Virus record (IMG/VR): IMGVR_UViG_3300038825_001688
Coordinates: 1 to 31,897 of that record
From: a virus
Strand: one strand, 5' to 3'
Length of the DNA stretch: 31,897 nt
The notes under the pieces: generated by a model
Told to the model about the DNA's origin: nothing
Seen by the model: the letters and a program-made list of their open reading frames with translations, nothing else
Database searches by the model: none
Position numbers and translations under genes: made by a program
Part shown: piece by piece, positions 1 to 31,897 of the stretch
Numbering within the stretch: position 1 is the first letter of the stretch
How the letters are laid out: every line of letters starts with the position of its first letter

Positions 1-1682
1 TCCTTCACAAAAATACTATTTACATCACCAAATACACCTTGTTGGGCTAGTTGCATTGTGGTATCGGCAATAGCTTGCTGAGATTGTGGCATCGCAGAAC
101 CCGTTTGGACTTCAATTTCGTATTGAGTAATGGATAAATCATTTAAAAATTGTTGGGGAACAGACATTAAAGGTTTTTGTTCAGGGCTATAAATATCTAT
201 ATTTTCTTGATTTTCACTCATCACAGCTAAGCGTTGTCCAGAAATTCTCATAATTCTAGGCTGCGTATAATAAAGCTGTATTAAGGTTATTCCTTTATTA
301 CTTAAATCCACTAGGAAACTTTTAAAATTGCGCTGAATTTCTCTAATAGAAGACATGGGAGACTCATTAAGATCACGAATCATTTGACCTGAATTTGCAC
401 CGACTGGCCTTTCTCCTGACAACATAACCTCATTAATTCTTGCTAATGAAAGCGCATCACGTTTTAAATTATTGATATGATCACGCATTAATTGAATATC
501 TTGAGCAAGTTTATTCGTCACCAAGACAGGTTGCTGAAAAGTGCCTCGTTTTGAAGCGATAATATCAAAATTCTTAGATAAGTCATTGGGGTTTAGTGAA
601 TCTGGGCTCACAATTAACATAGATCTGTATTTAGCCACTAGTTCATTTAATTTATAGTATGCGTTAGTTAATTTATCCTGCGTAGCACATAAATCTCTTA
701 CATCACCATAACCGACAAGAGTATTAGTAGTTGTAGGAGTAAAAGTAGCGAAGGGAAACCCAAAAGGATAATCTATGGGACGATCTTCTAGTACATAATT
801 GCCAATATATACGATTAACCTACCGTTCGGATATTTGAATAAGTTTTTTCTTTTAACGTCTTGTGTATCACTGTTATCTTGTTTTTCGGGTTGGAAAATA
901 GTGTCGTCTCGTAAGTAGCACTCGTACACAGTATAATTACTTTCAGTACTAGAAGGAAAGTTACCCCTAGATAAATAAGCTTGACCTGAATCTTTGTCAT
1001 TTGAATACCCCTGTAAAATATTAGTTTGCTCTGGCTCTTCAATACTTACTTTTTGCTTTTTATTTAACTTATCTAAAATTTCTAAAACCCGTGGATTACC
1101 TTTGTATTGATCTATTAAATCAAACTTAGATAATGATCTTTGTACAAAAATATAATTAGCATTTTGAATAGTGCTAGCAGCAGGCTCTGGAAAAAAATTC
1201 TCAGGACTTATTCTTGTAACAGAAACGTTACCTAAACCTTCATCTTTAGCTTGATTCCAAGCAACCTTTCCTATTCCAATTCCATAAATTAAACCATCAC
1301 GAACAATTTGTTGATGAATATCAGAAATGTTATTAGCTTTTTTTACATTCTCCCAAACATCGTTAATTATTTCCGCGACAGAATCTAATTCTTTGAGAAA
1401 TTCAAAATTAGCATGAGATAAAGAAGAGACTTTAACATTTGTTGTAATTTGAGCATCTAAAGCAATAGTAGCTTTTGTTTCAATTATCGGTCTTATGCAA
1501 TTGTAATAATTGCGATTATTGCCTCGTCTTGGGTCAGAGCTATAAGAATAGCCAATGTCTGGCGCAACCATTCCGTTATAATATTTTGCATACTTAACAA
1601 AGTTTTTTTGATCCTCCGTATTCATAGCCGGACGACGCAAAGAATTTAGATATTTAACTAGCTTTTCATTTTTTAGGGACAT
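1..1682 (-). CDS. Phage portal protein (3' end beyond window)
   Basis: Portal proteins form the dodecameric ring at one capsid vertex through which DNA is packed and ejected. The minus-strand frame opens at an ATG at 1682 (MSLKNEKLVKYLNSLRRPAM) and stays open to the window edge, giving at least 560 residues without a stop. The N-terminal region with paired tyrosines (YYNGMVAPDIGYSYSS), the NYYNCIRPIIETK segment, a NFFPEPAAS stretch, and the long Gln-rich C-terminal helix region (QQFLND..., AMPQSQQAIAD) are what I would expect of podovirus-type portals. No Shine-Dalgarno is seen; the start is preceded by AATTAAGT. It is transcribed away from scaffold and capsid, which is unusual because portal, scaffold and capsid genes are normally co-directional. 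Family assignment is by sequence impression; the truncation is a window effect, not a mutation. Confidence 0.75.
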   Translation of the reverse strand, partial: MSLKNEKLVKYLNSLRRPAMNTEDQKNFVKYAKYYNGMVAPDIGYSYSSDPRRGNNRNYYNCIRPIIETKATIALDAQITTNVKVSSLSHANFEFLKELDSVAEIINDVWENVKKANNISDIHQQIVRDGLIYGIGIGKVAWNQAKDEGLGNVSVTRISPENFFPEPAASTIQNANYIFVQRSLSKFDLIDQYKGNPRVLEILDKLNKKQKVSIEEPEQTNILQGYSNDKDSGQAYLSRGNFPSSTESNYTVYECYLRDDTIFQPEKQDNSDTQDVKRKNLFKYPNGRLIVYIGNYVLEDRPIDYPFGFPFATFTPTTTNTLVGYGDVRDLCATQDKLTNAYYKLNELVAKYRSMLIVSPDSLNPNDLSKNFDIIASKRGTFQQPVLVTNKLAQDIQLMRDHINNLKRDALSLARINEVMLSGERPVGANSGQMIRDLNESPMSSIREIQRNFKSFLVDLSNKGITLIQLYYTQPRIMRISGQRLAVMSENQENIDIYSPEQKPLMSVPQQFLNDLSITQYEIEVQTGSAMPQSQQAIADTTMQLAQQGVFGDVNSIFVK

Positions 1683-1805
1683 ACTTAATTTTAACCTGTT
1701 TTTTACACTTTGTTTTATGATATATTCCAATTAAATTATAACTTTTGTGCTTAGAGTGTAATCTACTTGCATGATTTTCACTTTGTAAAATTTTACAATT
1801 AAAGT
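1683..1805. promoter_or_regulatory. Divergent control region between portal and head genes, with a perfect 16-bp palindrome
   Basis: This 123-nt gap separates the leftward portal gene from the rightward head genes. A perfect palindrome, TTGTAAAATTTTACAA, lies at 1783-1798, just before the ATG at 1806. It holds a TAAAAT -10-like hexamer on both strands. A TATAAT hexamer on the minus strand lies at 1735-1740, pointing at the portal, but its -35 is weak. Neither flanking gene has a clear Shine-Dalgarno. A divergent late promoter or an operator is plausible; the start sites are not proven. Confidence 0.4.
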
Positions 1806-2087
1806 ATGAAGTTTAACGTAGGAAGCGAATTAAGATTCAAGAGAGATATAAAACTTAATCTTTGGGTAGATTCGATTTATCCAGCTGGTCAACTTGATTA
1901 CAAAGAAGATCATATACGAGTAAAAATTGATAATTTTATTTTTGATGTTCCGTTTAGAACAGCTCAAGTTATTTTTGAATCAAATGTTGTTCCATTAGAG
2001 CCAGAGCCAGAAATAAAACCTGTAGAAGTAGAACCAAAAATAGTCTTGAAAAAGAAAAGAGCAGTAAGGAAAAAATCAAATGCATAA
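1806..2087 (+). CDS. Unknown 93-aa protein at the head of the virion operon
   Basis: I do not recognise this protein. The first 60 residues look like a small mixed alpha/beta domain. They are followed by a Pro/Glu-rich linker (PLEPEPEIKPVEVEPK) and a Lys/Arg-rich tail (KKKRAVRKKSN), an arrangement common in small phage virion or DNA-contacting proteins. The ATG lies 7 nt after a 16-bp palindrome. The gene overlaps the next by 8 nt, indicating translational coupling. It is the first gene of the rightward block leading to scaffold and capsid. Confidence 0.6.
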   Translation: MKFNVGSELRFKRDIKLNLWVDSIYPAGQLDYKEDHIRVKIDNFIFDVPFRTAQVIFESNVVPLEPEPEIKPVEVEPKIVLKKKRAVRKKSNA

Positions 2088-2445
2088 AGATAAAAAAATG
2101 GGCATGTTTATCATAAAAATAGGCGGTCCTGAATCTTCTGATATGTCAGATAAAAAAGAAGATATGTACGAAGAAATTAAAAAAGAAAAATCTGAAAATT
2201 CTAAAGACGAAAAAAAGAAATATAGCTTAGCCGATTATGGCGGATATAGTCCTGATGAATTAGTCAAGAAATTAGAAGATATAAAAGAGTCTATTAGCAA
2301 CCAGAATACCCGTGAGGCCCTTATGAAAATTGATAGCTGCATAGTGAGAATTACTAAAAGGGAGTTACCCTCAATGAAAGAAGACGATCCATTCTCGACA
2401 ATTAATTACCAGCTAGACAAAATTTTGCCTAATCAAGGCAAGTAG
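2080..2445 (+). CDS. Unknown 121-aa charged protein
   Basis: The family is not recognised. After a short N-terminus there is a very charged Lys/Glu stretch (residues about 22-48), then a predicted helical region (SPDELVKKLEDIKESISNQ) and a C-terminus ending ILPNQGK. The start at 2080 is supported by AAGGA eight bases upstream and by overlap with the preceding gene. The stop is 11 nt before the scaffold gene. Its position suggests a head-assembly or structural role, but nothing in the sequence proves it. Confidence 0.6.
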   Translation: MHKDKKMGMFIIKIGGPESSDMSDKKEDMYEEIKKEKSENSKDEKKKYSLADYGGYSPDELVKKLEDIKESISNQNTREALMKIDSCIVRITKRELPSMKEDDPFSTINYQLDKILPNQGK

Positions 2446-2456
2446 GAGCATACACA

Positions 2457-3236
2457 ATGGAAGACATCCAAGATAATGATGTCGAGCAAGTTGAAGGTAC
2501 CCAATTAAGTTTTGGGCAAACTGACGACACTCAACAAGCATCACAAGACGGACAAGTCGAAGACAATATTAATAATTGGAATGAAGACAAAAGATTTTCA
2601 GAGCATTGGGGTGAAGACCCAAATAAAATGTATGAATCTTTGAAATATTTAGAAAAGAAACAAGGAGATTACGATAGTCAAATTAACGACTATAAAAGTC
2701 AACTTGAAGAATCATCTAGGTATAAAACTGATTATGAAATATTAGAGAAATTAATGGATGCACCTGGAATTGGCGATGAGATTATGGGCGTTTTAGAGCG
2801 ACATCAATCTGGCCAACAACAACAAATACAAGAAAATAATCAACCTAATCTTGAAAATAATATGCAGTCTCAAATGCAAGAGCTTTTAGATTGGAAACAA
2901 AATTTATCAGCAAGAGCAGATCAATTAGTTATGCAAGAACAACAAGAGCAACAGATGGGTGAAATTGATGAATATGCAAAAAAATATAATATTCAATTTA
3001 ACCGTGACGACTTTTTAAACTATGCAAATGAAAATAATTTATCACCTGAATCATGGGTACATTATTTTAAGTCTCATGCGGCTGATGTAGCTATTGAAAA
3101 CGCTAGAAATTTAGCGTCAGAAAACGCTTATAAATCTAAATTTTCTAACTTGTCCTCTCCTTCATCAGTAAGTAAAGGTCAAGGCTCTGTAAATATGCAA
3201 AATGTAGACGACGCATTATCAAGGATTTTAGGTTAA
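2457..3236 (+). CDS. Probable capsid scaffolding protein
   Basis: Scaffolding proteins template procapsid assembly inside the shell and leave before or during packaging. This 259-aa protein is acidic and Gln/Asn-rich, with an unstructured N-terminus (residues 1-45), long heptad-like helices (about 60-165, including YLEKKQGDYDSQINDYKSQL), and a short C-terminal segment ending MQNVDDALSRILG. Size, composition and position directly before the major capsid gene (13 nt gap) match phage scaffolds. A GGAG-type ribosome site (TAGGAGCATACACA) precedes the ATG. Call is by context and composition rather than a diagnostic motif. Confidence 0.75.
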   Translation: MEDIQDNDVEQVEGTQLSFGQTDDTQQASQDGQVEDNINNWNEDKRFSEHWGEDPNKMYESLKYLEKKQGDYDSQINDYKSQLEESSRYKTDYEILEKLMDAPGIGDEIMGVLERHQSGQQQQIQENNQPNLENNMQSQMQELLDWKQNLSARADQLVMQEQQEQQMGEIDEYAKKYNIQFNRDDFLNYANENNLSPESWVHYFKSHAADVAIENARNLASENAYKSKFSNLSSPSSVSKGQGSVNMQNVDDALSRILG

Positions 3237-3249
3237 TGGAGAAATACTA

Positions 3250-4251
3250 ATGGCATTAACATCTGCACAATTAAACGAAGCAGTATCCGTTGCGCATCGC
3301 TTGATCGCCGACGAGCTAGCTTCATCATTTGCTAAGGCAAATTACTTTTATTCAATTATGAGTAAAAAACCACATCTTAAGAAAGGTGATGGTACCAAAA
3401 TTCAAATTCCTATTCAGCTTGCAGAAAACGCAGCTAAAGGTTTCTTTTCTGGTGAATATGACACTGTTCCTACTAACGCAAATCAACAGCTAACTTTTGC
3501 AGAATTTGATTGGAAGTTTTACGTTTCTAATTCAACTTTCAACTTAAAAGATTTTAGTACTGGCACGGGTAGTAACTCAATTAAAGATCTCATCAAGGTC
3601 AAAATTTCTTTAGCAAAACAGGATGCAATCAGAGATTTGTCTGCTGCCTTACATACTAGTAGTGCTGGTAATGCAAATGCGTTAACCTCACTAAAAGATG
3701 CTGCAGGAGCTTCTGGAACTGCCTATGGTGGGTTATCAGATACTGATCTCGCAGAATGGCTTTTTGAGCGCGATACTACTACCAATACAATTAATTATGC
3801 AAACATTAATAATGTATTTCGTGTTCTTATGGGACGTGGACAAGGTGTTGGAGATGAGACTGGAACTTATGCGCCAGATCTTATGATTTCAAATTCATTT
3901 GTACTGTCAAAATTTCTTAATTCTCAACAGTCACAACAGCAGTTTACTACTGAACAAACATTAAAATCTGGATTTTCTGGATGCAACTTTAATGGTATTT
4001 CGTGGGTAGTAGATGAATTTTGTACTGGCAGTGCGGATGGTGCTACAGCTGATAATGAATTATACATTTTAAGTACAAATACATTCAGAATGTACTATAA
4101 GTATGGGTTTGAAGGTTCAAAATCGCCAATGGACACGTTAAATATGCGTTTGCCTAACCAAGCTGCAATTTCTTCTCAGACTTATTTAGTCATGAATTTA
4201 GTAAATATCGCACGTCGTTATAACGCTGTTTTCACAGCATTACAAAGCTAA
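3250..4251 (+). CDS. Major capsid protein
   Basis: This 333-aa protein is the probable shell subunit of HK97-like fold. Supporting features are its length, position after the scaffold and before a decoration-like protein, an N-terminal helical region (LNEAVSVAHRLIADELASSF), a motif-like stretch LKKGDGTKIQIPIQL, a long middle helix with KISLAKQDAIRDLSAALH, an A-domain-like region (APDLMISNSFVLSKFLN), and a C-terminus (LPNQAAISSQTYLVMNLVNI) of the kind that ends capsid P-domains. The ribosome site is TGGAGAAATACTA before the ATG. Codon choice is closer to GC-balanced than in neighbouring genes, as is often seen in highly expressed capsid genes. Confidence 0.85.
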   Translation: MALTSAQLNEAVSVAHRLIADELASSFAKANYFYSIMSKKPHLKKGDGTKIQIPIQLAENAAKGFFSGEYDTVPTNANQQLTFAEFDWKFYVSNSTFNLKDFSTGTGSNSIKDLIKVKISLAKQDAIRDLSAALHTSSAGNANALTSLKDAAGASGTAYGGLSDTDLAEWLFERDTTTNTINYANINNVFRVLMGRGQGVGDETGTYAPDLMISNSFVLSKFLNSQQSQQQFTTEQTLKSGFSGCNFNGISWVVDEFCTGSADGATADNELYILSTNTFRMYYKYGFEGSKSPMDTLNMRLPNQAAISSQTYLVMNLVNIARRYNAVFTALQS

Positions 4252-4261
4252 GGAGATTACT

Positions 4262-4792
4262 ATGGCATACAAAGCAATTAATAATATTCAAGCTGTTGAC
4301 CTTGATTCTTTAAATGCAGGTTCAGCAACTAAAGAATATCCTTTAGGAACTATTTTACCTGTTAATGACACGTCTAAAGGTGGCGAGAGTCAATTTATGT
4401 ACGTAAAAGCGCATGCTGCTTTTGCAACAGTTGGAACACCATTTGAAATTCAAGCAGGATCAGGTGGAGACGCTGAAGTCGTAACTGCTGCAGTGGCTGA
4501 AATTGTGAGCGGAGCTAAAATAGGCTTCAATACCACTGCTATCGCTTCTGGAGAATATTTCTGGGCGCAAATAGCTGGAGTTTTGACTGCTGCTGCTGGA
4601 ACAGTAGCGGCTGGTGATCATGTAGAAGTATTAGCGGCTGGAACAACTGTTGTAGTAGATGGAACTACAGGCTCAACTGTACAATCAACAAAATCAATAG
4701 GAATAGCTAAAACTGCAACTTCTTCTGGTTCAATTGATTTGGTTATTATTCCTGGAAGAACGGTACAAGTAGCGGCTGCACCTGGAGCGTAA
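4262..4792 (+). CDS. Probable head decoration/stabilisation protein
   Basis: This 176-aa protein is rich in Ala, Gly, Thr and Val and has almost no helix-forming charged stretches, consistent with an all-beta fold. Segments such as YPLGTILPVNDTS, GEYFWAQIAGVLTAAAGTVAAGDHVEV and SIGIAKTATSSGSIDLVII resemble DUF2190-type or similar capsid decoration proteins, in which a small beta-barrel ends in a repeated hydrophobic strand. It follows the capsid gene by 10 nt with an AAGGAGATTACT ribosome site. The role as an outer-capsid cement protein is inferred from position and composition. Confidence 0.6.
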   Translation: MAYKAINNIQAVDLDSLNAGSATKEYPLGTILPVNDTSKGGESQFMYVKAHAAFATVGTPFEIQAGSGGDAEVVTAAVAEIVSGAKIGFNTTAIASGEYFWAQIAGVLTAAAGTVAAGDHVEVLAAGTTVVVDGTTGSTVQSTKSIGIAKTATSSGSIDLVIIPGRTVQVAAAPGA

Positions 4793-4799
4793 AGCAACT

Positions 4800-5201
4800 A
4801 TGACTGATTATCAGGCTATATGGTCTCATGATGGAATTAGGTACTTTAAGTCGACAGGTACTGGAACCACATCAGATCCGTATATACCTGTAATCAACAC
4901 CTCGGGGGGGGATTCAGGAGGGGGAACAGAATTTGAAAATGCAACAAATTTTGAGGTTACAATTGGTTCTGTTTCTACAGAAATAAAAGCAGCTAACGAA
5001 AGTAGAAAATTACTAGCCTTAGTAAATAATTCTGATGTAAATATTTTCATAAGTTTGGGTAGTGCTGCGGTGATGAATAGTGGAATAAGACTAAACGCTA
5101 ATGGTGGTAATATCGTACTTGCAAGCCCTGTATATATGGGCGCAGTTTTTGGGATTACAGCCGCAGGTGGAAAAAGCATTGTAGGTGTTGAAGGCACATG
5201 A
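4800..5201 (+). CDS. Small beta-rich virion protein with G8 tract
   Basis: This 133-aa protein is probably structural. The N-terminal 30 residues (YQAIWSHDGIRYFKSTG) are separated from a C-terminal beta-domain (LLALVNNSDVNIFISLG, ending GGKSIVGVEGT) by a glycine-rich linker, SGGDSGGG. The linker is encoded by a run of eight G at 4904-4911 followed by another G-rich run, striking in so AT-rich a genome. The gene overlaps the fibre gene by the tetranucleotide ATGA. I know of similar short proteins between capsid and tail genes of phages but cannot give a proven function. Confidence 0.6.
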   Translation: MTDYQAIWSHDGIRYFKSTGTGTTSDPYIPVINTSGGDSGGGTEFENATNFEVTIGSVSTEIKAANESRKLLALVNNSDVNIFISLGSAAVMNSGIRLNANGGNIVLASPVYMGAVFGITAAGGKSIVGVEGT

Positions 5202-6646
5202 CCTACATTTATAATCCACAACAGCTAGAGTCATCAGAAAACACTTTTATAACTGCGTTAGCTTTTGCGACAATTACAGGGCAATTGACAGCTACTAGGA
5301 ATGATGGTGTAGAACTTACTACTGATTTGGATGGAAGATATGTTACGGAAAATACACGTACGACATCAGCAACTTTCAACACTTCTGATGGCATTTTAAC
5401 TTTAAATCAAACTGATCCAGTAGGCACTGTAACGGTAGACTTAGATGGCCGTTTTCCAACTGAAAATACACATTTGAATACTGCAACTCTAGGTGTAGAC
5501 AATGTGTTATCACTTGGAATGGTCAATCCAACCTCTACAATTACCGTTGATTTATCAGATTTATCTGATTTAAATACTCATTTAGATTCTGCATCACTAA
5601 CAGAATCAAATGTTTTGCAGTTAAATATGGTGAATCCAGAATCTACAATTACAGTTGATTTAGATGGCATGGTAACAGGTGATTTTTTGCCGATTGATTT
5701 TACAAACTCATTTGCTGGGGATCTGAATTATTTAGTTCAGGCAGGCGTTTATTCAGTTTCGACAACAGCGGTTAATACGCCTCCTGAATTACAAGGAAAT
5801 GAGCATTTTGTTTCAGTGTATTCTGATAGAGTCGGAGCAGGTCAACCTACTTCATGTGTTCAAATTTGGCATACTGGAATGAATCAAAGTAACGGTCTAA
5901 ACCCTAATACAAGAATGTGGATGCGAATTTTTTCTTATGGAACCATGCCGATTGTATCTCAATGGCAGGAAATTAATAATGGAGGTTTAAATGGTTATCT
6001 AAGGGGAGAAATGACGGCTACGGGTCGTGATTTTAATGCGCCAAGGTATCGACAGTCTGGGTATTATTTTGTTGGAAATGTTAATTCAGAAACACAAGGT
6101 TGGACCAATGGACCTGATTATTTTCCTAATTCGCAATTTAATGTTTTGAAAACTATTATGACAGGAGTAAGTAGTGTTGATTTATCTTATGGGAATGGTT
6201 ATCAAGAATTATCTACAGCGACCTATGATGCACCAAATAATCACGTTAGAACTTGGAAAAGGGCGTTTGAGGCGAGCTCAACAGTAGAAAATTATTCAAG
6301 TTGGTTTGAAGTTTATCATCAGGGTGTACCAATACAAACACAAGTTTTAGATATTTATAACATGCCTGATACGAGATCAGTAATTGATGTTAAGGGAAAA
6401 AGAGTAATAGATGTTTCAGTTTCTAATTTGTCTTATGGAATTTCAACATTACAAAATGGAGTTGAAGGCCAAGTTATAACTTTTATCAAAACGAGTTACA
6501 ACGGAATGGTAACGATTAATACGACAGGAAATATTAATACACCTAATGGTGGTACTTCACGCTTTGTAATGAGATATCACCGTGGCGGAAGCTTTATTAA
6601 AAAGGGATCAGAATGGTATCCGCTATTTTCCAATTCAACATCATAG
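5198..6646 (+). CDS. Tail fibre-like protein with beta repeats and a pyocin-knob-type domain
   Basis: This 482-aa protein probably contacts the host surface. Residues about 25-155 contain four imperfect beta repeats with the pattern NxxxxLxMVNPxSTITVDLDG, typical of trimeric fibre shafts. Residues about 155-265 (GVYSV ... VQIWHTGMN ... RIFSYGTMPIVSQWQEIN) resemble the pyocin-knob domain. A related second copy follows at about 285-380 (GYYFVGNVN... to SSWFEVYHQG). The C-terminus (GSFIKKGSEWYPLFSN) looks like a fibre tip. The start is fixed by ATGA overlap with the upstream gene. Its position between decoration and neck genes rather than at the end of the tail block is a little unusual. Confidence 0.7.
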   Translation: MTYIYNPQQLESSENTFITALAFATITGQLTATRNDGVELTTDLDGRYVTENTRTTSATFNTSDGILTLNQTDPVGTVTVDLDGRFPTENTHLNTATLGVDNVLSLGMVNPTSTITVDLSDLSDLNTHLDSASLTESNVLQLNMVNPESTITVDLDGMVTGDFLPIDFTNSFAGDLNYLVQAGVYSVSTTAVNTPPELQGNEHFVSVYSDRVGAGQPTSCVQIWHTGMNQSNGLNPNTRMWMRIFSYGTMPIVSQWQEINNGGLNGYLRGEMTATGRDFNAPRYRQSGYYFVGNVNSETQGWTNGPDYFPNSQFNVLKTIMTGVSSVDLSYGNGYQELSTATYDAPNNHVRTWKRAFEASSTVENYSSWFEVYHQGVPIQTQVLDIYNMPDTRSVIDVKGKRVIDVSVSNLSYGISTLQNGVEGQVITFIKTSYNGMVTINTTGNINTPNGGTSRFVMRYHRGGSFIKKGSEWYPLFSNSTS

Positions 6647-6655
6647 GAGGTAATT

Positions 6656-7585
6656 ATGTTAGTTAAAGATGCTATATCAAGAATTAGATTTCAAACTAAT
6701 ACAAACGACGATAACACAGGCCGAAATATAAATGCCTTATTTAGCAACAAAAATTTAGTAGCACAGTTTCAAATTTGTCTAGATCAATATGCAAGTTTTA
6801 CAAAAGGAATAGAAGATATTTTTTCTTTTAATTTAGGTTCAAATGTACGAAGTATAACAGCACCAAAATACGCTATCAGGTCAAAGGCATATAAAAATAT
6901 ATATATATGGCGAGGCGGTCGAAGATATTTAATTAATATCAAGCCAATGAACTATACACATACTAGATTTCCTTATCAAACTTATTCAGGAATCCCACAA
7001 TTTGTTAGTATCTGGAAAGATGAAATTTATTTTTATCCAGATTCTTCATTAGAATTTCAAACTTCAACACTTACAAGTTTAATTACATCAACTCAAAACA
7101 CTATTACAGTTGTTTCAACAAATGATTTTCCTGAACAAAATGGAAGAATAACAATAGGTTCAGAAAAAATAAGATATCAAAGCAAAAATGCGACGCAATT
7201 TCTAAATTGTACTAGAGGCATTGAAGATACAACAGCAGCAGAACATGATAATTCATCAACTGTTAACGAAAATAATTTAATGGTTTTTTATAGACGATTA
7301 GAAAAACCAATTTTTGTTTCTGATTCGGATATTATATCTGAAGATGATTTAAACAGAGAACTCAATATTCCAGACGAACACATGATCAGCATCATTGATC
7401 TAACGACCTACATGTTATTAATCAAAGTTGATTCTGCAAGAGCGCAACCTTATAAAATCGATGCAGCGAGCTTTCTGGCACAAGCCAAAGAAGATATTGA
7501 ATGGGATCATTCAGATATTACGTCAGGAACATTTATTTCAGATGCTTTCGACTGGGAGACAAATAATACAGGAGCTACAATGTAA
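6656..7585 (+). CDS. Probable neck/head-tail adaptor protein
   Basis: This 309-aa protein begins with an Arg-rich helix pattern (LVKDAISRIRFQTN) followed by NKNLVAQFQICLDQYASFTKGIEDIFSF, resembling the helical core of podovirus head-tail adaptor proteins. It continues with beta-rich YPYQTYSGIPQFVSIW-like sequence. Residues about 140-205 (ITVVSTNDFPEQNGRITIGSEKIRY...CTRGIEDTTAAEH) look like a small inserted beta domain found in various phage structural proteins. The end overlaps the next gene by one base (ATAATG-type TAATG junction). The position before a nozzle-like gene supports a connector role. Domain naming is inference. Confidence 0.5.
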   Translation: MLVKDAISRIRFQTNTNDDNTGRNINALFSNKNLVAQFQICLDQYASFTKGIEDIFSFNLGSNVRSITAPKYAIRSKAYKNIYIWRGGRRYLINIKPMNYTHTRFPYQTYSGIPQFVSIWKDEIYFYPDSSLEFQTSTLTSLITSTQNTITVVSTNDFPEQNGRITIGSEKIRYQSKNATQFLNCTRGIEDTTAAEHDNSSTVNENNLMVFYRRLEKPIFVSDSDIISEDDLNRELNIPDEHMISIIDLTTYMLLIKVDSARAQPYKIDAASFLAQAKEDIEWDHSDITSGTFISDAFDWETNNTGATM

Positions 7586-9381
7586 TGTTTGAAGTCCTTC
7601 AAACTCAATGCAAAGGTATAAGAACTGATAGAGGCCCTAAATTTATAGGGACTGAATTTTGTCAGAATATCGTTAATTATAACTTTGATAATATTATTGG
7701 ATTATCAAGAATATCAGCGCCAGAAATTGAATATAATGCAGGCGGAACAGCTGGTATTGATGGTATTTTTCAATTTAGATATATCGATTCTAATGGAAAC
7801 TTACAAAAAGAAAATATAATTGTACAGGGCGGAAATGTAATAAAAGATGCTGTTGATTCAATTAATGTTCCAACTACTATTTATAGTGGTTTAACAGCCG
7901 GTAATAAATGTTCATTTGCAGTGTTAAACGACAAGTTATTTATTTCAAATGGTGTTGATAACGTTATTGTTTATAACGGCACAGTTACGACGGAAATGGG
8001 TGCGCCCATAGTTACTAATAATCTTGTTGCAGGAGTATTAACAGGCGATTATTTTTACGCAATAACCTATGTAGTGGATAGTGTAGAATTAGTTACATCA
8101 TGCATTTCTAACACCGTTACAGCAACATCTAATAGCTTGGATTTAACTTTGCCGATTGGGCCATCAGACACAACAGAAAGAGATATATATAGAGTTGAAG
8201 CTGGTGGTACTCAGCTAAAATTTTTAGTAAAAATCAATGATAATACAACGACAACTTATCGAGATAACACAGCCGATGGATCACTTGGCTCAAATATTCC
8301 AACAACTAATTCACCTGCACCTAAACCAAAATTTATTACAGTTAAACATGAAAGATTAATCGGCATTGGAAATGCACGCAGACCTAATTATTTATACAGA
8401 TCTGAAACTGAAATTGAATCATTATTTGCAACTATAGGCGTTACTGATGTTTCGGGACAGGGTAATGACAATACTGGTCTTACAGGAATGGCAGAAGATT
8501 ATGACACTGTAGTCGTTTTTTCAGAAAAAAGAATTTATTTAGTCGATGTATCAGGAGAAGCAGCTACTGTTAAACAAACGACATCAAATGTGGGCTGTTT
8601 GGATGGAAATACAATAGCAAAAGTACCGCAGAATGTAGATTTTAAAGGCGGGTTAATGTTTGTGTCAGATCAATATGACATTCGTGTTTTTAATGGGGAT
8701 ATAGCCGTCAACTTAGCGACTAGTTTTGATAATCTAGCAACTCAAAATTTTTCTGCTGCCTTAAATAAAGATCAATTAAAAAATAGTTTAAAAAATATAG
8801 ATTTAGAAGGAATATTTTTTGATTATAAATATCATTTAATCGTGGGTAATTTGATTTATGTGTATGACATACGAATACAAGGTTGGACAACTTACAGAAT
8901 TAGAACCGCAAGCTATACGCCATTGTATAGAAAGTTTGGAATTTTAGGAGAAAAATTTTATATCGGACAGAAAGATACTGCAATTACAGAAGAAATGTAT
9001 AGAAATGAAAAATATAGGAATGAAAATTTTGACAGTAGTTTTGAGACTGGAGAAATTTTAGTTAACGATACATACAAATATTTTAATAATTTAATCGTCT
9101 ATTTTGGAAATTCAGGTGATGTAACTGTAAGCATTACAATAACACCAGAAAGTAACTCTGATTTAGCACAAAATGTTAATTTTTCGATTGAGTCAGATGG
9201 ATATGATCCAACTTATTATAATTCTACATATTATGAGACAGCATCTAACGTAGATGATTATAAAGTTGCGCACATCAATAAATATGCAAAGTGGATTAGA
9301 TTAAGAATGTTTTCATCTAATCGCTTCAATTTTAGAGGATATAAATTAATAGGTCAGCAATTATCAAATAAGGAGATTTAA
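7585..9381 (+). CDS. Tail nozzle/tube-like protein (beta-propeller type)
   Basis: This 598-aa protein is a candidate for the tail nozzle of a short-tailed phage (role like P22 gp10 or T7 tubular protein B). The N-terminus MFEVLQTQCKGIRTDRG and later blades with repeated strand-turn patterns (FAVLNDKLFISNGVDNVIVYNG; VFSEKRIYLVDVSG; DFKGGLMFVSDQYDIRVFNGD; LIVGNLIYVYDIRIQGWTTY) fit a beta-propeller. A C-terminal beta domain (FNNLIVYFGNSGDVTVSITI) follows. It is coupled to the upstream neck gene by a one-base overlap. No tape-measure gene follows, which supports a podovirus architecture. Confidence 0.6.
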   Translation: MFEVLQTQCKGIRTDRGPKFIGTEFCQNIVNYNFDNIIGLSRISAPEIEYNAGGTAGIDGIFQFRYIDSNGNLQKENIIVQGGNVIKDAVDSINVPTTIYSGLTAGNKCSFAVLNDKLFISNGVDNVIVYNGTVTTEMGAPIVTNNLVAGVLTGDYFYAITYVVDSVELVTSCISNTVTATSNSLDLTLPIGPSDTTERDIYRVEAGGTQLKFLVKINDNTTTTYRDNTADGSLGSNIPTTNSPAPKPKFITVKHERLIGIGNARRPNYLYRSETEIESLFATIGVTDVSGQGNDNTGLTGMAEDYDTVVVFSEKRIYLVDVSGEAATVKQTTSNVGCLDGNTIAKVPQNVDFKGGLMFVSDQYDIRVFNGDIAVNLATSFDNLATQNFSAALNKDQLKNSLKNIDLEGIFFDYKYHLIVGNLIYVYDIRIQGWTTYRIRTASYTPLYRKFGILGEKFYIGQKDTAITEEMYRNEKYRNENFDSSFETGEILVNDTYKYFNNLIVYFGNSGDVTVSITITPESNSDLAQNVNFSIESDGYDPTYYNSTYYETASNVDDYKVAHINKYAKWIRLRMFSSNRFNFRGYKLIGQQLSNKEI

Positions 9382-9383
9382 AA

Positions 9384-10250
9384 ATGGCATCAGCTAGTGA
9401 ACAAAGAAGAGCAGCAGAATATCAGCAAGCACAAACAAGACTGCAAACAATATTAGGGGAGCAACAAGCAGATCGTAATTCAGCAAGAGAAAGACAACTT
9501 TTAGGATTAATTGGAACAGAAGCAGGGTCGCAGTTTGATAGGGGAATTTCAGATTTTCAAAGAGCTTCAACAACACCATTTAATTTACAAAGAAGTTCAG
9601 AGTTTGATGCTGAAACAACAGGAACACCAGAAGCAGTTACTAGACTACAAAAACTAATTAGAGAACAAGCTTTACCAGAACAACAAAGAGCGCTAGCACA
9701 AGGAAAAATTGCATTACAGCAAGCAGGTGTTAGGGGTCCAGAAGCAGCACTTATGCAACAAAGACAGCAGAATAGAATGCAAACAGATCTAGCAAATAGA
9801 GCTGAACAAATAGCATTGCAACAAGCTTTATCAGATAGAGGTATAAGACAACAATTTGCATCACAAAGAGGATTGCAACAAGTTGCACAAGCACGAGCAG
9901 ATAGAGCAGCACAACAACAATTTGCTAGAGATAGATCAATTGGCGCACAAGAAAAATCATTTGGAAGAAATGTAACAGCAGAAGATAGACAAAGATTTAG
10001 TAATGAAAGTGTAACAGAAGCCGCACTAAGACCAAGAACTTGGGCATCTCTTCAAGATCAAAGTAAAAGAGGAGAGATGTATGGAGGAAAAGTTGATTTA
10101 GGAAAAAATCAAACAAGTGTAAATATAAATAAAAAACCGCCACAAGTAAGTCAACCAGTGAGTAAACCAGTGAATAAACCAGTGAGTCAACCAGTGAATA
10201 TAAATTTTAGAAGAAACCCAAGAACTCCATGGCAGAGTAGAGGTTGGTGA
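9384..10250 (+). CDS. Gln/Arg-rich internal virion (ejection) protein candidate
   Basis: This 288-aa protein is almost entirely helical in prediction by eye. It is rich in Gln, Arg and Ala (for example ALAQGKIALQQAGVRGPEA and RGLQQVAQARADRAAQQQFA). The C-terminus carries short repeats SQPV, SKPV, NKPV, SQPV, giving a proline-valine hinge, before a basic end (RRNPRTPWQSRGW). Such proteins are commonly packed inside podovirus heads and ejected before the DNA. The gene follows the nozzle gene by 2 nt with an AAGGAGATTTAAAA ribosome site. The functional call is from composition and location only. Confidence 0.5.
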   Translation: MASASEQRRAAEYQQAQTRLQTILGEQQADRNSARERQLLGLIGTEAGSQFDRGISDFQRASTTPFNLQRSSEFDAETTGTPEAVTRLQKLIREQALPEQQRALAQGKIALQQAGVRGPEAALMQQRQQNRMQTDLANRAEQIALQQALSDRGIRQQFASQRGLQQVAQARADRAAQQQFARDRSIGAQEKSFGRNVTAEDRQRFSNESVTEAALRPRTWASLQDQSKRGEMYGGKVDLGKNQTSVNINKKPPQVSQPVSKPVNKPVSQPVNINFRRNPRTPWQSRGW

Positions 10251-10289
10251 CGTTGATATTAACGTAAAAAATAAATAAAGGAGTAAACT

Positions 10290-10910
10290 ATGGACCCAAT
10301 ATCAGCATTAATAGCAGTAGGAAAAGCTATAGCATCAGCAGCAGGAACAGCAGCAGGTGCAGCAGGAACAGCAGCGGGAACAGCAGCAGGAACAATAGGA
10401 ACAGCAGGAGCAGCAACAGGAACAGCAGCAGCAAAAACTTTAGGTGCTGCTGGGACAATATTAGGAAAAACTGGTACAGCCTTAGGTACAGCAGGTAAAG
10501 CAGGATTATCAAAGGGAGCAGCAGGGTTATCAAAGGGAGCATCTTTAGGTAAAGCAGGATTATCAAAGGGGGTTTCTGCTGGAAAAGCAGGATTATCAAA
10601 GGGATTATCTTTAGGTGAAGCAGGGTTATCAAAAATAAATCAAATAGGAATAGACCCTAAATTGATGGGTCCTCCTGAACGATTTAGGACAAGACTTGCA
10701 AAAGAATCTTTAAAATTAGGAAAAGACATTGTTAAAAGTGAAGCAGGAAAAGGATTTACTGAGGGTGTACTTGGAACCTTAGGAACCAGTGGCACACAAA
10801 AATTACTTAATAGATTAGATTCAGTTTCATCACCTATGCAAATTCAAGCAGGGTCAACTAATCCAGGAGAATCCGAAGTTATGAAATTAAGAAGAATGGG
10901 GTTAATTTGA
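10290..10910 (+). CDS. Ala/Gly repeat protein, candidate membrane-inserting ejection protein
   Basis: This 206-aa protein starts MDPISALIAVGKAIASAAG and continues with about 50 residues almost wholly Ala, Gly and Thr (repeats of AAGTAAG). Then come five copies of a unit AGLSKG separated by ASLGK, VSAGK and similar. The low-complexity N-terminal half resembles glycine-zipper membrane segments; the C-terminal half (residues 120-206) is an ordinary charged domain. The ribosome site AAGGAGTAAACT precedes the ATG. Placed between two ejection-type proteins, it could help form a channel in the host envelope. That role is speculation from composition. Confidence 0.5.
   Translation: MDPISALIAVGKAIASAAGTAAGAAGTAAGTAAGTIGTAGAATGTAAAKTLGAAGTILGKTGTALGTAGKAGLSKGAAGLSKGASLGKAGLSKGVSAGKAGLSKGLSLGEAGLSKINQIGIDPKLMGPPERFRTRLAKESLKLGKDIVKSEAGKGFTEGVLGTLGTSGTQKLLNRLDSVSSPMQIQAGSTNPGESEVMKLRRMGLI
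10500..10634 (+). repeat. Tandem coding repeat (AGLSKG units)
   Basis: Within the Ala/Gly protein, five copies of a unit starting GCAGGATTATCAAAGGG or GCAGGGTTATCAAAGGG lie in one reading frame, separated by short variable linkers. Copies are near identical at DNA level, so the array probably expanded recently and may vary in number between relatives. Confidence 0.8.
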
Positions 10911-12088
10911 TGAATAAATTAGATTTTTTAAAGCTAAGTAAAGAACAAGTTGAATTAAATCCATATGATGGTCCAGCAAAATATCTAAATACCTTAAGAA
11001 AATCAAATAATGCGAATGAAAAAACTATAGCAGGTAATCAAGATCCAGTAACAAGTACACAAGATAAACCAAAACTATCAACACAGATTTTGGGTACGCT
11101 TAAAAATATTGCTAAAGATCCAAGTACATATTCAAAGTTAGCTAGTGTAGCGTCAGTAGTGGCAGCAGCAGAAGGCGAAAATACAGCGGCCGATGCTCTT
11201 TCTAATATTTCAAGTCGAATAGATCAAAATGTTAGATCTAGAGATACTGCAAAAGCAACAGTTGAAGCTCAAAAAATTAAATCTCAAGCAGATGCAGAAA
11301 AAGCTGCATTAGATAGAGAAGCGTTAAAAGAAGCAGCTAGATTGAGAGGTTTAGCAGCAAAAAAATTAGAGGAAAGCAAATACAAGCCACCTACAGATTT
11401 TGTACCAGCAAATGAATTTCAAACATTTTTTGATGATCCAAGAGCTCAAAAAATAAATTTATTTACAGTGGATAAAGAAACTGGAAATAAATATGTAAAT
11501 AATAGAATAGTAGAAGATTATTTAGATAAAAAAGATTTAGCAAAAAGTAAATTACAAGCAAATATTGTAGATGCAAAAATAAGAAATGAACAAATTAACA
11601 AAGTTATTACAGATCCTAAATTACAAGAAATAATAGGAACTGTAGATGTTGGTCCTCTAAGTGTTAGAAAAGAATTTATAGCATCTCTTGGTGGAACACC
11701 AGAAGAAGTTCAAACACTTTTATCAATTATAAATACAACAGAATCAAACAAAGTTTTAGAAACATTAAAAAAATTAAAATCTCAAAGCAGAACAGGTGCT
11801 ACAGGTTTTGGTGCCTTAAATCAAGAAGAATTAGGTTTAATTAGTAAAGCTTTTATAGATTTAAATAAAGCACAAGATTTTAAAACATTTGTTACTAATT
11901 TAAAGAAAATAGATAAAGTTTTTTCAGATGCTACTCAAAGAGAGCAAAATAAATACTTAGAAGACTATAAAGGTGAAGGTATAGAGCTATATCAAAATCC
12001 ATATAAACAAGTAGCTTCTAAAACAAAAACACAAGATAAAAGTGTAAGTCAGCCAGAAATTAAAGGCTATAAATTGGTAGAAAACTAA
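10910..12088 (+). CDS. Helical internal virion protein candidate, 392 aa
   Basis: The family is unknown. The ATG at 10910 overlaps the upstream stop by one base (TGATG). A TTG three bases earlier would add one residue but is less likely. The protein has a disordered N-terminus, an Ala-rich stretch (KLASVASVVAAAEGENTAADAL), a long coiled-coil-like segment (about residues 105-155: AKATVEAQKIKSQADAEKAA...) and a C-terminal helical domain. Coupling to genes on both sides and its composition suggest that it belongs with the other internal/ejection proteins. Confidence 0.5.
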   Translation: MNKLDFLKLSKEQVELNPYDGPAKYLNTLRKSNNANEKTIAGNQDPVTSTQDKPKLSTQILGTLKNIAKDPSTYSKLASVASVVAAAEGENTAADALSNISSRIDQNVRSRDTAKATVEAQKIKSQADAEKAALDREALKEAARLRGLAAKKLEESKYKPPTDFVPANEFQTFFDDPRAQKINLFTVDKETGNKYVNNRIVEDYLDKKDLAKSKLQANIVDAKIRNEQINKVITDPKLQEIIGTVDVGPLSVRKEFIASLGGTPEEVQTLLSIINTTESNKVLETLKKLKSQSRTGATGFGALNQEELGLISKAFIDLNKAQDFKTFVTNLKKIDKVFSDATQREQNKYLEDYKGEGIELYQNPYKQVASKTKTQDKSVSQPEIKGYKLVEN

Positions 12089-14130
12089 TGCCAAATTACA
12101 CATTTATAAGAGAAAAAGATGGCGCAAAATTTACAATAGCTGGAGATAAACCACCATCTCAAGAAATAGTTGAACATTTTTCTAAACAAATACCTTTAAA
12201 AACAGAACAAGTACAAGAAACACAAATACAAGAATCAGTGAAAGAGCCAGTACAAGAAGATAAAAAATTTAGCTTTAAAGGTTTTGCAGAACAAATACAA
12301 AAGCCTCCACAAAAAGGTGAAACATTAAAAACATTATTAAATTTAGCTTCTTTTTATCCTACACCAGCAGGTTTAGCTGCAAAAGCTGCAGCTATTGGTT
12401 CAAAAGTTCCAATAATATCTAAAGCTACAGGATATTTAGCAAAAAAAGCAGCAGAAATAGTACCGCAAGCATATTTAGCATCTAAAGCAACATATATAAA
12501 TGAAAGACAAAAAGGAGCTTATGAAGATGAAGCAAAAAGAGCAGAAGAAAAAGGACTTTTTAATGAAATATTATTAGGAGCAGCTATTGAAGCTGCAGCT
12601 TATTCAACAAAAGGATTAGGAAAATTTATAATTAAAAATATTCCTGATGACCTTTATCAAAAAGCTAAAAAGTATAGTAAAGACACAGCAGTTTCAGTTG
12701 AAAATAGAATTGAACAAATTACAAATTTAGGAAAAAAAGCTTTAAAAAATAATGAGATAATAGCTAAAAAAGTTAACGAAAAAGCTCTTAAAGCATCTAC
12801 TGAAAATAAAAATTCTGCAAAGAAAATAGCAAATAACATGACAAAACTTGCTAAAGATTTTTTTGAAAAGCAAAAGTTAGATAATCGTGCAAAAATGATT
12901 AGTAAAATTCCAGATTTAAAATTAGAAAATGCTATAAATCAAGAACATCAAAGATTAATTAGAAATGCACAAACAATTACAGAAGACGGAAGAGTTTTAC
13001 CAAGAAAAGAAGAAAAAGCAGTTTTAAAAGATTTTGAAGATTTATTTATATTAAAACCTAAACCTACAGTTTTATTAGATCAATTTGGTAAACCTATAAC
13101 AGTTACAAAAGGTAAAGCACCAATACAAAATAAAAAAATATTTTTAGATAATCTTGATAAACTACAAGACAAAACAGCGTATGGTGCAGGTGAAAATGAA
13201 CTAAAACAGCAATTTAGTAATATTTATTCTAATCTTAATAACTTTTTAAAAGAAAACAGTAAAGAATATAACGATTTAAAAAGATTAGGACAAAGTATAG
13301 TAAAATTTTCAAAAAAAGAAACGAAGTTTGATCCGCAGCTATATGATAGCAATAAAATTTTAGATGATCTTACAAAATCAATAGAAACTTTTAAAAAGTT
13401 ACCTGATCAAGATAGCTTAAAAATAATAAATAATGTTGTAGATCAAGCAAATAAAATATTTGGTACTAAATATAAAACAAAAGACATTATTAAAAAATTT
13501 AATCAAAATGAACAATTAAAATTACTTAAAAATGAAGGTAATTTAAGTGATTCACAATTAAATTTGCTAAATAAGAATAGTAGAAAAATATATGCAGATA
13601 ATAGAGATTTAGGAAAAGTTACTGATGAAGGATTTTTTAAACCTAAACAAGATGTAAAGCAATTTGTTGAAGGTCAAGAAGGTACTGGATTAACAGGATC
13701 ACGTTTAGCAAATCTTTTAGATCCTAAATTAGTTGAGCAATTAGAAATAGAACAAGCAAGACGATATTTTCAACAGCCTATTGATTTAAATATACCTATT
13801 GGAAGTATAGCAAAACCATCAGTAAGGGTATTACAAGCACTTAAAGGCGCAATAAGACTACCTTCAACACAATTTAGAGCTAAACAATTTTTAGAAGGTG
13901 ATTTACCTATAACTCCAGAAAAATTAGGAATAGGAGCTAGAACATTAGGAAGGGCAGCCGCAAGAAAAACAGTTAGATCAGATGAACAAAAAGTAGACGT
14001 TGTTTTAGATAAACAAAATCAACCAAGGTTTATTAAAAGAGACTCTTTTCCAAATAAAATAACAAGAAATAAAAGCGGAAAAATTACTGATCAAGAACAA
14101 ATTAAAAGAGATAGAGGAATAATAAGATGA
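12088..14130 (+). CDS. Large Lys-rich virion/ejection protein, 680 aa
   Basis: This is the largest gene of the window. The first 35 residues (PNYTFIREKDGAKFTIAGDKPPSQEIVEHFSKQ) form a small domain of a type I associate with the N-termini of phage ejection proteins. Next come an Ala-rich, possibly membrane-active region (residues about 85-140), very long Lys/Asn helices (about 190-500), and a C-terminal Arg-rich part. No enzymatic motif such as a lysozyme site is seen. It is coupled to neighbours by a one-base overlap upstream and ATGA downstream. An internal virion protein is the best guess. Confidence 0.5.
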   Translation: MPNYTFIREKDGAKFTIAGDKPPSQEIVEHFSKQIPLKTEQVQETQIQESVKEPVQEDKKFSFKGFAEQIQKPPQKGETLKTLLNLASFYPTPAGLAAKAAAIGSKVPIISKATGYLAKKAAEIVPQAYLASKATYINERQKGAYEDEAKRAEEKGLFNEILLGAAIEAAAYSTKGLGKFIIKNIPDDLYQKAKKYSKDTAVSVENRIEQITNLGKKALKNNEIIAKKVNEKALKASTENKNSAKKIANNMTKLAKDFFEKQKLDNRAKMISKIPDLKLENAINQEHQRLIRNAQTITEDGRVLPRKEEKAVLKDFEDLFILKPKPTVLLDQFGKPITVTKGKAPIQNKKIFLDNLDKLQDKTAYGAGENELKQQFSNIYSNLNNFLKENSKEYNDLKRLGQSIVKFSKKETKFDPQLYDSNKILDDLTKSIETFKKLPDQDSLKIINNVVDQANKIFGTKYKTKDIIKKFNQNEQLKLLKNEGNLSDSQLNLLNKNSRKIYADNRDLGKVTDEGFFKPKQDVKQFVEGQEGTGLTGSRLANLLDPKLVEQLEIEQARRYFQQPIDLNIPIGSIAKPSVRVLQALKGAIRLPSTQFRAKQFLEGDLPITPEKLGIGARTLGRAAARKTVRSDEQKVDVVLDKQNQPRFIKRDSFPNKITRNKSGKITDQEQIKRDRGIIR

Positions 14131-15080
14131 CAACACCATCAGCAAGCGATTTAAATTTATATGACGGAACACCTTTCGATCAAACTGATTGGGATGGTAA
14201 CTGGAACCAAAATATAACGTGGTTAACTTCTGGTAACTATGACATGACTTTCCAAACTGTGACAGCTAGCTCATTTGTTGGTTTGCCAACAGAAACTTTT
14301 GCATTAACGGCAGGAGAAGATATTTCAGCAGGTAATGTAGTAAGAATATCGGCAGGTCAAGCACTAAAAGCTACTAATGCTAGTGAAGCAGGTATTACCA
14401 GTGTTGTAGGAATAGCCACTCAAACAGTTACCTCAGGATCATCAGTTAACATTGCATATACAAATTATGAAAGTTTTTCTGGATTAACTTTAGGTGCAAT
14501 TTATTATGTTGGTGTTGATGGAGCCATTACATCTACAGCACCTGAAATTCGTACAGTACAAATTGGTACAGCAGTATCAGCATCAAGAATAAATTTAAAT
14601 ATTAAAAGTTTAGTCGATACACATTCTTTAAACTATGTAAGGTATTGGGATAGAAAAGAATTTTCACTAGGCATTAATGCAAAAACAATAGAGTCAACTT
14701 ATACAAATATTTATGTGCAGGAGGAATCAGTTTCAAGACATTGGAATAATAATCTAGGAATACAAAATAACGTAAGTTTATGGTTAACATTTACTGGTAG
14801 TGCGTCAAATCCATCAGTATTGCAAGCAAAAATACAACGGTATTCAGGATCTTGGACTGATGTATTTGAATCAAATACATTTTCAATTTCAAACCCGGGA
14901 ACATCTGAATACAATACAGTAGCATTTTCTTTACATACAGGAAATATAACAAATTGGGATTTATATACAACACCTGCAACTGGTTTAAACAGTGCTACTA
15001 ATGATTGGCGATTGCAATTACTAGGATCAGGTAACACACCTAATTTAAATAGCTTTGCATTTCAATGGGATAAGTCATGA
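14127..15080 (+). CDS. Beta-rich virion/tail protein, 317 aa
   Basis: The N-terminal 45 residues (DLNLYDGTPFDQTDWDGNWNQNITWLTSGNYD) look like a fibre attachment region. Residues about 55-150 (LTAGEDISAGNVVRIS ... GITSVVGIATQTVTSGSSVNIA) match a small beta-barrel that recurs in phage decoration and fibre proteins. The remainder is a beta-sandwich-like domain (FSLGINAKTIESTYTNIYV ... VSLWLTFTGSASNPS) that could bind a carbohydrate or serve in trimerisation. It is coupled by ATGA to the upstream gene. Likely a tail fibre or tip protein; substrate unknown. Confidence 0.5.
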   Translation: MTTPSASDLNLYDGTPFDQTDWDGNWNQNITWLTSGNYDMTFQTVTASSFVGLPTETFALTAGEDISAGNVVRISAGQALKATNASEAGITSVVGIATQTVTSGSSVNIAYTNYESFSGLTLGAIYYVGVDGAITSTAPEIRTVQIGTAVSASRINLNIKSLVDTHSLNYVRYWDRKEFSLGINAKTIESTYTNIYVQEESVSRHWNNNLGIQNNVSLWLTFTGSASNPSVLQAKIQRYSGSWTDVFESNTFSISNPGTSEYNTVAFSLHTGNITNWDLYTTPATGLNSATNDWRLQLLGSGNTPNLNSFAFQWDKS

Positions 15081-15116
15081 TAAGAATTAGACGAGCAACA
15101 AATAAGGAGGACATAA

Positions 15117-15368
15117 ATGGCATTATTAAAAGCTTTCAAATTATTAAATCTAGTATCAACATTAAGAAAGATAAGTCGATTTATAGACCAAGTAGAGGCA
15201 ATAACTACGCTTTTTGAACATATATCAAAGATTATACAAAAAGAGGCAAAAGAAAATAACAAACTTTTAAACATTTCAGCAGAAAAGTTAGATAAAATCG
15301 AAAAAGCAGTTAAGAAAATTGAGCGTTTTGATAAAAAGATAGAAAAAATACAAGCGAGTTTAAAATGA
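15117..15368 (+). CDS. Small helical protein (83 aa) before the endolysin
   Basis: The protein is helical throughout. An amphipathic N-terminal part (ALLKAFKLLNLVSTLRKIS) is followed by a Lys/Glu coiled coil (ISAEKLDKIEKAVKKIERFDKKIEKIQ). The start has an excellent ribosome site, AAGGAGGACATAA. It overlaps the endolysin gene by ATGA, so it belongs to the lysis cassette, where a holin-associated or spanin-like role is possible. No clear transmembrane helix is present, so it is not an obvious holin. Confidence 0.6.
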   Translation: MALLKAFKLLNLVSTLRKISRFIDQVEAITTLFEHISKIIQKEAKENNKLLNISAEKLDKIEKAVKKIERFDKKIEKIQASLK

Positions 15369-15799
15369 AAGTAAGTGAAAATTTTATATTACAGGAATTT
15401 GTACCGAAAAGCATTTATTCAAAATATAAAAATTCAGCACGTTGGTTTGTACAAAAACGTTTAATTTATGCAGCACAATGTATAAGAAAGCGTTTTGATA
15501 AACCTATGATTATTAATAATTGGCATACAAGAGAACATGGAGGATTTCACTTTAGAGGATTTAGGGACCCATTATGTACTGTAGGCGCTGAAATGTCGCA
15601 GCATCGTTTTGGTAGGGCACTTGATTTTCACATTAAAGGATTGTCACATGAGGAAATTTTCAAAGATATAATGGATAATGAATTGCAGTATATGAGCTAT
15701 GGAGTTACTGCAATAGAGGACATCGAGCATACTAATGGTTGGATTCATATCGATTTAAGATGGACAGATCAACCTGAATTATTAGTAGTATCCCCATAA
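15365..15799 (+). CDS. Peptidase M15-type endolysin
   Basis: This zinc peptidase is expected to cut cell-wall peptide crosslinks at the end of infection. The 144-aa protein carries the M15 signature SQHRFGRALD (residues 78-87, zinc ligands H80 and D87) and the second motif WIHIDLRW with H128 as third ligand. E121 or D119 in the segment IEDIEH lies where the catalytic acid is found in this family. There is no signal peptide, so release needs a holin or another route. It is coupled to the upstream small gene by ATGA. Its end overlaps the convergent minus-strand gene by 31 nt. Confidence 0.85.
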   Translation: MKVSENFILQEFVPKSIYSKYKNSARWFVQKRLIYAAQCIRKRFDKPMIINNWHTREHGGFHFRGFRDPLCTVGAEMSQHRFGRALDFHIKGLSHEEIFKDIMDNELQYMSYGVTAIEDIEHTNGWIHIDLRWTDQPELLVVSP

Positions 15800-15975
15800 G
15801 TTTTTTTTATTTTTGTATAGTGTTTTATTAATTCTTTTTCAAGCCACGTTATAGTTTCACCTTGTTGATATGATTTTTTTAAACTCATAAGGTGATTACT
15901 TGGCGTTTTCCAGTTTTGCAGTCCAAGATTATTTTTAACGGCTTCATTTAAAATACTAAAACTATTATCAAACAT
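15769..15975 (-). CDS. Unknown 68-aa protein, last gene of the leftward operon
   Basis: The frame could start further upstream (16041), but the ATG at 15975 overlaps the preceding stop as TGATG, the usual coupling, and avoids overlap with the upstream gene. The protein (MFDNSFSILNEAVKNNLGLQ...) is helical with a Lys-rich end and no recognised domain. Its 3' end runs 31 nt into the endolysin gene on the other strand, so transcripts from the two sides overlap. Confidence 0.5.
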   Translation of the reverse strand: MFDNSFSILNEAVKNNLGLQNWKTPSNHLMSLKKSYQQGETITWLEKELIKHYTKIKKTYGDTTNNSG

Positions 15976-16250
15976 CACATAAATTGCATAAATACATTTG
16001 ATAATAAAGCTACAACAAAAGCTGAAATAAAGCTCATACAATATTTAAATATAGTTTTTTGCCTGCACAATTCAGCCTCTAATTTTTCAATTCTAATTTG
16101 AGCGTCTCTAGTAAACGTAGATAATACTAAGCGTGATAGATCTAAAGCGCAATTTAATTCGTCCGTGTTTCTTAACTTAGGATATTTATGTCCTAGTTCA
16201 TCTCTAAAAGAAGAAATTCTATTACTAACTAAGTCCCCATTTGTAGACAT
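15975..16250 (-). CDS. Small protein with C-terminal membrane helix
   Basis: This 91-aa protein has a soluble, charged N-terminal part (residues 1-64), including a short coiled coil (RDAQIRIEKLEAELCRQK). One hydrophobic helix follows at about residues 70-90 (CMSFISAFVVALLSNVFMQF). The ribosome site GATGAGGTTAATTT supports the ATG at 16250. A tail-anchored protein next to the endolysin could be a holin or lysis regulator, but the opposite strand and single helix leave this open. Confidence 0.55.
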   Translation of the reverse strand: MSTNGDLVSNRISSFRDELGHKYPKLRNTDELNCALDLSRLVLSTFTRDAQIRIEKLEAELCRQKTIFKYCMSFISAFVVALLSNVFMQFM

Positions 16251-16444
16251 AAATTAACCTCATCAAAAGATTTTTTTGTTTTTGTACCGTAATAACGAAC
16301 GTTAGAATATTTTTTACCTATTTGTGCCGTGTAAATTTCATTTCTTATATTAATTGCCATAACCTCTAAAGCCTTGGCTACTAATTCAGTGTTTTTAGCT
16401 TCAATATTCAGAATATAATTTATTCTTTCTACCTTTTCACTCAC
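16229..16444 (-). CDS. Unknown 71-aa protein with probable leaderless GTG start
   Basis: The protein starts at GTG (16444) and reads MSEKVERINYILNIEAKN. It has no recognised domain; it looks helical in the first 40 residues and basic after that (KKYSNVRYYGTKTKK). No Shine-Dalgarno is present. Instead a TATAAT hexamer ends six bases before the GTG, so the transcript may begin at the start codon. It overlaps the next gene by 22 nt. Confidence 0.5.
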   Translation of the reverse strand: MSEKVERINYILNIEAKNTELVAKALEVMAINIRNEIYTAQIGKKYSNVRYYGTKTKKSFDEVNLCLQMGT

Positions 16445-16450
16445 ACAATA

Positions 16451-16456
16451 ATTATA
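16451..16456 (-). promoter_or_regulatory. TATAAT -10 element six bases before the GTG at 16444
   Basis: On the minus strand TATAAT is followed by TATTGT and then the GTG codon. A start about seven bases after the -10 would yield a leaderless mRNA. The -35 is poor, so the promoter may need an activator or be weak. Confidence 0.4.
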
Positions 16457-16478
16457 CTATAAAATGTATAAAAATTGT

Positions 16479-16727
16479 TTAGTATTTAGGCCACTCTCTA
16501 ACTGTTTCATCTATGTGATGATTTTGTCTATTCCATTGTCCAAAACCTAATATACTAGGTGTTTCAAAGTAGGGTAAATTATTCATTATTTCAGTATTTT
16601 TTAAATTGTAGAATCTATCAAACACTTTTTGAACGGCTTCACTAGGTTTTTTCTTAGTTGCTCCGTTAATACTTGTTAGTAATCTATTTTGACGGTTCTC
16701 GTCATGATCTGGGCTTGTTATTGTCAT
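16479..16727 (-). CDS. Unknown 82-aa protein
   Basis: Not recognised. The N-terminus is polar (TITSPDHDENRQNRLL) and the C-terminal half is aromatic and His-rich (YFETPSILGFGQWNRQNHHI). It overlaps the upstream gene by 26 nt and has no strong ribosome site, so it probably depends on translational coupling. Confidence 0.5.
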   Translation of the reverse strand: MTITSPDHDENRQNRLLTSINGATKKKPSEAVQKVFDRFYNLKNTEIMNNLPYFETPSILGFGQWNRQNHHIDETVREWPKY

Positions 16728-17007
16728 TTTTATGTTTGTTTATGATGGCTTGTGAAAGCATAATACATCTGGTTGCCGCATGCGTCAAATCCTCTAAATT
16801 ACTTATATCTCTTTTTTTATCAAAGTTATTAATGTGCGCTTTGATATGCTTTAGGTGATGATTAATTGATCTTGTCTCCCAATCATCTTTTTTATATTTT
16901 TCTCTTCCATCAGCAATAACATTTAAAATGCAATTAAAAGCAGGCGCAAAAGTTTCTTTGAACGCTTTAAGCATATAATTTTGTCTTTCTATTATTTTAT
17001 TTTCCAT
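16702..17007 (-). CDS. MazG-like dATP/dGTP diphosphohydrolase family candidate
   Basis: The 101-aa protein shows the spaced pattern DGREKYKKDDW ... INHHLKHIKAHI ... DISNLEDLTHAATRCIMLSQAI. This resembles the small all-helical phage domain formerly called DUF5664, now described as dATP/dGTP diphosphohydrolase N-terminal domain. Those proteins have a MazG-like helical fold and adjust nucleotide pools. Conserved-looking positions are Lys37-Tyr38, Trp43, His50-His51 and His76. An AAGGAGATAT ribosome site precedes the ATG. It sits in the replication operon, which suits the assignment. The exact substrate is not established. Confidence 0.5.
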   Translation of the reverse strand: MENKIIERQNYMLKAFKETFAPAFNCILNVIADGREKYKKDDWETRSINHHLKHIKAHINNFDKKRDISNLEDLTHAATRCIMLSQAIINKHKNDNNKPRS

Positions 17008-17372
17008 TTTTGATATATCTCCTTTATATAATCAATACATTTTTTAGGGTCTTTATCGATTTGATTACTTGTAAAAGCTAGCATTTTCCAGCCGTGAATT
17101 GCCGCTAAGCACCGTTTTTCATAATCGGTATCTGAAGCATGTCTACCCGTAGTCAATTTGCCCGTTTTGGTTTTAATTAATCGTGTACCGCCGTCACATT
17201 CAATAGCAATTTTTTCATCAACAAAAGCAAAGTCAAACCTAAATTTTCTTTTACAAAATTGATGTTCTCTAACTAAGATCTTACTTAATTTTGGCTCTAG
17301 TAATTTTATCCAATACCATAATTTTTCGTCTGAATAATTTACCTTCTTTTCTAGTTTTTTTAGCAAAGACAT
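16992..17372 (-). CDS. PDDEXK-type endonuclease-like protein
   Basis: This 126-aa protein resembles compact Vsr/DUF559-like phage nucleases. The core FRFDFAFVDEKIAIECDGGT gives the catalytic-like D47 and E58-x-D60. It is followed by the family-like stretch TGRHASDTDYEKRCLAAIHGWKMLAFT. Such enzymes cut DNA in repair or recombination, or process phage DNA. The classical lysine of the E-x-K motif is replaced by Asp60, as in related phage sequences where the base lies elsewhere. The ribosome site is GGAGGG eight bases before the ATG. It overlaps the next gene by 16 nt. Confidence 0.65.
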   Translation of the reverse strand: MSLLKKLEKKVNYSDEKLWYWIKLLEPKLSKILVREHQFCKRKFRFDFAFVDEKIAIECDGGTRLIKTKTGKLTTGRHASDTDYEKRCLAAIHGWKMLAFTSNQIDKDPKKCIDYIKEIYQKWKIK

Positions 17373-17404
17373 TTTTGAATCCCTCCATAAAATTATTTTG
17401 CGAT

Positions 17405-18397
17405 TTATTGGTTAGTAATTTGTACTTGTTCGTGAGTTTCAGCATGAAATTTACCTCCGCCGTTAATAGTTTCAATTGTATATGCTAAAAGAGTGCTAGC
17501 AATAAAGTTATGCGTTTCTGTGTAGTTATTAGAATTAAAACACCTCAATAAACTTGTAATACCATTACACCAGTTAAAACTAGTCTCTTTTATTTCATCT
17601 TTTGAATTGAAATATAATTTTGCCATACTATCGGGTAACATTTTTTCAACTTTCCCTATTAATTTAATTGCATTTTGAATTTCAATTTCACTGTTATCAA
17701 TATTATCACGTATTATTTTAAATATTTCATCGGTTGCACGTACATGTTTATGTAATTTAAAAAAAGGTACGGGTTGTTTTATTAAATTTTGTGTATATAT
17801 ACCGCCATATTTATCAAATTCTGGGTAAGCGCCAAAGTAATACTTAGCAAAAAGATAAAACATTTTGTGAAGGTGAGTACAAAAAAACATATTGGATTTA
17901 TAGAATTGATTTTGTTGCCTTGAGCATATATTCATTTTAATTCTAAATTCATGAAATATTGTACTGTTAATTAACTTAACATCTTGGCTGAGCATCAAAG
18001 AGTACTCAAGGCTAAATTTTTTCCAATTATCAAAAAAATCATCAAGTATATTTGTAATCGTTTTGTGCGTTTCTTCATTGTCTAAGCACATAAACCAATC
18101 TAAATGGGGATTTAATTCTAAGTCATTTGTTTGTTTTTGATATTTAAAAAACTCAAACAAAATAATAATTTGATGCGTAGGGCATAGTTTTCGTAGTCTA
18201 TTAGAAAAATAATTGTAATCAATGTCTTTGTGCGTGACATACATTTGTGGATTATCTGATAAGCTTTGCCATTTTCTGTATATGAAAGCCCTTATTAAAA
18301 AATCTGGTAAATTTTCTAAAAAATCCTCTTCTAAACCATTAAATCTAATTGCCTTGTTAACAGAAGTGACTAACTCTAACCAATCGTACTTAAACAC
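17405..18397 (-). CDS. Unknown 330-aa protein of the replication operon
   Basis: The frame is open from a TTG at 18412. GTG at 18397 is a better start because GGAGAG lies five bases upstream, giving VFKYDWLELVTSVNKAI as N-terminus and only an 8-nt overlap with the upstream gene. The protein is helical and rich in Phe, Asn and Lys, with a Cys/His-containing middle (NICSRQQNQFYKSNMFFCTHLHKMFY). I see no catalytic motif. Its position directly after a replication-initiator candidate suggests a role in replication, but no family is recognised. Confidence 0.55.
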   Translation of the reverse strand: MFKYDWLELVTSVNKAIRFNGLEEDFLENLPDFLIRAFIYRKWQSLSDNPQMYVTHKDIDYNYFSNRLRKLCPTHQIIILFEFFKYQKQTNDLELNPHLDWFMCLDNEETHKTITNILDDFFDNWKKFSLEYSLMLSQDVKLINSTIFHEFRIKMNICSRQQNQFYKSNMFFCTHLHKMFYLFAKYYFGAYPEFDKYGGIYTQNLIKQPVPFFKLHKHVRATDEIFKIIRDNIDNSEIEIQNAIKLIGKVEKMLPDSMAKLYFNSKDEIKETSFNWCNGITSLLRCFNSNNYTETHNFIASTLLAYTIETINGGGKFHAETHEQVQITNQ

Positions 18398-19646
18398 ACA
18401 TGCTCTCCGCAATTAATTGTATGGCTTCGTCATGTTCTGGATTTTTTTGCATTTCAATCTCTATGCAGGACATAGCAAAAAGATATAAAGACTTGTTATC
18501 CTTTAAATTAGAGAGTTTTGCAAGATCTAACATGTTACGAGTCTTATTGTTAAGCTTATTTGCTTCCTTAAGGATTCTATCGGCCTCTAATTTGTCGTTA
18601 AGGGTTAAGTGTTTCCAATATTTTTTAGCTGCTGCTGAATACATGGCTTCTTTTCTGCTTTCCTTTTCATTTTTTTCATTCTGCATACGTTGTGCCTCTT
18701 TTTGTGCTTTTTCTAGCATTGGTTTTTTATAAAAATTAATAGCAAGCTTAAGTTGATCAATGCTTTCTCTAGCATAAAAGCTTCCTTCTCTATATCGGTC
18801 CCACTGTTTAAACCACTTTGCTTCAGGCCCTTTTATATGTTGCTCTATTATCTTTCCTCTCATAATCAGTAAATTGTAAATTGAATAAAAAGAATCAAGG
18901 TTATTATGTTTTAATTCAGTTTGAACTTTACTTAAATCTATTTTTTCTGGCGCAATTTGTGATAATTGTGTTGCTAATTTAGAAAATTCCATACGTAAAT
19001 CAAGTGGGTGTTTTTTTTGAAAAGTACAAAAATCTAAAAATTCATTACTTTTTCTTTGACAGTGTTTTTTAATTATCTCTTTTTCAGAATTTTCCTTGTC
19101 CTTGTTGTATGTATTAGGAGAAGAAGGATTATATATATTCTCTTTTTTAATGATAGGCCCTAAAACGTCGTTTGGGTTTAAATTGTTAATGATATCGTTA
19201 ATGTCTTGCATACCATTATTATACCTTTTTTTGTGCTTAATTTGATTATTTTTTACTAATTTAAAATAGTTTTTTGGCATGTATTTCTTTGTTAAAAGTA
19301 TAGGCCCTTCTTCAAAAATAGGTTCATTTACTTGTTTTAGGTTCATGCAATACATAGTTCCAATCTTACGCTTTTTGTAATAAATCGGTTTAACGTGAAT
19401 GAGTTTTTGCTTTTCTAATTTAGATTGTGTGTATCGAACACGTTTTCGTGTCCAGCCCAATGTCTTGGCCATTAGATATTGAGAAGAGACGTAACAATTT
19501 TTTGGTGTATTAATCTTGACTCCAAACCTATCGTGTATTACTCTCTTATGTGAGAAGCAATTCTTCAGAGCCAGAGTAGAGATGAAGTGAAGTTCCCCTC
19601 TACTTTGGCTTAAAGCGATTGTTGGTATTTGAACATAATTTTTCAT
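18390..19646 (-). CDS. Winged-helix replication protein candidate
   Basis: The 418-aa protein starts after an AAAAGGAACTTCATAA ribosome site. Residues about 50-90 (YVSSQYLMAKTLGWTRKRVR, then SKLEKQKLIHV) form a winged helix-turn-helix. A basic linker and helical C-terminal half follow, with a Lys/Glu coiled coil at about 295-325. The layout resembles phage replication initiators (lambda O-like role: origin binding plus helicase recruitment). It lies immediately after the ERF recombination gene. No helicase or primase motif is present, so the initiator role is inferred from the domain layout and context. Confidence 0.5.
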   Translation of the reverse strand: MKNYVQIPTIALSQSRGELHFISTLALKNCFSHKRVIHDRFGVKINTPKNCYVSSQYLMAKTLGWTRKRVRYTQSKLEKQKLIHVKPIYYKKRKIGTMYCMNLKQVNEPIFEEGPILLTKKYMPKNYFKLVKNNQIKHKKRYNNGMQDINDIINNLNPNDVLGPIIKKENIYNPSSPNTYNKDKENSEKEIIKKHCQRKSNEFLDFCTFQKKHPLDLRMEFSKLATQLSQIAPEKIDLSKVQTELKHNNLDSFYSIYNLLIMRGKIIEQHIKGPEAKWFKQWDRYREGSFYARESIDQLKLAINFYKKPMLEKAQKEAQRMQNEKNEKESRKEAMYSAAAKKYWKHLTLNDKLEADRILKEANKLNNKTRNMLDLAKLSNLKDNKSLYLFAMSCIEIEMQKNPEHDEAIQLIAESMCV

Positions 19647-19674
19647 TTATGAAGTTCCTTTTTATAAAATTCAA

Positions 19675-20322
19675 CTATTTCATAGCGTTCCCTATAAGCT
19701 TGCTTGCTTCAGTGCTACTTAGTTTATTGTTGTCCTCAAAGTCTACCCCAAGCTTACGAAGTAGTGCAAGTTGTTTTTCTGATGCTGGTTTTGATGTGTT
19801 ATTCGATGATTTTTGTGGTTGTTGTTGTTGTGTTTGTTGTGGTTGTGAAGCTGGTTGCTTGCTATAGTAATCAGGCGTATTAGTTTGTTTTGTTTGTATC
19901 GGTTTAGGTGATGAATGATTTGTTTTTTCGTGTTGATTCGTTGCGTCTGAATCTTTTTCATTCTCTAGCAAAAACAATCCTGATAAAGCGTATTTACGTG
20001 CGTATGAAGAAGAACCGCCAGTTATCTGTGCTGGATCCATTCCTTTTTTTGATTCGTCTTCTCTGGCCAAGCTGGAATTAGAGATTTTATGTTCTCCATC
20101 GGTGATGGTTGCTGTGGCCTTAATATAGAATCTACTACCTATATTAATTAACTCATCATTGAGATAAAGAACCAACCCATTAAGGTTGGGTTTAATTTCA
20201 GCACAAATATCCTCTAATGTACGGTACTTGTAACCACCGAAGTTGTTGTTGTTATCCTTCTTAACTTTAATTTTTGCTTGCAGATCGGCAACCTTTTGAT
20301 AAAAACTTTTTTTTTCGCTCAT
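19675..20322 (-). CDS. erf: ERF-family single-strand annealing protein
   Basis: ERF proteins anneal complementary single strands during phage recombination and circularisation. Residues 1-125 carry the family core: SFYQKVADLQAKIKV, GYKYRTLEDICAEIKPNL, the strand FYIKATATITDGEH, and DPAQITGGSSSYARKYALSGLFLL, where the GSSSYARKYAL motif is characteristic. A Gln/Pro/Ser-rich disordered linker spans residues about 130-180. The C-terminal end (SSTEASKLIGNAMK) matches the short tail domain of ERF proteins. AGGAGTAAAAAA precedes the ATG. It is transcribed together with the replication protein candidate downstream. Confidence 0.85.
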   Translation of the reverse strand: MSEKKSFYQKVADLQAKIKVKKDNNNNFGGYKYRTLEDICAEIKPNLNGLVLYLNDELINIGSRFYIKATATITDGEHKISNSSLAREDESKKGMDPAQITGGSSSYARKYALSGLFLLENEKDSDATNQHEKTNHSSPKPIQTKQTNTPDYYSKQPASQPQQTQQQQPQKSSNNTSKPASEKQLALLRKLGVDFEDNNKLSSTEASKLIGNAMK

Positions 20323-20332
20323 TTTTTTACTC

Positions 20333-21064
20333 CTATTGATCGAACCAAGGCCCGTTATTTATTTCACTTTGATATGTAGCGTCTTCCACTAGAATAGTAG
20401 GATAATCGTCCAGTTCATCTTGATAGGGAAAATTTTCATTTTGAATAAATTCATTATTGAATTGATCATGATTCTTATTATTGAACCAATTTCTAAACTG
20501 CAATGAACAACTCCCTAGACATACCTTTAAGTATGCTTTAGCTTGAGGTGCTAAATCAAGAAAATGCTCAAAAACTGGATTAGATTGTAATGAACTATTT
20601 ACAATAATAGAGTGAAGGTCGTGACACACAATATCGTCTACACCTAATTTATTTTTAACGTCTTTAGCGATTTTTATTAATTGGTTTTTATATAATTTAT
20701 CTTCAGTGGCAAAGCTTAAAGAATTTGTGACCAATGGTTTTTGTAAAAATTCAATTATTGAACCAAAAAGGTAATTTATAAAAGACTCTTTTATTGCTTT
20801 TAAATAAATTTCATATAGTTTGAATTCACCAGGAATAACGGCTAAATTTACATTAGCATTTTCTGTTATATTTTCAATATACGCGTTCCATTCTGTGACA
20901 TAACTATAGAGTCTGTTACACGACTTCAAATTAAAGGAATTGCCATCATAAAACAGCTTGAATTGTGGATTGAACCAGTCTTGCCTTATAGACTCTATAT
21001 TTTGATTTAAAAAATCCTCTTGGCTTTCAGTTAATGTTTCTTTTAGTGTGCTTATTGTATTCAT
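20333..21064 (-). CDS. Unknown 243-aa protein upstream of ERF
   Basis: Not recognised. The protein is acidic and Asn-rich with mixed helices. It includes a segment LGVDDIVCHDLHSIIVNSS and a C-terminal acidic tail (QDELDDYPTILVEDATYQSE). AAGGAATAGCC is a usable ribosome site. Genes in this place in phage recombination operons often encode an exonuclease or single-strand binding protein, but I see no nuclease motif, and the acidic tail alone does not prove an SSB-like role. Confidence 0.55.
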   Translation of the reverse strand: MNTISTLKETLTESQEDFLNQNIESIRQDWFNPQFKLFYDGNSFNLKSCNRLYSYVTEWNAYIENITENANVNLAVIPGEFKLYEIYLKAIKESFINYLFGSIIEFLQKPLVTNSLSFATEDKLYKNQLIKIAKDVKNKLGVDDIVCHDLHSIIVNSSLQSNPVFEHFLDLAPQAKAYLKVCLGSCSLQFRNWFNNKNHDQFNNEFIQNENFPYQDELDDYPTILVEDATYQSEINNGPWFDQ

Positions 21065-21073
21065 GGCTATTCC

Positions 21074-21322
21074 TTAATTTTTTTTATATTTTTTAATAAA
21101 ATCGTTAATTACTCGATTGGACTCTTCGTAGCTCATAAGGTTGTTTTCGTATAGCCAATCTTGCTGAGAATGAACAATTTCTAGTAGTTTTTGTAATGGT
21201 TTTTGCGAATCGATGTCGTTATATTGAGATATTATCAAAGCATTTAAACTCATTTCCTTGATTTTATTATTGGCAGTAAATTGTGTATCATTACATTGGT
21301 TAATTAATTCGTGAAATTTCAT
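21074..21322 (-). CDS. Unknown 82-aa early protein
   Basis: A helical protein (MKFHELINQCNDTQFTANNK ... YEESNRVINDFIKKYKKN) with no recognised domain. AGGAGA lies about nine bases before the ATG. It is the first gene after the regulator and is separated from it by a 76-nt spacer holding a hairpin, which may control read-through into the operon. Confidence 0.55.
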   Translation of the reverse strand: MKFHELINQCNDTQFTANNKIKEMSLNALIISQYNDIDSQKPLQKLLEIVHSQQDWLYENNLMSYEESNRVINDFIKKYKKN

Positions 21323-21353
21323 TGTTGATTTTCTCCTAATTTTTTAATTGTCG

Positions 21354-21384
21354 GCAAGTAGGCGGATCCTAAACGCTTACTTGC
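21354..21384 (+). terminator. Hairpin with T-tract on the plus strand, between regulator and replication operon
   Basis: GCAAGTAGGCG (21354-21364) pairs with CGCTTACTTGC (21374-21384) around a 9-nt loop, with one G-U pair on the plus strand. It is followed by TTAG and seven T (21389-21395). On the plus strand this is terminator-like, yet the genes here run minus; on the minus strand the G-U becomes A-C and no T-run follows. It may stop antisense transcription or act as an attenuator or operator. Confidence 0.4.
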
Positions 21385-21398
21385 TTAGTTTTTTTGAT

Positions 21399-21716
21399 TT
21401 ACATTTTGAACTCACCACCTACGTTATTTTCTAATTTAATTGCAATTGTATTAGAGATACAATCATCATTTACATTATTATTAAGAACATAAAAACAATC
21501 ATCTAGTTTCATTTCTAATAATGTGGCTACTGCACAAACATATTTAAAATTGTGCTTCAGATGTTGCTTGTTTGGATTAAGTAGAAACATTACCTTGTAT
21601 CTAGTTGTATTTAATGCAAATTTTGAGTTTAAATCTGCGGCTAAAGTTGTCTGATTATAGCCTTTTTTTTCCATCGCTTCAGTTATGTTTGCTAAGTGCA
21701 TATGTATTTTTCTCAT
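21399..21716 (-). CDS. Small XRE-like helix-turn-helix regulator
   Basis: Residues about 6-60 (LANITEAMEKKGYNQTTLAA, with the turn before DLNSKFALNTTRYKVMFLLNP) look like a Cro/CI-type DNA-binding domain; the rest is a short, possibly dimerising tail. The 105-aa size fits a Cro- or repressor-like switch protein. It diverges from the integrase and shares a short control region with it. No Shine-Dalgarno is present; a -10 element ends six bases before the ATG, suggesting a leaderless mRNA as known for lambda cI from PRM. Confidence 0.55.
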   Translation of the reverse strand: MRKIHMHLANITEAMEKKGYNQTTLAADLNSKFALNTTRYKVMFLLNPNKQHLKHNFKYVCAVATLLEMKLDDCFYVLNNNVNDDCISNTIAIKLENNVGGEFKM

Positions 21717-21722
21717 GTTATT

Positions 21723-21751
21723 ACTATATCACTATAACGAATAAGAAACAA
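21723..21751 (-). promoter_or_regulatory. Promoter for the regulator/replication operon
   Basis: On the minus strand TTGTTT (21746-21751) and TATAGT (21723-21728) are spaced by 17 bases. The -10 ends six bases before the ATG at 21716, so transcription would start at or near the start codon. Confidence 0.5.
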
Positions 21752-21805
21752 GTATATTGTAGTAACGATATTGACATTACACATATTTATTAGTTATTGT
21801 TTCTT
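21743..21805. promoter_or_regulatory. Inverted pair AAGAAACAA / TTGTTTCTT in the regulator-integrase switch
   Basis: AAGAAACAA at 21743-21751 is the exact reverse complement of TTGTTTCTT at 21797-21805. The left arm covers the regulator -35, and the right arm lies at the end of the integrase promoter. They are plausible paired operators for the helix-turn-helix protein encoded next door. Confidence 0.35.
21771..21800 (+). promoter_or_regulatory. Candidate integrase promoter
   Basis: TTGACA (21771-21776) is a perfect -35. TATTGT (21795-21800) at 18-base spacing is the best -10. The integrase ATG at 21814 would then have a leader of only about seven bases, and no Shine-Dalgarno is seen. Confidence 0.4.
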
Positions 21806-21813
21806 TTAAGCCC

Positions 21814-22791
21814 ATGATTAATTTTATTATTCACCAATTCAAAAAACAAAAGAAATATAGTGTACATCAACTTTTAGATATATTTTATGTAAAAGAATAT
21901 CAAGAAAATACAAATATAACGTCACACACAAAAAAACATGCATATAGCATCATCAAAAACCTTAAAATTCTAATTGAATCAAGTGTTAACCTTAATGATT
22001 TAAATTATTCTTTTGTTGAGGATTTAAAGGGTGTGTTACAAGAAAAGTATTCACAAACCTATGCGCGAGGTAATTTTACAATATTTAAACGCTTTTTGAA
22101 TTGGGTTTATCTGTGCGGCTATACTAATCATGAAATAAAATACAACGGCGTGATTTCTCAAAGATCAAAAAAAGATATTCTGACAGTAACACCGCAACAA
22201 ATCGAATACTTTAAGAAAAAAATAAAAGAGGCTTTAAAAATTGATTTAAAAAAAGAACCTAGAAGATTACAAAAATTTGAAAAAAATTCAGTTTTAAAAT
22301 TATATTACTCTATTTTATTCCTTTATGAGACTGGGGTTAGATTACAAGAATTATCAAGAATAAAAAGAACTGATTTTAATGCCAAAAAAAGTGAGCTTTT
22401 TATCAAATCGTTTGCAAAAAACAAAGGGGCATCACGAGTAATTATTCTAAATAAAACGGCTAAGTCCTTAATAGAGTCAATGCCTCAATATGATGATGTT
22501 CATCTTTTTCTTTTTCCGTTTAGAACTACTGTTTTGTTCAATAACTATTTTCAGAATTTTATGAGGTCTGACTATTCTACCAAACAGAAATTTAAACTCA
22601 GTAGTCTACGTAAGGCTTTTATTACAGAATCCTTAAAATCTGGAGTTCCACTTGAAACTGTAAGTAAATATGTCGGACACTCACGATCAACCATAACATC
22701 AGCGTACTATGTTGATGTACAAGAACTAAACTCAACAACCAAAGCACACTGGCAAGCTAAAAAAAGCGTTAAATTATTAGAAATTGAATAA
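21814..22791 (+). CDS. int: Tyrosine recombinase/integrase
   Basis: The 325-aa protein has an N-terminal helical core-binding domain (residues about 15-110) and a catalytic domain. Visible catalytic residues are R176 in ETGVRLQEL, K204 in NKGASRVI, R266 in LSSLRKAF, H289 in VGHS, and a tyrosine at 298 or 299 in SAYY. The usual His of the HxxR motif is Ser263, a substitution tolerated in some family members but worth noting. It would integrate or excise the phage or resolve multimers. The 85 nt after the gene hold no recognisable attachment site or tRNA fragment. Confidence 0.85.
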   Translation: MINFIIHQFKKQKKYSVHQLLDIFYVKEYQENTNITSHTKKHAYSIIKNLKILIESSVNLNDLNYSFVEDLKGVLQEKYSQTYARGNFTIFKRFLNWVYLCGYTNHEIKYNGVISQRSKKDILTVTPQQIEYFKKKIKEALKIDLKKEPRRLQKFEKNSVLKLYYSILFLYETGVRLQELSRIKRTDFNAKKSELFIKSFAKNKGASRVIILNKTAKSLIESMPQYDDVHLFLFPFRTTVLFNNYFQNFMRSDYSTKQKFKLSSLRKAFITESLKSGVPLETVSKYVGHSRSTITSAYYVDVQELNSTTKAHWQAKKSVKLLEIE

Positions 22792-22876
22792 GTTTGAAAT
22801 TTGGGCATATACATTAGTTATTATAGGGAATATTATTTTCTGCTTGTACCTTTTGTTTAGTTAATCCCCCCTAATT

Positions 22877-23020
22877 TTAGTTATATGAAATAGTTAAAAC
22901 GTTGTTATTTATTTTTATTTCTTTTCCTTTGCTTTCTGGTTCAAGAAGCTCTAAAACGTGGAATAAATCATTAGTCAATTCTGATAAGTTTATTTTGTTG
23001 TTTCTTTTTTTAATATTCAT
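22877..23020 (-). CDS. Small early protein, 47 aa
   Basis: The frame is open further upstream, but ATG at 23020 is preceded by AAAGGTGATAAA, the ribosome-site style of this cluster. The upstream extension runs through direct repeats and is unlikely to be coding. The protein (MNIKKRNNKINLSELTNDLF, then HVLELLEPESKGKEIKINNN) is not recognised. It is the last gene of the leftward small-gene cluster. Confidence 0.5.
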   Translation of the reverse strand: MNIKKRNNKINLSELTNDLFHVLELLEPESKGKEIKINNNVLTISYN

Positions 23021-23079
23021 TTTATCACCTTTTTTGTTTTGTTTTGTTAAATTATGTATACAACGTATTTTTTTGAACG

Positions 23080-23128
23080 GGATCACGCATTTTTGAAATC
23101 GGATCACGTATTTGCTAATCGGATCACG
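23080..23128. repeat. Three iteron-like direct repeats of GGATCACG
   Basis: GGATCACG followed by a T-rich stretch occurs at 23080, 23101 and 23121, a spacing of 21 and 20 bases (about two helical turns). Copies share the longer frame TCGGATCACGTATTT with few changes. Spacing on one DNA face is typical of iterons or of a multi-site operator. The block sits in a non-coding gap between two small leftward genes. Confidence 0.6.
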
Positions 23129-23130
23129 TT

Positions 23131-23194
23131 TTTTATATATTTTTGCAGTTACATAACCCCATTTTTATATATTTTTGCAGTTACACAACCCCAT
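23131..23194. repeat. 32-bp tandem duplication
   Basis: The unit beginning TTTTATATATTTTTGCAGTT and ending ACCCCAT occurs at 23131-23162 and again at 23163-23194 with a single T/C difference. It spans the 3' end of the leftward 79-aa gene. Since 32 is not a multiple of three, the second copy is read in another frame downstream of the stop. Confidence 0.85.
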
Positions 23195-23388
23195 TCACCA
23201 AAGCAATCCCATAAATTTACACAACTCTCTTTAGTAAAGCCTAAAGCTAATTTTTTTGTTTTACATTGTATTGACCTACACATACCACTTTTTACCTCTA
23301 CTATCTCAATTGAATGACAACCTTTTTTAATTTTTTCATATATTAAAGCATAGCCATTTTCTTTTTTAACTGTTTCTAAATCATTCAT
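23149..23388 (-). CDS. Small Cys-containing early protein, 79 aa
   Basis: Start chosen at ATG 23388 because CAAGGTGAGAAA lies just upstream; an earlier ATG at 23430 would overlap the preceding gene. The protein (MNDLETVKKENGYALIYEKI) contains five cysteines (at GCHSIE, GMCRSIQC, ESCVNLWDC-like positions and GCVTAK), suggesting a small metal-binding fold, though spacing does not match a standard zinc finger. Its last residues (TAKIYKNGVM) lie in a 32-bp tandem duplication, so the C-terminus may have been altered recently. Confidence 0.55.
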   Translation of the reverse strand: MNDLETVKKENGYALIYEKIKKGCHSIEIVEVKSGMCRSIQCKTKKLALGFTKESCVNLWDCFGEWGCVTAKIYKNGVM

Positions 23389-23410
23389 TTTCTCACCTTG
23401 TTGTTTTGTT

Positions 23411-23992
23411 TTATTTTGTTCGATTCTCATCTATTAATTTATTGAAAAAGCGAACGTATTGATTCCATATTTTAGTAAATTCTTTAGAAATATTTTCAAA
23501 TTCTAAGATATCTTTTTTTTCCACATATTTTTTAAAACTTTCTTCTTCACAAGTTTCTAATTGTTCTTTTTCAATTTTTCTTGATATATTTGCATATTTT
23601 TTAAGCAGTAAATTACATTTTTCTGATAATTTATTTAAATGCTTTATAGTAGAAATTCTTTTAGCCTCATCAATATTTTCAAAATTTATAATTTTATTGT
23701 GCGTATTTATTTTATTTACTCGGTAATTTATACTGAAATTTAATAAAGTAAATTTATTTCCAAACTGATAAACTCTATTTGCTGCACGTAGTACAAGTAG
23801 TTCTTTATCAATTTCTTCTCTTCTTTCCTTACGTAATTTATTATTAAATTCTTCCAGTTCTTTCCTTACTTCTATTGTGCAATCTATAAATTTTATATTG
23901 CTTTCTATTGGTGCTAGCCCGTCTTTTTTTCTTCTCTCGTTTTCCTGATTTAATGCTTGATTAAATTCATTTACATAATATTTACTATTCAT
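23411..23992 (-). CDS. Unknown coiled-coil early protein, 193 aa
   Basis: ATG at 23992 follows AAGGTGAATAAA; the earlier GTG at 24001 falls inside that ribosome site and is rejected. The protein is highly charged and helical with long coiled-coil stretches (for example VRKELEEFNNKLRKERREEI and KLSEKCNLLLKKYANISRKI). No family is recognised. It belongs to the small-gene cluster expressed from the promoter at 24616-24644. Confidence 0.55.
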   Translation of the reverse strand: MNSKYYVNEFNQALNQENERRKKDGLAPIESNIKFIDCTIEVRKELEEFNNKLRKERREEIDKELLVLRAANRVYQFGNKFTLLNFSINYRVNKINTHNKIINFENIDEAKRISTIKHLNKLSEKCNLLLKKYANISRKIEKEQLETCEEESFKKYVEKKDILEFENISKEFTKIWNQYVRFFNKLIDENRTK

Positions 23993-24018
23993 TTTATTCA
24001 CCTTATTTTAATTTTTTT

Positions 24019-24171
24019 CTAAATTCTATTAATCGTTACATACTTGCGCGTAATTTTATTTTTGAAATAGTCCAAACCGTTCTCAGAACACATATACATA
24101 TAGTCATCTGCATTTAAGCCATTTTTTTGTGCGTTCTCAAAAACTAAACTTATATTTTTTTCGATATTCAT
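24019..24171 (-). CDS. Small early protein, 50 aa
   Basis: MNIEKNISLVFENAQKNGLN begins at ATG 24171, preceded by AAGGTGAAACA, exactly the ribosome-site pattern of its neighbours. It continues with a Tyr/Met-rich part (ADDYMYMCSENGLDYF) and ends with a basic tail. Function unknown. The ribosome site and position between two same-strand genes support it as real. Confidence 0.55.
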   Translation of the reverse strand: MNIEKNISLVFENAQKNGLNADDYMYMCSENGLDYFKNKITRKYVTINRI

Positions 24172-24184
24172 TGTTTCACCTTAT

Positions 24185-24478
24185 TTAATTTTCGTACAAC
24201 TCAGCCATATAATCATCTAAACCCATTTCATCGTTGTATGATCTTTCTATTGCATCGCCACCCCAATATCCTTCAACTATATTTGACCTAGTGTTTATCC
24301 ATATATTAGGACCGCCAAAGGCGACTAATATTCTTGAGCCTAGATATTCTTTTTTGCTAGATACTATGAACTCATAATCTAATATGTCACTAAGATATTC
24401 TATAACGTCCCCGCCTGCTTTTATCTCTTCACATATTCTATTGCATTGGTTTATTAATTGTTGTTTACTGTCATTCAT
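24185..24478 (-). CDS. Unknown 97-aa acidic protein
   Basis: ATG at 24478 follows AAGGTGAATAAA. The sequence has a helical N-terminus (DSKQQLINQCNRICEEIKAG), a middle mixed segment (YLGSRILVAFGGPNIWINTR, then SNIVEGYWGGDAIERSYND) and an acidic end (GLDDYMAELYEN). The middle resembles small phage proteins that mimic or antagonise host factors, but I cannot assign a family. An anti-host or anti-defence role is only a possibility raised by its acidity and early position. Confidence 0.5.
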   Translation of the reverse strand: MNDSKQQLINQCNRICEEIKAGGDVIEYLSDILDYEFIVSSKKEYLGSRILVAFGGPNIWINTRSNIVEGYWGGDAIERSYNDEMGLDDYMAELYEN

Positions 24479-24507
24479 TTTATTCACCTTATTTATATTT
24501 TCCTATC

Positions 24508-24585
24508 CTATCCTAGCAGGACAATCTTGTTTGTTTTTTGATCATATCCATATGTATCTGATACTTTAATAATCTGTTTATTCAT
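24508..24585 (-). CDS. Possible 25-aa leader peptide
   Basis: MNKQIIKVSDTYGYDQKTNK, ending IVLLG, starts at ATG 24585 with a good AGAGGAGCTTCAAA ribosome site. It is the first coding sequence after the strong leftward promoter. Its stop lies in a short GGATAG repeat. Confidence 0.4.
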   Translation of the reverse strand: MNKQIIKVSDTYGYDQKTNKIVLLG

Positions 24586-24615
24586 TTTGAAGCTCCTCTT
24601 GATTAATATGTTATT

Positions 24616-24644
24616 ATTATAGTGTTTAATTGGTTACTAGTCAA
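24616..24644 (-). promoter_or_regulatory. Strong sigma-70 type promoter for the leftward small-gene cluster
   Basis: On the minus strand TTGACT (24639-24644) and TATAAT (24616-24621) are spaced by exactly 17 bases. It is the best consensus promoter I found in the window and reads into the cluster from 24585 to 22877. Confidence 0.75.
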
Positions 24645-24698
24645 GTGTTTTTTTATAAATTTTTTAGATTCTTAATCTTGTGTGGTATAACTTAGATA

Positions 24699-24744
24699 AT
24701 ATCTATTCAGTTGCTATCGGGCTTGGTTCTAACTGAATAGATAT
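24699..24744. other. Perfect 14-bp inverted repeat in the 24586-24835 intergenic region
   Basis: ATATCTATTCAGTT (24699-24712) and AACTGAATAGATAT (24731-24744) pair perfectly around an 18-nt, GC-richer loop. No T-run follows on either strand, so it is not an ordinary terminator. The region lies between the divergent leftward cluster and the terminase genes. The remainder (24745-24835) is AT-rich, with promoter-like TTGATA (24754-24759) and TATAAT (24796-24801) on the plus strand and nothing else clear. A packaging site, origin or structured RNA are options. Confidence 0.6.
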
Positions 24745-24835
24745 GTGTATAGTTTGATATTTGGTTGGAATGAAGTATATATATAAGTATATATGTATAA
24801 TTTCTTTTGTTTCTGTGTTTAGGGGTAGTAGTAAT

Positions 24836-24916
24836 ATGTTTTTAGATGTATATTCTAGTATTTTTAATTATTTTATTTTGTTTGGGATACTTTTTATGGG
24901 GTATAAAGTTGTATGA
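24836..24916 (+). CDS. Possible 26-aa hydrophobic peptide coupled to terS
   Basis: The frame MFLDVYSSIFNYFILFGILF ending MGYKVV forms one hydrophobic helix. It overlaps the terS start by ATGA. The AGGGG ribosome-like sequence is somewhat far upstream, so translation is uncertain. Confidence 0.3.
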   Translation: MFLDVYSSIFNYFILFGILFMGYKVV

Positions 24917-25347
24917 ATAAAAAAAACAACCAGCTGGAACAAAATAAAATAATAAAAACACTAGAACAAAAAATCAGAAATAAGTTAGAGGGGAAGCTAG
25001 TAGATAACAATAAAAATAAGATACTAAGAGCCTATTTATTCTTGATGGAACATAAGAGCATGGGTATTCCCTCACTGTCTGAGGTATCAAGTTATTGCGG
25101 CCTATCCGTGAACACGTGTCAAAAGCACATGAAGAACATCATAGCGGACTTACAAGGAGATACATTCGAGGCCAATGCCCTAAGACAGTTACTAATGAAA
25201 AAAATATCAGATAAGGCTTTATTTGAGGGCTGCTCTAAGGCGTTACGTTTAGCTGCCGAATGCACGGGTCTACTCAACCCGCAAACACAAAACAATAATG
25301 TAATGAATAAGCAGGTGATATATGAAGTCAAAGGTGATGATGAGTAA
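24913..25347 (+). CDS. Probable terminase small subunit
   Basis: This 144-aa protein has a charged N-terminus (residues 1-35), a helix-turn-helix at about residues 58-85 (SLSEVSSYCGLSVNTCQKHM), and a helical oligomerisation-like C-terminal half (FEANALRQLLMKKISDKALF). Size, DNA-binding domain and location about 380 nt upstream of terL match small terminases, which recognise the packaging site. Codon use is somewhat richer in GC in its second half than in its neighbours. Other small DNA-binding regulators remain possible. Confidence 0.6.
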   Translation: MNKKNNQLEQNKIIKTLEQKIRNKLEGKLVDNNKNKILRAYLFLMEHKSMGIPSLSEVSSYCGLSVNTCQKHMKNIIADLQGDTFEANALRQLLMKKISDKALFEGCSKALRLAAECTGLLNPQTQNNNVMNKQVIYEVKGDDE

Positions 25348-25465
25348 AAACCAAAAACTGGGAAGGGCGTTCCAGATGACCCCGTACTTTGTATTGCCAT
25401 GGGTTATATCACAGTGCATAACTTTTATTTCTAAAAACCCTTCCCGGATGACCCCCCTATGTTAG
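25337..25465 (+). CDS. Possible 42-aa hydrophobic protein between terS and terL
   Basis: Starting inside the end of terS, the frame reads MMSKNQKLGRAFQMTPYFVL and then PWVISQCITFISKNPSRMTP. It overlaps both the upstream gene (11 nt) and the downstream small membrane protein gene (7 nt). AAAGGTGATG is a close ribosome site. The coding possibility competes with the RNA-structure reading of the same stretch (inverted repeat at 25360-25445). Confidence 0.35.
   Translation: MMSKNQKLGRAFQMTPYFVLPWVISQCITFISKNPSRMTPLC
25360..25445. repeat. GGGAAGGG / CCCTTCCC inverted repeat with paired GATGACCCC direct repeats
   Basis: GGGAAGGG (25360-25367) is the reverse complement of CCCTTCCC (25438-25445), 70 nt apart. 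Each arm is followed by CCAGATGACCCC or CCGGATGACCCC. GC-rich arms are unusual in this genome and lie between terS and terL, where pac or cos sites are commonly found. Confidence 0.5.
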
Positions 25466-25695
25466 TCAATCAGTTACTATTTTATTTTTTTTCATGTTCA
25501 ATTCTGTTGTTATTGGTTTTTAGTTTAACCATGGCCTTTACGATTGCTATGCGGTCAATATGGCTATTCAGGGGGGATAGTGATCCGTTAGGAGCATGGA
25601 AGCTAAAACAGGAGCAAAATGGGGTAAGTATGCAGCAGGTGTTTGATGATGCTGAGGAACAGGAGAATGTTGAAAGAGGAGGGTGGGTGGGGTAA
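25459..25695 (+). CDS. Small single-pass membrane protein, 78 aa
   Basis: Residues about 4-32 (NQLLFYFFSCSILLLLVFSL, then TMAFTIAM) form one strong hydrophobic helix. A cytoplasmic-type basic/acidic tail follows (SIWLFRGDSDPLGAWKLKQE). No ribosome site is seen, so it likely depends on coupling to the upstream frame. A holin-like or anti-host membrane role is possible; no family is recognised. Confidence 0.5.
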   Translation: MLVNQLLFYFFSCSILLLLVFSLTMAFTIAMRSIWLFRGDSDPLGAWKLKQEQNGVSMQQVFDDAEEQENVERGGWVG

Positions 25696-25724
25696 ATGCT
25701 ATGTATGCATAGGATAGGTTAGGA

Positions 25725-27038
25725 ATGAATAAGAAAGTAATAAAATTGAATGATAAACAAAAGAAGATGTTTCGTATGATTTTTAAAGGTAATGAGATGA
25801 GAACAGATCATGGATATAATCACTTTGCATTTTTTGGTGCGTTTAGGTGTGGAAAGAGTTACTTAATGATGTTTGTGGTTTTATTGTTGTGTTTAAATTA
25901 TGCAGGATCTAATGGGTCAATTATAAGGATGACTTATGGTGAGTTGCAGGATTCTTGTATTGTTCAGTTTTTAGAAGCTTTTCCACCAGAAGAGAATAGT
26001 TATATTTATAAGAGTGCTAACAGAGAGATTGTTTTTCAAAATGGTTCACGATTAACGTTTAGGGCTTTTGATAGAGATTCTAAGATTAAGAGTAATAATT
26101 ATGATTTTACGTTGTTGGTGCAGGCTGAAGAAATACCAGAGCCTTTGTACTTGCAAGTATTAGGAAGGTTAAGTGGTAGGGCAGTGCCTCGTCCTTTGAT
26201 GCTGACAGAAGGAAATCCGAGTGATTGTCATTTGAAAGATCTTTATATAGATAGCACGGAGGAATTTAGGGAGAAGCAAGGTGTTTTTTTCATTTCAGGA
26301 GAGACTAAAGATAACCAAGATAATTTGCCAGATAATTATATAGCAAATTTAAAACAGAATTATCCAGATGATTATTTAGATAGGTATTTGTATGGCGGTT
26401 GGTCAAAAACAAGTGATCGAGTATATACAGCCATGATGGATCATCATAAATGTAGAGAGATAATGATACAACCGCATTGGTATCGATGTGTTGGATTTGA
26501 TCATGGGATTGTTAATGATAGTGCTGCGGTTTTTTGTGCGAAAGATGAGCATGGGAATGTATATGTATTTGATGAATGGAAAAAGAAAGGTGCGACGTTA
26601 GAGGATATTACAGTAGCGTGTAGAAAGTATGGGAATCTTGATGTAGTAGCAGATTTTTCAATGAAAACAGGAAGGGTAGATGCAGATTCGATGTGGGAGG
26701 ATTTATTAAAATTAGGTTTAAATTTAATTGAGTGTACTAAAGATAAGACAGCCAATATTTTATTGGTTAATAAGGCCTTCCATTTAAATCAGTTAAAGAT
26801 TATGGAGCATTGCGATTATACGTGGGGACAACATAAAAGGTATCAGTACAAACGTGCCAACATGACAGGTACTGAGAATAGAAAAGAGCAAGTAAGAAAG
26901 TTTGATGATCATAGTTGCGATGCCCTGCAATATGCAATGAGATATTTATCTGAAATAAAAGTTCAGTCTTCGCAAGCATTTGAAAGTCATAATGTTGGAA
27001 GGCCAACTTTAAAAGAGATAGTAGAAAAAGGAGTATAA
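25725..27038 (+). CDS. terL: Terminase large subunit
   Basis: This is the DNA-packaging motor ATPase and nuclease. In the 437-aa protein the ATPase domain has Walker A GAFRCGKS (residues 38-45) and Walker B-like TLLVQAEE (129-136), with the catalytic Glu in the EE pair. A coupling motif-like TEGNPSD follows at about 161-167. The RNase H-like nuclease domain shows D259 in GFDHG, D310 in VVADFS and D395/D399 in DDHSCDAL. Length is normal, so it is intact. The start follows GGTTAGGA. It lies far from, and opposite in strand to, the portal gene in this window. Confidence 0.9.
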   Translation: MNKKVIKLNDKQKKMFRMIFKGNEMRTDHGYNHFAFFGAFRCGKSYLMMFVVLLLCLNYAGSNGSIIRMTYGELQDSCIVQFLEAFPPEENSYIYKSANREIVFQNGSRLTFRAFDRDSKIKSNNYDFTLLVQAEEIPEPLYLQVLGRLSGRAVPRPLMLTEGNPSDCHLKDLYIDSTEEFREKQGVFFISGETKDNQDNLPDNYIANLKQNYPDDYLDRYLYGGWSKTSDRVYTAMMDHHKCREIMIQPHWYRCVGFDHGIVNDSAAVFCAKDEHGNVYVFDEWKKKGATLEDITVACRKYGNLDVVADFSMKTGRVDADSMWEDLLKLGLNLIECTKDKTANILLVNKAFHLNQLKIMEHCDYTWGQHKRYQYKRANMTGTENRKEQVRKFDDHSCDALQYAMRYLSEIKVQSSQAFESHNVGRPTLKEIVEKGV

Positions 27039-27596
27039 ATGAATTTAGAGCAAATGAAATTGGACATGCACAGGAAGTTTGATGAAATTAATTTTGGAAT
27101 ACAGAAGAATGTGATTCATCAGATTAATAAAGCAATGCAAAACAATGAGATTTTTTTAATTAAAGCGGCAGTTGAAGCTAATAAAAGACAAATTGAATCT
27201 GCAAAAGCTTGTAATTTAAATCAATTAACTAAGCGAGTTATGGAGCATGACACCTTAATTAAGGAAATTCAGTATAGGTCTAATCCTTATGTGCTATCTG
27301 AGACAGTACGAATACTAACTGATCGCTTAGAAAGAGCTGAAAAAACGGTTAATGAGTTAAGGAATCGGGTAGATTTGTTTGAGAGTACTAAATTTTTGGA
27401 TACTTCAATTACATCAGAGGAATTAAAGAACCTTTATGCTAGTTCAGGCTATAGTCATTTAGAAGTTGCCAAGTTTTTAAAAGTTGAGCCGTCACGTTTT
27501 TATCAGATTATTAACGGTCAAGAAAAAAATCCTGACTATGTAAGAAGATCAAAGTTGAAAAAATACTTTTCTGCAAAAATAAATGCCGATTCATGA
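27039..27596 (+). CDS. Coiled-coil protein with C-terminal helix-turn-helix, 185 aa
   Basis: Residues about 1-125 are helical coiled coil (TDRLERAEKTVNELRNRVDL). Residues about 128-175 (SEELKNLYASSGYSHLEVAK, then FLKVEPSRFYQIINGQEKNP) form an XRE-like helix-turn-helix. The pairing of a coiled coil and a DNA-binding end suggests a DNA-bound oligomer, perhaps tied to packaging or late control. It follows terL directly, with GGAG in the terL end serving as ribosome site. Function unproven. Confidence 0.55.
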   Translation: MNLEQMKLDMHRKFDEINFGIQKNVIHQINKAMQNNEIFLIKAAVEANKRQIESAKACNLNQLTKRVMEHDTLIKEIQYRSNPYVLSETVRILTDRLERAEKTVNELRNRVDLFESTKFLDTSITSEELKNLYASSGYSHLEVAKFLKVEPSRFYQIINGQEKNPDYVRRSKLKKYFSAKINADS

Positions 27597-27951
27597 TATA
27601 AAGTGCAAAGATTGCACTAAAATTTCACATCAAATAATTAATTTTCCAATTAAATCAGAAATAATTTGCAGTATGTGTAAGTCAAACAACACATTTATTT
27701 ACTATGGAAACTATAAAGGGTCTATGTTTTCAGGAATAAGTTATGTAAAGGATATTTCTAATTATGGAGAACCTATATCAACAGCTGAAATAAATAGAAA
27801 ATGTAAGGAGGAAGGATTGGTTTATGGCTCTCAAACAGAGTTACAAAATGAAGCAAAAAAATACAAATATCGTAACGAATTAGAGTCCAAAGAAAGAGAT
27901 ACTAAACTAGTTAATAATATTGAACATGAATTTAAAAAAAGAGGATTATAA
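27583..27951 (+). CDS. Zinc-ribbon (FmdB-like) small protein, 122 aa
   Basis: The N-terminus MPIHDIKCKDCTKISHQIIN and IICSMCKSNN provide two CxxC knuckles (C8/C11 and C30/C33), as in FmdB-type regulatory ribbons that also occur in phages. The C-terminal part is charged and helical (TELQNEAKKYKYRNELESKE). It overlaps the previous gene by 14 nt. The role in phages is unclear; nucleic-acid or protein contact is expected. Confidence 0.6.
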   Translation: MPIHDIKCKDCTKISHQIINFPIKSEIICSMCKSNNTFIYYGNYKGSMFSGISYVKDISNYGEPISTAEINRKCKEEGLVYGSQTELQNEAKKYKYRNELESKERDTKLVNNIEHEFKKRGL

Positions 27952-28170
27952 ATGAAAAGTGAACACCTAATAATTATTAAATATAACCAAGAAAGTGACG
28001 AGACAACTGTTTGTTTGGATGTAGCAATTAAAGAATTAGATCAAATATCGCAGTTAGACATGTACAAAGATGCGATTGATTATTTAACTCAAGATTATGA
28101 AGAGTTAAGGGAAAAGGTTTATAAAGTTGCACCTAAAAAATGCTTTGGAGGAATGTTTAGTGCCTCTTAA
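27952..28170 (+). CDS. Unknown 72-aa protein
   Basis: A short acidic protein (MKSEHLIIIKYNQESDETTV) with a beta-strand start followed by helices. AGAGGATTATAA precedes the ATG with no gap from the upstream stop. It overlaps the next small gene by 11 nt. No family recognised. Confidence 0.55.
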   Translation: MKSEHLIIIKYNQESDETTVCLDVAIKELDQISQLDMYKDAIDYLTQDYEELREKVYKVAPKKCFGGMFSAS

Positions 28171-28297
28171 ATACGGAAAATCTAACAAGACATTTGGAGA
28201 AAATGTTAAAAAAGAAAAGAAAGCAGGAAAAGGAATGAAGCAAGCTTTAGCTATAGCATATTCTATGAAAGACAAAAGCAAAAAAAAGAAATATTGA
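28160..28297 (+). CDS. Small Lys-rich phage protein, 45 aa
   Basis: GTG at 28160 is preceded by GGAGG with eight-base spacing, a very good site. The product (MPLKYGKSNKTFGENVKKEK, then KAGKGMKQALAIAYSMK and a poly-Lys end) resembles short basic phage proteins of the KxxKQALAIAxS type seen next to late genes of many phages. It overlaps the methyltransferase start by TTGA. Nucleic-acid binding is likely from charge, otherwise unknown. Confidence 0.6.
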   Translation: MPLKYGKSNKTFGENVKKEKKAGKGMKQALAIAYSMKDKSKKKKY

Positions 28298-29085
28298 GGC
28301 ATTTAGATTTATTTAGTGGAATTGGCGGATTTGCTTTAGCTGCACAATGGGCAGGTATTAACACAGTCGCCTTTTGCGAAATAGAACCATACGCTCAAAA
28401 AATATTAAAAAAAAATTTTCCTGATGTTCCTATATATTCAGATATTAACAAACTAAAAAGGAGTGATGTAAATGGATCAATTGACATTATTACAGGGGGA
28501 TTCCCCTGCCAACCGTTTAGTGTCGCAGGAAGAAAAAAAGGAACGGAAGATGATCGCGACCTCTGGCCGCAGATGTTTCGAGTTATACAAGAATTCAAGC
28601 CCACTTGGGTCATTGGTGAAAACGTTGCTAACTTCGTTAATATGGCATTCCAACGCACGAAAACTGACTTGGAAAGTGAAGGGTACGAAGTGCAACCACT
28701 TATTATTCCAGCTTGCGCCGTCAATGCGCCACACAGACGAGATAGAGTGTGGATTCTGGCGCACTCCCGATGCTCATTGCAACAGGGGGTCATCAAGCAA
28801 AGAGCGAATGGCATGGAAGATAAAGAACAAGATGCCAATATCGATCAACGATCAAGTGATGTGGGCTACTCCAAACGCCAGAGACTACAAGGACAACGGG
28901 AAAAATCCATCAGAGTTAAACCGAAATACGATTACATTGGCAACACATGCTGGTGGGAGTTTGAACCCAACGTGGGTAGAGTGGCTTATGGGGTACCCAA
29001 TAGGGTGGACAGACTTAAAGGACTAGGGAACGCTATAGTTCCACAAGTAGCATATCAAATATTAAAAGGTATAATGATGTTATGA
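28294..29085 (+). CDS. DNA (cytosine-5) methyltransferase
   Basis: This 263-aa enzyme should transfer a methyl group from SAM to C5 of cytosine, probably protecting phage DNA from restriction. Motif I is DLFSGIGGF (residues 5-13). Motif IV is GGFPCQPFSVAG with catalytic C72; motif VI is ENV (109-111); motif VIII is HRRDRVWI (147-154). Motifs IX/X are RVDRLKGLGNAIVPQVAYQI near the end. The target-recognition part (about 155-225) is short. TTG is the start because it places the family N-terminus directly after it and overlaps the upstream stop (TTGA). A second gene is encoded inside in another frame. GC content is higher than in neighbours, as expected for dual coding or transfer. Confidence 0.9.
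   Translation: MRHLDLFSGIGGFALAAQWAGINTVAFCEIEPYAQKILKKNFPDVPIYSDINKLKRSDVNGSIDIITGGFPCQPFSVAGRKKGTEDDRDLWPQMFRVIQEFKPTWVIGENVANFVNMAFQRTKTDLESEGYEVQPLIIPACAVNAPHRRDRVWILAHSRCSLQQGVIKQRANGMEDKEQDANIDQRSSDVGYSKRQRLQGQREKSIRVKPKYDYIGNTCWWEFEPNVGRVAYGVPNRVDRLKGLGNAIVPQVAYQILKGIMML
28472..29026 (+). CDS. Overlapping gene inside the cytosine methyltransferase, 184 aa
   Basis: A complete frame (+1 relative to the methyltransferase) runs from ATG 28472 to 29026. AAGGAG lies eight bases upstream of this internal ATG, a ribosome site not needed by the enclosing gene. The protein contains segments I recognise from a family found nested in phage methyltransferase genes: MIATSGRRCFELYKNSSPLG, LLFQLAPSMRHTDEIECGFW, VMWATPNARDYKDNGKN, and the C-terminal LNPTWVEWLMGYPIGWTDLK. 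Function is unknown to me. Conservation of both frames in this family is from memory and should be checked, but the start signal here is direct evidence for translation. Confidence 0.65.
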   Translation: MDQLTLLQGDSPANRLVSQEEKKERKMIATSGRRCFELYKNSSPLGSLVKTLLTSLIWHSNARKLTWKVKGTKCNHLLFQLAPSMRHTDEIECGFWRTPDAHCNRGSSSKERMAWKIKNKMPISINDQVMWATPNARDYKDNGKNPSELNRNTITLATHAGGSLNPTWVEWLMGYPIGWTDLKD

Positions 29086-29219
29086 ATAATTCAGATAATT
29101 TATCTAAAGATAGTGAGTCATTAAAATATATTGCACAATGGGATGAAAAAACATTAGATATTGTGATAAAAAAAATCAAAGACGAAGATTTTTATAAAAA
29201 AAGAAATACTAATGAGTAG
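29082..29219 (+). CDS. Small acidic/basic protein, 45 aa
   Basis: MNNSDNLSKDSESLKYIAQW followed by DEKTLDIVIKKIKDEDFYKK. It is coupled on both sides: ATGA overlap with the methyltransferase stop and an 8-nt overlap with the next gene. Unknown function. Confidence 0.5.
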   Translation: MNNSDNLSKDSESLKYIAQWDEKTLDIVIKKIKDEDFYKKRNTNE

Positions 29220-29493
29220 GTTACAAGCATTAATTAAAAGAGTAGGCGTATCAGGGGTAAATAAACCTAAAAAAACACCTTCCCACTCCTCTAAAAGTCA
29301 CGTAGTAGTAGCTAAAGAGGGAGATAAAGTTAAAACAATTAGGTTTGGGCAACAAGGAGTATCAGGAGCAGGATCTAATCCTATGACTACTAAAGGAAAA
29401 GCTAGGCAAAAGTCATTTAAATCTAGACACGCTAAAAATATAGCTAAGGGAAAAATGAGCGCTGCTTATTGGGCAGATAAAGTAAAATGGTGA
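29212..29493 (+). CDS. Basic phage protein with conserved-looking C-terminus, 93 aa
   Basis: The first half is low-complexity and basic (KKTPSHSSKSHVVVAKEGDK). The second half, KTIRFGQQGVSGAGSNPMTT followed by KSFKSRHAKNIAKGKMSAAY and a WADKVKW end, matches small phage proteins I know only as hypothetical. They typically sit near methyltransferase or terminase genes. A nucleic-acid contact is suggested by charge. No ribosome site of note; coupling to the upstream small gene drives it. Confidence 0.6.
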   Translation: MSRLQALIKRVGVSGVNKPKKTPSHSSKSHVVVAKEGDKVKTIRFGQQGVSGAGSNPMTTKGKARQKSFKSRHAKNIAKGKMSAAYWADKVKW

Positions 29494-29515
29494 TATAGTA
29501 TTTATAAGGTGATTA

Positions 29516-29947
29516 ATGGAATACAGCCCAAATCTATATAAATATAAAACTTTAGTAGATCGAACAAAAAACTATCAAATAGTTACGCATGATGGCGAAA
29601 AACGTTTTTGGTTTTATTATGTTACTCCCTATTTGCTTAAAAAATATAAAAAATTTTATACTGAATATGCAAAATATGGATATGATGAAAAAATGTTTTA
29701 TAAGCTTTTTGGCGATTCTATATCTATGCTTTTTTTTAAAGAAACTGGCAATGTTAAAGTTATAGAAATTGGTGGTGATTATGTTTGTTTAAAAAGTCAT
29801 ACATATTACGAAGAATTAATGAATATAATTAAATCTACTCATAAAAAATTTATAAAAGATCAAATAAAACTAATTAAAATTAGATGCAAAGAATTACAAA
29901 AGTACAAAGATTTAGCAAATCAAAAACCATGTAAATTATTTGGTTGA
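29516..29947 (+). CDS. Unknown 143-aa protein directly upstream of the TnpB/Cas12-like gene
   Basis: Not recognised. The N-terminal half is Tyr/Phe-rich (NLYKYKTLVDRTKNYQIVTH, then KRFWFYYVTPYLLKKYKKFY); the middle has beta strands (NVKVIEIGGDYVCLKSHTYY); the C-terminus is a basic helix (IKDQIKLIKIRCKELQKYKD). ATAAGGTGATTA precedes the ATG. Its stop overlaps the ribosome site of the nuclease gene eight nt downstream, so the two are translated as a pair. An accessory or inhibitor of the nuclease is one option; an unrelated phage gene is another. It is not a Y1 transposase (no HUH motif) and not Cas1, Cas2 or Cas4. Confidence 0.55.
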   Translation: MEYSPNLYKYKTLVDRTKNYQIVTHDGEKRFWFYYVTPYLLKKYKKFYTEYAKYGYDEKMFYKLFGDSISMLFFKETGNVKVIEIGGDYVCLKSHTYYEELMNIIKSTHKKFIKDQIKLIKIRCKELQKYKDLANQKPCKLFG

Positions 29948-29955
29948 GGTGATAA

Positions 29956-31389
29956 ATGGATAAATTAATGTATGGTGAAAAAAGGGCCTTAATTAAAGAT
30001 CCTTTGTTTTTAGAAATAATGCAAAAAACAGGACAAGGAATTATTTTTGTGCATAATATATTGTTGTATGAAGAAAGAACAAAGTATTATTTCTGGAAAA
30101 GCTTTGGATATTTAAAATCTTTAGCTGCTGTTATTAGCCCTGAATTTACGATTGAAAGCATGAAATTTGATTATTTTTTACATGCAAAACACAATGTAGA
30201 TGAAGAAGTATCTAAACGTATTGATTTATTAAAAAAAGAATTTAGATATTCTTCTTATTTTGATTTTAATTATAAATTAAAACCTTTAAAAGAAGCACAT
30301 CCTTGGCTTAAAAATATTTTATCTGCTCATTTAGACACTGTTACTTGGGATTTAGATGTCGCTATTAAAAATTATAAAAAAACAGGCTTTGGTTTTCCGA
30401 AATATAAAAAAATTGATCCTAAAAATAATTTAGCGCCTAGCATTTCATTGCTATTTAAAAAACAAGCTTCTCAAATTAAAACAATAAAACAATATAATAA
30501 CAGCAAAAAAATAAAACAAATAAAGTTTAAATTTAATCGACATTTAATTGAAGAAAATCACAAAAAAAAATATGACTTTATATATATTAAATTTATTGAT
30601 CATCGCAATTTGGAAGATTTAGGCAGAAAATATAAAGATTCATATCGTATTGTAATGTCTAAAGGTAAAAATCTAAGTATTTCTTTTACTACATTTAAAG
30701 AAAAAAACATAATTGCAAAACCTGTTAAAAAGGTTGTTGCAATTGATAGAAATGCAAATAAAAATAATATTCTGTATTTAGATAATGGCTTTAAATTTAG
30801 ACCGCCAAGCAATAAAAAAGGATTAATTTTAGATCAATTAGAAAAAAAACGAATTAAACTTTCAAAGCAATTAGCTATCAAATACCAGCAAAATAAAAAA
30901 TTACGTTATGATAAAGACAATAAAAAATGGTATTTAACTAAAAATTATTTAAATTTAGTTGAAAAAATTAATAAAGTATACGAAAAACAGCAAAATGTAA
31001 GAAAACATTATCATCATTTTGCAACTCATCATATTGTAAGACGTTATGACAAAATAATTATAGAAGATTTAAATATAAAAAACATGACAAAAAGCAATAA
31101 AGGTAATTTAGAACTGCCGGGTGTACAAGTTAAAGAACAATCACTATTAAATCAAAAAGTTTTAAATGCAGCCTTGGGACAAAATAAAATTTATATAGAT
31201 TATAAAACAAAATACAAAGGTAAAAAATTAATCGAAATTGACCCTAAAAATACCAGTATTACATGTACTGAATGTGGAAATATAAATAAAAAAAATAGAA
31301 AGACAAGAGACATTTTCAAATGTACTAAATGCAGCTATACTAATCATGCTGATTTTGTATCAGCTATAAACATTAAGAATAAATCTTAA
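29956..31389 (+). CDS. TnpB/Cas12-type RuvC nuclease next to a CRISPR array
   Basis: The 477-aa protein belongs to the TnpB/compact Cas12 (type V) group of RNA-guided nucleases. The split RuvC site is complete: D264 in VVAIDRNA, E370 in IIIEDLNIKNM, D466 in NHADFVSAINI. A zinc ribbon has C437/C440 (CTEC) and C456/C459 (CTKC). The segment HLDTVTWDLDVAIKNYKKTG with GFPKYKK (about residues 125-152) matches the wedge/recognition region of TnpB. The N-terminal 110 residues are divergent, and the usual TnpB opening (RLYPTxEQ-like) is not visible. The ribosome site GAGGTGATAA is in local phage style. No tnpA is adjacent; instead a repeat-spacer array follows 132 nt downstream on the same strand. Intact residues argue for active cleavage rather than a dead regulator. 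Exact subtype cannot be set by eye. Confidence 0.85.
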   Translation: MDKLMYGEKRALIKDPLFLEIMQKTGQGIIFVHNILLYEERTKYYFWKSFGYLKSLAAVISPEFTIESMKFDYFLHAKHNVDEEVSKRIDLLKKEFRYSSYFDFNYKLKPLKEAHPWLKNILSAHLDTVTWDLDVAIKNYKKTGFGFPKYKKIDPKNNLAPSISLLFKKQASQIKTIKQYNNSKKIKQIKFKFNRHLIEENHKKKYDFIYIKFIDHRNLEDLGRKYKDSYRIVMSKGKNLSISFTTFKEKNIIAKPVKKVVAIDRNANKNNILYLDNGFKFRPPSNKKGLILDQLEKKRIKLSKQLAIKYQQNKKLRYDKDNKKWYLTKNYLNLVEKINKVYEKQQNVRKHYHHFATHHIVRRYDKIIIEDLNIKNMTKSNKGNLELPGVQVKEQSLLNQKVLNAALGQNKIYIDYKTKYKGKKLIEIDPKNTSITCTECGNINKKNRKTRDIFKCTKCSYTNHADFVSAINIKNKS

Positions 31390-31521
31390 TATGCGGTGAG
31401 GTAACATCGTACACCTTTTTAGGTAAGCCTGCGGTCGCAAGACAATGAACTTCGTTAGAAGTCACAAACAGGAAAACATCTTAAAATAAAAAGTTTTATG
31501 ATAAATTGTAAAAAAAATAGG
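31390..31521 (+). ncRNA. Probable guide-scaffold/tracrRNA region with 17-nt anti-repeat
   Basis: Between the nuclease stop and the first repeat lie small hairpins (ACTTC-GTTA-GAAGT at 31449-31462; TGCG-GT-CGCA at 31430-31439) and the anti-repeat TAAAATAAAAAGTTTTA at 31482-31498. That anti-repeat is complementary to repeat bases 4-20 at 16 of 17 positions (one A-C mismatch; the C/T variant base of the repeat gives G-C or G-U). Both lie on the same strand, so a plus-strand transcript could form tracrRNA-crRNA duplexes. With the first repeat it could also fold into a single hairpin like an omega RNA. The arrangement after a TnpB-like gene matches where omega RNA lies in IS605 elements. Transcript ends are unknown. 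Confidence 0.7.
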
Positions 31522-31874
31522 GTCTAAAACTTTCTATTTTACAGTAAGTTTTACACGATTACAGATTTATGTGAAATTGGTAAAAGTCTAAAACTTTCTA
31601 TTTTACAGTAAGTTTTACACATCTCCATAAACGGCCATTTTCCCTGGTCTAAAATTTTCTATTTTACAGTAAGTTTTACACCCTTTGGCTTTGCAGTGAA
31701 AGCAATTGTAAACGGTCTAAAATTTTCTATTTTACAGTAAGTTTTACACGGTTAGGATCTCGACCCTGTAAATTCATGTCTAAAACTTTCTATTTTACAG
31801 TAAGTTTTACACAGGATCGAAGAGCGAAGATTAACAAAGGTCTAAAATTTTCTATTTTACAGTAAGTTTCACAC
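31522..31874 (+). CRISPR. CRISPR array: six 35-nt repeats, five complete spacers
   Basis: Repeats start GTCTAAAA and end GTTTTACAC, at 31522, 31586, 31647, 31715, 31778 and 31840. Base 9 is C in copies 1, 2 and 5 and T in copies 3, 4 and 6; copy 6 also has T to C at base 31. Spacers are 29, 26, 33, 28 and 27 nt and all different. The repeat is an imperfect palindrome: 14 bases at each end pair with two mismatches around a 7-nt loop. The degenerate last copy marks the trailer end, so the leader is on the nuclease side. Twenty-three further nt (31875-31897) run to the window edge and could be a sixth spacer or flank. No cas1 or cas2 is visible. Confidence 0.93.
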
Positions 31875-31897
31875 AACAGAGGATAGGAAAGAAGAAG

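Follow-up and report, generated by a model that had tools for sequence, protein, structure and literature searches.

We consider it likely that the phage DNA described here carries a self-contained, adaptation-less type V-like cassette that derives from a transposon TnpB, serves as exchangeable cargo of small integrase-bearing phages, and directs dual-RNA-guided cutting. The window, i.e., the whole stretch analyzed (31,897 nucleotides, IMG/VR record IMGVR_UViG_3300038825_001688), ends in a predicted nuclease gene (the effector), a structured noncoding stretch (the scaffold), and a CRISPR array, all on one strand (Table 1). At the level of sequence, the case is made by these parts, the catalytic residues, purifying selection, the conservation of the RNA, the joint change of repeat and anti-repeat, and movement between phages; the cassette looks like a working weapon swapped among phages.

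Table 1. Features of the phage cassette and its surroundings, in window coordinates
Feature	Position	Strand	Basis
Portal gene, C-terminus cut by window start	3..1730	-	phrog_156 on the L008 homologue
Tyrosine integrase	21814..22791	+	Pfam Phage_integrase 5e-15; phrog_1
Phage gene of 93 aa, conserved; borders the variable cargo site on the left	29212..29493	+	
143-aa ORF, no function assigned, between border gene and effector	29516..29947	+	
TnpB/Cas12-like RNA-guided nuclease gene (predicted), 477 aa	29956..31389	+	ORF, profiles, invariant columns, model fold
tracrRNA/omegaRNA-like noncoding stretch (putative), 132 nt	31390..31521	+	conservation, folding
Anti-repeat; base-pairs with the greater part of the 35-nt repeat	31473..31502	+	changes in step with repeat between phages
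CRISPR array of six 35-nt repeats; the first five spacers are complete, the last is truncated at the window end	31522..31897	+	

The effector gene starts with ATG, with GAGGTG upstream. An earlier note, made from the sequence alone, had described its product as carrying a complete RuvC site and a zinc ribbon, and this was confirmed in an alignment of 71 sequences, in which the RuvC acids D264, E370, and D466 and the zinc-ribbon cysteines C437, C440, C456, and C459 all fall in invariant or near-invariant columns. The homologue in a second phage (IMGVR 3300010297_000210; loci L001 and L008) is 90% identical, with 131 differences in 1431 nt, and the dN/dS of 0.17 between the two indicates that the effector, RuvC domain included, is under purifying selection. 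The structure model built from the 71 sequences has a pLDDT of 69, with a core above 90 and a poorly modelled region at residues 153-254 (WED); a first model, built from two sequences, was useless (pLDDT 32). The modelled fold resembles TnpB, Cas12p, Cas12f, and Cas12m about equally, e.g., ISFba1 TnpB (Foldseek E = 1e-14, Z = 17.6) and Cas12p (Z = 17.8).

The array was also as first described, with six repeats and five unique spacers, and it additionally runs off the end of the window. The 35-nt repeats, GTCTAAAAYTTTCTATTTTACAGTAAGTTTYACAC, start at positions 31522, 31586, 31647, 31715, 31778, and 31840; the complete spacers are 29, 26, 33, 28, and 27 nt long, the sixth reaches 23 nt at the window end, and all differ from one another. 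Because the same order of effector, RNA, and array, with nine repeats, occurs in the second phage, an independent contig, the arrangement is not due to chance, and a satellite or chance repeat is ruled out by the unique spacers and this second occurrence. One RuvC effector that retains all catalytic acids and, in both phages, an adjoining repeat-spacer array with unique spacers are in keeping with type V in the broad sense. The earlier report that tnpA, cas1, and cas2 are lacking was borne out by Pfam searches of the ORFs scanned, and IS200/IS605 TnpA queries found no tnpA near the effector gene. No protospacer was found for 14 spacers in the phage collection, searched with whole arrays, or in 1.16 Mb of loci, with shuffled controls, and degenerate-codon scans of viral_contigs with two spacers gave no accepted protospacer. 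A same-peptide match in a GC-rich phage from such a scan was rejected for its many silent mismatches. Spacer 3 of L001 and window positions 14446-14461 share 16 nt, but the overall agreement is only 20/29, a level also reached by shuffled sequences.

Between gene and array lies a third component, which the earlier picture of an otherwise correctly described effector and array had missed. The scaffold forms hairpins at 31392-31411, 31413-31424, and 31428-31472, followed by the anti-repeat, and is identical in the two phages at 125/132 nt (95%). Folded together with the first repeat, it has a z score of -2.9 in the window and -3.9 in L001, beating all but one of 200 shuffles. Two adjacent base pairs between repeat and anti-repeat are double-compensated (U-A to A-U and A-U to C-G) and are paired in 15/15 repeats, while shifting the structure by 1-3 columns lowers the pairing from 98% to 32-47%. 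The anti-repeat of L001 pairs with its own repeats at -19.3 kcal/mol versus -11.8 kcal/mol for those of the other phage, and that of the window does so at -13.5 versus -10.8 kcal/mol. The covariation rests on two phages, and a column-shuffle control, in which 123/500 was obtained, is powerless with two rows. The scaffold opens with a terminator-like hairpin, a point against the proposed cassette, and no Rfam family was found in the window or the locus. We read the scaffold as a putative tracrRNA descended from an omegaRNA.

The second phage, likewise missed in the earlier note, shares no spacer with the window, and every window repeat differs from every L001 repeat at the same positions; therefore, both arrays appear to have been renewed since the two phages parted. 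In L001, the repeat lying farthest from the gene has degenerated most, as would fit growth of the array at the gene side. In L001 the portal gene follows the array directly, with no gene between. Past the last repeat (L008 3431-3483) there are a 9-bp palindrome and a terminator-like hairpin; the CRISPR-less loci L011 and L015 also contain the hairpin close to the portal end.

The earlier attribution to a temperate phage is supported by the tyrosine integrase, which suggests such a lifestyle. Relatives were collected via the major capsid protein. In one of them, G006 (32,060 bases), the two ends of the sequence meet inside the portal gene; on the circular map, the cargo site is bounded on the right by the portal gene, and the start and end of the window abut in the genome, as L001 indicates. 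The 93-aa gene stands at the same left border in L008, L010, L011, L014, and G006, and the 143-aa ORF is missing from L001, its 3' end being found also in L013. The cargo itself varies: G006 (L015 942-3100) holds a DnaB-like helicase gene and a 307-aa ORF and no effector, L013 a DnaB-like gene (116-1327), L010 a 312-aa ORF (5462-6400), and L011 small ORFs. The ORFs of about 310 aa at these sites have no Pfam match, and the DnaB-like gene, the ~310-aa ORF, or both are perhaps a rival counter-defence module. Most backbone genes of L001 differ from those of CRISPR-less G006 at a dS of about 0.2-0.3 (0.62 for one gene) and from those of the window phage at a dS of 0.8 to saturation, whereas the effector (0.33) and border gene of L001 and the window are separated by a dS of only 0.30-0.33. 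From this low divergence of the cassette against a divergent backbone, we infer an exchange between phage lineages at the variable cargo site, a movement that the earlier note did not detect. The site resembles that of phage ICP1, in which a CRISPR system and an alternative nuclease share one locus (PMC11656645).

Other features of these genomes were observed along the way. Overlapping frames at window positions 28294-29085 and 28472-29026 (+) encode two real-looking methyltransferase-type proteins, i.e., dual coding: the first matches C5 methylase phrog_363 (2e-85), and the second, of 184 aa, matches phrog_1008 (3e-31) and is 41% identical to a Lacticaseibacillus phage protein. A 126-aa DUF559 (very-short-patch-repair-like) protein is encoded at 16992-17372 (-) in the early region and is conserved in L015. 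ARAGORN gave no confirmation for a tRNA that visual inspection had suggested in L010. No host was indicated by the portal protein, which had no phage match, or by the terminase, whose matches were at about 24%.

Transcription and processing of the scaffold and crRNAs are predicted, as is cleavage of DNA by the effector. The anti-repeat would pair with each repeat, and the guide would therefore be a dual RNA; for spacer 1, it may be a single uninterrupted, omegaRNA-like molecule. DNA that matches a spacer and lies beside a short motif would be bound by the complex and cut by the intact RuvC site. Since the protospacer searches were empty, the targets can be named only conditionally and may be competing phages, plasmids, or host defence islands. 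The effector is most likely a dual-RNA-guided DNA nuclease used against competitors or host defence. A bolder reading, which we put forward tentatively, is an independent TnpB-to-CRISPR transition on phages, in which the scaffold, anti-repeat, and first repeat continue to make up a single omegaRNA-like hairpin with spacer 1 at its end and the later repeats give split crRNAs; the cassette would be traded between phages, and its repeats and spacers would be renewed together, in one block, through an undescribed acquisition route that does without cas1/cas2.

By its profiles, the effector is of the TnpB kind and matches none of the known Cas12 subtypes. A profile search proposed in the earlier note thus had a divided outcome, i.e., the general NCBIfam profile guided_TnpB (NF040570) was passed (131.6 bits, curated cut-off 100), and all NCBIfam subtype profiles failed by far; the TnpB-proximal, type V-like character assigned there is supported. 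The specific IS200/IS607 TnpB profiles also failed (51.6 and 64.5 bits against cut-offs of 425 and 350), as did c2c8 (V-U2; 64 bits, cut-off 350) and Cas12f2 (24 bits, curated cut-off 450). On the PADLOC Cas12 models the effector scores below transposon TnpB proteins: 114 bits for Cas12u4 and 113 bits for Cas12f, on both of which a tnpA-linked TnpB (L019) reaches 239 and another TnpB (L020) 291-293. On the PADLOC and NCBIfam scores, an assignment to V-U2, V-U4, or Cas12f is rejected. In the trees, the two effectors pair on a long branch (2.1-2.7 changes per column) that has no supported neighbor and lies outside the tnpA-bearing TnpB clades, a placement that is poorly supported. The earlier note had named a position within an active IS605 TnpB clade with arrayless relatives as what would refute its reading, and this is not what was seen: the nearest homologue does have an array.

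Alternatively, the cassette might belong, as a strongly diverged member, to one of the known subtypes, with V-U2 (c2c8) the most plausible, and not form a lineage of its own. Cyanophages already carry V-U2, the V-U2 phages L113-L128 share the layout of effector, ~100-nt leader with anti-repeat, array, and no adaptation genes, and the AU test, in which long branches are involved, does not reject a joint clade (p = 0.39). We nevertheless think this unlikely: in addition to the failed c2c8 profile, the Cas12u2 model gives 90 bits for the effector, compared with 551 and 526 for V-U2 effectors of L113 and phage CL131 and 184-200 for transposon TnpB, and the repeats are unlike V-U2 repeats. The best BLASTP partner is the IS605 TnpB of Deferribacter plasmid pDF308, located beside tnpA (138 bits, 36% identity over 269 aa), ahead of L113 (108 bits over 142 aa) and CL131 (63.5 bits).

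A cleavage-free RNA-guided repressor of the Cas12m or TldR type, which would silence host, prophage, or competitor genes, is quite unlikely. Cas12m is known in such use (PMC11656645), and the protospacer searches gave no target, but none of the three RuvC acids is missing, the zinc ribbon is complete, and purifying selection acts on the domain. That the array is a phage mini-array serving host Cas proteins, with the TnpB-like gene as an unrelated passenger, is improbable: viral mini-arrays exist (PMC11656645), portal and terminase pointed to no host, and cas1/cas2 are absent from the ORFs scanned; however, gene, scaffold, and array move together between two phages, and the anti-repeat lies just downstream of the effector and changes with the repeats. 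An ordinary TnpB insertion with its 3' end tandemly amplified, lacking guide function, would match the protein profile but is hardly credible given the unique spacers of fairly regular length, the lack of a nearby tnpA, and an array kept in two phages with different spacers.

The cassette has several known counterparts. Phage-borne type V-U2 (c2c8) was reported in cyanophage vB_AphaS-CL131, with no tracrRNA (PMC6293099). Like CL131 and L113-L128, the window combines a TnpB-like RuvC effector, an adjoining array, and no adaptation genes in a phage, and it shares with L113-L128 an anti-repeat between gene and array; it differs in the size of the effector (477 aa versus ~630 aa in the L113 type), in its unrelated repeats, and in failing the V-U2 profiles. 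The V-U2 phage family seen in IMG/VR (L113, L116-L120, L123, L124, L126, and L128) has contigs of up to 84 kb, effectors of ~630 aa, and arrays that reach 26 repeats; the anti-repeat between gene and array is bipartite. With the IS200/IS605 TnpB and its omegaRNA, the cassette shares the RuvC-zinc-ribbon core and a structured RNA directly after the gene, whereas it has no nearby tnpA, a multispacer array, a separate anti-repeat and repeat, and a long branch. TranC (LaTranC) and Cas12f are likewise compact, TnpB-related effectors of the same fold, but the LaTranC sequence match is insignificant (E = 0.45) and the Cas12f2 score is far below its cut-off. From landfill viromes, viral TnpB proteins of 401 and 433 aa located next to CRISPR arrays have been described, as have unassigned type V clades (PMC12607003); compared by that description, these TnpB proteins share the TnpB-like effector adjoining an array in a viral contig, and the part of the source considered here describes neither RNA covariation nor cassette exchange. 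Phage-borne V-U2 has been published before, as has viral TnpB next to an array; new are the effector lineage, the scaffold that changes together with the repeats, and the evidence that phages exchanged the cassette, which we regard as a new, probably independent lineage of a kind already known.

CRISPR systems are rare in phages below 200 kb according to a review (PMC11656645), and yet this cassette sits in a genome of ~32 kb. The range between transposon TnpB and CRISPR effectors gains a lineage carried by phages, and the effector of the cassette is also a small nuclease candidate. The two co-changing repeat/anti-repeat alleles offer a ready test of the passage from omegaRNA to a split guide and also bear on how a phage array may gain spacers without adaptation genes.
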